Origin: an uncultured Acidimicrobiales bacterium
Lineage (GTDB): Bacteria; Actinomycetota; Acidimicrobiia; Acidimicrobiales; SHLQ01
Length of the DNA: 64,000 nt
Direction: 5' to 3'
Assembly (NCBI GenBank): GCA_937934655.1
Contig: CALGZB010000070.1
Span: 1-64,000, forward strand
Positions 1 through 64,000 of this stretch are shown piece by piece. A model generated the notes under the pieces. The model did no database searches. It worked only from the letters and a program-made list of their open reading frames with translations, and was not told the origin of the DNA. How positions within the stretch are numbered: the first letter of the stretch is position 1; every line of letters begins with the position of its first letter. Both the position numbers and the translations under genes were made by a program.

Positions 1-1094
1 CCAACGCCGCCAATGCGGTCGCCTCGCGACACGGTGGATCCAGCCGACACCTGGATGGCGCCGTCGGCCTGGTGGCAATAGCGCGAGCTCAGCCCACCAC
101 CATGCGAAATAGCCACGGTGTTGCCGCAGCCGCCGGATGACCAACCAGCGAAGATCACTTCACCGTCAGCCGCCGCATAGATCGGAGATCCGGTCGATCC
201 GCCGAAGTCGACGCCGTTGTGCTGTGTGCTTGTGCCAGTGATTGGGTCGGTGCGAGATCCGAACGGCGAAGTAACTGGGCCCGACACCGGTCGCTGCCAG
301 CCGTTCTTGGCCGGTGGCGGTGGAGGCTCACGGAGCTTCTTAAGCTCTGCCTCTTTGGCAGCGATGAGCTTTTCGAGCTCGTCGTCTTGCTCGACGTGGT
401 CTGCTTGCTCGGCGATCCAGCGATCGAGCCGACGTTGCGCTTCGTCGAGCAGTGTTTGTTGAGTAGCTTCGCGCTCTTCGAGGATCTGGAGTTCGGCATC
501 GACCGAATCCTTGAGCGTTTTCTCCTGAACGCGAGCCTGGCGAGCAGCCGCAGTGGCGTCGGCCTGATCGGCACGGAGCTGACGCAAGTCGTCGAAACTG
601 TCATCGCGATCTTGATTGACGACGCCGAGATAGCTCACCTTGCGTGCTGACTGCACGAGATCCGAGGATTCCAGCCACACCTCGCCCGAGTCTGAGGTTC
701 CGACGAACGCATCGACGGCAAAGACCTTTGCGTTGGCGATAGCCCGTTCGATATCGGCGGCGATCTCGTCTTGACGCTCTCGGTTAGCCCGCACGAATTG
801 GCGAGCGTTGGCGAGGTCGAGCTTGACCGACTCCACGCGTGCCCGCTGCGACTCGACCGAGTCCGTCATCGCCTCGAGGACAACCCGGATCTCTTCGGCT
901 TCGGCGGTGGCGAGATCGATCTTTCCAGCGGCCTCCGCAGCCTTGGCCTGGGCTTCCTCGCGCTCGGCTTTCGCTTCGGCGATTTCGCTCTCGATTTCGT
1001 CTTCGGTCTGGGCGACCACTGACGACGTCCCGACCAGCGCGAAGCATAGACAGAGCGCGAGAGCACGCAGTAGGAGACGGATGCGTTTGGTCAT
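1..1094 (-). CDS. M23-family peptidase with N-terminal signal and coiled coil (EnvC/NlpD-like), C-terminus cut by window edge
   Basis: Manual reverse-strand translation from ATG at 1094: MTKRIRLLLRALALCLCFALVGTSSVVAQ..., long E/A/K/R coiled coil, then PVTSPFGSRTDPITGTSTQHNGVDFGG...IYAAADGEVIFAGWSSGGCGNTVAISHGGGLSSRYCHQ. Absent from the ORF track because it has no stop inside the window. Confidence 0.9.
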   Translation of the reverse strand, partial: MTKRIRLLLRALALCLCFALVGTSSVVAQTEDEIESEIAEAKAEREEAQAKAAEAAGKIDLATAEAEEIRVVLEAMTDSVESQRARVESVKLDLANARQFVRANRERQDEIAADIERAIANAKVFAVDAFVGTSDSGEVWLESSDLVQSARKVSYLGVVNQDRDDSFDDLRQLRADQADATAAARQARVQEKTLKDSVDAELQILEEREATQQTLLDEAQRRLDRWIAEQADHVEQDDELEKLIAAKEAELKKLREPPPPPAKNGWQRPVSGPVTSPFGSRTDPITGTSTQHNGVDFGGSTGSPIYAAADGEVIFAGWSSGGCGNTVAISHGGGLSSRYCHQADGAIQVSAGSTVSRGDRIGGV

Positions 1095-1291
1095 GAAAGA
1101 GGCGGCAACAACGGGGAAGAAGTTTGGGACTGGCGGAACACACTTATCGGGAATGAACGAACAGAAAACTCGTCCAATCCCCAACTCCAGAACCTAGTCG
1201 TTCTCACCCGCCCGCGTTCGCACGGCCAGATCCGCCCCCCGGTGCCCACAGATTTCTTTGGAGATCGCCGTTCGCCGTCTACGGTGAACCT

Positions 1292-1864
1292 ATGACCGAC
1301 ACCGCTGCGAACCCAGAAACCACCGAATCTCGGCCCACATTCAAGTCCTTTGAAGAGTCGACGAAAGAGGACTGGGAACAGATCATTCCGCACCTCGCCG
1401 TAAGCCAGGCAATGGTCGCTGACCGGGTAATCAACCTCATGGAAGCCCTCGAACACGACCATGGCGGATTCCCTGTGCACCGGCTCGAACACAGCCTCCA
1501 AACGGCCACTCGCGCCGAGCGCGATGGCCAAGACGACGAATACGTCTTCTGCGCACTCATTCATGACATTGGCGACACGCTCTCGCCGTACGATCATCCG
1601 GCCATTGCGGCGAGCATCGTGAAACCCCACGTGTCGCCGGCCAACCACTGGATGGTCCAGAACCACGGCGTGTTCCAGGGCTATTACTTCTGGGACTACA
1701 TCGGACTCGATAGCCAAGCGCGCGAAGAGTTCCGTGGCCACGAGTTCTTCGATCACACCGAAGAGTTCTGCGCCAAGTACGACCAGCTCGCCTTCGACGA
1801 CAGCTACAAGAGCAACCCGCTCGAGCACTACATCCCGCTAATCCGCGAGATCCTCACGCCTTAA
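1292..1864 (+). CDS. HD-domain protein, PhnZ/MIOX-like oxygenase-type subfamily
   Basis: HRLEHSLQTATRAERDG...ALIHDIGDTLSPYDH...NHWMVQNHGVFQGYYFWDYIG; HD metal motif spacing. Confidence 0.7.
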   Translation: MTDTAANPETTESRPTFKSFEESTKEDWEQIIPHLAVSQAMVADRVINLMEALEHDHGGFPVHRLEHSLQTATRAERDGQDDEYVFCALIHDIGDTLSPYDHPAIAASIVKPHVSPANHWMVQNHGVFQGYYFWDYIGLDSQAREEFRGHEFFDHTEEFCAKYDQLAFDDSYKSNPLEHYIPLIREILTP

Positions 1865-1965
1865 CTCTGGTCGTTCCGTCGCATGCTCCTCCACTCTGCG
1901 CTTCGCTAACTCCAAACACCGACACCTCGGCCTCCGCCTTCGCTCCGGCACGACACCAGACGCTT

Positions 1966-2019
1966 CCGCGGACGCGTCCACCTGGCACCAAAACCCCCTT
2001 TTGATTCCAGGCACCGGGG
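1966..2019 (-). repeat. Copy A of ~53-bp dispersed hairpin repeat (minus orientation), in a convergent intergenic gap
   Basis: Reverse complement cccggtgcctggaatcaaaagggggttttggtgccaggtggacgcgtccgcgg aligns without gaps to 27794-27846 at 49/53 positions. Confidence 0.85.
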
Positions 2020-2035
2020 TCCGGGGTTGGTCGGG

Positions 2036-2788
2036 TTAGACCAGCTTGGGTTCTAGGTTCTTTAGGTAGGCCTCGTCGTGTCCTGGGATTAGGTGGGCAC
2101 CGGCTGCACCTAGGGCCTGCAGCTTGGCGATGCTCTGGTGCTGTTGGTCGTCGCTGAAACCAAGAGGTGGCAACGCACCACCATGCAGCGTGCGCTCGAA
2201 GTAGGCGCAGTCTGCGCACAACACCACGGTCTCCGAGTCGAGCTTTACCTGCAGCGACTGGTGGCCTGGGGTATGGCCGGGCGTGGGGAGACACATCACG
2301 GATCCGTCGCCGAACACATCGTGCTCCCCCGACAAAGCAACCACGTCGTGTCCCAGGTCGTAGTCCTCACGACGAAACGCATTAGCCGCACTGGCTTCAT
2401 CGTCGAGCCCGGCGTCCCAATCGGCCTGTTGCACCAGCACTCGGGCATTCGGGATCTGGGCAAGGCCACCCGAATGATCAAAGTGCAGATGCGAGAGCAC
2501 CACGATGTCGATGTCGTCGGCCCCAACCTGGCGTTCATTTAGCTGCGCCTCGACCATGGCATCTGGCCCAATATCCAACGAGAAGAAGAGTTCGACGGTG
2601 TCGAGAAGTTCCCCCGGTTCCAACAGGTCCTTGTGCATTCCGGTATCGAAAAGCACCAGACCCTTGGGGTGCCGGATCAGCCACGCCGGTACCGGCAGCA
2701 CCGAAACCTCGTCTGATGCGCCCTGTTCAAAGAACGAGGTAGGCGCAGAAAGGGACCCACATGACAGAAGCTCGACAGAAATACCCAT
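2036..2788 (-). CDS. Metallo-beta-lactamase-fold hydrolase, N-acyl homoserine lactonase-like family
   Basis: LSHLHFDHSGG, PTPGHTPGHQSL, LCADCAYFER, LIPGHDEA motifs. Confidence 0.75.
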   Translation of the reverse strand: MGISVELLSCGSLSAPTSFFEQGASDEVSVLPVPAWLIRHPKGLVLFDTGMHKDLLEPGELLDTVELFFSLDIGPDAMVEAQLNERQVGADDIDIVVLSHLHFDHSGGLAQIPNARVLVQQADWDAGLDDEASAANAFRREDYDLGHDVVALSGEHDVFGDGSVMCLPTPGHTPGHQSLQVKLDSETVVLCADCAYFERTLHGGALPPLGFSDDQQHQSIAKLQALGAAGAHLIPGHDEAYLKNLEPKLV

Positions 2789-2855
2789 ATCCAGTTCTAC
2801 CCCAGATCCCTTGAGCGACGCTTAGGCTTTAAGGACGAACCTGTAAGCTCGGCCT

Positions 2856-3344
2856 ATGACTGACGTGCACGTAGGGATCGCAATGGGCAGCCAGTCCGAC
2901 TGGCCGACCATGCGGGAAGCTGCCGATATTCTCACCGAGCTGGGCGTCGCCCATGAGGCCCGAATCGTTTCAGCCCACCGCACCCCGGATCGTCTTTGGG
3001 AATACGGCACCACCGCCGTCGAACGCGGACTCAAAGTCATCATCGCAGGAGCTGGCGGAGCCGCCCACCTACCTGGGATGCTCGCGTCGAAGACGCGCAT
3101 CCCCGTTATCGGTGTGCCGGTGCAAACCAAGGCGCTGTCCGGCGTCGACAGTTTGTATTCAATCGTGCAGATGCCGCGCGGTTTCCCCGTCGCCACCATG
3201 GCAATCGGCGCTGCTGGTGCCGCCAACGCCGGGCTTCTTGCCGCTGGCATCTTGGCCATTGATGACGAAGACCTCGCCGAGCGGCTCGAAGCATGGCGAT
3301 CGGCGCTTTCCGCCTCGATCCCCCAAACACCCGTCGATGGCTAA
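2856..3344 (+). CDS. purE: N5-carboxyaminoimidazole ribonucleotide mutase
   Basis: [20 protein letters not shown]...[10 protein letters not shown]...[15 protein letters not shown]...PVIGVPV; PurE signature. Confidence 0.96.
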
Positions 3345-4422
3345 GGCCTCGGACCCAACCGAAGCGCTCCCACTCGGCGGCGTCATCGGGGTCCTCGGAG
3401 GCGGACAGCTCGGCCGGATGTTGTCGGTCGCAGCGTCGCGCCTCGGCCTTCGATGCCATATCTTTGAGCCGGGTCAGGACCCACCTGCCGGCCACGTCGC
3501 CCACCAAGTCACCACTGCCGATTACGGCGACTCCAGTGCACTTGTCTCATTCGCGAAGTCCGTCGATGTCATCACCTACGAGTTCGAAAACGTCCCCGCC
3601 GATGCGCTCGACGAGCTCGAGTCGATCGCTCCGATTCGACCAGGCCGAAATGCGCTCGCTACCAGCCAGGACCGGATTGTCGAGAAGCAGTTTCTGGCCG
3701 ATCTGGGTTTGGGCGTCGCACCGTTTGCGCCCGTCGATGACCTCAGCTCCCTTGAGCAGGCCATCGCAACGATTGGCACTCCGGCCATCTTGAAGACGCG
3801 CCGGTTCGGGTACGACGGGAAAGGCCAGGTGCGAATCTCCAAAGACTCCGACCTTGATGCGGCACTCAGTTCCGTTGCACACGCTCCAGCGGTCCTCGAA
3901 GGCATGATCCCGTTCGATAGTGAGATCTCCGTCATCGCTGCTCGATCTACCACCGGTGAAGTCGCGTGCTTTGACCCAGGTCAGAACATACATATCGACG
4001 GAATCTTGGCCACCACGACTGTTCCCGCACCCATCAGTGACTCCGTACGCACAGAAGCGTTAAAGGCGGCGTCCCAAATCCTTGAGGCACTCGATTACGT
4101 CGGGGTACTTGGCGTCGAACTGTTCGTATCGGGCGACGACCTACTGGTCAACGAGATCGCCCCTCGAGTGCACAACTCCGGGCACTGGACCCAGAACGGC
4201 TGCGTGGTCGACCAGTTCGAACAACACATCCGTGCAGTGGCCGGATGGCCCCTAGGCAACCCGGCACGCCATAGCGATGTGGTCATGGAAAACCTGATCG
4301 GCGTCGAAATCGACGACGTAGCTGCCCTCACAACCGAGGCGGGCGTAGGCATCCACGTGTACGGCAAGGCCGAAACCAAACCAGGCCGCAAGATGGGCCA
4401 CATCAATCGTTTACAGCGCTAG
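3337..4422 (+). CDS. purK: N5-carboxyaminoimidazole ribonucleotide synthase
   Basis: [20 protein letters not shown]...TYEFENVP...[13 protein letters not shown]...[15 protein letters not shown]. Start placed at MAKASDPTE inside ORF 2953-4422; overlaps purE stop by 8 nt. Confidence 0.95.
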
Positions 4423-5306
4423 CCCGCGAGCCCGACCCCTGGCCAGTCACTAAAATCACGACCGGTAATCCGCTCGTAGCCCGCCACGTATCGCTCCCTC
4501 GTGTCGGCAAGAACCGATGCAGGAAGCGTGGGCGGTGGAGGCGTCTTGTCCCAGTCGAGGGTCTCAAGGAAGTCACGAACCGGTTGCTTGTCGAAGCTCG
4601 GCGGTGTGGAGCCCGGCTCCCACTGGTCGGCTGGCCAGTAGCGAGACGAATCGGCGGTCAGTACTTCGTCGGCAACCACAAGTTCGCCATCGACCAGCCC
4701 AAGCTCAAACTTGGTATCGGCAATGATGATGCCCCGCTCGGCGGCAAGCGCAGCTCCTCGGTTATAGAGGTCGAGAGAAATGGTTCGTGCCTGAGCGGCC
4801 AGGTCTGTACCAATGAGTTCCTCAGCCTCGGCATACGAGATGTTGATGTCGTGCTCGCCATCGGCGGCCTTCGTGGCTGGCGTGAACACCGGCTCTGGAA
4901 GTTTCGAGGACTTCAGCAAGCCAGTGGGCATCGGCGTGCCATGCATGGTTCCGCTCTCGGTGTATTCCTTCCATGCCGAGCCGGTGATGTACCCGCGAAC
5001 CACGCATTCAATCGTCAGCATCTCGGCCTTGTGCACCAGCATCGAGCGCCCCGCCAGATCTGGATCCTGCGCGCCCTCGGGAAAGTCGGCCAGATCAGTA
5101 CTGATGAGATGGCTCTCGACGCCGAGGTGGTGAAACCAGAACGATGACATTGCCGTAAGCACCCGACCCTTATCGGGAACAGTCTCGGCCATCACCACGT
5201 CGAAGGCCGACAGACGATCCGACGTCACCAACAGCAGGCGATCGTCGCCGGCGTCGTACATGTCGCGCACCTTGCCCGAGTACAGATGCCGAAGTGCGAT
5301 TGTCAT
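4419..5306 (-). CDS. purC: Phosphoribosylaminoimidazole-succinocarboxamide synthase
   Basis: YSGKVRDMYDAGDDRLLLVTSDRLSAFDVVM; SAICAR synthetase motifs. Confidence 0.96.
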   Translation of the reverse strand: MTIALRHLYSGKVRDMYDAGDDRLLLVTSDRLSAFDVVMAETVPDKGRVLTAMSSFWFHHLGVESHLISTDLADFPEGAQDPDLAGRSMLVHKAEMLTIECVVRGYITGSAWKEYTESGTMHGTPMPTGLLKSSKLPEPVFTPATKAADGEHDINISYAEAEELIGTDLAAQARTISLDLYNRGAALAAERGIIIADTKFELGLVDGELVVADEVLTADSSRYWPADQWEPGSTPPSFDKQPVRDFLETLDWDKTPPPPTLPASVLADTRERYVAGYERITGRDFSDWPGVGLAG

Positions 5307-5339
5307 GGGGGAACCTCCGTGGGGTGGGTCTCAGAATCT

Positions 5340-6761
5340 TTAGAGCATGGCCCCAGGCACATAGCCTGCCGCATCAGGGAACTCTGCAAATAGCGGCGCT
5401 ACTCGCTCGAGAAACGATGCCACCTGCTGCTGCGCCGTGCCGGCCAGATCGAGCGGGTCGCCGAGGGCACCGGTAAGACCGTCGATATCCATTGGAAGAC
5501 GATCATCAGCGGCAAGCCGGGCAAACAAATCGTTGTCAGATGTTGCGTGCTGGCGCATTTCGAGCGCCACAGCTACCGCATGTTCCTTAATGGCCTCGTG
5601 GGCAGCTTCGCGGCCAGCGCCGTTCTTTACCGCGGCGACCAGAATCTTCGTGGTGGCCAAGAAAGGCAGGTACCTGTCGAGCTCGCGCTGGATAACCGCA
5701 GGGTATGCCCCGAATTCATCGAGCACCGTAATCATGGTCTCGAACAGCCCATCGAGAGCGAAAAAGGCGTCGGGCAAAACAACTCGGCGCACCACCGAGC
5801 AGCTCACGTCGCCCTCGTTCCATTGGTCGCCGGTAAGCCCGGTGGCCATGGTGAGGTGACCGCCGAGAATGGTGTGAAGGCCGCAGACCCGTTCGGTACT
5901 GCGGGTGTTCATCTTGTGAGGCATGGCTGACGAACCAACCTGGCCATCTTGAAAGCCCTCGGTGACCAGTTCGTGCCCGGCCATAAGACGGATTGTTGTC
6001 GCCAAGCTCGCCGGTGCGGAAGCCGACTGCACAAGCGCCGACACGACATCGAAATCCAGCGACCTCGGATAGACCTGGCCAACGCTGTCGAGGGTGGCGG
6101 AGAAACCAAGATGCTTCGCCACTCGATCTTCGAGTTGATCGACCTTTGTGGTGTCGCCTTCGAACAGGTCGAGCATGTCTTGCTGGGTGCCGACCGGCCC
6201 TTTGATTCCTCGCAGTGGGTACCGATCGAGAAGTCCATCGAGGCGAAGCAGCGACTGCCAAAGCTCTTCGCCCGCATTCGAAAAGCGCTTCCCAAGGGTG
6301 GTGGTTTGGGCAGCCACGTTGTGGGACCGGCCAGTGAGCGCAACCGCCGAGTAATCGTCGGCTCGCCGGGCGATGCGTGCCAGCAAGGCAATCATTCGGT
6401 CGCGGACTAACTCAAGGCTCTGTCGGACCTGAAGCTGCTCGACGTTTTCGGTGAGGTCACGCGAGGTCATGCCCTTGTGAACGTGTTCGTGCCCCGCGAG
6501 TGCGCAGAACTCTTCGATGCGGGCCTTCACGTCATGGCGGGTGCGTTCTTCTCGCACGCGAATCGAGTCGAGATCGACGTTGGTGAGGTGCTCGCGGTAG
6601 TCCTCAAGAACGCCATCGGGAACATCAACCCCCAGATCACGCTGTGCTTCAAGGACGGCCAACCAAAGCTGGCGTTCGGCGACGACCTTGTTGGTGGCCG
6701 ACCAGATGTTGACCATCTCCGCCGATGCGTACCGGGTTGCGAGCACGTTTGGAACTGACAT
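5340..6761 (-). CDS. purB: Adenylosuccinate lyase
   Basis: TSRDLTENVEQLQVRQSL, GSSAMPHKMNT signature; start at MSVPNVLATRYAS (6761) rather than the ORF start 6971. Confidence 0.95.
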   Translation of the reverse strand: MSVPNVLATRYASAEMVNIWSATNKVVAERQLWLAVLEAQRDLGVDVPDGVLEDYREHLTNVDLDSIRVREERTRHDVKARIEEFCALAGHEHVHKGMTSRDLTENVEQLQVRQSLELVRDRMIALLARIARRADDYSAVALTGRSHNVAAQTTTLGKRFSNAGEELWQSLLRLDGLLDRYPLRGIKGPVGTQQDMLDLFEGDTTKVDQLEDRVAKHLGFSATLDSVGQVYPRSLDFDVVSALVQSASAPASLATTIRLMAGHELVTEGFQDGQVGSSAMPHKMNTRSTERVCGLHTILGGHLTMATGLTGDQWNEGDVSCSVVRRVVLPDAFFALDGLFETMITVLDEFGAYPAVIQRELDRYLPFLATTKILVAAVKNGAGREAAHEAIKEHAVAVALEMRQHATSDNDLFARLAADDRLPMDIDGLTGALGDPLDLAGTAQQQVASFLERVAPLFAEFPDAAGYVPGAML

Positions 6762-6778
6762 TTGGGAACGTGTCCTTG

Positions 6779-8029
6779 TTATTCGGCTGAGGCGGCGGCA
6801 GCTGCCTCGGCGATATCGGTGCGAAATTGCATGCCCGGCCAGGAGATCTTGTCGACACCGGCAAAGGCTCGTTCGCGTGCAGCAGCGATCGTTGTGCCAC
6901 TGCCGGTCACGGCCAACACCCGGCCACCGTTGACGGTGAGCTGGTCGGGCGAACCGCCGGTTCCGGCACAAAAGACGGTGACGCCCTCAAGGGCGTTGGC
7001 TTCGTCGATGCCAGCGATGTCTGAACCCTTCACCGGCGCAGCTGGATAGCCCTCGGCGGCGCAGACCACAGTGACGGTTGCATCGTCGGTGAACTCGGGT
7101 GCGGTTTCAATGTTGCCGGCGGCGGCTTCACTGAGAAGCTGCACCAAGTCGGTCGTGAGTCGGGGAAGAACAACCTGCGATTCGGGATCGCCAAAACGTA
7201 CGTTGTACTCGAGCATCTTGGGACCCTCAGGGGTCACCATGATTCCGGCGTACAACACGCCTCGGTAGTCGATTCCCATACCACGAAGGGTGTCGAGCGT
7301 GGGCTGTACGCCCTGAGTCATGATGAGATCGACAACCTCAGGAGTTGCGACCGGAACGGGAGAATAGGCACCCATCCCACCGGTGTTGGGGCCGGTATCG
7401 CCCACTCCGATTCGCTTGAAATCTTGAGCAGGTGCCAATGCAACAGCCTTGGTACCGTCGCAAATAGCGAGAATAGAAATCTCCGGACCGGTGAGTCCTT
7501 CTTCGATGACCACCGTTCGACCAGCATCGCCAAAGGCGTCGCCCGAAAGGTACGAGCGCACGGCGGCCTGTGCTTCCGCGAGATCGTGGGTAACCACTAC
7601 ACCTTTGCCGGCGGCGAGACCATCGGTCTTGACCACATAGAACTCGGGCATGGTGTCGAGGTAGGCGAGCGCAGGCTCGACCTCGGTGAACGTGCCGTGC
7701 ATGGCGGTCGGAACGCCGGCGGTTGCCAGCACTTCCTTCATCCAGGCTTTGGACCCTTCGAGCCGAGCGCCATCGGCCCCGGGCCCAAACACCAGCTTGC
7801 CTTGGGCCCGAAGCTGGTCGGCGAGGCCGTCGACCAATGGTGCTTCGGGACCAATGACAAAGAGGTCAGCGTCGATTTCGGTCGGATCGGTGTCGACCGA
7901 GCCCGGAATTCCCGGTGACCCGGGCGTAATAATGACGTCCGCGGTTCGGCCGAGAACCGATGCCAGCGCATGTTCGCGCCCACCGGAGCCGACCACACAA
8001 ACTCGCTTGCGGGTTGTGTCGGAGCTCAT
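6779..8029 (-). CDS. purD: Phosphoribosylamine--glycine ligase
   Basis: VVGSGGREHALA, KTDGLAAGKGVVV, RFGDPESQVVLPRL. Confidence 0.96.
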   Translation of the reverse strand: MSSDTTRKRVCVVGSGGREHALASVLGRTADVIITPGSPGIPGSVDTDPTEIDADLFVIGPEAPLVDGLADQLRAQGKLVFGPGADGARLEGSKAWMKEVLATAGVPTAMHGTFTEVEPALAYLDTMPEFYVVKTDGLAAGKGVVVTHDLAEAQAAVRSYLSGDAFGDAGRTVVIEEGLTGPEISILAICDGTKAVALAPAQDFKRIGVGDTGPNTGGMGAYSPVPVATPEVVDLIMTQGVQPTLDTLRGMGIDYRGVLYAGIMVTPEGPKMLEYNVRFGDPESQVVLPRLTTDLVQLLSEAAAGNIETAPEFTDDATVTVVCAAEGYPAAPVKGSDIAGIDEANALEGVTVFCAGTGGSPDQLTVNGGRVLAVTGSGTTIAAARERAFAGVDKISWPGMQFRTDIAEAAAAASAE

Positions 8030-8038
8030 GGATTGGTC

Positions 8039-9334
<1,296 letters not shown>

Positions 9335-9570
9335 TTAGTCGACTCCGTTACGGAACGACCTTAGTTCGCCCAACCCCTCGATGAGCAACCGCAAATGACC
9401 AGTTTCGAATTCGGGCACCAAGAAATAACAACACTTATTGAAAGGCACTGGTATGTGCACAAAGGTCTGGCACCTTAATGCGTCCAGAGTGACAAGTGGG
9501 GGATTTGTGGAGAATGTTGCTAAAGAGGTACCTTCGGCGAGGAACGAAGTTCTTTGGTAGGGAGTATCCC

Positions 9571-10734
9571 GTGGCGTACACCGCAACGAATAATGAAAAC
9601 AGGCATCACACACCGCGCATCGTGCGTCTTGGATTTGGTGCACTACTCACCGTCTTGGCCACGCTGTTCGCCTTGGCGCTGTTCAACGACGGCGACGCCG
9701 TGCAGGCCCAGGCCGGACCGAGCCCCGCCGGATGCGGCGGCGACTTCGCCAACTCCTTCGGCTCCGTAAGCTTCGACACCGTTGTCGGCGACAAGGTTCT
9801 TTCAACCTCTCCAACCTCGCAGACCTACAGCCTCGGATCACCGATTCCGGCAGGCACCTACCAACTCGCTGCAGTGAGCTACGACGGGTACACCGGCCGC
9901 GAAAGCACAACCGGTCAAGGCAACGAACAATGGGTTGCCCAGCTGCTCGACGGATCCGGAAACGTTCTGGCAACCAGCGGCACCACCGGCGATCTTGCCG
10001 ACGGCGTCTCTGAGGCCACCTGGAGCGGAGGCATTGGCGAAGTAACCGTCAACGGCACCGTCACCCAGATCCGTGCAGTGCATGCAGCCATCGGCTCATC
10101 CACCGTCAACTCGGTACGGCCAGTCTGCGTAGGCGCCCGCTTAGTCTCTGCACCACCGGAGACGACGCCTCCAACCACCGCACCGCCGGAGACCATTCCT
10201 CCTGAGACCGTCCCACCAGAAACAGTCCCACCAGCAACAGGGGCAAGCTCGATCACGGTCCAAAAAATCACCGAAGGTGACGAAGAGTTCGAAGCAACGC
10301 TCACCCTCGACTGCGGTCCGAGTGGTTCGGCCCGCGGAACCGATCGCAACCCATCAATCTCGGTCGGCGACCTTCCGGTTGGGGCCACCTGCCTTATCTC
10401 GGTCGAAGCAGACGGCGCAGCGAATATTGCGTTCAATGTCGAACCCGCATCGGTTATTCCGATCTCTGAACCCGGCAACGCCATCAGCATCACCATCCCC
10501 GCTGAGGGTCTCGACATCGTGGTCTCCATCAGCTGCATCCTCGAAGGTGGCGGTGAGGTCGACCCGGAACCACCGGCCACCACACTGCCGCCCGCACCCG
10601 AGCCAGAGCCGGAACCAGAGCCTGAACCACCAGCGCCGGAGCCCGAACCAGAACCAGCTCCTCAACCAGCCAAACAACCAGCTGACCAGGAACCGGCACA
10701 ACCTGTCGCTGCCGAGCCGGACTTCACCGGTTAG
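9571..10734 (+). CDS. Secreted/surface Pro-Glu-rich protein with a DUF5979-like domain
   Basis: GTG start giving VAYTATNNENRHHTPRIVRLGFGALLTVLATLFALALF signal; PPETxPPETxPP linker; SITVQKITEGDEEFEATLTLDCG domain; C-terminal PEPEPEPEPPAPEPEPEPAPQP. Confidence 0.6.
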   Translation: MAYTATNNENRHHTPRIVRLGFGALLTVLATLFALALFNDGDAVQAQAGPSPAGCGGDFANSFGSVSFDTVVGDKVLSTSPTSQTYSLGSPIPAGTYQLAAVSYDGYTGRESTTGQGNEQWVAQLLDGSGNVLATSGTTGDLADGVSEATWSGGIGEVTVNGTVTQIRAVHAAIGSSTVNSVRPVCVGARLVSAPPETTPPTTAPPETIPPETVPPETVPPATGASSITVQKITEGDEEFEATLTLDCGPSGSARGTDRNPSISVGDLPVGATCLISVEADGAANIAFNVEPASVIPISEPGNAISITIPAEGLDIVVSISCILEGGGEVDPEPPATTLPPAPEPEPEPEPEPPAPEPEPEPAPQPAKQPADQEPAQPVAAEPDFTG

Positions 10735-10821
10735 CCGATAGAAACAACGAGAGAGAACGAAAGAACTCGCCCACCAAATTCGAAACAAGTGTTGTGCTTG
10801 GCTGAAGTTCGCCTTGGGGCA

Positions 10822-11016
10822 AAGGCGCCAGCCACAGAGCACCACAAAGCCATCTCAGGGAGTGGGGCAACATCCCCTGAGAAGGCGACTGGGACCTGAC
10901 AGGTTCTCCAACTGACTTTTGTGGGGCAGCTGGAGAGCCAACGTCAGGTCCCTCTATTTTTCCAGCGTTCCCTGGGCACGCAGCCCAACTGGGCTCGGGC
11001 TACAGGCTGGCGCCTT
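10822..11016. other. Candidate multibranch structured region closed by a 12-bp perfect helix
   Basis: AAGGCGCCAGCC (10822-10833) is exactly complementary to GGCTGGCGCCTT (11005-11016); encloses hairpins 10853-10882, 10891-10952 and 10982-10995. Confidence 0.35.
10891..10961 (+). terminator. Long intrinsic-terminator-like hairpin
   Basis: GGGACCTGAC (10891-10900) / GTCAGGTCCC (10943-10952) perfect 10-bp stem, inner TCTCCA/TGGAGA stem, followed by TCTATTTTT. Confidence 0.7.
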
Positions 11017-11087
11017 CCGCCCTACAGACTTCCAGCAGAATCAGCGCTTTCTGCTTGGTTGCAACACTCCAGAAGCACCGACGTGAC

Positions 11088-13568
11088 TTACTCGAAGGTC
11101 AGCGTGTCGCCTTTGAGATCGACGGTTACTTTGTCGCCTTCTCCGAAGGTTCCTTCTAGGAGTAGTAGGGCTAGGCGGTCACCGATCTCGTTTTGGATGA
11201 CGCGCTTTAGCGGGCGGGCACCGAAGTCTGGGTTGAAGCCGTCGGTTGCCAGTTTCTTCTTTGCGGCCTCGGTGACTTCGAGAGTGATTCGGCGTTTGGC
11301 CAAGCGCTTCTCGAGCGACTGCAGCTGAATGTTCACGATGTGGGCAAGGTCGTCCAGATCGAGCGGCCGGAACCGCACCATGTCATCGACTCGGTTTACG
11401 AATTCCGGACGGAAGAAGTCGAGCGGATTGCCCGGAAGGTTCGACGTCATAATCAAGATCACGTTGGTGAAATCAACGGTTCGTCCCTGGCCATCGGTAA
11501 GACGGCCATCGTCGAGGAGTTGCAACAACACACCAAACACATCGGCGTGGGCCTTCTCGACCTCATCAAGCAACACCACCGAGTACGGACGGCGACGCAC
11601 CGCTTCGGTGAGTTGACCCCCTTCGTCGTAGCCGACGTAACCAGGAGGCGCACCAATGAGCCGACTTACCGAAATCTTCTCCATGTACTCGCTCATGTCG
11701 ATCCGCACCATGGAGCGTTCGTCGTCGAACAGGAAATCGGCAAGGGAACGAGCCAGTTCGGTCTTACCCACACCCGTCGGGCCAAGAAAGAGGAAGCTAC
11801 CGATTGGACGGTTGGGGTCGGACAGGCCAGCCCGGCTTCGTCGGATTGCGTTCGCCACCACGGTCACCGCATCGTCTTGGCCGACTACCCGTTCATGCAA
11901 CACCTCTTCGAGGCGAACGAGTTTGTCGACCTCGCCTTCCATCAGTCGCGAGACCGGCACACCGGTCCAGTTCGATACCACCTCGGCAACGTCTTCCTCG
12001 TCGACCTCTTCCTTCAACATTTTGGTGCTGACCTGCAGCTTGTCGAGCGCAGCGGTGGATTCTTCGATACGGCGCTCGAGCTCGGGAATCTGCCCGTAAC
12101 GAATGGTCGCCGCTTTTTCGAGGTCGGTTTCGCGGTCGATGAGCGTGTTCAACGACTCCAACAGCTCCTTCTGCTCGCGAATCTGATCGATTGCTTCCTT
12201 CTCCGACTCCCAATGTGCCCGAAGGCCGGTGAGGGTCTTCGTGAGGTCAGCGATCTCAGATTCGAGGTCGGCCAGACGTTCTTGGCTCGACCGGTCGGTC
12301 TCTTTGGCAAGGGCCAACCGTTCGATCTCAAGCTGGCGGATTCGCCGCTCGACCACATCGATCTCGGTCGGAACCGAATCGATTTCGATGCGAAGCTTGC
12401 TCGCCGACTCGTCGACAAGGTCGATGGCCTTATCGGGCAGGAACCGCCCGGTGAGGTAGCGATCGGAGAGCACAGCAGCAGCGACTAAAGCGGCGTCTTG
12501 GATCCGTACACCGTGGTGCACCTCGTAGCGTTCCTTGAGGCCGCGCAGGATAGCGATGGAGTCCTCGACCGACGGTGGCGCCACCAAGACCTGCTGGAAC
12601 CGGCGTTCGAGAGCCGGGTCCTTCTCTATGTGTTTGCGGAACTCGTCCAGCGTGGTGGCGCCGACCATATGGAGCTCACCCCGGGCAAGTAGCGGCTTGA
12701 GCATGTTGCCGGCATCCATCGAACTGTCGCCACCAGCGCCCGCGCCCACAACGGTATGCATCTCATCGATAAAGGTAATGACCTCGCCGTCAGCGTCGGT
12801 GATCTCTTTGAGTACCGCCTTGAGCCGCTCTTCGAAATCGCCGCGGAACTTTGCACCGGCGACCATCGACGTGAGGTCGAGCGACATCACCCGCTTGTTT
12901 CGCAGAGACGATGGCACGTCTCCTTCGACAATGCGTGATGCGAGGCCTTCGACGATGGCAGTCTTTCCCACGCCTGGTTCGCCGATAAGGATCGGGTTGT
13001 TCTTCGTTCGACGTGAGAGAACCTGAATCACCCGGCGAATCTCGTCGTCGCGGCCGATGACCGGATCGAGTTTTCCAGCGCGAGCGGCGGCGGTGAGGTC
13101 CTCGGCGTACTTCTCGAGTGACTTGAACTGGTCTTCGGGGTTCTGGGTGGTGACCCGGTGATTCCCGCGCACCTCACGAAGTGCTTCGAGTACTTCCTCG
13201 CGCTCGAGGTCGAGACGGTCAGCCAGAGCGAGCAACAGGTGCTCAGTAGAGAGGTACTCGTCGCCCAAGTCTTCGCGGGCCTGGTCGGCCTGCTCGATTG
13301 CGGTGGTGAGTTCGCGACTGATCCGGGCCTCGGAGCCATACGCCGACGGCAGTGTCGAGATCTCATTGTCGATTCGGTTTCGAACCGCTAGCGGCGACTC
13401 GCCGAGGTAGTCGAGCATCGGGAGAACAATGCCCTCGCTCTGCGAAACCATGGCCGACAAGAGGTGAGCCGGCGTGATCTCCGGGTTGTTTTTCGTCTTC
13501 GCCAGCGTGGTTGCAGCGGTGACAGCTTCTTGGGTCTTCAGTGTCCAGCGGTTTGGGTCAAAGGCCAT
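11088..13568 (-). CDS. clpB: ATP-dependent chaperone ClpB
   Basis: [16 protein letters not shown]..., [34 protein letters not shown], two AAA+ modules and middle coiled coil. Confidence 0.95.
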
Positions 13569-13577
13569 GGACCAATT

Positions 13578-16500
13578 CTATCGAAGAACCTCAAATGGTT
13601 CGGTTTGGCTGAACTCGATTCCGGCTGCGTCACCGACGCCGATCGTGCAACGTTCGGTTCCGCAATCGCTGAAGAAGGCTTCGACGGTGAACCCACCCGT
13701 TCCATCGCTCGTTACCGGCGTGAGAGTGCCGGTGTCGCAACTCTCCGGCGTTTCCGCACCGTCGTCGCACGGCAGGATGAACATGGCGAGGCCAGGGACA
13801 AATCCCTTTCCGGTCACGGTCACCACTGAGTTAGCGGAAATCGGCCCCTCCGTCGTGATGGTGAGAGTACCTGTCCCGGGTTCAACCGGATCTGCGTTCC
13901 GATCAAACACCAGCGAAACTTCGGACTGATTTGGCTCGCCATGGTTCGAGTAATCGGTAATCAGCAAGACACATGACCTGGGCGTCGAAGCACAGTCGAA
14001 AGGTGTCTCGACTTCTTCGGGCCCAATGTTGCGGCGCACCCGAACCGTGACGGTCAGCGAGCCTTCGTCGCGTGTCCCGCCGCCCAGAGCGACGTACACA
14101 CATGACCCTTGTAGAACCTCCCCGTCGAGACGGACACACTGCCGAACGTCCAAGTGATTCGCTCCAGCGAGCGAAACAGTGACGAGCTGCCCGTCAGCCA
14201 AACCCTTCCTTGGATGCACCCGCGGCTTTGCTGGCGGAGGCACCTCGACCTCGGCATCGAAGCGGAGGTTGACCATTCCAATCACCTGATGGCTATTGCG
14301 GCGAAGCAACACCAGACGACACCGACCGGCCGCCTCGGCACAATCGACATCACCCAGATTTCGCCGGACGGCCACTGCGCTCTGGCGAGTATTTGGGTCT
14401 TCGTCCGGGTTCGATACGTTCCGCTGCTGGAGATAGAAGCAGTCGCCCGTATTCCCTTCCTCATCACGCACACACTGCTGCGCCTGGAACCTTCCCCCGG
14501 TGTTTTCTCCGGTTACCACCACGGTTTGCCCGTCGACCAGGCCACGCCGCGGCTTGGCCTCAAAGACTGGTTGTGGATCGCCGGGAACATCAGGGTCAAA
14601 GCGCAATAGCACCCGGCTTGTTTCGCGATGCCCTATGAAGAGTCGAAGCTGACATCGAGTGGTCGCACAGTCGACGCCATTTACGATTCTTCTCGGTGCG
14701 ACCGTCCCGCGGGTCACACCATTCGCCTGAACCTGATTCTGTACTTGGAGTCGGAGACACCCATAGTTGGAGGATCGATCGGGGCATTGCTGCAGATTCC
14801 AGCCCTGTCCGACCCGTCCTACCTTGATGGCAACCGGCTCGCGATTCTTCAAATCATTACGTTGCGCCAGACGAAACTTTTCGGTCAGCGGGGATCCTTC
14901 GCTCTCGAAGTTGACCAGCAGTCGCCGCATTGGGCCATCGGTACCAAAGACTCGGAAGTCGCAGGACTTGGGTTCTCGACAGTCAACCTGTTCGGATGCC
15001 GTGCCGACATAACGAACCGGGGTTACCCGCACGGTGAAGCCCTCGAGTCCAATGATCGGAGGGTCCGTACGACTGCGTTGAGCGTCGCCGATCCTTTGGC
15101 ATCGATGATCGAGGTGCGTCATGGCCGACCGCGGACATTGTCCAACCTGCACGTACTGAGCTCGTGAGTTCTTCACGGTGATCGAAACCTGCGTTCCGGC
15201 CTGAAGTCCGTTACGAGACTTGATCTTGACGACGGGTTTTGCGACCACCAACTCTGGGTCGAATTTCAGTATTTGGCTGAGGGCAGTAATGCCTTCCTCA
15301 GACTGCACCGCCAGCACACACTTTGTCTCGATGCAGTCGGTTCGCCGAGATCCATCGTGGTCCTCGATGAAGATCGATCGGCGCACCTGGACGTTGCCAG
15401 CGAGCGAAACCGGACCACCCTCGGACTGGTTTCCGACCGTACCAAGTGGACCGATGGTCGTCGGTGTCGGCGGAGGGCCAGTCGTCGCTGGAGGATCGCC
15501 CTGCGGCGGAAGCGTTGTTGTCGGTTGGTCTCCGCCACCGTCTCCGTCCCCGCCGCCGCTGTAGTCCTGAAGCGACCCGACATACCGACACGTGGAACCG
15601 TCGACCAAACCATTCGCCGTCAGGCCGCACTGGGTCACGTACGCGTAGGACATCAGGCGTTCGCCCTCCTGCGCAGTGATTGTCAGCGACACGACATCGC
15701 CATCGGCAAGGTTCTTTCGCGGCCGGACTTTTACGGTTGGCCCTGACTCAACCAGAGCCTCGGGGTCAAAGCTGATCGCGACCGCCGATGCCGGACGACC
15801 CGAGCCCTGCACAAACAGCACGCAGTTAGTTTTGGCGCAATCGAGCTGGCCAACGCCATGAACCGTTAGAACCCTCGACACCATGACCTCGGCTCGGAAG
15901 GTTCCATCGAGTTCGGCAGCGTCAGCTATTCCGTGCCTGCATTCGTTTCCGAGATTCGGGCCACACTGATTGATCCAGATGCGTTCGAATGGTTTGAAAC
16001 CAGCGCCTTCAACGGTGATGAGTTCACCGTCGATGAGATCGTCCGCAGGCATGGCAGTTGCGGTTGGACGGGGATTCGGCGCCGTAGCTGGGTCGAAGGA
16101 AATCGCCACCGATTCGACAAGTTGGTCACCGAAGTACGGCATCACCGACAACACGCATGCGTCCACTGCGCAGTCACGGACTCCGTCGGCCAAGTCAATC
16201 TCGCGATAGACCGCAGCCGAAACGGAGCGAGGAGCACCGTTGCCGTGCCCGGTTTCAAGGAAGCCAAGCATGGAGGGATCACAATCGTCAGCGGTCGTGG
16301 CACTCGCCAAACACTGACGGACGACATAAACCTGGTACTCGATGGGCACTGAGGCTGACACCTGTACCTGTTGCTCGTCGACAAGGTCGGTGCTGGGCAC
16401 AACGGTGAGGGTCGATGCCGTTTGCGCCGACGCCGAACCGGCCGCAGTCCCAAGCACCACGCAACACGCAACGACCAAAAGGCCGACGCCCAACAAAAGA

Positions 16501-16592
16501 GTGCAGAACCACGACGTCGAGGCCTGCGAATTCTCACTGACTTCAATCGTTCGGCCGTTCAAAGTGTCATCCCCTATGTCAAAACTGCACAT
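13578..16592 (-). CDS. Large secreted neocarzinostatin-like repeat protein
   Basis: N-terminal TM/signal (CTLLLGVGLLVVACCVVLGTAAGSASA) then ~8 repeats of the type VHPRKGLADGQLVTVSLAGANHLDVRQCV / AKPRRGLVDGQTVVVTGENTGGRFQAQQCV. Start uncertain (16592 or 16628). Confidence 0.7.
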   Translation of the reverse strand: MCSFDIGDDTLNGRTIEVSENSQASTSWFCTLLLGVGLLVVACCVVLGTAAGSASAQTASTLTVVPSTDLVDEQQVQVSASVPIEYQVYVVRQCLASATTADDCDPSMLGFLETGHGNGAPRSVSAAVYREIDLADGVRDCAVDACVLSVMPYFGDQLVESVAISFDPATAPNPRPTATAMPADDLIDGELITVEGAGFKPFERIWINQCGPNLGNECRHGIADAAELDGTFRAEVMVSRVLTVHGVGQLDCAKTNCVLFVQGSGRPASAVAISFDPEALVESGPTVKVRPRKNLADGDVVSLTITAQEGERLMSYAYVTQCGLTANGLVDGSTCRYVGSLQDYSGGGDGDGGGDQPTTTLPPQGDPPATTGPPPTPTTIGPLGTVGNQSEGGPVSLAGNVQVRRSIFIEDHDGSRRTDCIETKCVLAVQSEEGITALSQILKFDPELVVAKPVVKIKSRNGLQAGTQVSITVKNSRAQYVQVGQCPRSAMTHLDHRCQRIGDAQRSRTDPPIIGLEGFTVRVTPVRYVGTASEQVDCREPKSCDFRVFGTDGPMRRLLVNFESEGSPLTEKFRLAQRNDLKNREPVAIKVGRVGQGWNLQQCPDRSSNYGCLRLQVQNQVQANGVTRGTVAPRRIVNGVDCATTRCQLRLFIGHRETSRVLLRFDPDVPGDPQPVFEAKPRRGLVDGQTVVVTGENTGGRFQAQQCVRDEEGNTGDCFYLQQRNVSNPDEDPNTRQSAVAVRRNLGDVDCAEAAGRCRLVLLRRNSHQVIGMVNLRFDAEVEVPPPAKPRVHPRKGLADGQLVTVSLAGANHLDVRQCVRLDGEVLQGSCVYVALGGGTRDEGSLTVTVRVRRNIGPEEVETPFDCASTPRSCVLLITDYSNHGEPNQSEVSLVFDRNADPVEPGTGTLTITTEGPISANSVVTVTGKGFVPGLAMFILPCDDGAETPESCDTGTLTPVTSDGTGGFTVEAFFSDCGTERCTIGVGDAAGIEFSQTEPFEVLR

Positions 16593-16709
16593 TTTGCGCC
16601 TAAGGCGGAGGGTACAGGATTGTGCCAACGAGGCAAGGGAGACTGGGCGGTTGAACGTCGTTACTGGTCAACTTTTCGGGCAGGGGTCAAATCCCGTTGG
16701 CGCGTTTTC

Positions 16710-16856
16710 TGTGAATAACTACGCCGATCTTGTCCACACCTGTGGATGAATTCGGGGAGAACTGTTGAACAATTTTCACGAAATGCACAAACCGTTGCGG
16801 ATTAAGGTCGGATTGGACATGGATTCAACGATTGTCCCCAGGTTGGCTGTGGACAA
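16710..16856. promoter_or_regulatory. DnaA-box cluster (3 perfect, 2 single-mismatch)
   Basis: TGTGAATAA 16710-16718 (rc TTATTCACA); TTGTCCACA 16730-16738; TGTGGATGA 16741-16749 (rc TCATCCACA); TTGTCCCCA 16832-16840; TGTGGACAA 16848-16856 (rc TTGTCCACA). Confidence 0.55.
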
Positions 16857-16900
16857 CACCCCTTATCTGGGGAGAAACATTTTTTGGCGGTCGGCGATAT

Positions 16901-17872
16901 TTACCGGCAGGTGGAGATCGAAAGGGCGTAGTCGCCAGCCGTGTCAGTCCACCAATCGAGCAAATCAAGACCAACGTCGGCGAGTTCATCAGCTACCCGG
17001 TCTCGGGTGAACTTGGCACTGATCTCGGTTCGCATCTCTTCGCCCGCTGCGAAGGACACATCAAGGTCGAGATCGGCGATGTGGACCGTCTGGTCAACCA
17101 GGCTGCGAAGGCGCATCTCAATCCAGGCGTTCTCCTCATCGAACACCGCGACATGCTCGAAGGTGTCAGGATCGAAGTTTGCATCGAGGTGTTTGTTGAC
17201 CACACTCAAGACGTTCTTGTTGAACTCTGCCGTCACACCTTGACTGTCGTCGTAGGCGGCAACCAGCCGGCCCGAGTCCTTTACCAAGTCCGTACCGAGC
17301 ACAAAGCTGTCGCCCGGGTTGAGTGTTGCAACAACCTGCTCGAGGAAGTCACGGCGCTGCGCCGGCGCGAAGTTGCCGATAGTTCCGCCGAGGAAGACGA
17401 TGACCCGGCGGCCTCCAGAAGGAAGAGTGCCGAGGTGCCGTTCGAAATCCCCAACCACCCCATGAATCCGAAGGTCGGGATAGTCCTCGCCAATCACCTT
17501 CGCCGCGTCGATCAGCGTCTGTTCGGAGACATCGAAGGGAACAAACCGAACAAGCTGCCCCGTCGCGGTAAACGCATCGAGCAGGACTCGAGTCTTGTCA
17601 GAGGTCCCCGATCCCAGCTCGATCAGCGTGTCAGCAGCGGAGAGCGCGGCGATCTCGCCGGCTCGAGCGTGCAGAATCTGGCGCTCAGCCTCAGTCGGAT
17701 AGTACTCGGGGAGGCGCGTGATCTGATCGAAAAGGTCGCTGCCACGATCGTCGTAGAACCATTTCGGCGGCAGCGTCTTTGGCGACGAGGTCAAACCTTC
17801 CAGAACGTCGTTGCGGAGTTGTGGCGCCCACTCATCGGCATCGAGATGGATATCAAGTTCTGGCTCTGGCAT
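16901..17872 (-). CDS. egtD: L-histidine N(alpha)-methyltransferase (ergothioneine biosynthesis)
   Basis: SSPKTLPPKWFYDDRGSDLFDQITRLPEYYPTEAERQIL, LIELGSGTSDKTRVLLDA, FLGGTIGNF, GTDLVKD. Confidence 0.93.
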   Translation of the reverse strand: MPEPELDIHLDADEWAPQLRNDVLEGLTSSPKTLPPKWFYDDRGSDLFDQITRLPEYYPTEAERQILHARAGEIAALSAADTLIELGSGTSDKTRVLLDAFTATGQLVRFVPFDVSEQTLIDAAKVIGEDYPDLRIHGVVGDFERHLGTLPSGGRRVIVFLGGTIGNFAPAQRRDFLEQVVATLNPGDSFVLGTDLVKDSGRLVAAYDDSQGVTAEFNKNVLSVVNKHLDANFDPDTFEHVAVFDEENAWIEMRLRSLVDQTVHIADLDLDVSFAAGEEMRTEISAKFTRDRVADELADVGLDLLDWWTDTAGDYALSISTCR

Positions 17873-17933
17873 GGGTCAACTTTCAAGGGAAGAAGTACCC
17901 AGTATCAACCGTGGAGAACCCGAGGGCATTCCC

Positions 17934-18332
17934 CTACCGGCGTCGGCGTTGGTACAACGTCACTTCTTGACTCAAAGGCACCAGGTCGCGGCGATGTTCG
18001 CGATGGGCATCCTTTACCGCTTCGTCGGCCGCTACCCGCAAAACAGCGAGCTGTGACTCCAACGTCGCGACCTCGGCTTCGAGTTCGAGAACCCTCTTCA
18101 CCCCAGCCAAGTTGAGGCCCATCGAGGTCAGCTCGAGGATCCGTCGAAGAAACTCTATGTCGGCGTCGGAGTACCGACGTCCGCCACCATCGGAGCGAGA
18201 GGGCACAACAAGGCCTTTGCGCTCATAGATACGCAACGTTTGGGGATGACACCCAGCCAGCTCAGCGGCGACCGAAATCACGTACAGCGCCCGAGTGGAG
18301 GCAACGGATCGTGCTGGTAGTGGTTCCGCCAT
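17934..18332 (-). CDS. hspR: MerR-family heat-shock regulator HspR
   Basis: YVISVAAELAGCHPQTLRIYERKGLVVPSRSDGGGRRYSDADIEFLRRI; last gene of dnaK operon. Confidence 0.92.
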   Translation of the reverse strand: MAEPLPARSVASTRALYVISVAAELAGCHPQTLRIYERKGLVVPSRSDGGGRRYSDADIEFLRRILELTSMGLNLAGVKRVLELEAEVATLESQLAVLRVAADEAVKDAHREHRRDLVPLSQEVTLYQRRRR

Positions 18333-19486
18333 TAGTCGACCTCGAGATACGCCCGTGGTGAGTTGGTGGTTGCTTTCTGGAGCGCCTCAATAGCATTGCG
18401 CTGTTTGTCGGTGAGCTCGCTCGGAACATCGACGAGCACCTCGACGAGAAGATCGCCGGTGGTCTTTGCCGTTTTGACACCCTGACCTTTGACTCGAAAC
18501 TTTTGCCCCGAACCGGTACCGGCCGGGATCTTGATGGTGCGGGTTCCATCGTCGAGTGTCGGCACCGTGATTTTGGCACCCAAGGCCGCCTCGGCGAAGG
18601 TGACCGGCACGACAAGAGTGAGGTGGTTCCCTTTGCGACCGAAGTGCTCATGACCAGCAACATCGACGATTACGAAGAGGTCTCCAGGTGGTCCGCCATA
18701 GGTGCCAGGCTCGCCGCGCTTGGCGAGCTTGATGCGTTGGCCATTCTTTACGCCGGCCGGGATACGAACCTTGACTTCGCGGGGTCGACGCTCGGAGCCG
18801 GTACCACGACACGAGCTACACGGATCGGTAATGACCGTGCCGCGGCCGCTACATCCGCCGCATGGCCGACTAAACGAAAAGCCGCCCTGGTCATCGTCGG
18901 TAACACCGTTGCCATGGCAGATTCCGCACACACCCGGGGAGGTGCCAGGTTCTGAACCCGAACCCTTGCAGGTCGAGCAGGCGGCATCACTAACCAAGTG
19001 AACGGCTGTGGTGATTCCGCGAACCGCATCGTCGAAGGAAAGGTGCAGAACCGCTTCGAGATCGGCACCCTTACGGGCTGGTGACGGCTGCTGACCGCGA
19101 CCGAAGCCAGGCGGTTGGCGTTGGGTCGGGCCGCCACCGCGGCCAAACATTCCGCCGAGAAGGTCGCCAAGGTCGCCGAATCCGCTGGGGTCAAAGTTGA
19201 GCCCACCAGAACCGGGTCCTTGACCACCGCCGAACCCTCCACCCATTGGGCCAAGGCTTCGAACCTGGTCGTATTCTTTGCGCTTTTCTTCGTCACCGAC
19301 GACGTCGTACGCCGCCGAGATTTCCTTGAAGCGTTCTTCAGCCTTCTCGTCGCCCTGGTTCGCGTCGGGGTGATACTTCCGCGACAGCTTTCGGTATTCA
19401 GACTTGATGTCTTTGGATGTTGCATCTTTCGGGACGCCAAGAACCTTGTAGTAGTCCTTGTCCATCCATTCGCGTTGTGCGGTCAT
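18332..19486 (-). CDS. dnaJ: Chaperone DnaJ
   Basis: DKDYYKVLGVPKDATSKDIKSEYRKLSRKYHPDANQG J domain, CxxCxGxG zinc repeats. Confidence 0.95.
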   Translation of the reverse strand: MTAQREWMDKDYYKVLGVPKDATSKDIKSEYRKLSRKYHPDANQGDEKAEERFKEISAAYDVVGDEEKRKEYDQVRSLGPMGGGFGGGQGPGSGGLNFDPSGFGDLGDLLGGMFGRGGGPTQRQPPGFGRGQQPSPARKGADLEAVLHLSFDDAVRGITTAVHLVSDAACSTCKGSGSEPGTSPGVCGICHGNGVTDDDQGGFSFSRPCGGCSGRGTVITDPCSSCRGTGSERRPREVKVRIPAGVKNGQRIKLAKRGEPGTYGGPPGDLFVIVDVAGHEHFGRKGNHLTLVVPVTFAEAALGAKITVPTLDDGTRTIKIPAGTGSGQKFRVKGQGVKTAKTTGDLLVEVLVDVPSELTDKQRNAIEALQKATTNSPRAYLEVD

Positions 19487-19551
19487 GTCACCTCCTCAGG
19501 AGACAGGTGGAGAAATAGTACGGCAGGAAATCAATGCTGGTGTGGAACGCG

Positions 19552-20190
19552 TTAGCCCCGGACCTTGACCATGGCGGCACGCAGGGTACGACCATTGAGG
19601 CCGTATCCGGCGCGGAGCACCTCGGTCACGATCTGGCCTTCGTCGCCATCGACAGCCGGTTCGGTCATAACCGCTTCGTGCAGGTTTGGATCAAAAGCCT
19701 CCCCGGCAACGCCGAGTCGGGTAAGACCAACCGACACGAGGGTGTCGAGAAGCAGCGTATGAATAGGCACGACATCGGTGGAGCCCTGAGCGAGTGCACC
19801 ATCGCAAGCATCGAGTACCGGCAGGAGTCTTTCGACGGTGCCAGCAGCGGCGAAGGAGGCGAGCTCCTGTTGCCGCTTTTCGGTTTGTTTGCGAAAGTTC
19901 GAGAACTCGGCGGCGACCCGTTGGTACTGGTCGCGTTCGCCGGTGACTCGTTCGAGGTCGGCGATGAGGGTCTCGACGGTGAGCTCGGGAACCGGCTCGC
20001 CATCGAGAATCGCCGCGAGGTCCTCGTCGGTAATCGACTCCGAGCCACCAGCGATATCGGCTTCGGGGTGTGCCCCCATCGCTTCATCGCTGGTGATCGG
20101 ATCAGCCGGAACCGCTGCAGCCTCGGCTGCTGGGTCTTGGGGTGCCTGGTTGGCTGGGTCGCCAGCCGGCACATCGTCGGTGTTGGACAT
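19552..20190 (-). CDS. grpE: Nucleotide exchange factor GrpE
   Basis: ERDQYQRVAAEFSNFRKQTEKRQQEL...LLPVLDACDGAL...GYGLNGRTLRAAMVKV. Confidence 0.94.
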   Translation of the reverse strand: MSNTDDVPAGDPANQAPQDPAAEAAAVPADPITSDEAMGAHPEADIAGGSESITDEDLAAILDGEPVPELTVETLIADLERVTGERDQYQRVAAEFSNFRKQTEKRQQELASFAAAGTVERLLPVLDACDGALAQGSTDVVPIHTLLLDTLVSVGLTRLGVAGEAFDPNLHEAVMTEPAVDGDEGQIVTEVLRAGYGLNGRTLRAAMVKVRG

Positions 20191-20196
20191 CGAGGA

Positions 20197-22047
20197 TCAG
20201 GCCTCGTCCGATTCGGCATCGTCTTCGTCTTCGACGATTTCGGCGTCGACTACTTCGTCGTCGTCAGGAGCTTCGGCATCATCGGTTGGTGCCGATGCGG
20301 CGGCTTCTTGCGATGCCGCTTCGTACAGCTTGGCGCTGACGGCCTGGACCTTTTCGGACACCGATTCGGTGTTGGTCTTAATGGCTTCGATGTCTTCGCC
20401 GCCAATGGCATTCTTGAGGCCAGCAAGGGCGTCTTCGATACCTGAAGTCTCGTCGGCGTCGAGCTTGTCGCCCTGGTCCTTGAGAAGTTTCTCGGTGGAG
20501 TAGACGAGCGTGTCGGCACCGTTACGCACCTCGGCTTCGTCACGACGCTTCTTGTCTTCCTCGGCGTGAGCTTCGGCGTCCTTCACCATCTGGTCGATGG
20601 AGTCTTTATCCATCGACGACTGACCGGTGATGGTCATCGACTGCTCTTTGTTGGTTGCCCGGTCCTTGGCCGACACATGCACGATGCCGTTGGCATCGAT
20701 GTCGAAGGTGACCTCAATCTGGGGCATGCCACGCTGAGCTGGTGGAAGGTCGACCAGCTGGAATTTGCCGAGGGTCTTGTTGTACTGCGACATCTCGCGT
20801 TCGCCCTGGAGCACGTGGATCTCTACCGACGGCTGGTTGTCTTCAGCCGTGGTGAAGGTCTCGGTGCGTCGGGTGGGGATCGTGGTGTTGCGTTCGATGA
20901 GCTTGGTCATGACGCCGCCCTTGGTTTCGATACCAAGCGACAATGGCGTGACATCGAGAAGGAGGACGTCTTTGACATCTCCCTTGAGTACGCCAGCCTG
21001 AACCGATGCGCCGATGGCCACGACTTCGTCGGGGTTCACGGTCTTGTTGGGCTCTTTGCCGGTCATCTCGAGGACGAGTTCGGTTACCGCAGGCATGCGA
21101 GTGGAGCCACCGACGAGGATGACGTGGTCAAGCTCGCCCTTGGTGAGTCCGGCATCCTTGATGGCCTGCTCGAATGGCGTCTTGCAACGCTTGAGAAGCT
21201 CGGAGGTGAGTTCCTCAAACTTTGCGCGAGTGAGGTTGTAGTCAAGGTGAAGCGGACCAGCGTCGGTCGCGGTGATGAACGGAAGGTTCACCTGCGTTGC
21301 CTGGGTCTGCGACAGCTCGATCTTTGCCTTCTCGGCAGCTTCCTTGAGACGCTGCACGGCCATGTTGTCGGCCTTGAGGTCGACACCGTGGTCGCCCTTG
21401 AAGGACTCGGCGAGCCAGTCGATGACCGCATCGTCCCAGTCGTCGCCGCCAAGGCTGGTATCGCCATGGGTGCTCTTTACTTCGAACACGCCGTCGCCGA
21501 TTTCGAGAACCGAGACGTCGAAGGTTCCGCCACCGAGGTCGAAGACGAGGATCGTCTGATCGGCGCCGTCGTTCTCGAGGCCGTAAGCCAATGCGGCTGC
21601 GGTGGGCTCGTTGATGATGCGCAGTACTTCGAGGCCAGCGACGGTGCCAGCTTCCTGAGTGGCGGTGCGCTGAGCATCGTCGAAGTAGGCGGGAACGGTG
21701 ATGACCGCCTGGGTGACGGTGTCGCCCAAGTAAGCCTCGGCGTCACGCTTGAGCTTCATCAGCGTACGAGCGCTGATCTCTTGGGAGTTGTAGGCCTTGC
21801 CATCGATATCGATGGACCAGTTGGTTCCCATGTGGCGCTTGACCGACCGAATGGTGCGGTCGGGGTTGGTGATGGCTTGACGTTTGGCGACTTCGCCAAC
21901 GAGAACTTCGCCGTCTTTGGAGAAGGCGACTACCGACGGGGTAGTGCGTGATCCTTCTGAGTTGGGGATGACGACTGGTTCGCCACCCTGAAGTACCGAT
22001 ACCACCGAGTTGGTGGTTCCAAGGTCGATTCCTACAGCCTTGCTCAT
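20197..22047 (-). CDS. dnaK: Molecular chaperone DnaK
   Basis: [42 protein letters not shown]. Confidence 0.98.
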
Positions 22048-22190
22048 AGGTGTTGCTCCTTCTGCAATCCGCCAAAGGCGGAGTTTTGAGATTGATATTC
22101 GGGGGAAAGAATGGTTTGGGGGTGTTGTTTCTTGATTGTAGCCCAGCTATTCGCTGAATTTACCGTCATGTGACGACTGTTATAAACAAA

Positions 22191-22211
22191 GTTGAGTCGA
22201 CCATTGTCAGG
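22191..22211. promoter_or_regulatory. Degenerate HAIR (HspR-binding) candidate upstream of dnaK
   Basis: GTTGAGT-cgaccat-TGTCAGG versus consensus CTTGAGT-N7-ACTCAAG, 10/14 positions. Confidence 0.3.
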
Positions 22212-22322
22212 TTTAACCACAATAGTATTGGTAGTATTCCTTCTTCCCATTCGAACTGCAAAGAAATCTCTGGCCGCTCGGGAACGCTAGGAATTGTCAC
22301 CACGATCTGAAACACTCCTTTC

Positions 22323-23351
22323 ATGGATCCAACATTCGACGCTGAAGCCAAAGAAGAGGCGCTGCGCGAAGAATCAGAATCGTGGGACACCACCGCACCC
22401 GTCGAAGCCCGAGACGGCGACATCCCAACCGTCGATGTCGGGCCGTACTTCGAGTCGGGCACCGCTACCGACCTACAGGCCGCCGCAGATGCGCTGCGGC
22501 ATGCATCAGAAACCGTTGGCTTTCATCAGCTGGTCGGCCACGGCGTTTCCCAAGCCGCCATCGACGCGATCTTTCACCAAACCCGCCGATTTCATGCGCT
22601 GCCGCTCGCGCTGAAATCAACCATTCGCATGGACCGCGACGACTGGCCGCTCAAGGGCTGCGGCTACCTCCCGGTCGGCGAGCGCAAGCTCCCTCGCCGC
22701 GAAAAAGGGAACGCCAACGAAGCCTTCATCGTCAAAGCCGACCGCGACATCGAGTCCGAGCACAACCAGTGGCTCGCCGATGATGACCTCCCCGGCTTTC
22801 GTGCCGGAGTCGAAGAGTTTGGCACCATCATCACCGCCCTAGCGCTGCGAATCCTGCCCATCTACGCCGCTGCGCTCGACCTGCCCGCCGACTTCTTCGA
22901 AGCTGGCTTCCGCCATCCGTTCTCCCGGCTCCGCCTCTCGCATTATCCGCCGGCCGAACCTCGAACCGGCGACGATGCGTACGGCATCGCCCCGCACGTT
23001 GACACGACGTTCTTTACGTTGCTCCTCCAAGACGGCCCTGGTCTCACCATCTATAGCCACGAGCGCGATCGTTGGGTGTCGGTTCCGGTTGTCGACGGTG
23101 CGTTCGTTGTGAACTCCGGCGAATTGCTCCGGCAGTGGAGCAATGACCGCTTCCTCAGCACTCGCCACTATGCCCATAACACCAGTGCCCATAACACCAG
23201 TGCTCGCGACCGCTATTCAATCCCGTTCTTCTTCAACGCAACGTCGGACTACCCCATGGAATGTCTGCCCACCTGCCACGGCCCTGACAACCCGGCGAAA
23301 TACCCAACGATCAGCTACAACCAAAGCCAAGGCGTCATTCAGGGCGAATAG
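22323..23351 (+). CDS. 2OG-Fe(II) oxygenase / isopenicillin N synthase-like
   Basis: VDVGPYF..., LRLSHYPP, APHVDTTFFTLLLQDGPGLTIY, GELLRQWSNDRFLSTRHYA...RYSIPFFF. Confidence 0.85.
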   Translation: MDPTFDAEAKEEALREESESWDTTAPVEARDGDIPTVDVGPYFESGTATDLQAAADALRHASETVGFHQLVGHGVSQAAIDAIFHQTRRFHALPLALKSTIRMDRDDWPLKGCGYLPVGERKLPRREKGNANEAFIVKADRDIESEHNQWLADDDLPGFRAGVEEFGTIITALALRILPIYAAALDLPADFFEAGFRHPFSRLRLSHYPPAEPRTGDDAYGIAPHVDTTFFTLLLQDGPGLTIYSHERDRWVSVPVVDGAFVVNSGELLRQWSNDRFLSTRHYAHNTSAHNTSARDRYSIPFFFNATSDYPMECLPTCHGPDNPAKYPTISYNQSQGVIQGE

Positions 23352-23366
23352 CCGACCATCTGGTTC

Positions 23367-24848
23367 TCAGAAACAGATCAGGATGATGTTTCGTTTGTTC
23401 ATCACCAATGGCATCCGACGCTCATTCACGACGGTTTCCTCTTGGCAGCGATGCTTGAGATCCCGGTAACCGGGAGCGCGTACGTTGCTGAGTGAAGTCT
23501 CGTAACGCAGGTACCAGTAGCTCGACCAATCAGCCCAAAACAGGCTTCGCACCGCGCCAATGGTGTGACGGTGATAATCACGCTGCTGCTGCACTTCGCT
23601 CCACCCGATAACCACCGGCTTCTCAGGGTCCTGCATCGACAACACTCGTTGCTCGATATGGGCGGCGGCGAGTTTGTCGGTCTGACGAAGACCGTCGAGA
23701 CCCTCGTTTTGTTTCAGCGTGCTGTAGCCAAACTGCAGCACCAGCAGGGCAACGACGGCCACCACGCCCATGTTGATCTTGTCCCAGCGTTCGTCGCCCG
23801 CCGTCTTCTCCCACAACGCAGCGATCGCAAAGGAAAACAATAGGGGGATGAACCAGAACGACCGCAACGGTTGATCATCGAAGCTGACCGGGATGGTGAG
23901 TAACTGCAGCATGCACAGACTGAAGGTGATTCCAAAGAAACCGAGCGCCACCTTCTCGTATCTATTAGTGCGGTTTGAGGCGATCAGATAGACGAGCGAA
24001 CCAACAGACAAGACCACCACAAGTGTTTGTTGACGGCCAGGAATGAATCGGAAGTCGTTCACGAGGCGTTCAAAATTGGAGAATCGATCGCCAAATACGT
24101 CGATCATCTCGGAGGGTTCCCGAGACGAGAAGTGCCCTCGTGGCTCGACCCAAATGGCCACCAACTTGCCCAACGCCGTGTAGATCGCGAACCCGACTCC
24201 GAGGCCGCCGCCGGTTGCCAGAACAGCTTTGGCAAAGCCGACCCAAGACGTTGCGAACCGCGCCTGGTGGTAAACGAGAAGCGCCACTGCCAAGAACAAG
24301 ATGTAGAGACCGCTCTGGTACGAACCGGCGACGATGGTCGTAGCTATCGCCGAGGAACCAAACAGAAACCCGAGCCGCGGCGCCCCCTTGTTTACCCACA
24401 ACAAGGCTGCGCATACGAAAAACACAATGGCCAAACTGAACTGGATCAGCGTGAAGTGCAGAAGGATATAGAGAACCGGGTACAGCGAGAAATAGGCAAC
24501 GAGGAGATAGCTACGAGCGGCCTGGTGAATATTGAGCAGGCGCATCGCGCTGAAACCGAAGACCACCATTCCTGCAACGGCAAAGAAGTAGCCGTACGAC
24601 AAGGTCTGTTCACTTGTGTCGGCCACAAACCCGAGCACCAGGTTGAACAGATAGATGATGTAGCGGTTCCATCCGAGGAAGACATCGGCGATGTACTTCG
24701 GCGTGCCCTCGTTGGCGAGAACAAGCGGCGCATCATCGATGGAGAAGTGGCGATATGTCGGAAAGCGGATGATGACGAGCAACAGCCACAGAACTGCCAT
24801 CCGCACAAGACTCTGCCGATGAGCAGGGTCTTTGAGACTACTTCTCAA
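23367..24848 (-). CDS. Polytopic membrane protein, GtrII/glycosyltransferase-like
   Basis: Multiple hydrophobic segments; FSIDDAPLV near N-terminus; C-terminal soluble tail. Confidence 0.45.
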   Translation of the reverse strand: MRSSLKDPAHRQSLVRMAVLWLLLVIIRFPTYRHFSIDDAPLVLANEGTPKYIADVFLGWNRYIIYLFNLVLGFVADTSEQTLSYGYFFAVAGMVVFGFSAMRLLNIHQAARSYLLVAYFSLYPVLYILLHFTLIQFSLAIVFFVCAALLWVNKGAPRLGFLFGSSAIATTIVAGSYQSGLYILFLAVALLVYHQARFATSWVGFAKAVLATGGGLGVGFAIYTALGKLVAIWVEPRGHFSSREPSEMIDVFGDRFSNFERLVNDFRFIPGRQQTLVVVLSVGSLVYLIASNRTNRYEKVALGFFGITFSLCMLQLLTIPVSFDDQPLRSFWFIPLLFSFAIAALWEKTAGDERWDKINMGVVAVVALLVLQFGYSTLKQNEGLDGLRQTDKLAAAHIEQRVLSMQDPEKPVVIGWSEVQQQRDYHRHTIGAVRSLFWADWSSYWYLRYETSLSNVRAPGYRDLKHRCQEETVVNERRMPLVMNKRNIILICF

Positions 24849-25575
24849 CGTACACAGCGTATTGCGCCCCGAGTGGCACCCGCTTTAGTAGCCGATCGGC
24901 GACCTTCAAGATCTTGTTGATGGGCGGGATCGCCAAGATGAACTCGATCCGTGGGGTTCGGCCGAACGAGGACGAAACCATCCGCTCGAGTTCTTTCGGT
25001 TTCAACAGAACTGCGTGTTCGTCCAAGATGCAGTCGTTGACGACCTTGAGCGTGAGCGGGTTATAGGGGTTGTGTTCGAAGACGGCGAAAATGCCACCGG
25101 GTTTCAAAACCCGCTTGGCCTGATCGATGAACCGCTGCCACTCGTCGGGGTCAACGTGGTGCATCACACACACGGTAAAGACCACGTCGAATTGTTCGTC
25201 GGGAAACGGGAGCGTCTGGCCCTCATAGAGCACATATTCAACGTCGGGGTGATTCTTGCGCGCCGCCTCGATGGACATTTCCGAGACATCGATGCCGACA
25301 ATAGAACCGAAGTCGTTTTCGAACAGTCCTTCGAAGATTCCGATACCGCAGCCGAGATCAAGAACATCGAGTTCGTTCGTTGGCCCGAGAGTTTCGGTGA
25401 GGTAGTCCCGGAAGTACTCGGCCTTGCTACGGGTGAAGAAATCGGCCTTCAAGCCGCTGAAGGCAACAGAGCTATCGACGTCGGCGGTGTAGTTCGCGCT
25501 GCGGTCGTCGAAGACTTGCTTGAGTGACTTCGCAAGAGGTTTCTTCGTCATTTTGCTCCGCCGGGCTGTAGTCAT
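24838..25575 (-). CDS. Class I SAM-dependent methyltransferase
   Basis: LDVLDLGCGIGIFEGLF, GIDVSEMSIEAARKN, FDVVFTVCVMHHVDPDEWQRFIDQAKRVLKPGG. Confidence 0.88.
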   Translation of the reverse strand: MTTARRSKMTKKPLAKSLKQVFDDRSANYTADVDSSVAFSGLKADFFTRSKAEYFRDYLTETLGPTNELDVLDLGCGIGIFEGLFENDFGSIVGIDVSEMSIEAARKNHPDVEYVLYEGQTLPFPDEQFDVVFTVCVMHHVDPDEWQRFIDQAKRVLKPGGIFAVFEHNPYNPLTLKVVNDCILDEHAVLLKPKELERMVSSSFGRTPRIEFILAIPPINKILKVADRLLKRVPLGAQYAVYVEK

Positions 25576-25665
25576 CGGGACGGATAACTGAAATTCGACT
25601 CTATCAGCGGGGCTAGCCGGTTACATCTCTACCTGCACATACACCAGATCGGGCTACGCTTTGCC

Positions 25666-26850
25666 GTGCCTGTGAACCCGAGCGGATTCGACGCCGACGT
25701 GATCGTGGTCGGTCTTGGAGCAATGGGTGCAGCTGTCACGTACCAAGCACAATCGATGGGGCTCGAGGTCCTCGGCATCGACCGCCACGAGCCGCCGCAC
25801 GAGTTTGGGTCGTCGCACGCCGAAACGCGAATCTCTCGCCTCGCCGTCGGTGAAGGTCCGCAATACATCCCCTTTGTCGCGCGTGCGCACGAGCTCTGGC
25901 ACACGATTGGCGACGCTGTCGGTGAGACCCTGTTTCACCAGAGCGGCGGATACGTCATCACCAATACCGACGGCGGCAACGACGATCGCTGGCACGACTT
26001 TGTTACCGCAACCGACAACGTGGCTCAGCTTGCAGGGATCCCGTACACAACTCTCACCGCAGCCGAGGTTCGGGCGGCTCACCCAAATCTCAAACTCACC
26101 AACGACATGCGAGCCGGCCATGAGCCCACCGGCGGCGTCATCATGTGCGAGCGCGCTGTCGAAGCGCAGCTCAGGTTGGCCCGACAAAACGGCGCCCGCA
26201 TTCGTGTCAACGAAACGGTCGCCGCGGTTACCCCCGATGACCAGGGCGTTGTGGTCGAAACCGATCAGGGGTCATACCGGGCTCGCGATGTGGTCCTCGC
26301 GACGGGAGCTTGGATGCACGATCTGGCCAGCGCTCATCACAGCAACCAACTCAGCATCACGCGACAGGCGGTGTTCTGGTTCGAAGCCGAAGACCTCGAT
26401 GCGTTCCGTGTCGACCGAATGCCCTTTGTGATCTGGACCGGAGACACCATCGACGACTACGTCGGGTTGTTTCCGGTGCCCCCGGGCGCAACCAATGGCG
26501 TAAAGATCCTTGGTGAACAATTCAGCGAAACCACCTCGCCGAGCGAGGTAAACCGGACGATCTCCGACGCCGAAGTCGCCGAGTTCTACGAGACCCACGT
26601 GGCTCCGCAGATTGATGGCGTTACATCTCGCTGTATCAAGCGGGCGGTCTGCCTCTATACCAATACGCTCGATGATCACTTCCTCATCGAACCCGACCCA
26701 CGATCCAACCGCATCACCGTCATGTCGCCGTGCAGCGGGCACGGGTTCAAGCACTCCCCCGCTTTAGGCGAGGCCGTGGCACAACGAATCGCCACCGGCG
26801 CAAGCGATCTCGACCTCTCACCTTTCGGGTGGGGCGACACACCAGCTTGA
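25666..26850 (+). CDS. FAD-dependent amine oxidase, N-methyltryptophan/sarcosine oxidase family
   Basis: DVIVVGLGAMGAAVTYQAQSMGLEVLGIDRHEPPHEFGSSHAETRI; C-terminal MSPCSGHGFKHSPALGEAVA. Confidence 0.88.
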   Translation: MPVNPSGFDADVIVVGLGAMGAAVTYQAQSMGLEVLGIDRHEPPHEFGSSHAETRISRLAVGEGPQYIPFVARAHELWHTIGDAVGETLFHQSGGYVITNTDGGNDDRWHDFVTATDNVAQLAGIPYTTLTAAEVRAAHPNLKLTNDMRAGHEPTGGVIMCERAVEAQLRLARQNGARIRVNETVAAVTPDDQGVVVETDQGSYRARDVVLATGAWMHDLASAHHSNQLSITRQAVFWFEAEDLDAFRVDRMPFVIWTGDTIDDYVGLFPVPPGATNGVKILGEQFSETTSPSEVNRTISDAEVAEFYETHVAPQIDGVTSRCIKRAVCLYTNTLDDHFLIEPDPRSNRITVMSPCSGHGFKHSPALGEAVAQRIATGASDLDLSPFGWGDTPA

Positions 26851-26903
26851 GACAAACGCCGGAGGCGTGGAGCCGGAGGCGCAACAATAAGGAAGAATAA
26901 GGA

Positions 26904-27776
26904 ATGCCCAACTTCAAACAGGTTGATGTGTTCACCGACGTTGCGTACCTGGGCAACCCGGTTGCCGTGGTGCTCGATGGGTCAGGTATCGACGACGAGG
27001 CGCTTCAACGGTTCGCTCACTGGACCAACCTGAGCGAGACCACGTTCCTGCTCCCTCCAACCGATCCGGCTGCCGATTACCGAGTCCGGATTTTCACCAC
27101 CGATACCGAGCTGCCGTTTGCCGGCCACCCAACCATCGGCACATGCCATGCATGGCTCGAAGCCGGTGGGCAGCCGAAGACCCCAGGCGTTGTGATCCAG
27201 GAGTGTCCGGCCGGTCTCATTACCCTTCGCCAAAGCGCCCTTCGCAAAAACAGTGTCGGCCGCCTGGCGTTTGCCGCACCGCCGCTGACCCGCGGCGGGC
27301 CAGTCGACGAAGCAGACCTCGAAATGACGTGTCGAGTTCTTGGGATCGACCGAAGCGAAATCATCGACGCGCAATGGGCCGACAATGGCCCCGGATGGCT
27401 AGCGGTAATGCTCGCTGACGCCGACGCGGTCTTGGCTCTTGAGCCCGACTTCGGCGCGGCCGAAAGCTACGACATCGGGGTAGTTGGCGGTGCTCCGCTG
27501 GGTGTTGTTGGCGCGGCGCCAGGCGGTAGCGCCGATGTGGAGGTACGGGCGTTCTTTCGGTCGAGCGGCCAAGCGGCCGAAGACCCGGTAACTGGAAGCC
27601 TCAACGCAGCACTCGCCCAATGGTTGTTGGGCAACGGAACGCTCACCGCCCCCTACATCGCCTCGCAAGGTACCGCTCTCGGCAGAGCCGGACGCGTCTA
27701 CATCGACCAAGCGGACGGAGAGATCTGGGTAGGCGGCGATGCCGTCACCTGCATCAACGGCACCGTCGACCTCTAA
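26904..27776 (+). CDS. PhzF-family isomerase/epimerase
   Basis: KQVDVFTDVAYLGNPVAVVLDG...NLSETTFLLPP...TELPFAGHPTIGTCHAWLE...DPVTGSLNAALAQWL. Confidence 0.92.
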   Translation: MPNFKQVDVFTDVAYLGNPVAVVLDGSGIDDEALQRFAHWTNLSETTFLLPPTDPAADYRVRIFTTDTELPFAGHPTIGTCHAWLEAGGQPKTPGVVIQECPAGLITLRQSALRKNSVGRLAFAAPPLTRGGPVDEADLEMTCRVLGIDRSEIIDAQWADNGPGWLAVMLADADAVLALEPDFGAAESYDIGVVGGAPLGVVGAAPGGSADVEVRAFFRSSGQAAEDPVTGSLNAALAQWLLGNGTLTAPYIASQGTALGRAGRVYIDQADGEIWVGGDAVTCINGTVDL

Positions 27777-27793
27777 CCAAACACCCAGCCCAT

Positions 27794-27846
27794 CCCGGTG
27801 CCTGGCACCGAAACGGGGTTTTGGTGCCAGGTGGACGCGTCCGCGG
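27794..27846 (+). repeat. Copy B of ~53-bp dispersed hairpin repeat, in a convergent intergenic gap
   Basis: cccggtgcctggcaccgaaacggggttttggtgccaggtggacgcgtccgcgg; 14-bp stem CCTGGCACCGAAAC/GTTTTGGTGCCAGG (one G-T) with GGG loop. Confidence 0.85.
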
Positions 27847-27884
27847 GCGCCTCCGGCGGACCAGGTCGCCCGCCTATTGCAGGG

Positions 27885-29519
27885 TTAGAACGAGATGAGG
27901 CTCGGCTCGTAATCGTCGGGGGCTTCGTAGCCGAGCAAGTTGAACGCGGTGGCAGCGATGTTGGCGAGTCCGTTTTGGCTGGTACCGGTTAGTTGGTACT
28001 CGCCGTCGTAGCGGGCGTCGTGAATCACGAACGGCACGGGGCTGAGGGTGTGCGAGGTCTTTGGAGATCGCACGCCGTCCTTCTCGGTAAACATGATGTC
28101 GGCGTTGCCATGGTCGGCGGTGTAGATCAGCACACCACTCAGGTCGTTAATGACGTCGAGCAGTCGGCCAAGCGATTCATCGACAACTTCCATTGCTTCC
28201 ACGGCCGCGGCGAGATCGCCGGTATGCCCAACCATGTCGCCGTTGGCAATGTTGATGCGACCAAACCGGAATTCGCCGCTGCGAAGAAGGTCGATGGTGG
28301 CGTCGGTAATCTCCCGGGCTTTCATCGCCGGCGCTTCGTTGAACTCGACATTGTCGGAGGGAATTTCGATGTAGGTCTCGAGCGACTCATTGATGTACCC
28401 GCTCTTGTTGCCATTCCAAAAGAACGTGACATGGCCAAACTTCTGGGTTTCGCTGATGGCGAAATTCTTCAAGCCGGTTGCGCAGAGAAATTCGCCCATC
28501 GTGCGATCGATGGTGGGTGGATCCACTAGGTAGTTGGTTGGAACAAAGGCGTCGCCGTCGTACTGAAGAAGGCCGGCGTAATAGACGTCGGGGTGGGCGC
28601 CCCGGTCGAACGCCGTGAACTCAGCATCTTCGTAGGCCATCGAGATTTCGATTGCCCGGTCGCCTCGGAAGTTGGAGAGGATCACCGAGTCGCCGTCGGC
28701 CATCCGCCCCACCGGATTTCCAGCCTCATCGACGACAACAAACTCGGGAAGGTACTGATCGCCCTTCTCGGTCTCGGCATACAACGTCTCGACCGCTTCG
28801 GTAGCTGACGGGAACGCCCGACCAACACCGTGGGTGTGGCAGTTGTAGCCGCGCTCGACCATGGGCCAGTCGGCTTCGTAGCGATCCATCGTGAGGGTCA
28901 TTCGTCCACCGCCCGACGCAATGGCGAAATCGGCACCATGGGTCTGGTTGATTTCGGCGAGGACACCCTCGGTGGTTTCGAGATACCCCAGGGCCGACCG
29001 GGCAGGGACATCGCGGCCATCGAGAAGAAGGTGCAGACGGGCACGCTTTACGCCCCGTTCGGCGGCCTTGCGCAACAGTGCATACAGATGGTCATTGTGG
29101 GAGTGCACATTGCCGTCGGAGTGGAGACCAATGAAGTGCATCGTTCCACCCGATGTCCCGATGCATCGATCGGTTGCTGCGGCCCAGACCGGCGTGTCAA
29201 AAAGTGCACCCGACTCGATCGACTTGTTCACCAGTTTGGCGCCCTGGGCGAACACTCGACCTGCTCCGAGCGCGTTGTGACCGACCTCGCTGTTGCCCAT
29301 GTCGTCGTCGGTCGGAAGTCCGACCGCGAGTCCATGCGCTCGCAACGGCGTCGATAACAATGATTCGTTCAGGGCATCGAGCGTTGGTGTGTTGGCTTCG
29401 CTTACTGCGTTACTCGGCCCATCGGGCGCGATACCGACGCCATCGGCAACGACGATAAGGACCGGACCGGTCCGGCCTGGGAACGAGGCATGCGGCGACA
29501 GTGCAGAAACATTGGTCAT
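27885..29519 (-). CDS. gpmI: 2,3-bisphosphoglycerate-independent phosphoglycerate mutase
   Basis: VADGVGIAPDG, DDMGNSEVGHNALGAGRV, SDGNVHSHNDHLYALL, ADHGNADIM; start at MTNVSALSP. Confidence 0.95.
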   Translation of the reverse strand: MTNVSALSPHASFPGRTGPVLIVVADGVGIAPDGPSNAVSEANTPTLDALNESLLSTPLRAHGLAVGLPTDDDMGNSEVGHNALGAGRVFAQGAKLVNKSIESGALFDTPVWAAATDRCIGTSGGTMHFIGLHSDGNVHSHNDHLYALLRKAAERGVKRARLHLLLDGRDVPARSALGYLETTEGVLAEINQTHGADFAIASGGGRMTLTMDRYEADWPMVERGYNCHTHGVGRAFPSATEAVETLYAETEKGDQYLPEFVVVDEAGNPVGRMADGDSVILSNFRGDRAIEISMAYEDAEFTAFDRGAHPDVYYAGLLQYDGDAFVPTNYLVDPPTIDRTMGEFLCATGLKNFAISETQKFGHVTFFWNGNKSGYINESLETYIEIPSDNVEFNEAPAMKAREITDATIDLLRSGEFRFGRINIANGDMVGHTGDLAAAVEAMEVVDESLGRLLDVINDLSGVLIYTADHGNADIMFTEKDGVRSPKTSHTLSPVPFVIHDARYDGEYQLTGTSQNGLANIAATAFNLLGYEAPDDYEPSLISF

Positions 29520-29569
29520 AGGCTCGCCAAGTCTACGCGGCATACGACCAAGCGTGGTTTACGCGGTCT

Positions 29570-30070
29570 CTACGCCCTGGCTGCTTCGAGCAGGTAACCC
29601 TTCGACCGCACCGTTCGCAACGCCAAACCACTGCCGTGGAGGCGCTTTCTAATTCGGGTGACATGAACGTCGAGGGCGTTGCGGCCACTCACCGAATCGT
29701 CGGGCCAGCCATGTGCGCTCAACGTTTCGCGAGAAACGACTGCGCCCCATTTGTCGACTAACGCCGACATGATACGCGCCTCGACTGGCGGTAGCGCCAC
29801 CCATTCACTCCCAAAACGGACAAGACCAGCGTCGTCCATCTCGGGGCGGACGAGGTCGTTTTGTTGCACCCGCCGCCGCAGAGTCTCGGCTCGCAATTCA
29901 AGGTCAGCTGCATCGGCTGGAACCCGAATCCAGTCTTCGAGCGGATCAGCCATGACGAGCGGCAACCCGGCGCCCTCGACAAGAATAAGTCGCGGGAGGC
30001 CCGCTTCCCGAAGTTCCGCCAACCGTGTGGCCTGATCAGGCCATGTCACAACATCGATAGTGTTAATCAT
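29570..30070 (-). CDS. OmpR-type winged-helix regulator with a degenerate receiver-like N-terminus
   Basis: VALPPVEARIMSALVDKWGAVVSRETLSAHGWPDDSVSGRNALDVHVTRIRKRLHGSGLALRTVRSKGYLLE. Confidence 0.8.
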   Translation of the reverse strand: MINTIDVVTWPDQATRLAELREAGLPRLILVEGAGLPLVMADPLEDWIRVPADAADLELRAETLRRRVQQNDLVRPEMDDAGLVRFGSEWVALPPVEARIMSALVDKWGAVVSRETLSAHGWPDDSVSGRNALDVHVTRIRKRLHGSGLALRTVRSKGYLLEAARA

Positions 30071-30281
30071 TAAGAATCAGGAACCACCCTAATTAATGAA
30101 GCCGATTACATGCGTAGGCGGCTGAGGTTGCGAACAACGTTATTGAACGTGATGCGAGGGTTCCGACGACACCAAACTGGCTCGCAAACTTCGAAACTGG
30201 CTCCGAGACGCCACTTATAGCGAGAAGGTTGACCTTTCGTCTGCGTGCTTCAGTGCCAGTAGCGGTATCGTCGCAATTGTT

Positions 30282-32579
30282 ATGAAGCAACGATTTCGCC
30301 CTCAGCACCTCGTCATCGCCATTGGCGTAGGAATTGCGATCTTTACGGTCGGATCAGGCATCGTCCCGATCTTCACCGAGTTCCACGATGACTCGCTTAT
30401 TACTCGCGAGGTATTCGAGAACATCCCTACGGCCATCAAGGTCGCTTTCTACACGATCATCCCCGTGATGATCATCTACATGACCGTTCTCTTCGCACAG
30501 CGAATGAAGAACTGGCAGCGAGGCGCTCCCGATAACCGGGCGACCACTTCGGAGAATGCTGGGCGTCGTTTGGGCGATTTCCGGGCAGGCGTCTACATGC
30601 AGACCCTGCTTCGCGATCCAGCCGCTGGCCTCATGCACTCACTCATCTACTTCCCGTTCATCATCTTGATGGCCGTAACCACGGTGCTCGAGGTCAACCA
30701 CCAGGTGCCCGAGGGACTCAAGTTCCTCCATGGCGATATCTACCGGGCCTACGCCCTCATCGGCGATCTCGCCGGAGCCGCCTTTCTGGTCGGCATTGTT
30801 TGGGCGATGGTTCGTCGCTACGGACCTCGTGCAGTTCGTCCATACCGCATCAGCATCAAGACCCGTCCCGAGCACGCCGTGGTTCTCCTTACCTTCTTTG
30901 CAATTGGTGTCACCGGCTTCGGCGCCGAGGCTTTCCGCATTGCTCACCAAGGCGAACTTGCCGGCGGCACGCTCCCCGAATTCGAGCGCTGGTCGATCAT
31001 TGGTTACCCACTGGCCGTGCTCGTCGAACCGCTCGGCAATCTGAGTGGTTGGCATCAGGGCTGGTGGATCGCCCACGTTCTGAGCTTCATCGTGTTCCTC
31101 GCAATCCTGCCGGTCACGATGCTTCGCCACATGTTCACGTCACCGCTCAACATGTACCTCAAGGACCGCGACCGTCCCAAGGGTGCAATGAAGCCCATGG
31201 GCAACCTGATGGAAACCGAGCTCGAAACTTTCGGTGCTTCGACCATCGAAGATTTCACCTGGAAGCAACTTCTCGACACCGACGCCTGCACCATGTGTGG
31301 CCGATGCACCAGCGTCTGCCCAGCGCACCACACCGGCAAGCCACTTGATCCACGTGAGATCGTGCTCAAGACCGGCGAAGTCATGGCCGCTACGGGTAGT
31401 CCACAGGTTTCACCTCCGATTGGCACCGACGCCGAGATCACCGTGCCCTCCAACTGGATGTTCGACCGGGTCACCCCCGAAGAGCTGTGGGCATGCACCA
31501 CCTGTCGGGCCTGCGACGAGATCTGTCCCGTCAACATCGAGATTCTCGACAAGATCCTCGACATGCGCCGCTACCTGTCGCTGATGGAATCCAACTTCCC
31601 GTCGATGCTCGGTAACGCCTACCGGTCCATGGAAAACTCCTCGAACCCCTGGGGAATCAGCCAGACCGAACGCGCCGACTGGGCCGAAGACATCGAGGGC
31701 GTCAGCGTTCTCGACGGCTCCGACCCGCTGGAATCCGAATACCTCTACTGGGTTGGCTGCGCCGGATCCTTCGACGACAAGAACAAAAAGGTCACCCAGT
31801 CGATGGCCAAGCTGCTCAAGCGGGCGGGCATCGACGTGTCGATCCTCGGCCCATCAGAGCTTTGCACCGGCGACTCAGCTCGCCGCTCGGGCAACGAGTA
31901 CCTCTTCCAGATGCTCGCCTCGCAGAACATCGAAACCCTCAACGGCATGGGTGTGAAGAAGATCATCACCCAGTGCCCTCACTGCTTCAACACCCTCGCC
32001 AACGAGTACCCAGAACTCGGCGGCCACTACGAAGTGGTGCACCACACGCAGCTGCTCGAATGGCTCATCGACTCGGGCAAGCTCGACCTCAAGGGTGCGT
32101 CGATCGAAGAACGAGTCGTCTACCACGACAGCTGCTACCTGGGTCGCCACAACGACGTCTACCTCGCACCCCGCAAGGTGCTTGGTTCGCTCGGAGGCAT
32201 TCAGATTGTCGAAGCCGAACGCAACGGTACCGAAGGCATGTGCTGTGGCGCCGGCGGTGCTCGCTTCTGGCTTGAGGAAGACACCGGCAAGCAGATCAAC
32301 ACCGATCGCTCGCAGGAACTTCTGGCCACCGGCGCAACCCGTATCGCGACTGCCTGTCCCTTCTGCTACGTCATGATGGACGATGGCGTGAAGGGCGAAG
32401 GTGTCGATGAAGATCAGGTAAAGGTCGGCGACATCGCCATGCATGTGGTCGAAGCCATCGAAGAGGCCGAGGTTCGTGCCGACGCTGAAATGTTGGCCGA
32501 AGCACAAGCCGCAGCGTCAGCCACGGTAACCAACATGACCGCCACCGATTTGGGCGACACGCCACCAAGCTTCCAATAG
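30282..32579 (+). CDS. Membrane-anchored Fe-S oxidoreductase (heterodisulfide reductase-like, CCG domains)
   Basis: N-terminal TM segments; CTMCGRCTSVCPAHHTGKPLDPR and CTTCRACDEICPVNIEILD ferredoxin motifs; two CCG-type domains (QCPHCFNTLANEYPELGG; HDSCYLGRHN; GMCCGAGGARFW). Confidence 0.9.
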   Translation: MKQRFRPQHLVIAIGVGIAIFTVGSGIVPIFTEFHDDSLITREVFENIPTAIKVAFYTIIPVMIIYMTVLFAQRMKNWQRGAPDNRATTSENAGRRLGDFRAGVYMQTLLRDPAAGLMHSLIYFPFIILMAVTTVLEVNHQVPEGLKFLHGDIYRAYALIGDLAGAAFLVGIVWAMVRRYGPRAVRPYRISIKTRPEHAVVLLTFFAIGVTGFGAEAFRIAHQGELAGGTLPEFERWSIIGYPLAVLVEPLGNLSGWHQGWWIAHVLSFIVFLAILPVTMLRHMFTSPLNMYLKDRDRPKGAMKPMGNLMETELETFGASTIEDFTWKQLLDTDACTMCGRCTSVCPAHHTGKPLDPREIVLKTGEVMAATGSPQVSPPIGTDAEITVPSNWMFDRVTPEELWACTTCRACDEICPVNIEILDKILDMRRYLSLMESNFPSMLGNAYRSMENSSNPWGISQTERADWAEDIEGVSVLDGSDPLESEYLYWVGCAGSFDDKNKKVTQSMAKLLKRAGIDVSILGPSELCTGDSARRSGNEYLFQMLASQNIETLNGMGVKKIITQCPHCFNTLANEYPELGGHYEVVHHTQLLEWLIDSGKLDLKGASIEERVVYHDSCYLGRHNDVYLAPRKVLGSLGGIQIVEAERNGTEGMCCGAGGARFWLEEDTGKQINTDRSQELLATGATRIATACPFCYVMMDDGVKGEGVDEDQVKVGDIAMHVVEAIEEAEVRADAEMLAEAQAAASATVTNMTATDLGDTPPSFQ

Positions 32580-32587
32580 TCCAAAAT

Positions 32588-32635
32588 CTCGTGGCACCAG
32601 CCGACAGTATTTGTCGCTGTGTGTCACGAGTTTTT
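32588..32635 (+). terminator. Intrinsic terminator downstream of Fe-S oxidoreductase
   Basis: CTCGTGGCAC/GTGTCACGAG 10-bp stem (one G-T), inner AGC-GACA/TGTC-GCT, followed by TTTTT. Confidence 0.85.
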
Positions 32636-32640
32636 GCGTT

Positions 32641-33792
32641 TTAGGCGAGCTTCTTCGGGTTCTTCAGCAGTTCGAGCAACGAGTGCGCTGTTGGCAGGTT
32701 GCTCAGACGGTGGTTCTGGAAGCGAGTGATTCGACGCTGCCGGCCGTCGCGGACGCCAGCGATGCCGGCGTTCATGCTCATGACCTTTTTGATCTGGCCA
32801 TCGAGTTTTCCATCGCCAGAGATGAGGTAGCCGCCGATGTGTTCGAGCTGCTCGCGGATGGAACCGACGTCGGAGGCAAGGACAGCACAGCCGGCCGCGG
32901 CGGCCTCGTAGATCACGATTGGCTGCGCATCGGCAACGTCTCGAGTCGGAAGAACAAAGATGTCGATGTCGTTAAACCACTCGCACCGGTCGTGATCATC
33001 AACCGGGTATTCGGCGTGATGAACCCGGTGCGGGTGACGGGCAGTTACTTCGAGAAGAGTTGAGCTGACCTCAAGGTCATCCATACTGCCGGCGATGTGC
33101 AGCTCGATTGCCAAACCGCTGTCGGCGAGTCGAGCGAAGGCTTCGATGACATCGAGTGCGCCGTCTTCGACCGTGAGAGCTCCCAAGAAACCAAGAATGA
33201 TTGGTCGGCTTGTACCGACGTCTGGGGCTTCGTAGCCGGCAAGTTTGGCGACGACATCGTCGGCAAGGAACACACTGTTGTCGACGATCACGACGCGATC
33301 AGGGTCACCCGAATGAGCAGCAAGCTCGGCCATTCGTTGCGACGGGACGACTTCGAGCGCCGGTTGGCAGAGCCTCCGGAAGAGTCGGAGGTGGTTGGTT
33401 GAGGCAGAGAGATAGACATCACTGTGGTGCACGGCCACTACTGGCAGACCAAGCGTGCTGGCCGGAACTGCGCCGAGCGCGCCACGGACTGCGGTGTCGG
33501 AAGGAACCGTTACAAGGAAGGCCCCAGTTCCACTTGAACCGCGCCGGGAGCGACCAAAGAGCGAACGGACCGGAGCGACGGCATCGGAGAGATTGACCTC
33601 GCAAAGATCGACCGCATCGGACCGTTGCAGGTACTGCAACATGGCGTCGGTAGAACCGGCGGCCGTCGATGTGGCGGACGAGAGCGTGGATGACACAACG
33701 ACCCGCGCATACGTGGCTCTTGTCGTTTCCTGCCGCTGCATCACACTGTGATTCAGCTCGTCCCAAGCCATGTTCGTCATCACTACACCCAT
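32641..33792 (-). CDS. Glycosyltransferase, GT4/group 1
   Basis: IILGFLGALTVEDGALDVIEAFARL...IDIFVLPTRDVADAQPIVIYEAAAAGCAVLASDVGSIREQLEH. Confidence 0.8.
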   Translation of the reverse strand: MGVVMTNMAWDELNHSVMQRQETTRATYARVVVSSTLSSATSTAAGSTDAMLQYLQRSDAVDLCEVNLSDAVAPVRSLFGRSRRGSSGTGAFLVTVPSDTAVRGALGAVPASTLGLPVVAVHHSDVYLSASTNHLRLFRRLCQPALEVVPSQRMAELAAHSGDPDRVVIVDNSVFLADDVVAKLAGYEAPDVGTSRPIILGFLGALTVEDGALDVIEAFARLADSGLAIELHIAGSMDDLEVSSTLLEVTARHPHRVHHAEYPVDDHDRCEWFNDIDIFVLPTRDVADAQPIVIYEAAAAGCAVLASDVGSIREQLEHIGGYLISGDGKLDGQIKKVMSMNAGIAGVRDGRQRRITRFQNHRLSNLPTAHSLLELLKNPKKLA

Positions 33793-33976
33793 CGGCGAAT
33801 GACGTTCGTCGATGAGGATTCAGACCGACATTTGTCGAGATGGGCGGAAGAGTGGACCTGAAACGGAGCTATAACTCGTCGGGGCAGTCGTCCTTCCTAA
33901 GTTTCGGTCCGAGTAGGCCGATTGGACTACGACCCTGCGACACCGAATCCGCCGTCGCGCATACTTAAAGGCCCTT

Positions 33977-35545
33977 GTGCACGTAGCTAGTCCGCGAATT
34001 CTCGAACCAGTTGAGGTTGATAACGACGCTTCGTCGGACTTGTACGAAGGCTTTCTACCTCCGCGCCGAGTCAGTCTCTTGAATTCTTGGCTCTCTCTTG
34101 CGGCAATAGCTACTGCCATGACTGTCGTTGCCTCATTGCTTCGGCCTGCCTCCTCACTTGGCCTCGGAATAACAATGATCCCTTACGTTTCAAGCGTTTT
34201 GGCGAACGCTCGGGTCGTTCTACTCCTTTCGAAGCACGTCCGCACTCCCGATTTAGGAGCGCTCAACCCGTACTCAATCGTGGTATGCATCGTGTGCACG
34301 ATCTACGTGGCGAGACCCCTCTTTATACTCCGTTCGGGAATCCTAGGCTCGGCCGGCACGAGTGAGCAGTCTCTCGCCGGTATGGAAACTGCAATGGCAA
34401 ACGCGCTTGCGTCCACTTCATTGGCAATATCCGTGCTTTCCACTGGTCTCGTAGCCGGAGTTCTATCTGCTTCAAGTTCGTCAAACGGGCGCAACGTCAC
34501 TACCCGGGCCCGGCCCCGTGGCGACAAAAGCATCGGGATACTTGGACTAATCGCGACCTTTCTTCTTGTCCTGGTACTCCGAACCATCTTTGATTCAGAA
34601 CGAGGATTCTTCGGAGCACTTACCGCTCGGCAACTGACATTCGAAGCCAAAATGCACCTGCTTTGGGCAGCTGAATACCTCCGCCTTGCAGTCATAGCCC
34701 TTATTGGTGCGCGCAGGTCCGCTGGCTCAAAGGTGGGAACACCCATCAAAGCTCTGTACGGCGCAACAATATGTCTCGACTTCCTATCGGGTTCCCGCAC
34801 CGAACTCCTGCTCAACAACCTGCTGCTTTGCGCAGCTGTCCTCCTCGTTACTTCGGTACGGTCAAATCGCCTGCAACAACGTGACATGATTCGATTTGCG
34901 GGAGTCCTTGCTGCGCTGTGTTTCTTCGTAGGGTTTGTTGCACTGCGCCAATACGTACGTGACGAACGAGGTCAGTTTGATGCTTCTGCAGTCGTGACTT
35001 CTGTGATCCGAATGGATGAGTACATTCTTGACTCAGACGAAGCTGCGGGATTCGACTATCTCGTTCAGATCCAAGGCGAATTCCCACGCTCGCACCAGTA
35101 CCGCGGACTTAGTGGAGTCGCTTCGATCGCCGCCGCCCCAATCCCATCCGCGATTTTTCCAGGCAAGCCTGACAGGGCATCAGTTGCCCTAACAGCAGTA
35201 CTTGCCCCCGATCGCGTGAAACAAAACGCCAACATCGCCGTCTCTGGATTCGCTGACTTGTATTCGATAGGAGGACTGGCATCGCTCTTACTAGGCAGCG
35301 CAATTGTCGGAACCTTGCTCGGCTTCTGTATGCGGTTTGCCAGAAATTTCAGTGCACCGTATGTCCGGGTCATCGTTGCCTATGCAGTAGCTCTCTCCAT
35401 GATGGACGCAATTCGTTCCGATATTTTCTCAGCCGCTCTTACCCCAGCGAGGCTGGTTTTGGTTTGGGTGGCACTCAAGACGGTCCTACTAATTAGTCGT
35501 GGGGTGGAACCCGTACCTTCGGACATCCCCGGACCCACCGTCTAG
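33977..35545 (+). CDS. Polytopic membrane protein, O-antigen polymerase (Wzy)-like
   Basis: Many hydrophobic segments; GSRTELLLNNLLL...; position in polysaccharide cluster; GTG start. Confidence 0.55.
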   Translation: MHVASPRILEPVEVDNDASSDLYEGFLPPRRVSLLNSWLSLAAIATAMTVVASLLRPASSLGLGITMIPYVSSVLANARVVLLLSKHVRTPDLGALNPYSIVVCIVCTIYVARPLFILRSGILGSAGTSEQSLAGMETAMANALASTSLAISVLSTGLVAGVLSASSSSNGRNVTTRARPRGDKSIGILGLIATFLLVLVLRTIFDSERGFFGALTARQLTFEAKMHLLWAAEYLRLAVIALIGARRSAGSKVGTPIKALYGATICLDFLSGSRTELLLNNLLLCAAVLLVTSVRSNRLQQRDMIRFAGVLAALCFFVGFVALRQYVRDERGQFDASAVVTSVIRMDEYILDSDEAAGFDYLVQIQGEFPRSHQYRGLSGVASIAAAPIPSAIFPGKPDRASVALTAVLAPDRVKQNANIAVSGFADLYSIGGLASLLLGSAIVGTLLGFCMRFARNFSAPYVRVIVAYAVALSMMDAIRSDIFSAALTPARLVLVWVALKTVLLISRGVEPVPSDIPGPTV

Positions 35546-35693
35546 TTCCCTTAGGCCATCCTCGTAGTCAATCCATTGTCTTGAGATTTGCTGCATCGCA
35601 GACCGACGCGCCGATATGCCTGACCAGGGATCAGGGCGGAGGTTTTATGGGCAAAAAGACTCATGACATGGGCCTTTAGGCCGATCGGTACTG

Positions 35694-36689
35694 ATGCCAA
35701 TGATTCAGTTACCGGCAACACCGTTGAATAAGGACGCCCGCATCTTTGTTGCAGGCCACGGTGGTCTTGTCGGCTCCGCGATCCTCAGAAATCTCAAGGG
35801 TCGTGGCTACCACAACATCCTCGTCGCGACGCGAAATGAACTGGACCTGAGGGATCAGGCAGCAGTGAATGAGTGGTTCGAGAAACACGAGCCGGAATTC
35901 GTATTCCTGGTCGCCGGAACCGTTGGCGGAATTCTCGCTAACTCCACTCGGCCAGCCGAGTTCCTCTACGACAACATGATGATTCACGGAACTGTGGTTC
36001 ACGCCGCGTACCAAACTGGCGTGCAAAAACTGCTTTACCTTGGCAGCTCGTGCATCTACCCACGAAACGCTCCACAACCAATCTCCGAGGACTCGCTATT
36101 AACCGGCCCCCTCGAGCCAACGAACGAGGGGTATGCGCTGGCCAAGATCTCGGGGATCAAGTTGTGCGACTACTACCGGGAACAATACGGATGTGACTTC
36201 ATCTCCGCGATGCCCACGAATCTCTACGGGCCATTTGACAACTTTGACCTCCAGTCAAGTCATGTGTTGCCGGCGCTAATCCGGAAGTTCCACGAAGCAA
36301 AACTCACCGGCGATGCGGTCGAGATCTGGGGAACCGGCGCCGCTGAACGAGAGTTCCTCTTTGTCGATGACCTAGCCGACTGTTGTCACTTCCTCATGGA
36401 GAACTACTCCGAAGCTGGCCACATCAACGTTGGCACTGGAGTGGATCTAAGTATCAAAGACTTGGCACTGCTCATCCGGTCGGTCGTCTTCCCCGAGGCT
36501 GACCTGGTGTTTGACGACACCAAACCAGACGGCATGCCGAAAAAGGTCCTCAACGTAGACAAGTTGACCGAACGAGGATGGAGAGCATCCGTGGAACTCC
36601 AAAGCGGCATTGAGCGCACCTATAGCTGGTTTGTCGAAAACCAGACTTCCATTCGCAAGACCCACGAACAGGAACACGACTATGCGTAA
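35694..36689 (+). CDS. fcl: GDP-L-fucose synthase
   Basis: [23 protein letters not shown]..., [61 protein letters not shown]. Confidence 0.95.
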
Positions 36690-37704
36690 GGCGATTGTTA
36701 CCGGCGCCGCTGGCCAAGACGGCTCATACTTGTGTGAGCTACTGCTGGACAAGGGCTACGAAGTCCACGGGATAGTCCGACGAACTTCTTCCGGCGGCGA
36801 AACACGGCTGACCCATCTTGAACACGACCCCAATGCCTCGGGCCGGTTCTTCCTTCATCATGGCGATCAGCTCGATACGGGTCGCCTGGTTCAACTCTTG
36901 TCCAAGGTAGAACCAGACGAGTTTTATAACCTTGCTGCCCAGAGTCACGTTCGGGTTTCCTTCGAGATACCCGAATCAACCGTCGACGTTACTGGTGTCG
37001 CTCCTCTCCGTGCTTTAGAGAGCATCCGACTACTCGGGCTCGAAACCCGCTTCTATCAGGCGTCATCTTCCGAAATGTTCGGATCCACGAACCCTCCACA
37101 GAACGAACTCAGCCCGCTTCATCCACGGAGTCCGTACGCGTGCGCCAAGGTGCTAGCTCACCACTTGACGGTCAACTACCGGGAGTCTTATGGACTGCAC
37201 GCAGTCAGCGGAATTCTCTTTAACCATGAGAGTCCGCGCCGCGGAGAGAACTTTGTGACTCGAAAGATCACGAAGGCCGTCTCGGCAATTGTCCGCGGTG
37301 AACAACAGCACCTCTTCCTTGGCAACCTCGATGCCAAGCGAGACTGGGGATTTGCTGGAGACTACGTCGAAGCGATGTGGCGGATGCTCCAGGCAGACAG
37401 CCCTGACGATTTCGTCGTAGCAACCGGAGAAGCGTTTTCGGTGCAACAATTTTGCGACCTTGCGTTCGGACATGTGGGACTCAAGTGGCAGGACTACGTC
37501 CGTTATGACGCCCGGTTCGAACGACCGGCAGAAGTTGATCACCTGCTGGGTGATGCATCCAAGGCGAAAGCAATCTTGGACTGGACCCCCACTGTTTCGT
37601 TTGAGGAACTTGTTACCCGAATGGTCGATGCCGACCTCCAATCATCAGACAAATCCGTGGTGGATCTGACGACCGAGCACAACGATGCGCATTCTCATTC
37701 ATGA
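36682..37704 (+). CDS. gmd: GDP-mannose 4,6-dehydratase
   Basis: [35 protein letters not shown]...[11 protein letters not shown]...[14 protein letters not shown]; start MRKAIV overlaps fcl stop. Confidence 0.95.
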
Positions 37705-38917
37705 CTTTGGGGCCTACCCATTCTCAGTACAACTCAGTCGAGAGCTAGCTACCCGTGGCCACGAAGTTCTCTACGTATACTTTGACGAGAGCTCGAGCGT
37801 TCGCGGCGAAGTTGCTCGACGAAAGGACGATCCGGCTGGATTCGCCACCGTCGGAATCGGTCGAGACGATAAATCCAGACGGTCATCGTTCGCGAAGCGA
37901 CTACTGCACGACTTCGACTATGCATTGCATCTGACGGCCGAAGCGCGCACCTTTTCACCCGATGTGGTTGTATCCGCAGACTGCCCCCTGATCAGCCAGA
38001 AAGCCCTCCAGGCATTCGCGTCTCGATCGAATGCGAAGTTCGTCTTTTGGTTACAAGATCTTTTCGGCATTGCGATAGAGGCTGTTGTTGGCAGGAAACA
38101 CCCCAAACTCTCAAAGCTTGTTGCGGCTCCGTTCAAGCTCCTCGAACACCACGTCCTAAAGGCGAGCGACCAGGTGCTCGCCATCTCGCCAGCTTTCCAG
38201 GACTACGTCGAGTCGGTCACCCACGAGGACTCTTCAACCGTCCTCTTCCCAAACTGGGCTCCCCTGAACAGCGTCCCAAACCACCCAGAAGTGCCTGACC
38301 AGCTCGGACTGCCGAAGAGCAAACGCATCCTCTATTCAGGAACGCTCGGGCTCAAGCACAACCCAGATTTTCTTGCAGAGCTAGCAACAGCTGTCGGCCG
38401 GGACAATGCTCACGTTGTCGTGGTGAGCGAAGGACCTGGACGCGATCGGTTGGAGCAACTGAAGGCCGAGGGTTCGATCGAGAACCTTTTCTTGCTGGAC
38501 TTCCAACCATTTGAAGATGTGCCGTCAGTTCTCGGGTCGGCTGACGTACTCGTCGCCTTACTCACCGCAGATGCCTCGGCATTCTCTGTGCCCTCAAAGA
38601 TTCTCGGCTACCTGGCAGCTGGTCGCCCGGTGTTAGCCCTCATGCCTTTAGACAACTACTCAGCAGAAATCGTAAAGGATGCCGGCGCAGGGATCGTCGT
38701 CCACCCCGCCGATCACCGTGAAGCAATCAACGAAGTTAAAGCACTTCTTCAGAGTTCTCAGAAGTCAAAGCAGCTCGGCGAGAATGCTCGAAACTATGCC
38801 GAGTCCGAATTCAACATCGCAACGATTGCCGACCGTTTCGAAGAGGCTTGCGGCATCGAGGCATCCATCAACCTGAACGAAACGATCGCGAGCCCAACGG
38901 TGGGTGCAGCGCTATGA
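37685..38917 (+). CDS. Glycosyltransferase GT4 (WbuB-like)
   Basis: [27 protein letters not shown]...[20 protein letters not shown]...[16 protein letters not shown]. Confidence 0.85.
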
Positions 38918-40026
38918 GGCTCGTCTTCAACGCCATTCAACTCCGACCCCGGATGGCCGGAGTACGAACCCTCGCTGGCGGACTATTGCAAGGAATTCAA
39001 AATGCTGCAGGAGAGTCGAAGAACGAACTCGAACTAATCGTCGTAACAACGGCTCTTGGCCAAGACGCTCTTGAACAGGCGGGAGTCGATATCGGCCAAC
39101 TCTCCCGAAATCACAGACTCGTTCTTCTTCCCTCTTGGTGCGCCCGTTCGGGCGCTGCCCTAATGACAACGATCGTGGTTCTACCAATCATCAGCGCCTG
39201 GTTTCGAGCGACTGCGATTCTTAGTTACGACTACATGTCACCGATCTTCAGCACGGCGAAACGGATCACCGTCGTGACCGACCTTCGCCTGCAAGAACTA
39301 CGGAAGATCAAGCTCCGCCCGTTCCCCGTTCTCATACGGTCAATATGCAACCTCGCAAACAGCAGATTTGCTGACTCCGTCATCGCCATCTCTGAACACT
39401 CTGCAGCCGAGTTCACGTCGGTCTACGGAAATCATGGTGGGAACGTCGCTGCAATTCCGCTCGGCGTCCATCCCAAGGAGCGCCGAACAGTTTCACCTTC
39501 GCCAGGCCAGATCGCCACGATTGGCACGACACATTTGCACAAGCGTTTCGCCACCCTTGTGCAAGCGGCAGCAATTCTGGCGGAGCGGGGACTCGTCTTC
39601 CAGGTCCATCACTACGGTTTCGATGGCGATCAGGATTCTGAGCTGAAGAGACTTGTTGTCGACGAAGGGCTTGAAGGCCAGTTCCACTTTCACGGACATG
39701 TCGACGCCAAAACACTCGATCTCGCTCTTCAGTCCGCCTCTATCTACGTGGCCACGAGCGAATACGAGGGCTTTGGTCTGACACCTGCCGAGGCAGCATC
39801 TCACGGAGTAACAGTCGTTGCGTCCGACATTCCAGCCCATCGCGCCGCAGTTCCCTCAGCCGACTTCTTTCCCGTTGGAGACTGCAAAGCCCTTGCAACC
39901 GTTTTGGGCCGCTGTCTGGACAATCAACAACACAGCCCCCCAGAGCGAAGTGCTATCCGAAGCTGGACAAATGTTGGACAAGAATATATCGACCTAATCG
40001 ATTCAACGATGGCGGATGTCTCATGA
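38914..40026 (+). CDS. Glycosyltransferase GT4
   Basis: QIATIGTTHLHKRFATLVQAAAIL...SIYVATSEYEGFGLTPAEAASHGVTVVASDIPAHR; start [13 protein letters not shown] overlap. Confidence 0.85.
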   Translation: MRLVFNAIQLRPRMAGVRTLAGGLLQGIQNAAGESKNELELIVVTTALGQDALEQAGVDIGQLSRNHRLVLLPSWCARSGAALMTTIVVLPIISAWFRATAILSYDYMSPIFSTAKRITVVTDLRLQELRKIKLRPFPVLIRSICNLANSRFADSVIAISEHSAAEFTSVYGNHGGNVAAIPLGVHPKERRTVSPSPGQIATIGTTHLHKRFATLVQAAAILAERGLVFQVHHYGFDGDQDSELKRLVVDEGLEGQFHFHGHVDAKTLDLALQSASIYVATSEYEGFGLTPAEAASHGVTVVASDIPAHRAAVPSADFFPVGDCKALATVLGRCLDNQQHSPPERSAIRSWTNVGQEYIDLIDSTMADVS

Positions 40027-42452
40027 CCGCCAGTCGGTTCCAAATAACCCTTGCTGACCAGGCTGTTTCTTCGGCAACCAACTTTGGTGTTGCCCTTATT
40101 CTGCTTCTTACAACATCGGTGGCAGAGTTCGGCCGTTTCGGATTCGCGGTCACGCTTGCACTCGTCGTGCTTAGCGTTACTAGAGCGATCGCTTCAGAAC
40201 CGTTCATTCTTCGAGCCCAAGCATCCACCTCCAGCTGCGCCGATTCTGACGCAGCGGCATTCTGGGGGGCCACAGTGACTGGTCTCGCTCTCCTCTTCAT
40301 ATCATGGGTAGCCGTAGGTCTAACGGGCGCTGTTGTCTTCGTCTGCCTAGGCGCGGGCATTCTTGGTCTCCAGGACCACCGACGCTACGTATCTTTCGCA
40401 AACGGCGAGCCGGCGTCCGCCCTTAGTTCGGACACTTGGTGGCTCTTGACGACAATGGCCCTACTCGCCGTTGCCCAGCCGGCTCTCTCCTTCTCAAACC
40501 GGAGCATGTCTGCGTCGATGGCAGCCTTCTGCTGGGTAGCCGGCGCTGCTGTTTCGTTCGCCGCCACTGCAAAGCAAACCTCGTCTGACTCGAGCATCCC
40601 AAACCTGCGCGGCTCAGCACGAGGATGGTTGCGGTCGACATCGCGCCTCGGAAAGTCCTTTCTCGCTGAGCTCCTTCTTGAGCGCGTCAGTTTCCAAATC
40701 GGAATGATCGTTGCCGCCTCCTACTTGATCGCATCCGATTTCGGTTCTCTGCGAGTTACGCACTTTGTGTACGGCCCAGTGGCCATTCTTGCGGGTGGAA
40801 TCTACACATTTCTGCTGAGTGAGTTTCAACGCCGAACCCTTGATGGCCAGTCATCCCTCGTTCACCGCTCCCTGTCCTCAAGCTGGATCGTGATAGTCGG
40901 TACGTCGCCGGTCTGGTTGCTTCTCCCGAGCTCGATTACCGAATTGGTGCCCTGGGATTCTTCATCGTCAATTCGCATCTCGCTAACTCTGGCTCACCTC
41001 ACGTACGGCGGATGGATAGTCGGCGCTGTTGGTCGAGCAAAGCTCCGCTATGACGAGGCCTTAACTGTCTCAGCCGGAATTCGAGCTTTCAACGGCGCAC
41101 TATTTATTGGTGGCGTACTGGTCGCTCTCGGCGCATCCGAACCTCTCCTTGGCTTCCTTATCGCTTTTGCAGTCGCATCATTCGCTACAGCCATCATCTG
41201 GACAATTGCTGTCCTTCGCCTAGCAGCAAATCAAATCAATGAAACGGAAATAGACACCTTGACTGACACCACAACCGTAGGTACGGCTGCTGTTGATACT
41301 TCAGACGACGTAGTTGACCTCAGAGAGAGTCCATCCGTCACGCATGTGATCTCGGGACTGAAGTTCTTCGAGAATGGTGCCCTGATTGGCGGTCACGCCA
41401 ATGCTCTGCGGGGTCTCGTCCGGGCTCAAGCTACTCAGGCCGACGTTGACTCTCAGGACCTCCCCGAGGTGCTGCCCCTGCGCTCGATGACTGCTCGGTC
41501 GGTGGGATTCGGCGGCGTTGTCCACACCGGCGGAATAACTTCGTTCTGGCGAACGATTGTCAGGCAGCGGACAAAAGGCTCCCGTGGAGTTCTTCACTTC
41601 CATATTGGTTACTTGGACTACGTCATACTCGCCCAGTTATCCCGTCTCGCCCGGTTTGAGCGTGTAATCGTCACCCACTACTGCCCAGCGCCAATGATTC
41701 GGCCCGAGATTGGCGGCTCACTTCGCGGTCGCCTGCTCCGTCAAATGGCTCGAGGTATCGAGCACATTTCAATTAGCGAAAATGTTCAGCAAAGCCTTCG
41801 TGACGCAGGCATTGACTCCCATGTGATCGCGCCTGCAGTCGACCTCACGGACTTCAACGACCAACAATCCGACCGCACCAATCGACATGCGACTCGTTTC
41901 ATGTTCGTCGGAAACCTGCGGGAAGAGAAAAACCTCGTCGGTCTCATTCGTTCCTTCGGACAAGCCTCAATGAGCAACCCACAAATTCGATTGGTGGCAA
42001 CCATCGAAGACCAGGCTCTTACGTCCACTGAGTACGGCAAATTGGTAGCTCAGGAAATCGAACGATGGAATGTCAGAGACAAGGTCGAGATGGTCGGCGT
42101 AGTAAACGACATGCCGTCGCTCATGAACAGCTGCGATGCCATGATCTTGCCATTCCTAGGCACACGCGGTCCTTCTGACTACTTTCTGGCAGGACTCGAG
42201 GGGCTGGCAGCTGGCCTCCCACTTATCTGCACCGACGTTGGAGCCATGGCCGAAGTCGTCGACACCACCTGCGGCCGATTGATCAAACCCGCATCCGACC
42301 AAGAACTTACCCAAGCTATATCGGCCTTTGCCGCCGGCTCACTGCCAACGGTTACAGCAAACAAGAGAACCGAACTTGTTGAGACTTTCAACCCGTCTCG
42401 GATAGCCGAACGAATGAATTCGATCTACCAAGAAATGGAACCCACCCGATGA
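40023..42452 (+). CDS. Fusion of polysaccharide flippase-like membrane domain and GT4 glycosyltransferase
   Basis: Residues ~1-400 hydrophobic, Wzx-like; residues ~430-809 GT4 (FMFVGNLREEKNLVGLIRSFG...NSCDAMILPFLGTRGPSDYFLAGLEGLAAGLPLICTDVGAMAEVV); one uninterrupted ORF. Confidence 0.8.
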   Translation: MTASRFQITLADQAVSSATNFGVALILLLTTSVAEFGRFGFAVTLALVVLSVTRAIASEPFILRAQASTSSCADSDAAAFWGATVTGLALLFISWVAVGLTGAVVFVCLGAGILGLQDHRRYVSFANGEPASALSSDTWWLLTTMALLAVAQPALSFSNRSMSASMAAFCWVAGAAVSFAATAKQTSSDSSIPNLRGSARGWLRSTSRLGKSFLAELLLERVSFQIGMIVAASYLIASDFGSLRVTHFVYGPVAILAGGIYTFLLSEFQRRTLDGQSSLVHRSLSSSWIVIVGTSPVWLLLPSSITELVPWDSSSSIRISLTLAHLTYGGWIVGAVGRAKLRYDEALTVSAGIRAFNGALFIGGVLVALGASEPLLGFLIAFAVASFATAIIWTIAVLRLAANQINETEIDTLTDTTTVGTAAVDTSDDVVDLRESPSVTHVISGLKFFENGALIGGHANALRGLVRAQATQADVDSQDLPEVLPLRSMTARSVGFGGVVHTGGITSFWRTIVRQRTKGSRGVLHFHIGYLDYVILAQLSRLARFERVIVTHYCPAPMIRPEIGGSLRGRLLRQMARGIEHISISENVQQSLRDAGIDSHVIAPAVDLTDFNDQQSDRTNRHATRFMFVGNLREEKNLVGLIRSFGQASMSNPQIRLVATIEDQALTSTEYGKLVAQEIERWNVRDKVEMVGVVNDMPSLMNSCDAMILPFLGTRGPSDYFLAGLEGLAAGLPLICTDVGAMAEVVDTTCGRLIKPASDQELTQAISAFAAGSLPTVTANKRTELVETFNPSRIAERMNSIYQEMEPTR

Positions 42453-43192
42453 CCAACGCAATCCGCGATTTCTACCAACAAGACGCTGCAACCTACGACG
42501 AGCAGCGATGGGTAACACCCTCCGGGAAACAAGCCGCTGCCGATAGCGAACGTCTCATCGAGGAAGTCCTCGATGAGCACAACGTTTCGGGACGAGTTTT
42601 GGAGATTGGTTGCGGCTCGGGCCGGATCACCGAGAAGATCGTGCGCCGATCCTCGGAGACGCTCCTCGTCGACCTCTCGTCAAACATGCTCGACTTCACC
42701 AAGGCCCGCGTCCAAGAGGCCGCAACCGGCCCGATCACGACCCACGTGGCCAGCGCCTACGAACTTCCACTGGAAACAGCGTCTGTTGACTCTGTGGTTT
42801 CAATCAACGTACTGAGTCATATGGAAACTCCAGCGGACTTCATGTCGGAAGTTGCGCGCGTGGTCCGCCCTGGCGGAAGTGTTGTGTTGAACTTCCCAAT
42901 TTGGCACAGCCTTTTCCTCCCCGGAGCGCTACTTGTAAAGGCAAGGAAGCGAGCGTTCAACTTCGACGTCTACTCACGTTGGTACTCGAGCAGAGAGGTC
43001 AGGGGTCTGTTCCTGGACGCTGGAATCACAATCAACAAGTCCTATGGCCAGTACTACGTGCCGCGAGCGATCGATAAGTTCGACGTAAGCAATCCGATTC
43101 GTCGAATCAACGAAAAGGCGCGTGCTGGCAGCATGCTGTCGAAGGCTGTGGCGCCCGCGCTACTTATTGCCGGAACTCAAACGACGATTTAG
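42449..43192 (+). CDS. Class I SAM-dependent methyltransferase
   Basis: GRVLEIGCGSGRITEKIV...VDSVVSINVLSHMETPADFMSEVARVVRPGGSVVLNFP. Confidence 0.88.
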   Translation: MTNAIRDFYQQDAATYDEQRWVTPSGKQAAADSERLIEEVLDEHNVSGRVLEIGCGSGRITEKIVRRSSETLLVDLSSNMLDFTKARVQEAATGPITTHVASAYELPLETASVDSVVSINVLSHMETPADFMSEVARVVRPGGSVVLNFPIWHSLFLPGALLVKARKRAFNFDVYSRWYSSREVRGLFLDAGITINKSYGQYYVPRAIDKFDVSNPIRRINEKARAGSMLSKAVAPALLIAGTQTTI

Positions 43193-43752
43193 TCGAAGTT
43201 TTCCCAGTAGCGGCTTGGCCGTGGGCCTACCTGGCCTTGGTACTTGCTCTTTAGGTCGCCTGATCCGTAGGGGCGATCGGCGGGAGTCGTCATCATGTTG
43301 AAGCTGATCTGCCCGATCTTCATGCCCGGGTAGAGGGTGATGGGCAGATTGGCGACGTTGGAAAGCTCGAGCGTGAGCTGTCCATCCCAGCCGGCATCAA
43401 CAAAACCAGCGGTGCTGTGAATCAAGAGACCAAGACGACCAAGGCTGCTCTTGCCTTCAAGTCGAGCAACCAGGTCGTGCGGAATCGCCACGCGCTCTGA
43501 GGTTGAACCCAGCACAAACTCGCCGGGGTGAAGGATGAACGGACGCTCATCATCGGCCTCAACGAGCTCGGTGAGTTCTTCGAGATTTTGCTTCACATCG
43601 ATGACCGGCATCGTGTGGTTGCGAAAGACCCGGAACAGCGAGTCGAGATGAAGGTCGACCGACGACGGCTGCACGCAGCTGGGGTCGAATGGCTCGATGA
43701 TGATCTCGCCAGATTCTACTTTTTCTCGGATGGTTCTATCGGAAAGAATCAC
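43189..43752 (-). CDS. dcd: dCTP deaminase
   Basis: (V)ILSDRTIREKVESGEIIIEPFDPSCVQPSSVDLHL...FVLGSTSERVAIPHDLVARLEGKSSLGRLGLLIHSTAGFVDAGWDGQLTLELSN; GTG start at 43752. Confidence 0.95.
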   Translation of the reverse strand: MILSDRTIREKVESGEIIIEPFDPSCVQPSSVDLHLDSLFRVFRNHTMPVIDVKQNLEELTELVEADDERPFILHPGEFVLGSTSERVAIPHDLVARLEGKSSLGRLGLLIHSTAGFVDAGWDGQLTLELSNVANLPITLYPGMKIGQISFNMMTTPADRPYGSGDLKSKYQGQVGPRPSRYWENFD

Positions 43753-43821
43753 GGCGCTGACACTAGTGCCAGCAGAACGCCGCAGCCCACGACGGGAACG
43801 TGGCCGCACTAGATTCAGCCC

Positions 43822-44409
43822 ATGTCCTCTACCCAGCATGTTCTTCAGAACCGAAGCGATCAGGCGGCGCAGACGCTGGCGGTAGCCTTCGCCGACGACC
43901 CCGTCATGTGTTGGATATTCCACGACCCCGCCACACGCGACGCGCAACTGCTGGCATTTATGGCGATGGCCACCGAGCGATCACGGTCCGTCGGTCACGC
44001 TTTTGAGTTGGTCGACGGCGATGGCGTAGCGCTCTGGTGTCCGCCCGAGGTTCACTTCTTCACCGAAGCCATGGGGCTTGAGTTTTACGAGCTCGCTCTG
44101 ACCTCCAACGGTGCCCGCACCGACATGGTCCTTACCGGGTTGTCGGAGATGGGCGAGCATCATCCCGAAGAGCCGCACTTCTACTTGGCCAATGTCGGTG
44201 TCGATCCAGGATCGCGAGGAAAAGGCAACGGCGCGAAGCTGCTCGACCGGGTGCTCGGTACCTGTGACGACGAAGGCATCGTCGCGTACCTTGAGTCGAG
44301 CAACCCTCGAAACATAACCCTGTACGAGCGAGCCGGTTTCGAAGTAACTGCCGAGATCCACCTGCCCGAGGGGCCCATCATGCGCCCAATGGTGCGACAA
44401 CCTCGGTAG
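43822..44409 (+). CDS. GNAT-family N-acetyltransferase
   Basis: FYLANVGVDPGSRGKGNGAKLLDRVLGTCDDEGIVAYLESSNPRNITLYERAGFEV. Confidence 0.88.
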   Translation: MSSTQHVLQNRSDQAAQTLAVAFADDPVMCWIFHDPATRDAQLLAFMAMATERSRSVGHAFELVDGDGVALWCPPEVHFFTEAMGLEFYELALTSNGARTDMVLTGLSEMGEHHPEEPHFYLANVGVDPGSRGKGNGAKLLDRVLGTCDDEGIVAYLESSNPRNITLYERAGFEVTAEIHLPEGPIMRPMVRQPR

Positions 44410-44424
44410 TGCCAGACTGCGGTC

Positions 44425-45336
44425 ATGAGCACCACCGATCTCCCTGCCGTATCGCTTGTCGCAGTCCCCGGTCGCCGGGCATCGACGCTAGAACTCGCGC
44501 AAGAGATTGAGCGCCGAGGGTTCTCTGGCATCTACTCCCCCAGCCTCGGCGACTCGATGGCGTTCTGTCAGGCCCTCGCATCGGCGACCAGCACGATCAC
44601 CTTCGGAACATCGATCGTGAACATGTACACCCGTCACGTGGGCGACTACGCGGCTGGCGCTGCGTACATTCACGAAAGCTCTGGCGGGCGGTTCAACTTT
44701 GGTATCGGGGTAAGCCATCAACCGATGAACAAGCACCTCGGCGTGACCACAGGTAAGCCCCTGGCCGACACTCGGGACTTTGTCGAAAAGGCCCGAAGCA
44801 CCAAACGAATCGGCGATCTTCCCCCAATCATTCTTGCGGCCATGCGCGACAAGATGTGCAGCTTGGCGGCCGAGGTTGGCGACGGCATGGTGTTTGCAAA
44901 CGCCTCACGCAAAGAGTTCCCCAAAACGCTCGAACGCCTTCATGCCACATCCACTGTGGCCGACGACTTCTTCATCGGCGGCATGATCCCTACCTGTATC
45001 GACGATGACCGCAACGCCGCCGCGGCCGTCAATCGCAAGACGCTGGTGATGTACTGCGGGCTCCCCAACTATCGCAACTACTGGAAGGCCGCCGGCTACG
45101 TCGAAGAGATGGAAGCCATCGAGGCCGCCCTCGCTGCCGGCGACCGCGACGCCGTTCCAGGGTTGATGACCGACGAGTGGCTCAGCGACATCACCCTCTA
45201 CGGGTCAGCAACTGAGGTCCGCGATGGCCTTGAAGAGTGGAAGGCCGGCGGACTCACCACTCCAATCCTTGTTCCGTCCTCCACCAGCGGTGGCCAGATG
45301 AAGGCCTTCGAAGAGCTGTTCGCGCTCTTCGACTAG
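44425..45336 (+). CDS. LLM-class flavin-dependent oxidoreductase
   Basis: TSIVNMYTRHVGDYAAGAAYIHESSGGRFNFGIGVSHQP; luciferase-like pattern. Confidence 0.88.
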   Translation: MSTTDLPAVSLVAVPGRRASTLELAQEIERRGFSGIYSPSLGDSMAFCQALASATSTITFGTSIVNMYTRHVGDYAAGAAYIHESSGGRFNFGIGVSHQPMNKHLGVTTGKPLADTRDFVEKARSTKRIGDLPPIILAAMRDKMCSLAAEVGDGMVFANASRKEFPKTLERLHATSTVADDFFIGGMIPTCIDDDRNAAAAVNRKTLVMYCGLPNYRNYWKAAGYVEEMEAIEAALAAGDRDAVPGLMTDEWLSDITLYGSATEVRDGLEEWKAGGLTTPILVPSSTSGGQMKAFEELFALFD

Positions 45337-45375
45337 CACGGTTCGACTAGCCCTGTTCGAGACCAGCCCCGGCAA

Positions 45376-47706
45376 CTATTGCCGCGGGGTGACTCGCAAG
45401 ATCACATCGTTGCGAGCGTCGCCGAGTCCGGAGTTCGAGGTCGTTACGTACAGGTTGCCGTCGGGGCCGAGCACGGGGCTTCGCATCCGCCCGTAGGTGC
45501 CAGCGAGTTCGTCCGGAATGACTTGGCGAACAAAGTTGCCATCGTCATCGAAGAACATCAGACGGAGGCGGCTGTCCTTCAAGGTCAAGACGGCCAGCGC
45601 TCCTTCATAGGAGCCCCACTGCGAACCTTGTAAGAACACCGCACCGCTCGGGGCGACCGTTGGATTCCCCGATGACCAGCGGGCGGCCTGAGCGTCGGGA
45701 AACTTGCTGAAGTCGGTCATTGGGTTGCGGTCTTGTTCGTAATTGGGGAACTCGGGTTCAAAGCCGGGGATGACCACCGGGTCCCATCCGTAGTTGCCGC
45801 CGCCCACCAGTTGGTTCACTTCGTCATCTACGGCTGGCCCGTGCTCGACCGACCACATGTCGCCGGTGCCCGGCCGCAGCGCTAGGCCCTGCACGTTGCG
45901 GTGGCCGTACGTCCAGATCTTTCGAGTCTGGCTATTGGGTGAGTTGAGGAACGGGTTACCCGGCGCAGCGTCGCCAGTGAATCGGTCGATGCGGTACGTC
46001 TTGCCGGCAAGGCGAGTGAGGTCCTGGGGTGCCGGACCTTCGTACCCGTCGCCCGAACCAACAACGAGGTAGCCCTCGCCATCAAAGCGGGTCCGACATC
46101 CACCGTGTCCGGGGTCCTGCCTGACCCTCGCAAGCGGTTCGCCAATGCGAGCGGCTGACCCGCCGTCGGCGGACAGTTGCCAAGCCACCACCACAATGGT
46201 GAACCGGTCGGTCTGCTGACTCTGGCATGTGTAGAAGCGCCGGTTACTCGAGAACGAAGGGTCGACCACAAGGCTCATCAAGCCCGCGTTTCCTTCTTCG
46301 ACAACATCGCTCAAGTCAGCCTGCACCTGGCTGACCTGGCCATTTGTGCGCCGGATGCTGAGCCGACCTGGCCGTTCGGTAAACAGCATCGACCCGTCGG
46401 GGAGGAACCCAAGGTCCCAGGGCGTATCGATGCCGGTAACCACTTCCGCTACTTCCAACCGCGGTCCCTCGGACCCGGAAGTCGTACCGCCGGCGAATTG
46501 GAAGAACCCTCGGCAGTTGAGCAGATCGGTCTGGAATCGACCGGCGACCTCGCAGCTATCGCCCTGCGCCGACCCGAGCGACACAACCGCCGGATCGGTC
46601 GTCGGGTACGACACGCCGTCGATGACGACGCGCTGCAGCTTCACGTTGCGATCGATTTGTCCCTCAACGTAGAGATCGTTGTTGAACAGAACTCGGACTT
46701 GGCCGGGACGAACGGAAGCGTTGTGCTGATAGGTGTAGCGGGTCCAACGGACCTCGCCGCTCCAGAAGTTTGGCGATTGTGGCAGCCCATAGCGCTGCAC
46801 ACTTGAGCCATCGATCTCTAGAAAGATCTCTTCGGACCCTTCGAGGCCCGCAGCGAAAAGCTCGATGGTCGACCCTTGTCCACCAGCGTCGGCAGGCTCG
46901 ACCACAATAAGCACCGTGTCGTCACTCGTTGCGCCCTCATCGTCGGTGACCCGTGCCGAGAGTTGGTGGCTGCCCACGGTAAGCGAGACCGTAGCGGTGA
47001 GCCCCGACGCGATTTCTTGTTGACCCTCGAGCCACCGAACCCGTTGGATGCTGCCGTCAGGATCCGAGGCAGTCGCCGACAATCGCACGCTGGCGGTTCC
47101 GCTGGCATCTGCCGTGACGCGCTGGTCCCGACCGGCATTGACGACCGGCGGCACGTTTTCATCTGACGGCGGAATCGTCGACCCGCCCCCGTGGTCCGCG
47201 AGAAAGCTGAAGTACCCGCCGCACGCAAGCACCTCGTCAGCGTTGGATTGCAAAGGCGAACAGGTTCCGTCGGTCCATGCACCCGCTGAACGCACGGTGC
47301 TCGACTCGGCCTGCACCTCGGTCCCGCCAAGGCGGAACCAATCAACTCGGATGTTTCGATCCTCACCGTTCGCGCTCACACCGTCATTGCGGAACAGCAC
47401 CCGCACATCGGCAAGCGAGAAGCTGGTTGGGTGGGTGTAGTAGTAGTTGCGGTACTCGGGGGCGGACCAGATTTCCTCGGACCGGTGAAGTCGATACGAA
47501 CGTCCGACCCGGCCACCGACTTCGACAACCATGATCTCGTCGCCAGCGCTACCGGTAGCGCGAAGAACCAACTGAGTACCTACCGGGTTTGTGCCCTCGG
47601 CGCCCCCGACATCGACCGACGCACCGATACCGAGCAGCAACGCCACGGCGACGGTGAGCAGCACCATGGCTGGGCTGAGCCAACCTCGGGCGATGCTGTT
47701 GTCCAT
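45376..47706 (-). CDS. Secreted PQQ-type glucose/sorbosone dehydrogenase with two CBM60-like modules and a PKD-like domain
   Basis: Two repeats of carbohydrate-binding type (QLVLRATGSAGDEIMVVEVGG...CGGYFSF; IELFAAGLEGSEEIFLEIDG...CRGFFQF), NAGRDQRVTADASG...DPDGS, then TPWDLGFLPDGSMLFTERPGRL...PGHGG. Confidence 0.8.
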   Translation of the reverse strand: MDNSIARGWLSPAMVLLTVAVALLLGIGASVDVGGAEGTNPVGTQLVLRATGSAGDEIMVVEVGGRVGRSYRLHRSEEIWSAPEYRNYYYTHPTSFSLADVRVLFRNDGVSANGEDRNIRVDWFRLGGTEVQAESSTVRSAGAWTDGTCSPLQSNADEVLACGGYFSFLADHGGGSTIPPSDENVPPVVNAGRDQRVTADASGTASVRLSATASDPDGSIQRVRWLEGQQEIASGLTATVSLTVGSHQLSARVTDDEGATSDDTVLIVVEPADAGGQGSTIELFAAGLEGSEEIFLEIDGSSVQRYGLPQSPNFWSGEVRWTRYTYQHNASVRPGQVRVLFNNDLYVEGQIDRNVKLQRVVIDGVSYPTTDPAVVSLGSAQGDSCEVAGRFQTDLLNCRGFFQFAGGTTSGSEGPRLEVAEVVTGIDTPWDLGFLPDGSMLFTERPGRLSIRRTNGQVSQVQADLSDVVEEGNAGLMSLVVDPSFSSNRRFYTCQSQQTDRFTIVVVAWQLSADGGSAARIGEPLARVRQDPGHGGCRTRFDGEGYLVVGSGDGYEGPAPQDLTRLAGKTYRIDRFTGDAAPGNPFLNSPNSQTRKIWTYGHRNVQGLALRPGTGDMWSVEHGPAVDDEVNQLVGGGNYGWDPVVIPGFEPEFPNYEQDRNPMTDFSKFPDAQAARWSSGNPTVAPSGAVFLQGSQWGSYEGALAVLTLKDSRLRLMFFDDDGNFVRQVIPDELAGTYGRMRSPVLGPDGNLYVTTSNSGLGDARNDVILRVTPRQ

Positions 47707-47790
47707 TTTTCGACTCTAGATCGGGGCTCGCAGCCGCCGACGGACCTTTTGAGCGTTTCGAAGCGCCCGGCTTTCTGTATGGTGAAACCG

Positions 47791-48597
47791 ATGCTGATCG
47801 CACAGATCTCCGACCCTCACATCACCGAAGATCTCGCCGATCTTCCCGTCGATCCTCGGCACCGACTCGAAAACGTCATCGATGCACTGAATGCGTCGAC
47901 GGTGCCACTCGATCTCGTCATAGCGACCGGTGACCTCACCAACAACGGCACGGCCGACGAGTATGCCGTGCTGAGAGGCCATCTCGAGCGAATCACTGCC
48001 CGTGTATTGGTGATGCCTGGCAACCACGACGATGCCCCTCTTATGCGAAGCGAGTTGGCCGACTACCTTCCCGCAAACGCCGCCGACAACCATCTGAGCT
48101 ACACGATCGACGAGTACTCGCTCCGTCTGGTGTGTCTCGACACATCACTCGTGGGTCTTGCTGGCGGTGTGTTCGACGCCGAACGCGAAGCCTGGCTCGA
48201 CAACACGTTGGCCGCGACCGACACGCCGACGATCGTGTTCATGCACCACCCGGCGTTCAACTCGGGTATGGGCTGGATGGACACCATGAGCCTCGACAAC
48301 AAAGAAGAGTTTGCGGCAGTCATCGCCAAACATCCCCATGTTGGGACCGTCGCTTCGGGGCACCTGCACCGCTCTCTCACCACCCGAATCGCCCACGCAG
48401 TAGCGGTCGGTGCGCCATCGACAACCCATCAGTTAGCGCTCGACCTCAACCCCAACCAGGCCGCGCTTTCGCTTGAGCCATCGGGATACCTGCTCCACGC
48501 TTGGGACGGATCCACGATCATGACCCATGCGGTTATCGTGGGCGATTTCGACATCATGCGGATGGATCACTTCGTCGACATGATGAAGCCCGGCTAA
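47791..48597 (+). CDS. Metallophosphoesterase, CpdA/GpdQ-like
   Basis: MLIAQISDPHITED...VIATGDLTNNGTADEY...MPGNHDD...FMHHPAF...ASGHLHRSL. Confidence 0.88.
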   Translation: MLIAQISDPHITEDLADLPVDPRHRLENVIDALNASTVPLDLVIATGDLTNNGTADEYAVLRGHLERITARVLVMPGNHDDAPLMRSELADYLPANAADNHLSYTIDEYSLRLVCLDTSLVGLAGGVFDAEREAWLDNTLAATDTPTIVFMHHPAFNSGMGWMDTMSLDNKEEFAAVIAKHPHVGTVASGHLHRSLTTRIAHAVAVGAPSTTHQLALDLNPNQAALSLEPSGYLLHAWDGSTIMTHAVIVGDFDIMRMDHFVDMMKPG

Positions 48598-48673
48598 CAC
48601 CGCTTCCCAACGGGTGGGACGGGCCCGAAACCCGCACTTCCCGCAAAACGAGACACCGTCTAGCCTGCCCCGA

Positions 48674-49600
48674 ATGTTCGGAGCGCTACGCGATGCATTT
48701 GCGGGAAAGTCGACCCTTCCCTACCTTGCCGGTGTCGCGCTCGTCGTTGGTGCCGGATTCATCTTTAGTTTCACGGCCTTGGTCTTTCGTGCGATCGACG
48801 ACGCATCGGACTGGCAGTTCCTCTTCTATCGCGGAACCGGCGCGTCGATCATGATGACGTTGCTGTTGTTCCTTCGCAGAAACTCTCGCCCAGTAACCCG
48901 AGAATCCATTAACAGACGCTCGCTTCTCGCCGGACTCCTACTCGGAGCGATGTCGATGCTGTTCATCTTGGCCCTCGCCCGGACCACGGTGGCCACAGCG
49001 GTGTTTCTGCAAAGTGCCGCTCCCTTCTCGGGTGCGCTCTTCGGCTGGCTTCTGCTCCGAGAACGAGTAGACAAACGAACCTGGGCGGCAATGGCCGGCG
49101 CGATTGTTGGCGTGACGATCATGGTCGGTACCGGTATTGGTGAGGGCTCTGCATCGGGTCTTCTGCTCGCCGGCATGCTCCCGATTCTGCTTGGTCTGTA
49201 CAACGTGATGGTGAAGACCGCGAAGGGCTCAGACCCGTTGGTGCCGGCGCTCATTGGCAGCGTGATTCTGGCCGTCGGATCAGGCGCTGTTGCACTCAGC
49301 GGAAGCGGGCTGGGAGTGAGCGGCAAGGACGCACTTCTCGGTTTGGCAGCGGGAGGATTCCTACTCGCCGGCGGACTGCCGATGTTTAACCTCGGCCACA
49401 TGTCGGTACCAACGGCTCAAATTTCAATACTCCTTCTTGTCGAAGTCGTCCTGGCACCGCTGTGGGTTTGGATCTGGCCTGGAGAACGCCCGGCAACCGG
49501 CATACTCATCGGCGGAGCCGTTGTGCTCGCGTCGGTCGTGGCGCTGGCCCTCAGCGCCGATGACGCAAAGAAGACACCGGGTCCCTTTCCCCCAGTCTGA
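48674..49600 (+). CDS. DMT-superfamily (EamA) transporter
   Basis: Two hydrophobic repeat halves; SAAPFSGALFGWLLLRERVDKRTWAAMAGAIVGV; VPTAQISILLLVEVVLAPLWVWIWPGERP. Confidence 0.85.
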   Translation: MFGALRDAFAGKSTLPYLAGVALVVGAGFIFSFTALVFRAIDDASDWQFLFYRGTGASIMMTLLLFLRRNSRPVTRESINRRSLLAGLLLGAMSMLFILALARTTVATAVFLQSAAPFSGALFGWLLLRERVDKRTWAAMAGAIVGVTIMVGTGIGEGSASGLLLAGMLPILLGLYNVMVKTAKGSDPLVPALIGSVILAVGSGAVALSGSGLGVSGKDALLGLAAGGFLLAGGLPMFNLGHMSVPTAQISILLLVEVVLAPLWVWIWPGERPATGILIGGAVVLASVVALALSADDAKKTPGPFPPV

Positions 49601-49617
49601 AATGGGGGGAAACCCCC

Positions 49618-50859
49618 ATGCCGTCGAGCCTGGCATCGGCATACGCTGGGAAAATGGATGCATCAGCAGCACTCAGCATGTGGCTGGCGGAAGGCCACAT
49701 CGACGCCGCAACCGGCGAACGTCTTCGCGCCGCCCTCGACCAACACGAAGCACCGGCCAAGCAGAACAAGATCATTGGCGTTCTTGTAACGATCGGAGCC
49801 GTGCTGATTGGCGGTGGCCTACTGCTGTTCATCGCGAGCCAATGGGGCTCCAGCTCGCCCGCCAGCCGGCTGGCTCTTCTCTTTGCCATCTATGCACTCA
49901 CCGTTGCCGGGGCCCTTCTCGCCGGTCGACAAAAACTCACGATCACTGCAAACGGCCTCTGGTTTCTCTCCTCCATTGCCGTCGGCGTCAACATCTTTCT
50001 TGTCGGCCAGATATTCAACCTGCCGCTCAACTACTGGCAAGGCACGTTCCTTTGGATGCTGGCTACTCTCGCGGCTGGTTGGGCGGCGCCGTCGTCCGCC
50101 CAGGGTTGGCTTGCGGTGCCACTCGGTATCTTGACCCTCGGCTGGATCTCAACCCCGTCGTCGTTTGCCTTCGATCAAGCAGCGTTCCTGTGGGAGCCCG
50201 CAGGTATCAAGGCGCTGCTCCCCATCATTGGCATCGGACTCGTCGCCATTGCGTTGCTCGTTCCAGATACACCTTTCGCATGGCTCAAGAAACCTGCCAC
50301 CGCATTCGGGACCCTGCTTGTTGCTGTTCCATTAACCATCTCTACTTTTGACCCAGAAATATTCGCTTGGATCTTCGGGATCGATGTCCAGTTCCTTCAC
50401 CCAGTCATCGGCCTGGCGGCTCTCGCTCTCGTCGTCATCGTGTGGCGACGCGATCCAACCTCGCCACTCGCAATGGGCTTCGGTTCGGTGTTCCTTCTTC
50501 TCGTCGCACTCCTCCCCCAAACCTCGAGCGACAGCAGCGACCGCTATACCGAACCGTGGTTGGCCGAGCCGTTCGAAGTCTCCAGCGGTCTGTTCTGGGT
50601 GTACACCGCCATCATCTTTGGACTCTCGGTCGGGGCGATCATCGCCGGACAACGATTCGATATCAAGGCGCTCATCAACGTCGGGTTCGCAATGGTGAGC
50701 GTCCAACTGTTCGCCCTGTACGTGGGACGAATTGCCGGAGCCCTCCCCACATCGCTCGCCGTGATCGGCGGTGGCCTCTTGCTAGTCGGAGGAGCGATCT
50801 TCCTCGAACGCAAACGACGGGAGATAACCGACGAGGTCCTGCAGGAGGTGACGGTATGA
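49618..50859 (+). CDS. DUF2157-type membrane protein
   Basis: ALSMWLAEGHIDAATGERLRAAL...KIIGVLVTIGAVLIGGGLLLFIASQWGSSSPASRLALL. Confidence 0.75.
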   Translation: MPSSLASAYAGKMDASAALSMWLAEGHIDAATGERLRAALDQHEAPAKQNKIIGVLVTIGAVLIGGGLLLFIASQWGSSSPASRLALLFAIYALTVAGALLAGRQKLTITANGLWFLSSIAVGVNIFLVGQIFNLPLNYWQGTFLWMLATLAAGWAAPSSAQGWLAVPLGILTLGWISTPSSFAFDQAAFLWEPAGIKALLPIIGIGLVAIALLVPDTPFAWLKKPATAFGTLLVAVPLTISTFDPEIFAWIFGIDVQFLHPVIGLAALALVVIVWRRDPTSPLAMGFGSVFLLLVALLPQTSSDSSDRYTEPWLAEPFEVSSGLFWVYTAIIFGLSVGAIIAGQRFDIKALINVGFAMVSVQLFALYVGRIAGALPTSLAVIGGGLLLVGGAIFLERKRREITDEVLQEVTV

Positions 50860-51320
50860 ATCGCCGACATGCAATCGCCATAGCCCTCGCTCTTCTCGCC
50901 ATGTTCGCTTCCTTGGCGCAGCCGCTCTGGATCCGAACAACCGGCACCGAGGTTTCCCTCGAATTGCGACCCGTCGACCCGCTTTCACTGTTTCGAGGGA
51001 ACTACGTCGATCTCGACTACGACACCCCGGTCGATACCGGTAATCGCAATTGGGGAGACCCGGTCTTCGTCGTCTTCGACAACGCCCGGCCAGCGAACGC
51101 GGTGAAAGTCAGCGATGACCGACCCTCGCTCGCCGAAGGCGAAACATGCCTGGGCGGCCACGTTCAATCCGATGGTCGGGTTGGGTTTCGGACACTCGAA
51201 CAGTTCTTTGTTACCGAAGAGGATGGCAGCCGACTGGAGAACGACTTGTCCTCGATGGTCGGCGTGATCCGGACCACCGGATCATGCCGATCGATTCTCG
51301 TGAGCATCGAACCCGAGTAG
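50856..51320 (+). CDS. GDYXXLXY-type membrane-associated protein
   Basis: MNRRHAIAIALALLAMFASLAQPLWIRTTGTEVSLELRPVDPLSLFRGNYVDLDYD; ATGA overlap with DUF2157 gene. Confidence 0.75.
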   Translation: MNRRHAIAIALALLAMFASLAQPLWIRTTGTEVSLELRPVDPLSLFRGNYVDLDYDTPVDTGNRNWGDPVFVVFDNARPANAVKVSDDRPSLAEGETCLGGHVQSDGRVGFRTLEQFFVTEEDGSRLENDLSSMVGVIRTTGSCRSILVSIEPE

Positions 51321-51323
51321 CGG

Positions 51324-52865
51324 CTACAGCGTGCCGTCATCGAGCATTTGAAGTACTTCGACAGCCCGCTCGCGGACGTCCTCGAGATCGCTCAATCGGC
51401 GCATTCCCGCCAACTGTTGGCCCATACGATGATTCCCGGCAAAAGCATCAGCATTGCGGGCCAAGAAATCCCAGTAGAGGGTAGTGAACGGGCAGGCATC
51501 CTCGCCCGTCCGTTTCTTCGGGTTATACCTACAGCCCTTGCAGGAGTCGCCCATCTTGTTGATGTAGGCCCCGCCCGAGGCGTACGGCTTGGTGGCCATC
51601 ATCCCGCCGTCAGCGTGCAGCGCCATGCCGACAACATTTGGCAACATGACCCATTCGGCGCCGTCGACGAAACTGGCCCACATCCAGTCGGTCATGGCTT
51701 GCGGATCGACACCAGAAGTAAGCGCAAGATTGCCGAGCACCATGAGTCGCTCGATGTGGTGGGCATACCCGTGTTCGTCGACGTGTGACATCACACTTGC
51801 GACGCAGGCCATGTTGGTCGACGACGTGCCAGAGAAGGCGGGCGGAACCGCACGATTCGCATCGAGTTGATTCCGATGTCGATAGTCGGGCATCCACAAC
51901 CAGTACACACACCACACGTACTCACGCCAGCCAATGACCTGCCGCACAAACCCCTCGACCGAATTGATTGGGGCGTCACCGTTTCGGTACGCAACCTCGG
52001 CCGCCTCGGCGATCTCAAGCGGATGGAGAAGTCCGAGATTCATCGACGACGCCAGCACCGAATGAGCCAGCTTCCACTCGGCCGCGATCATCGCGTCCTC
52101 GTGCGGACCGAAGGGCCCCAAGCCCGTTGCCACGAACTCATCGAGACGTACAAGCGCCTGGGTCCGGGTGACCGGCCAGGTCCCCTGTGGGCCTGCTCCC
52201 CACAGCTGGTCGGATTGTTTGTCGATCCCAAACTCGTCGATAACAGCGCGGTCGATGTCGTCGAGTTCGAAGCGAGTGATCTGTGGCCATGACCGACCAT
52301 CCTTCGGTGGTGGTTCGCGGTTGTCGTGATCGAAGTTCCAACGGCCACCGGCCGGTTCGGCCGCATCGGATCCGTTACCGATGGGATCCATCAGAATTCC
52401 TAGGCGGGTTCGCTGCCAGCGATAAAAGTCCTCCATCTTGAAGCTCTTGCGAGGCTCGGACCATTCGGCAAACTCGTCGTAATGGCACAGGAACTGATCA
52501 TTCCGGAAGATTTCGACGCCAAGGCGCTTGAGCATGGATCGCCCATCCCAGCTCATTGGCTCCATCGCCAAAACTCGCTCCACACCAAATTCAGAACAGT
52601 GTGCACGGAGGCCCTCAGGCAATGAATCGGCGACACGGTGATCCACATCGAAACCCTCAACACGAAGCTCGTCGGCAAAGTGCGCCATGGCGGAAAGCAC
52701 GAGGTGAAGACGTTGTCGATGCCATCGCTTCGATGCGATCTTCGAGTTGCTCGTCACAAGGAGAACTCGGCAATCACCAGGAAGACGCGCCGCCAGAGGT
52801 CCGGCGTTTCGGTTCAGCTGGTCTCCCAAAACCCAGACGGTTGGGACGGATTTACCTGTAAGCAT
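51324..52865 (-). CDS. FeS-cluster cryptochrome/photolyase (PhrB-like)
   Basis: WVLGDQLNRNAGPL; KMEDFYRWQRTRLGILM; NKMGDSCKGCRYNPKKRTGEDACPFTTLYWDFL (C-x2-C-x12-C). Confidence 0.9.
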   Translation of the reverse strand: MLTGKSVPTVWVLGDQLNRNAGPLAARLPGDCRVLLVTSNSKIASKRWHRQRLHLVLSAMAHFADELRVEGFDVDHRVADSLPEGLRAHCSEFGVERVLAMEPMSWDGRSMLKRLGVEIFRNDQFLCHYDEFAEWSEPRKSFKMEDFYRWQRTRLGILMDPIGNGSDAAEPAGGRWNFDHDNREPPPKDGRSWPQITRFELDDIDRAVIDEFGIDKQSDQLWGAGPQGTWPVTRTQALVRLDEFVATGLGPFGPHEDAMIAAEWKLAHSVLASSMNLGLLHPLEIAEAAEVAYRNGDAPINSVEGFVRQVIGWREYVWCVYWLWMPDYRHRNQLDANRAVPPAFSGTSSTNMACVASVMSHVDEHGYAHHIERLMVLGNLALTSGVDPQAMTDWMWASFVDGAEWVMLPNVVGMALHADGGMMATKPYASGGAYINKMGDSCKGCRYNPKKRTGEDACPFTTLYWDFLARNADAFAGNHRMGQQLAGMRRLSDLEDVRERAVEVLQMLDDGTL

Positions 52866-52994
52866 CTGGCCAGTCTCGCCGACACGGCAGGGACAACCAC
52901 CGTGGAGCCAGCCTGGAGTGCGGACACAAAAGAATGAAGGTTGCTTCAAGCCGTTCGGGTTCACAGGACGCCATTTAGCTGTACCATCCCTACC

Positions 52995-53624
52995 GTGGGG
53001 ACGAACGACGCCAACCAAAAACGAAAGATCGTCTTAATCGACGATCAAGTTTCATACGCAGAAGCTCTTGGCTTGGCGCTATCGATGACACCAGACCTTC
53101 AAGTGGCTGGGCAAGCATCAGATCGGCAATCTGGCCAAGACATCGTGCTGGCCGTGCAACCGGACTTGGTGGTCACCGACTACCGGCTTCCGGGAGCCGA
53201 TACCGGCATTGCCTGCGCGACCTATCTTCGCGAGAACGGGTTCGTAGCGCCCATCGTGGTCCTCACCGGTTACCCCGCACCTCAGGTTCTCCGTGAGGCA
53301 TCTGGACTCACCAACATCACAGTGATGTCCAAGGATCTGCCAATTCTCGAACTCATCGATGGGTTCCGCGAAATGATCGACGGACACCAACCAAAGGCAA
53401 CCGGTGCGCCCGGGCCCAAGGTCGAGCTTTCGTCTGGCGAACTCGAAGTTCTCGAACTCCTGAATCAGGGAGTGGCTCCCGCCGATATTGCCGAGCAGCT
53501 CTTTTTGTCGCTGCACACCATTCGTGCCCGCATCAAGTCACTACTGCGCAAGCTCGACGCCAACAGCCAACTCGAGGCGCTGGCCACCGCAACCCGACTC
53601 GGGCTACTCGTTCCCCCGACTTAA
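52995..53624 (+). CDS. NarL/LuxR-type response regulator
   Basis: KIVLIDDQVSYAEALGLALS...DLVVTDYRLPG...LSSGELEVLELLNQGVAPADIAEQLFLSLHTIRARIKSLLRKLDANSQLEAL; GTG start. Confidence 0.88.
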   Translation: MGTNDANQKRKIVLIDDQVSYAEALGLALSMTPDLQVAGQASDRQSGQDIVLAVQPDLVVTDYRLPGADTGIACATYLRENGFVAPIVVLTGYPAPQVLREASGLTNITVMSKDLPILELIDGFREMIDGHQPKATGAPGPKVELSSGELEVLELLNQGVAPADIAEQLFLSLHTIRARIKSLLRKLDANSQLEALATATRLGLLVPPT

Positions 53625-54211
53625 GCGACTCGGTCAACCTTCTTCGGGCCAGTCTTTTCTTCCGCCACAAGCTGCTCTGCGGTCTGCGCAAGCAAGTTGG
53701 CCAAGATCGAGCGATCGACCTTCGAGTTCGACAGCGTCTGTTCGGTGTTCTGAATTTGTTCTTCGAGCGACGAACGACTTGAAGCGATGGCCTTGTCGGT
53801 CGCGGTCTTCAATGCATCGAGTGACTTCTCGAATGCCGCGGCCTTGCTGGCGATTTCACTCTGCAACTCGGCGGTACCGTTATTGGCCATTGCCGTGAGG
53901 TCAACCAGCGCACTCTTGCGTGCTGCGGCTTCCTTTTCGATCTTGGTATCGAGACGTTTGTCGATCTGGGCCTTGTTTTTGTCGACCTTGCGGTCGGTCA
54001 CAGCAAATTCCTTGCGCATCTCGGTGCGAACTGCAGTGATGTTCTCAAGCAACATCGCTTCAATCGAGTCGATTCGGGCGTTGATCGCCTCGAACTGATC
54101 ACCAAACAGGAGGCCTTGAACCCGGCCAAGGTCACCCTCGGCGAAGGTTTTTTCCGTTGATGATTCGAGCTGATTGCTCGTTGGCTCGTTACTCATTTGT
54201 TCATTCCCCAT
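53621..54211 (-). CDS. Uncharacterised coiled-coil protein
   Basis: Heptad-like EAINARIDSIEAMLLENITAVRTEMRKEFAVTDRKVDKNKAQIDKRLDTKIEKE; no recognised domain. Confidence 0.6.
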   Translation of the reverse strand: MGNEQMSNEPTSNQLESSTEKTFAEGDLGRVQGLLFGDQFEAINARIDSIEAMLLENITAVRTEMRKEFAVTDRKVDKNKAQIDKRLDTKIEKEAAARKSALVDLTAMANNGTAELQSEIASKAAAFEKSLDALKTATDKAIASSRSSLEEQIQNTEQTLSNSKVDRSILANLLAQTAEQLVAEEKTGPKKVDRVA

Positions 54212-54373
54212 AGTGCGATTCGTTCGTCTTCAAGTAGCAATCGGCAGTCAGGGACACCGCATGAGTCGAATGGCCTATAAATATTCTTCGCAACGGGATG
54301 CCAATCGACCCAGATTGGGGGCATTTCAAGAGAACGATTGAGGTCGACGGCCTACTCGGCCGATACAGATGTT

Positions 54374-55567
54374 ATGGATATGATTCAAGGCCGGCGGAGC
54401 CCTCACGACGAAAGCGTTGCGCTTGAAGCAATTCGCGACGTAGTGCGGATCGCTCAGATATCAACCAATGCAGTCTTCGCTCAATTGTGTGTGGGTCCCG
54501 AGGTGGTTGCCTGGTCTGGACAGACTGATGAATTCCAGCCCGTACTCGAACTCATCACCATCGCCGAACTTCACTCCTCTGGCGCGATCATCTCCCTCGA
54601 GGGCGGTCTTCCGTCGTGGGCTGTTTCGATGCAGGCGGTCTCACTGACCGGCCCGCATGCCGAACCAGCATGGCTGCTTGTCATCTCTGACGAGGAGAGT
54701 GCCTTCGATGAAAAGTCGACAGAGCTCTTGGAGATTGCTGGCTCGCTCGCCGAGCGCTCGCTCGACCGGACCGTCGAACATGCACGGCTCGCCGACATCA
54801 GCGAAGAACTTCGCGTCACCCAAGCCGATCTTCGCGTCAGTAGTCAACAGCTCGAAATCTCAAACCGCGAGCTCGAACAGTTTGCCTATGTCGCGTCGCA
54901 TGAGCTGGTCTCTCCCCTTCGCGCCGTATCGGTCTACGCCCAGCTTCTTCAGCAGATCCTTACCGATACCGAACTCGAATCCGGGACCACTACCAAAGTC
55001 GAATCTTGCGTTGATGAAATCACCCGAGGCGTCAGCCTTATGAGTACCCAGGTGCAGAGCCTGCTCGAACTCTCCAGCGTCAACGCGACGGCCACCACAC
55101 TCGAACCTGTCGAACTCTCAGAGGCTGTCGGCAATGCGCTCGACACCCTCGCGCCGCAGTTGGAGGAAGCCAACGCCAACATCACGGTCGAAGCACTCCC
55201 AATCGTTCTCGGGCAGCTCGTGCCTCTGCAGGGCGTCTTCGCCAACCTGGTCTCGAACTCGTTGCGCTACTCTCACGCCGATCGTCAGCTCGAAATAGAG
55301 GTCTCCGCCAGCGCGACGACGACCCACACCAGAGTTACGGTTCGAGACAACGGTGTCGGTGTCACCGAAGCCGACGCTGACCGGATATTTGGACTGTTTG
55401 AGCGAGCCTCGACCACCACCGATGGCACGGGGATCGGCCTGGCGTTGAGCCGTCGCATTGTTGAATCGTTCGGCGGCCGAATCGGTGTGACGTCGGGGAT
55501 CGAAGAAGGCTCCGAGTTCTGGGTTGAGCTGTCGAATGCCGCAACCTGGCCGGTCGAAGATTCGTAA
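54374..55567 (+). CDS. Soluble sensor histidine kinase (GAF-like N-terminus, HisKA, HATPase)
   Basis: LEQFAYVASHELVSPLRAVSVYAQLL H-box; NLVSNSLRYSHADRQ N-box; DNGVGV; GTGIGLALSRRIVESFGGRI. Confidence 0.87.
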   Translation: MDMIQGRRSPHDESVALEAIRDVVRIAQISTNAVFAQLCVGPEVVAWSGQTDEFQPVLELITIAELHSSGAIISLEGGLPSWAVSMQAVSLTGPHAEPAWLLVISDEESAFDEKSTELLEIAGSLAERSLDRTVEHARLADISEELRVTQADLRVSSQQLEISNRELEQFAYVASHELVSPLRAVSVYAQLLQQILTDTELESGTTTKVESCVDEITRGVSLMSTQVQSLLELSSVNATATTLEPVELSEAVGNALDTLAPQLEEANANITVEALPIVLGQLVPLQGVFANLVSNSLRYSHADRQLEIEVSASATTTHTRVTVRDNGVGVTEADADRIFGLFERASTTTDGTGIGLALSRRIVESFGGRIGVTSGIEEGSEFWVELSNAATWPVEDS

Positions 55568-55703
55568 CGGCTTTCGGCAGACGTGCCGAAATAGGGCCGA
55601 CGAGATACGGCAGAAGAAAGAGGGCTGCAGAAAGAGGGAATAGGTGAGCGCCACGCCGGGTTGCCGGGTGACCTGTCCGAATCCTTGGAGATCTCTGCAA
55701 CCA

Positions 55704-56309
55704 ATGCGACCAACCCCTTTTGCTGCCGGCGCCCTCGCTGCCGGCCTTTTGCTCTCTGCTTGTGGGGGCGGCGGTGAAACGACAAGTACCGGCGCAACAC
55801 CTGATGCCGGAACCGAAACCAGCTCTGGTGCGAGCCCGGCCGACCTGGCAGAGGAAAACGCCCAATCCTTACAAAGCACCGACGACGGCCGCACCAGCGA
55901 GGTTCTCAATATCGCCGATGGGTCAATCACCAGTCTGCAAGAGGCCGTCACTGGCGACCGTCCCGTATTGCTCTGGTTCTGGGCACCTCATTGACCGACC
56001 TGCCGGCGCGAAGGCCCGGCCGTTGAGCAGTTTGCTCAAGCCAACATCGACAAGATTCAGATCATCGGCATCGGAGCCCAGGACGACTTCGGTCAAGCCC
56101 AGGACTTCTTGGGCGACACCGGCGTCGCCACGCCTGAGATGCTGTACGACCCAACCTTCAACACGTGGCGGGCCTTTGGTGTCACGACAAACTCCCAAAT
56201 GAAACTGCTCACCCCAGACCTCGACGCGAGCTCTGACCTTCTGTTCGGCTTCGGCGAGGATGAGCAAGCAGCCATCCTTGACGCGCTGCCAGCCTTTGCC
56301 CCGCAGTAA
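55704..56309 (+). CDS. Thioredoxin-like lipoprotein, candidate selenoprotein (TGA at 55992-55994 read as Sec)
   Basis: Lipobox MRPTPFAAGALAAGLLLSACGGGG; VLLWFWAPH[TGA]PTCRREGPAVEQFAQANIDKIQIIGIGAQDDFGQAQDFLGDTGV...FAPQ continues in the same frame to TAA 56307-56309. Confidence 0.75.
56002..56020 (+). promoter_or_regulatory. Candidate bacterial SECIS hairpin
   Basis: GCCGG-c-GC-GAAG-GC-CCGGC: 7-bp stem with one bulged C, GAAG loop; first loop G (56010) is 16 nt after the TGA. Confidence 0.45.
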
Positions 56310-56409
56310 CCGCCGTATCGGCCAGTCTGGTTGAACGATGCCGTGTGGGCAGAGGAACCCTCCTCTTGCCCGTGCGGAGTGCTCGTTCCGGCAGTACCGT
56401 GAACAACGT

Positions 56410-57363
56410 ATGCGTTCCTTTAGCGCCGGTAACTTCGGCAACACTGATGACCCCTGGTTTCGGGTTGGCAACATCAACGTCACCACCACGATTGCCTTCG
56501 TTGGTATCGGTATTGTGGGCCTACTCGTCTGGATGATCGAAGGGCCGAGCCGCAGCATCTCGCAGAACTTCTGGTTGTTCGGCGAAGCGTTCCGCGGCTT
56601 CGAGGGTGTCGGCACCGCAGGTGGTGGCCAGATATGGCGCATCTTCACCTGGCCGATGTTTCATGAAGCTGGCGCTCGGGTGTTCTGGGTGATCCTGATG
56701 TTCGCCATCTTCTTCATGTTGGGAAGCCAGCTCGAAGCGAAGATGGGGCGCAAGGTCTACACCTCATTTATCGCAACCCTCATCGTCGTGCCGTCGATCC
56801 TCGTCACGTTGATTCAGATCGGTGTCCCAATGCAGGGCGCCGTCGGCGGCCTTCGCTTCGTCGAACTCGGTGTTCTCATTGGCTTTGGCCTGGCGTTTCC
56901 TGAAGCCGTGTTCTTCTTCGGGATCCCTGCCCGGTTCCTCGCCGCCGGAATCGTTGTTATCGAGTTCATCCAAACGGTCGCCGACCGGAACACACTCGGT
57001 CTGGTATTCGGCTTCCTTCTCGTCGCTACGGCACTCCTTGCGATTAGAGCATTTGGTCACGCTCCCGATGACCAGTGGATTCCTCTGATCCCAGTTCCCG
57101 CCAACCTCGGCGGCACCGCTGCACCAAAGGCGGCCAAAAAGAGCGGCGGACCAAACCTGAGTCGCCCTTCGCGTAAGCGAGCCAAAAGCAATCTCTCTGT
57201 GGTGCCACCGACCGACCCAGTGCAAGATGATCTCAACGACATGGAGATCGACTCGCTTCTCGATCAGGTCGCCAACGAAGGTCTCGACAGTCTCACCAAG
57301 GATCAACGAAAACGGCTCGAGCAACACTCGAAGCGGCTTCGTAAACGCGACGAAGGAAAGTAG
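56410..57363 (+). CDS. Rhomboid-like polytopic membrane protein (probably non-catalytic)
   Basis: Rhomboid-like organisation (WRIFTWPMFH, GSQLEAKMGRKVYTSFIATL); Ser motif position reads GAVG. Confidence 0.55.
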   Translation: MRSFSAGNFGNTDDPWFRVGNINVTTTIAFVGIGIVGLLVWMIEGPSRSISQNFWLFGEAFRGFEGVGTAGGGQIWRIFTWPMFHEAGARVFWVILMFAIFFMLGSQLEAKMGRKVYTSFIATLIVVPSILVTLIQIGVPMQGAVGGLRFVELGVLIGFGLAFPEAVFFFGIPARFLAAGIVVIEFIQTVADRNTLGLVFGFLLVATALLAIRAFGHAPDDQWIPLIPVPANLGGTAAPKAAKKSGGPNLSRPSRKRAKSNLSVVPPTDPVQDDLNDMEIDSLLDQVANEGLDSLTKDQRKRLEQHSKRLRKRDEGK

Positions 57364-57368
57364 GCGCC

Positions 57369-58148
57369 ATGTCGGAGCCTTCTCCTTCGCCCGCGTCGAT
57401 CGCCCAGCAGGCCTCCGACTTCTACGTCCTGTCAGCACGAGATGGCAAGAGCCGTGCCGCCGTCGAAACGTACGTTGGCGACACGTACATCCAGCACAAC
57501 CACCGGGTACCTGACGGCCCCGAAGGCTTCCGTAAGCGATACCACGACATGTCTCACGACTACGGGTATCGCGATGTTGCCGTCATCCGGGCCTTCGCCA
57601 ACGATCACACGGCAGTTCTCCACACGGTTGAAGATCGCGGCGATGGTGGCGTATGGGTTGCCATGGTCCTGCTGCGATTCCTCGACAACAAAATCATTGA
57701 GCAGTGGGACAACTTCGTTGAGGTTCCGGACTTTGCGAGCGGCTTGGCGTTCACGAGCGGCCCATCAACAACATCGACCCTCGAGACCACCGACGACACC
57801 GCCGATCGTTCACGAGCGGTGATCCAAGCACTCATCGATGGCGACCCAATGGCAGCCGCACCGGCCTTCGACCACCGCAAGTTTCGCCATCACGACACAA
57901 CGTTGACGGCACGCACGTTCGCCGCCGAGTGGTTCGAAAACCGTTCCGACATCGCTGTCACCCAGATTCACCAAGTCGTGGCGCACCACAACTTCGCGGC
58001 GGTGCAAAGCGAAGGCCTCGTCGATGGCACGCCTACCGCTTTCACCGATTGTTTCCGTTGCGAGCAAGGCGTCATCGTCGAGCATTGGGGCGTTTCCGAG
58101 ACCATCGTCGACGCCGCCGCATCTGCTCATACCAACGGCAAGTTCTAA
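57369..58148 (+). CDS. Duplicated SnoaL-like protein
   Basis: VETYVGDTYIQHNHRVPDGPEGF...FLDNKIIEQWDNFVEVP and second half FRHHDTTL...CEQGVIVEHWGVSETI. Confidence 0.8.
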   Translation: MSEPSPSPASIAQQASDFYVLSARDGKSRAAVETYVGDTYIQHNHRVPDGPEGFRKRYHDMSHDYGYRDVAVIRAFANDHTAVLHTVEDRGDGGVWVAMVLLRFLDNKIIEQWDNFVEVPDFASGLAFTSGPSTTSTLETTDDTADRSRAVIQALIDGDPMAAAPAFDHRKFRHHDTTLTARTFAAEWFENRSDIAVTQIHQVVAHHNFAAVQSEGLVDGTPTAFTDCFRCEQGVIVEHWGVSETIVDAAASAHTNGKF

Positions 58149-58185
58149 AAGGTCACGCACCAGCGTCCGACAGGAACACCCCGTG

Positions 58186-58905
58186 ATGCCACGACCGAAG
58201 TTCTTGTGGGCCTACGCACTCGTCCTCCACCTGGCTCTCCTGCTCCTGGTGCTCAGAATCGCGCAACCGAGCCTGGCCATCTGGGGCCCGGTGAGCTCGG
58301 TATCTCAGGCCGAAATTCACTACGTGAACATGGTCCAATACCACGAGCGCGGCGACGCAGCGCTCCCTCCCGGACGGGTCCTGTTTCTTGGCGACAGCAT
58401 CACCCAAGGCTTGCCGGTTGCTGCGGCTACCTCCCGCGGCGTGAACTACGGAATCGGCTCCGACGATACGGTTGGCCTGCTCGCCCGACTCGAAAAGTAC
58501 GAGTCGATCAACTCGGCGGCAGCCGTTGTCATCGCCATGGGGTCAAACGATATGAACCGGGTCACGGACGCAGAACTCTCCACAAACTATGAAGCGGTCC
58601 TCGACGCAATTCCGTCCGACGTTCCCGTCATTTGTTCGGCGATTCTCCCAATCGACGAACCGGTGCGCAGCAACTGGCTCGACCGCTCAAACAAACGAAT
58701 CATCAAACTCAACACCGACATCGAGAGCCTGTGTACCAACCGCGGGTACCTGTTCGTCGATCCAACCGCGGCAATGTCGAATGACGATGGCAACCTCAAG
58801 TCGGAGTTTCACGTCGGCGATGGCCTCCACCTCAACGCTGACGGAAATGCCCAGTGGATCGTCGACCTGAAGGCCGCGTTACAGCAGCTCGGCATTGACG
58901 ACTAG
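58186..58905 (+). CDS. SGNH/GDSL hydrolase with N-terminal TM
   Basis: VLFLGDSITQG, AMGSNDMN, DGLHLNADGNAQWI. Confidence 0.88.
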   Translation: MPRPKFLWAYALVLHLALLLLVLRIAQPSLAIWGPVSSVSQAEIHYVNMVQYHERGDAALPPGRVLFLGDSITQGLPVAAATSRGVNYGIGSDDTVGLLARLEKYESINSAAAVVIAMGSNDMNRVTDAELSTNYEAVLDAIPSDVPVICSAILPIDEPVRSNWLDRSNKRIIKLNTDIESLCTNRGYLFVDPTAAMSNDDGNLKSEFHVGDGLHLNADGNAQWIVDLKAALQQLGIDD

Positions 58906-59019
58906 GACTATCTCGGTGCGAAGCTGGGAATGAAACGGCCGTACGATGAGTTCTTTATCTCGTACTTAGGTCTCAACGCCTCGGTCCCCAAACCCACAAC
59001 TCGCCAGGAGGCCCTTCCA

Positions 59020-59412
59020 GTGGCAACGATCGAACTCAACAAGAACAACTTTGAAGAAACCATCAACCGAGACGGCGTGGTCCTTGTCGACTTCTGGGCC
59101 GAGTGGTGTGGTCCGTGCAAGTCCTTCGGGCCGGTCTTTGAAGCCACCTCCGAGGAGAACCCCGACACCATCTTCGCAAAGGTCGACACCGAAGCCGAGC
59201 AAGACCTCTCCGGAGCGCTCGGGATCCAATCGATCCCTACCGTCATGATCTTCCGCGACGGTATCCAAGTGTTCTCCCAGCCGGGTGCGCTTCCCAAAGA
59301 TGCTCTCGACGATCTCCTCGTCCAAGTCAACGGACTCGACATGGATGAAGTCCGCAAAGAGGTCGAAGAACACATCGCAAGCCACCAACACGGCCCCGAC
59401 TGCAACCACTAA
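59020..59412 (+). CDS. Thioredoxin with His-rich C-terminal tail
   Basis: VLVDFWAEWCGPCKSFGPVFEATSEEN...IQSIPTVMIFRDG; tail HIASHQHGPDCNH; GTG start. Confidence 0.9.
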   Translation: MATIELNKNNFEETINRDGVVLVDFWAEWCGPCKSFGPVFEATSEENPDTIFAKVDTEAEQDLSGALGIQSIPTVMIFRDGIQVFSQPGALPKDALDDLLVQVNGLDMDEVRKEVEEHIASHQHGPDCNH

Positions 59413-59419
59413 CAGCACC

Positions 59420-60184
59420 ATGGAATTGTTCGACACCCGGCCCGGTCAGGCACTCGTTATCGGTGGAACCGGCGGTGTCGGCAAAGCCACAGTGAAGCGG
59501 CTCGCCGCAGAAGGCGCATCGGTCGTGTTTACGTACCGATCGTCCCAAGAGGCAGCGCTCACACTCATCGCCGAGTGCGATGAGGCTGGAACCACCGTGT
59601 CAGCGGTACAACTCGATATCGCCGACTCAGACGCGTGCAAAGCAGTCATAACGGCAGCAGCCGCAGACGGCCTCCACACGGTCGTCTACGCGGCTGGGCC
59701 GAAGGTCCCGCAAACCCACCTCAGTAGGGTCTCGGTGAAGCAGTTTGGTGACGCCGTCGATGCCGAGGTGAAGGGCTTCTTTCATATCGTTCACGCCGCG
59801 CTTCCATTTCTCCGAGAGAACAACGGCTCGATTGTGGCCGTTACAAGTGCCGCTACCGATCGTTATGCGGTCCGCGACGGACTCTCTGCAGGACCGAAGT
59901 CAGCTGTCGAAGCCTTAGTTCGCGGCATTGCCGCTGAAGAAGGACGGTTCGGTGTCCGAGCCAACAGTGTCGGCCCGGGCATGCTTCATGACGGCATGGC
60001 GGCCGAGTTGATGGCCGAGGGCCACTACGACCAGCACGCGCTCGATGTCGCCACCAACAACATTGCGTTGCGCCGATTCGGTTCCTGTGACGACGTGGCG
60101 TCAGCCGTGTGTTTCCTCGCCTCAGATCGCGCCGGCTACATCTCGGGCCAGTCCCTCAACGTCGACGGTGGCTACACCGTCTAA
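59420..60184 (+). CDS. SDR-family oxidoreductase (FabG-like)
   Basis: ALVIGGTGGVGKATVKRLAAEGASVVFTYR...RYAVRDGLSAGPKSAVEALVRG...ASDRAGYISGQSLNVDGGYTV. Confidence 0.88.
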   Translation: MELFDTRPGQALVIGGTGGVGKATVKRLAAEGASVVFTYRSSQEAALTLIAECDEAGTTVSAVQLDIADSDACKAVITAAAADGLHTVVYAAGPKVPQTHLSRVSVKQFGDAVDAEVKGFFHIVHAALPFLRENNGSIVAVTSAATDRYAVRDGLSAGPKSAVEALVRGIAAEEGRFGVRANSVGPGMLHDGMAAELMAEGHYDQHALDVATNNIALRRFGSCDDVASAVCFLASDRAGYISGQSLNVDGGYTV

Positions 60185-60207
60185 GGCCTCTTCGGGCGAA
60201 CCCGGAG

Positions 60208-61323
60208 TTAGCGCTTGTAGTTGGGGATCACGAATGGCAGGTCGGAAACATGGCACGCCACTCGTTTTCCGCGCACGTCGGCCTCGAGTTGGGTTCCAAC
60301 GACTGATGCTGCAGCCGATACGTACCCCATGGCGACGGGACCATCGACCGATGCCCCAAAACCGCCACTGGTAACGACGCCGACCAATTCGCCATCGGCG
60401 TTGAAGAGTTCGTTACCTGGCCGAATCGGCCGTCGCTGAGCGGTTCCGATACCAACCCGGCTGCGGGTCGGTCCGTCGGCCTGCTGCTGCGCCACAACGT
60501 CGGCTCCGGGATAGTCGCCGGCCTCGCGGCGCCGTTTTGGAACCGCCCACATCAGGCCAGCTTCAACGGGTGTGGTTTCTTCATCAATGTCGCTGCCGTA
60601 CAGGCAAAGGCCAGCTTCGAGACGAAGACTGTCGCGGGCGGCGAGCCCGGCGAACTCAACGCGTTCGTCGGCCAAGAGCTTTTCGGTGACGCCAACCACC
60701 ATGTCGGCCGGCAAGGCCAGCTCGAACCCATCTTCGCCCGTGTAGCCGCTGCGGGTGATTCGGATATCAGCAGAACCAGCAGGCGTGGTGATTGCGACGA
60801 TGCCGCCCGTCATGAACCCAAGGCCGGATACATCAATACCGAGGTCGGTAAGAACCGCTTCTGACTTTGGGCCTTGAAGCGCAATGAGATGCAGGTCGTC
60901 GCGTTCGATGACTTCGACACCGGCAAGGGCTTGCAGGTGAGCCACGTCGTGGGCAACTCGCGAGGCGTTGACAACAACACTCACTCGTCCATCGGGCATC
61001 GCCCAAGCGATGAGATCGTCGAGGATGCCACCTTGGTCGTTGGTGAAAAACGTGTACCGAAGCTTGTTCTCGGCGAGCGTGGTGATGCCGCCCGGGACCA
61101 ACGTTTCGAGCGCTTCAGCTGGGGCGTCGCCGACGAGGTCGACGACACGCATGTGCGACACATCGAAGATCGACGACGATTGACGCGTATGAAGATGTTC
61201 GGCGATGGCACCTTGGCCGTCATAGGACAATGGCATCGAGTAGCCGGCGAATGGCCCGAACTTTGCGCCCCGGGTTTCGTGAAGCGCATGTAAGAGCGTG
61301 GTCTCGAGTTCGGCGTCAGCCAT
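60208..61323 (-). CDS. gcvT: Glycine cleavage system T protein (aminomethyltransferase)
   Basis: TTLLHALHETRGAKFGPFAGYSMPLSYDGQGAIAEHLHTRQSSSIFDVSHM...RSGYTGEDGFELALP. Confidence 0.93.
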   Translation of the reverse strand: MADAELETTLLHALHETRGAKFGPFAGYSMPLSYDGQGAIAEHLHTRQSSSIFDVSHMRVVDLVGDAPAEALETLVPGGITTLAENKLRYTFFTNDQGGILDDLIAWAMPDGRVSVVVNASRVAHDVAHLQALAGVEVIERDDLHLIALQGPKSEAVLTDLGIDVSGLGFMTGGIVAITTPAGSADIRITRSGYTGEDGFELALPADMVVGVTEKLLADERVEFAGLAARDSLRLEAGLCLYGSDIDEETTPVEAGLMWAVPKRRREAGDYPGADVVAQQQADGPTRSRVGIGTAQRRPIRPGNELFNADGELVGVVTSGGFGASVDGPVAMGYVSAAASVVGTQLEADVRGKRVACHVSDLPFVIPNYKR

Positions 61324-62164
61324 CAGTGTCTCCGTGAACGTACTGCCAGCCGAAGCGACCCTTAATGCAAAGGTTGCCCCACGTAACCGAGTGGTCGTCG
61401 GGGGAAGTGACCTTCACGATGCGCTCGTCCTGGGTGTGAAGCTCAAGGTTACAGCCGACACCGCAATACGAACAGACCGTGGTGGTCACCGTCTGGTCTT
61501 CCGGGCGCCAGTTGGCCACCTGGCGAAGATCAAACTCGGTTTTGAACTGCAGGGCATTGGTAGGACAAACCGCCACGCAGTTCCCGCAGTAAACACATGC
61601 CGAGTCAGGCAGGGTTACATCGAACTCGGTTGCGATGCGAGCACCGAACCCGCGGCCCGACATCGAGATGGCGTACGTGTGCTGAGCATCGTCGCCGCAG
61701 GCCGAGACGCACTTGTAGCAAAGGACACATTTGTCATAATCGCGAACGTAGAGATCATCTTGGATCTTGATCTCTTCGTTCATCCGCTCCGGGTTTTCGT
61801 AGCGGTCGGGTTGCGCGCCGTACTTAGCGCTCCACTCGTTGAGCTCGTCAGCCTCGCTCAGGTCCACACCAGATCCCAGGAACTCAAGAACCATCTTGCG
61901 ACTGTGGTTCACGCGATCCGAATCGGTGCTAACAACCATTCCTTCTTCGACCGGTCGCGAACACGACGGCACGAGTGTGCGCGACCCTTCGAGCTCGACC
62001 ACACAAACCCGGCAGGCGTTGACCGGCGTCAGGTTAGGCCCGTAACAAATCGTTGGCGTCTCGACTCCGGCCGCGGTGCATGCGTCGAGAATCGTAGATC
62101 CCTCGGGCACCGCTACATCGTTGCCGTCGACCGAGATGGTCACCGCTACTTCGGTACTAGTCAT
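61316..62164 (-). CDS. NuoG/FdhA N-terminal-type Fe-S subunit of formate dehydrogenase
   Basis: 2Fe-2S CYGPNLTPVNACRVCVVELEG; CVLCYKCVSACGD and CVYCGNCVAVCPTNAL; CSYCGVGC...LCIKGRFG, then stops. Confidence 0.85.
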   Translation of the reverse strand: MTSTEVAVTISVDGNDVAVPEGSTILDACTAAGVETPTICYGPNLTPVNACRVCVVELEGSRTLVPSCSRPVEEGMVVSTDSDRVNHSRKMVLEFLGSGVDLSEADELNEWSAKYGAQPDRYENPERMNEEIKIQDDLYVRDYDKCVLCYKCVSACGDDAQHTYAISMSGRGFGARIATEFDVTLPDSACVYCGNCVAVCPTNALQFKTEFDLRQVANWRPEDQTVTTTVCSYCGVGCNLELHTQDERIVKVTSPDDHSVTWGNLCIKGRFGWQYVHGDTDG

Positions 62165-63903
62165 TGGTTTGCTCCGATCAAGCCCAGAGCGAGTGCGCTC
62201 TTGATTGCCGATGCAGCCGTGTGGCCGAGACCACAGATCGACGCATCGGCCATTACTTGCACCATGTCTTCATGAAGAACCCGCTTCTCGTCGGGCATTG
62301 GTTTGTGGCCGATTGCCACGATCATCTCGTGCTGGCGAATTGCACCAACCCGACATGGCACGCATTGTCCGCAGGATTCGTTCTTGAAGAACTCGGCGAT
62401 GCGTTGGCAAATGTCAGCCATGTCGTCGTCGGTGTTGAACACCATGACCACACCGGAGCCCAGCGTGGTGCCGGCTTCGCGTGTGGCTTCTAGTGTCAGC
62501 GGCAGGTCCATGGAGTCGCTCGTGACAAAGCTGCCCGCTGCCCCACCTAGGAGCACTGCCTGCACCTCACCAGAAGCGCCTCCGGCGGCCTCGATGATCT
62601 CGCCAAGGGTTGCACCGAATGCGTGCTCGTACAGCCCTGGCGCTCCGACACGGCCTGATACGCAGAACAGGCGAGTGCCTGGCGACCGTTCGGTGCCGAT
62701 CGACCGGTATGCCGCTGCGCCATCGAGAACGATAGGCAGCACATTGAGCAGCGTCTCAGGGTTGTTGATGACGGTGGGCTGGTCGAAAAGTCCGTTGGTG
62801 GTGGGGAACGGCGGCTTGTTGCGTGGCTCGCCCCGGAAGCCCTCGAGTGAGTTAAAGAGTGCGGTCTCTTCGCCGCAGATGTAGGCACCGGCGCCGCGTC
62901 GCACCTCGAGGTGAAACTCCTTGCCACTTCCCGCAACGTCCTCGCCAAGCAGACCAGCATCGCGTGACGCCATGATGGCGTTCTCGAGACGCCCGGTTGC
63001 CTGCGGATACTCCCCGCGAATGTAGATCCAGCCGTTGGTGGCACCCGTCGTGACCGCGGCAATGGTCATTGCCTCAATCAAGGCGAACGGGTCGTGCTCC
63101 ATGACCATGCGGTCCTTGAAGGTTCCTGGTTCGCTCTCGTCGCAGTTTGCCACAATGTGCTTCTGGTCGCCGTCGGCGTCGCGAACCGCCGTCCACTTGA
63201 TGCCGGTAGGAAACGCTGCGCCACCTCGACCTGAAAGACCAGAGTCGGAGATGGCAGCGAGGACGCCATCGGCGCCGAGTTCGAGGGCCTTGGTGAGCGC
63301 CTCGTAACCACCATGCTCACGGTACGAATCGAGGCTGGTCGGGTCGACAACACCGATCCGCTGGAGAAGCCGAAGAGAGTCGTCGCCCGCTTGAGGAAGG
63401 ACGAAGGCGTCATCATCGGCCGGAACCACATCGGGGCGCTTGCGCCCCTGGATGAAGACCGCCGGTGGTCGTTCGCACTGGCCAAGGCACGGGCTTCGAT
63501 GCACGTGTTTCCCTTCGGCCTCGAGCGACGCGATGAGATCGTCGGCGCCGTCGATGCGGCATGCGGGGTCGATGCAAACGTGTACGACGTCGTCGTCGTG
63601 ACCGGGTTCGGTGTCGACTCGGAACATCTCATAGAAGCTGGCCACGCCGTAGGACTCGGCTGGCGGCACCTGAAGGACTTCTGACAGGTAGTTCAGGCCG
63701 CCCGGGCTAATCCAGCCCGACTCCTTCTGCAAGGCATGTAACGCCGGTAAGAGGAGGTGGCGCAGTCCGCGGCGGCGACTGGCCCCGCCACGAACAATCC
63801 GTTCGCCCTCGATCGTGAGGGCGCTGTTCTCGCCAAGCGCAAGATCGATGGCGTTACGTTCACCGTCGTTCGCGATGGCGTCGGTGAAATGAAGGTCGGC
63901 CAT
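62161..63903 (-). CDS. NuoE-NuoF fused diaphorase subunit of NAD-dependent formate dehydrogenase
   Basis: NuoE-like CIDPACRIDGADDL...SPCLGQCERPPAV, then NuoF GLSGRGGAAFPTGIKW, CDESEPGTFKDR, GAGAYICGEETAL, ESCGQCVPCRVG. Confidence 0.92.
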   Translation of the reverse strand: MADLHFTDAIANDGERNAIDLALGENSALTIEGERIVRGGASRRRGLRHLLLPALHALQKESGWISPGGLNYLSEVLQVPPAESYGVASFYEMFRVDTEPGHDDDVVHVCIDPACRIDGADDLIASLEAEGKHVHRSPCLGQCERPPAVFIQGRKRPDVVPADDDAFVLPQAGDDSLRLLQRIGVVDPTSLDSYREHGGYEALTKALELGADGVLAAISDSGLSGRGGAAFPTGIKWTAVRDADGDQKHIVANCDESEPGTFKDRMVMEHDPFALIEAMTIAAVTTGATNGWIYIRGEYPQATGRLENAIMASRDAGLLGEDVAGSGKEFHLEVRRGAGAYICGEETALFNSLEGFRGEPRNKPPFPTTNGLFDQPTVINNPETLLNVLPIVLDGAAAYRSIGTERSPGTRLFCVSGRVGAPGLYEHAFGATLGEIIEAAGGASGEVQAVLLGGAAGSFVTSDSMDLPLTLEATREAGTTLGSGVVMVFNTDDDMADICQRIAEFFKNESCGQCVPCRVGAIRQHEMIVAIGHKPMPDEKRVLHEDMVQVMADASICGLGHTAASAIKSALALGLIGANQ

Positions 63904-63907
63904 GTCG

Positions 63908-64000
63908 CTATGCCTCTGCTGCTACGAGCGGCTCGACGCGAATCGAGGCCGCCTTAAATTCGGCAGTGCCGGATTTCTTGTCCCACGCATCGGTGGTGAG
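63908..64000 (-). CDS. C-terminal end of molybdopterin oxidoreductase / formate dehydrogenase catalytic subunit, cut by window edge
   Basis: Manual reverse translation: LTTDAWDKKSGTAEFKAASIRVEPLVAAEA*; resembles molybdopterin-dinucleotide-binding domain termini. Confidence 0.6.
   Translation of the reverse strand, partial: LTTDAWDKKSGTAEFKAASIRVEPLVAAEA

Follow-up and report, generated by a model that had tools for sequence, protein, structure and literature searches.

The DNA analysed here (the window) is a stretch of 64,000 nucleotides from an uncultured Acidimicrobiales bacterium. On its plus strand, positions 55704–56309 hold a candidate gene for a UxxC lipoprotein of the thioredoxin fold, 201 residues long, with a predicted selenocysteine (Sec) at position 97 and a cysteine at position 100. 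The frame runs from ATG to TAA and its sole interruption is a TGA at codon 97 (55992–55994), in the context VLLWFWAPH-U-PTCRREGPAVEQF. The first-pass annotation had likewise read one frame past this TGA to the TAA ending at 56309, and that course is borne out. The active-site motif, WFWAPH-U-PTC, is a CxxC of the DsbF/redoxin type with U in the place of the first Cys. The resolving Cys100 is encoded by TGC (56001–56003), a codon that is TGA in the homologues of the UxxU clade. The signal peptide (55704–55763) contains the lipobox LLSA-C with Cys20 at 55761–55763; this lipobox, already proposed from the N-terminus, is present on reading the sequence and is common to the orthologues. The alignment with the FGVTQQP segment of DsbF and the homologue survey place Ser164 (56193–56195) at the cis-proline position of the thioredoxin fold.

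The gene sits in a block that is conserved within the genus, and the neighbourhood comparison found no conserved partner gene beyond the genus. The same block includes an ordinary cytosolic-type thioredoxin (WCGPC; 58930–59412, plus strand), 2.6 kb downstream. On the minus strand, a short FdhA/NuoG-type N-terminal protein (61316–62164) carries 2Fe-2S, 4Fe-4S and Molybdop_Fe4S4 domains without the molybdopterin catalytic domain. Its gene shares an ATGA overlap with a GcvT-like gene (60208–61323, minus strand) and comes after a NuoE-NuoF fusion (62161–63903, minus strand); the FdhA-type and GcvT proteins have counterparts of high identity in two congeners. A Sec codon at the end of the formate dehydrogenase-like protein was considered and rejected: the protein stops just past the Fe4S4 domain, before the Sec region of FdhA, and its stop is the ATGA overlap with the next gene.

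With Cys substituted for U, the 201-residue protein passes the Pfam gathering scores of Redoxin (7.8e-11), AhpC-TSA and Thioredoxin; the Redoxin (PF08534) score is 42.4 bits against a gathering score of 26.6. The closest solved relative by sequence is Mycobacterium tuberculosis DsbF (3ios; 1.6e-13), in which WFWAPWCPTC aligns with WFWAPHCPTC. The AlphaFold2 model (pLDDT 89.5) shows the thioredoxin fold in full; among PDB structures it best matches DsbF 3ios and MPT53/DsbE, and then ResA. The Pfam matches, the model and the purifying selection 3' of the TGA agree with the earlier description of the downstream part as an intact thioredoxin fold.

Relatives of the gene occur in 59 of 60 related genomes searched in six frames, and nearly all of the strong matches are interrupted by TGA. 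Among 80 distinct homologues that bear the motif, the column of the first Cys is filled by TGA in 71 and by TGC or TGT in nine, so the TGA does stand at the first Cys of the redox motif, as had been claimed. In nine of the 71 TGA homologues, both catalytic positions are encoded by TGA (UxxU), and homologues with as little as about 30% identity still have the TGA column. When the sample was widened to 248 genomes of the phylum, no match at E<=1e-15 lacked an in-frame TGA. The codons of two homologues from outside the class (L147 and L151) were inspected and the TGA is the first-Cys column in both; the hairpin sequence described below is nearly unchanged in L147. In homologue G006, a second recoded codon (TAG) was considered and discarded, as the TAG appears, as far as the sequence is readable, to be only its terminator. 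Selection acts on both flanks of the interruption. The pN/pS ratio to the nearest orthologue is 0.20 upstream and 0.14 downstream of the TGA (Nei-Gojobori, with synonymous sites near saturation), well below 1 and thus indicative of purifying selection on both sides.

The assembly behind the window is fragmented (308 contigs), and a single base separates TGA from TGT and TGC; both points would fit an interruption due to an error in sequencing or assembly, or to a premature stop in a decaying pseudogene. On the other hand, TGA occupies this column in 71 homologues from many genomes and is thus not peculiar to one assembly. One of these homologues comes from a 99%-complete genome in a single 4.8-Mb contig, and assembly error is therefore not the cause of the TGA. 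Given also the purifying selection downstream and the conserved hairpin, the probability of error or decay is negligible, and the initial judgement that decay was less likely than recoding can be put more strongly: it is effectively excluded.

A hairpin of the bacterial SECIS type, an element that the first-pass annotation had proposed to look for, occupies positions 56023–56039 of the plus strand (UUGAGCA-GUU-UGCUCAA, 17 nt). In bacterial SECIS elements a G is expected within the first two loop positions and the loop 16–37 nt after the UGA (PMC13188914); the window loop, GUU or AGUUU, lies 34–35 nt after the UGA. The isolated 17-nt stem has a stability of −6.7 kcal/mol and the 51-nt stretch one of −20.3, against a criterion of −7.5. 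Two hairpin types were compared among the TGA homologues. Group A, the group of the window gene (WAPH-U, 26 sequences), has the stem YGAGC(A)/(U)GCUCR with an AGUU loop 34–35 nt after the UGA, and group B (WAPW-U and relatives, 43 sequences) has a CUGC-GGUC-GCAG hairpin with its loop 26 nt after the UGA. Both were judged against a synonymous null, that is, codon-resampled sequences encoding the same protein (2000 resamples for stem pairing). The core stem is fully paired in 16 of 26 group A sequences (null mean 0.5, maximum 4 in 2000) and in 35 of 43 group B sequences (null mean 12, maximum 21), and the GGUC loop is found in 42 of the 43 (null mean 5). Over the hairpin stretch the mean z is −3.21 in group A versus −0.20 in the Cys homologues, and 96% of group A sequences reach p<=0.05. 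Changes on both sides of the stem affect four of six pairs in group B and two of seven in group A, both far above slid controls. The group A hairpin overlaps the VEQFA codons and its conservation could be partly protein-driven, an effect for which the synonymous null controls. Neither type occurs in the nine Cys homologues.

In the UxxU genes, the distance to the single GGUC hairpin would be 26 nt for the first UGA and 17 nt for the second; the published range (PMC13188914) covers both values. By eye, a few members of group B (L044, L113 and L151) seem instead to use the more distal of the two hairpin positions. Two WAPH-U paralogues on one contig (L087; G034:C69:22000-30935) have a hairpin of the GCGCAGUU type, with C-G in place of an A-U pair, a compensatory change. 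A putative GC-rich hairpin closer to the UGA (56002–56020, plus strand) was not retained as a conserved element of group A: the proximal 30 nt are suggestive (mean z −1.66 against the synonymous null), but the register varies among homologues. Rfam gave no match within the 64-kb window. A covariance-model search of the own genome recovered the hairpin at E=1.1e-17 with a model that includes the window sequence. The own-genome search for new selenoprotein families with models of both hairpin types returned the five TGA paralogues described below and otherwise weak matches (E 0.02 or worse), none of which is put forward as a new family.

All four components of the Sec machinery, selA, selB, selC and selD, for which a search had been advised, are present in the genome. 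The tRNA-Sec (selC) scores 71 bits and ARAGORN assigns it the anticodon UCA; SelA scores 401 bits, SelB 286 bits in a full-length frame of 573 residues that includes the C-terminal region, and SelD 363 bits, itself with a TGA in HGAGUGCK. A strong TGA homologue goes together with selA in 29 of 30 related genomes, the lone exception being 73% complete, while the other 30 related genomes split into 16 with selA and 14 without (Fisher p=1.7e-4 over the 60 genomes, a value that treats related genomes as independent and serves as a guide only).

Opal-decoding tRNAs exist in some bacteria, and Cys fills the column in part of the homologues. The UGA might thus be read as another residue, either Cys by a tRNA-Cys with a UCA anticodon or Trp. 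The complete Sec machinery, the association of TGA homologues with selA and the SECIS-type hairpin beside the codon all argue against such a reading, as does the use of TGA as an ordinary terminator elsewhere in the window, for example in the ATGA overlap at 61316–61323; it is very improbable. With the conserved TGA column, the hairpin, the machinery and the fold established computationally, the gene is predicted with high confidence to encode a selenoprotein in which UGA codon 97 specifies selenocysteine. SelB and Sec-tRNA(Sec) would read the codon, guided by the hairpin 34–35 nt downstream. The product would then be exported and lipid-anchored at Cys20, and its thioredoxin fold of the DsbF/TlpA type would carry the selenol-thiol pair U-P-T-C in place of CxxC. 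Such a protein would work as a selenol-disulfide oxidoreductase outside the cytoplasmic membrane.

The genome contains five TGA members of the family: the window gene, two with WAPW-U (on contigs C163 and C265), one with WAAH-U (C215) and one of the UxxU form (C300). The cis-proline is kept in eight of the nine Cys homologues and in 42 UxxC proteins (L122 being counted as Pro by reading). Ser takes its place in the window clade, which comprises 20 UxxC proteins and one Cys homologue, and the UxxU clade has Arg in seven of nine members and another residue in two. The tree unites the UxxU proteins in a single group (SH-aLRT 99) and the Ser proteins in another (SH-aLRT 91). Two Sec clades have thus lost this proline, which is near-universal in thioredoxin folds: the window clade has Ser instead, and every UxxU protein has Arg or some other residue. 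A Cys homologue (L011, JAPPJC010000027.1) that lacks both the cis-proline and the hairpin is nested with the Ser clade and is a possible Sec-to-Cys reversion; on its contig, a run of N lies beside a partial repeat of the gene. In two genomes (G010:C253:3700-6413 and G011:C76:42673-44599), a window-type UxxC gene is divergent from, and adjoins, one or two UxxU paralogues; these divergent pairs suggest that the two forms may work together.

The most likely function of the window protein is that of a predicted extracytoplasmic selenol-disulfide oxidoreductase. Its closest solved relatives in sequence and fold, DsbF and MPT53/DsbE (1lu4), share the WFWAPxCPTC motif and are oxidants in vitro (PMC3853704), which is consistent with a selenoprotein that forms disulfides as the mycobacterial enzymes do. 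These proteins differ from the window protein in having CxxC and, in DsbF, the cis-proline, where the window protein has UxxC and Ser, and substitution of this proline abolishes the turnover of DsbA (PMC13269488). No VKOR was matched in the genome, which is 90% complete in 308 contigs and in which an absence is weak evidence. The genome encodes two CcdA proteins, each adjoining a Cys-type TlpA. Couples with Sec in the active site are usually more reducing. The favoured role, at roughly even confidence, is a reductive or peroxide-reducing one, since VKOR was not found, two CcdA are present and the cis-proline is replaced; the oxidase role is rather unlikely. The fold and exported location resemble those of the ResA/CcmG/TlpA lipoproteins that pair with CcdA. 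Unlike these, the Sec gene does not adjoin CcdA, a search for genomic linkage to CcdA or to a Dsb partner came up empty, and the protein falls far below the DsbE and ResA cut-offs of NCBIfam (35.3 bits against 123 for DsbE/CcmG, TIGR00385).

The cis-proline may prevent metal binding to CxxC, and peroxiredoxins have Arg at its position (PMC2757866). Its loss in two Sec clades might therefore have enabled an active site that binds a metal or an Fe-S cluster; the alignment shows no extra conserved metal ligand and no metal-handling neighbour is seen in the conserved block, and such a role is improbable. At this position the window protein has Ser and not the peroxiredoxin-type Arg. On a broader and tentative reading, the change from Cys to Sec could have let this actinobacterial family drop the cis-proline at least twice, to Ser in the UxxC window clade and mostly to Arg in the UxxU proteins, where it would mimic peroxiredoxins. 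The outcome would be selenol or diselenide enzymes anchored at the surface, whose chemistry would be peroxidase-like or metal-binding in place of classical disulfide exchange.

Selenoproteins of related type are already listed in the passages of PMC9312934 and PMC13188914 that bear on them, namely a UxxC 'redoxin family protein' (PF08534) and UxxC and UxxU proteins of PF00578. The redoxin family selenoprotein of Table 1 in PMC13188914 has the same Pfam family and UxxC motif as the window protein; the likeness to its representative, HEU0032618.1, is by family and motif description only. Compared likewise by description only, the Prx-like thiol:disulfide oxidoreductase selenoproteins of PF00578 include UxxC and UxxU forms, both also found in the window family, and AhpC-TSA is above the Pfam cut-off in the window protein too. 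Its best domain differs, being Redoxin, and its UxxU clade has Arg or another residue at the cis-proline position. No paper on selenoproteins of Acidimicrobiia turned up in the literature searched. According to one review, selenoproteins are seldom retained by aerobes, whereas an earlier survey counts 40% of Sec users as aerobic (PMC5029168); because the two differ, this rarity was given no weight.

UxxC selenoproteins of the redoxin family are thus catalogued and the window gene is a further instance. Those passages of PMC9312934 and PMC13188914 make no mention of lipoprotein anchoring, an actinobacterial radiation with several paralogues or the loss of the cis-proline. What goes beyond the known is the set of five TGA paralogues, UxxU included, within a large and unusual actinobacterial radiation, together with the putative lipoprotein form; the two alternative hairpin positions and loop types in one family (AGUU at +34/35 and GGUC at +26); and the loss of the cis-proline in two Sec clades, whose functional meaning we infer. 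Automatic annotation splits or shortens such genes, so a set of exported redox enzymes of actinobacteria can easily go unnoticed. Within a single fold, the family naturally sets Cys, Sec and double-Sec active sites side by side, some with the cis-proline and some lacking it, and comparing them would directly test the separate contributions of the cis-proline and of selenium.
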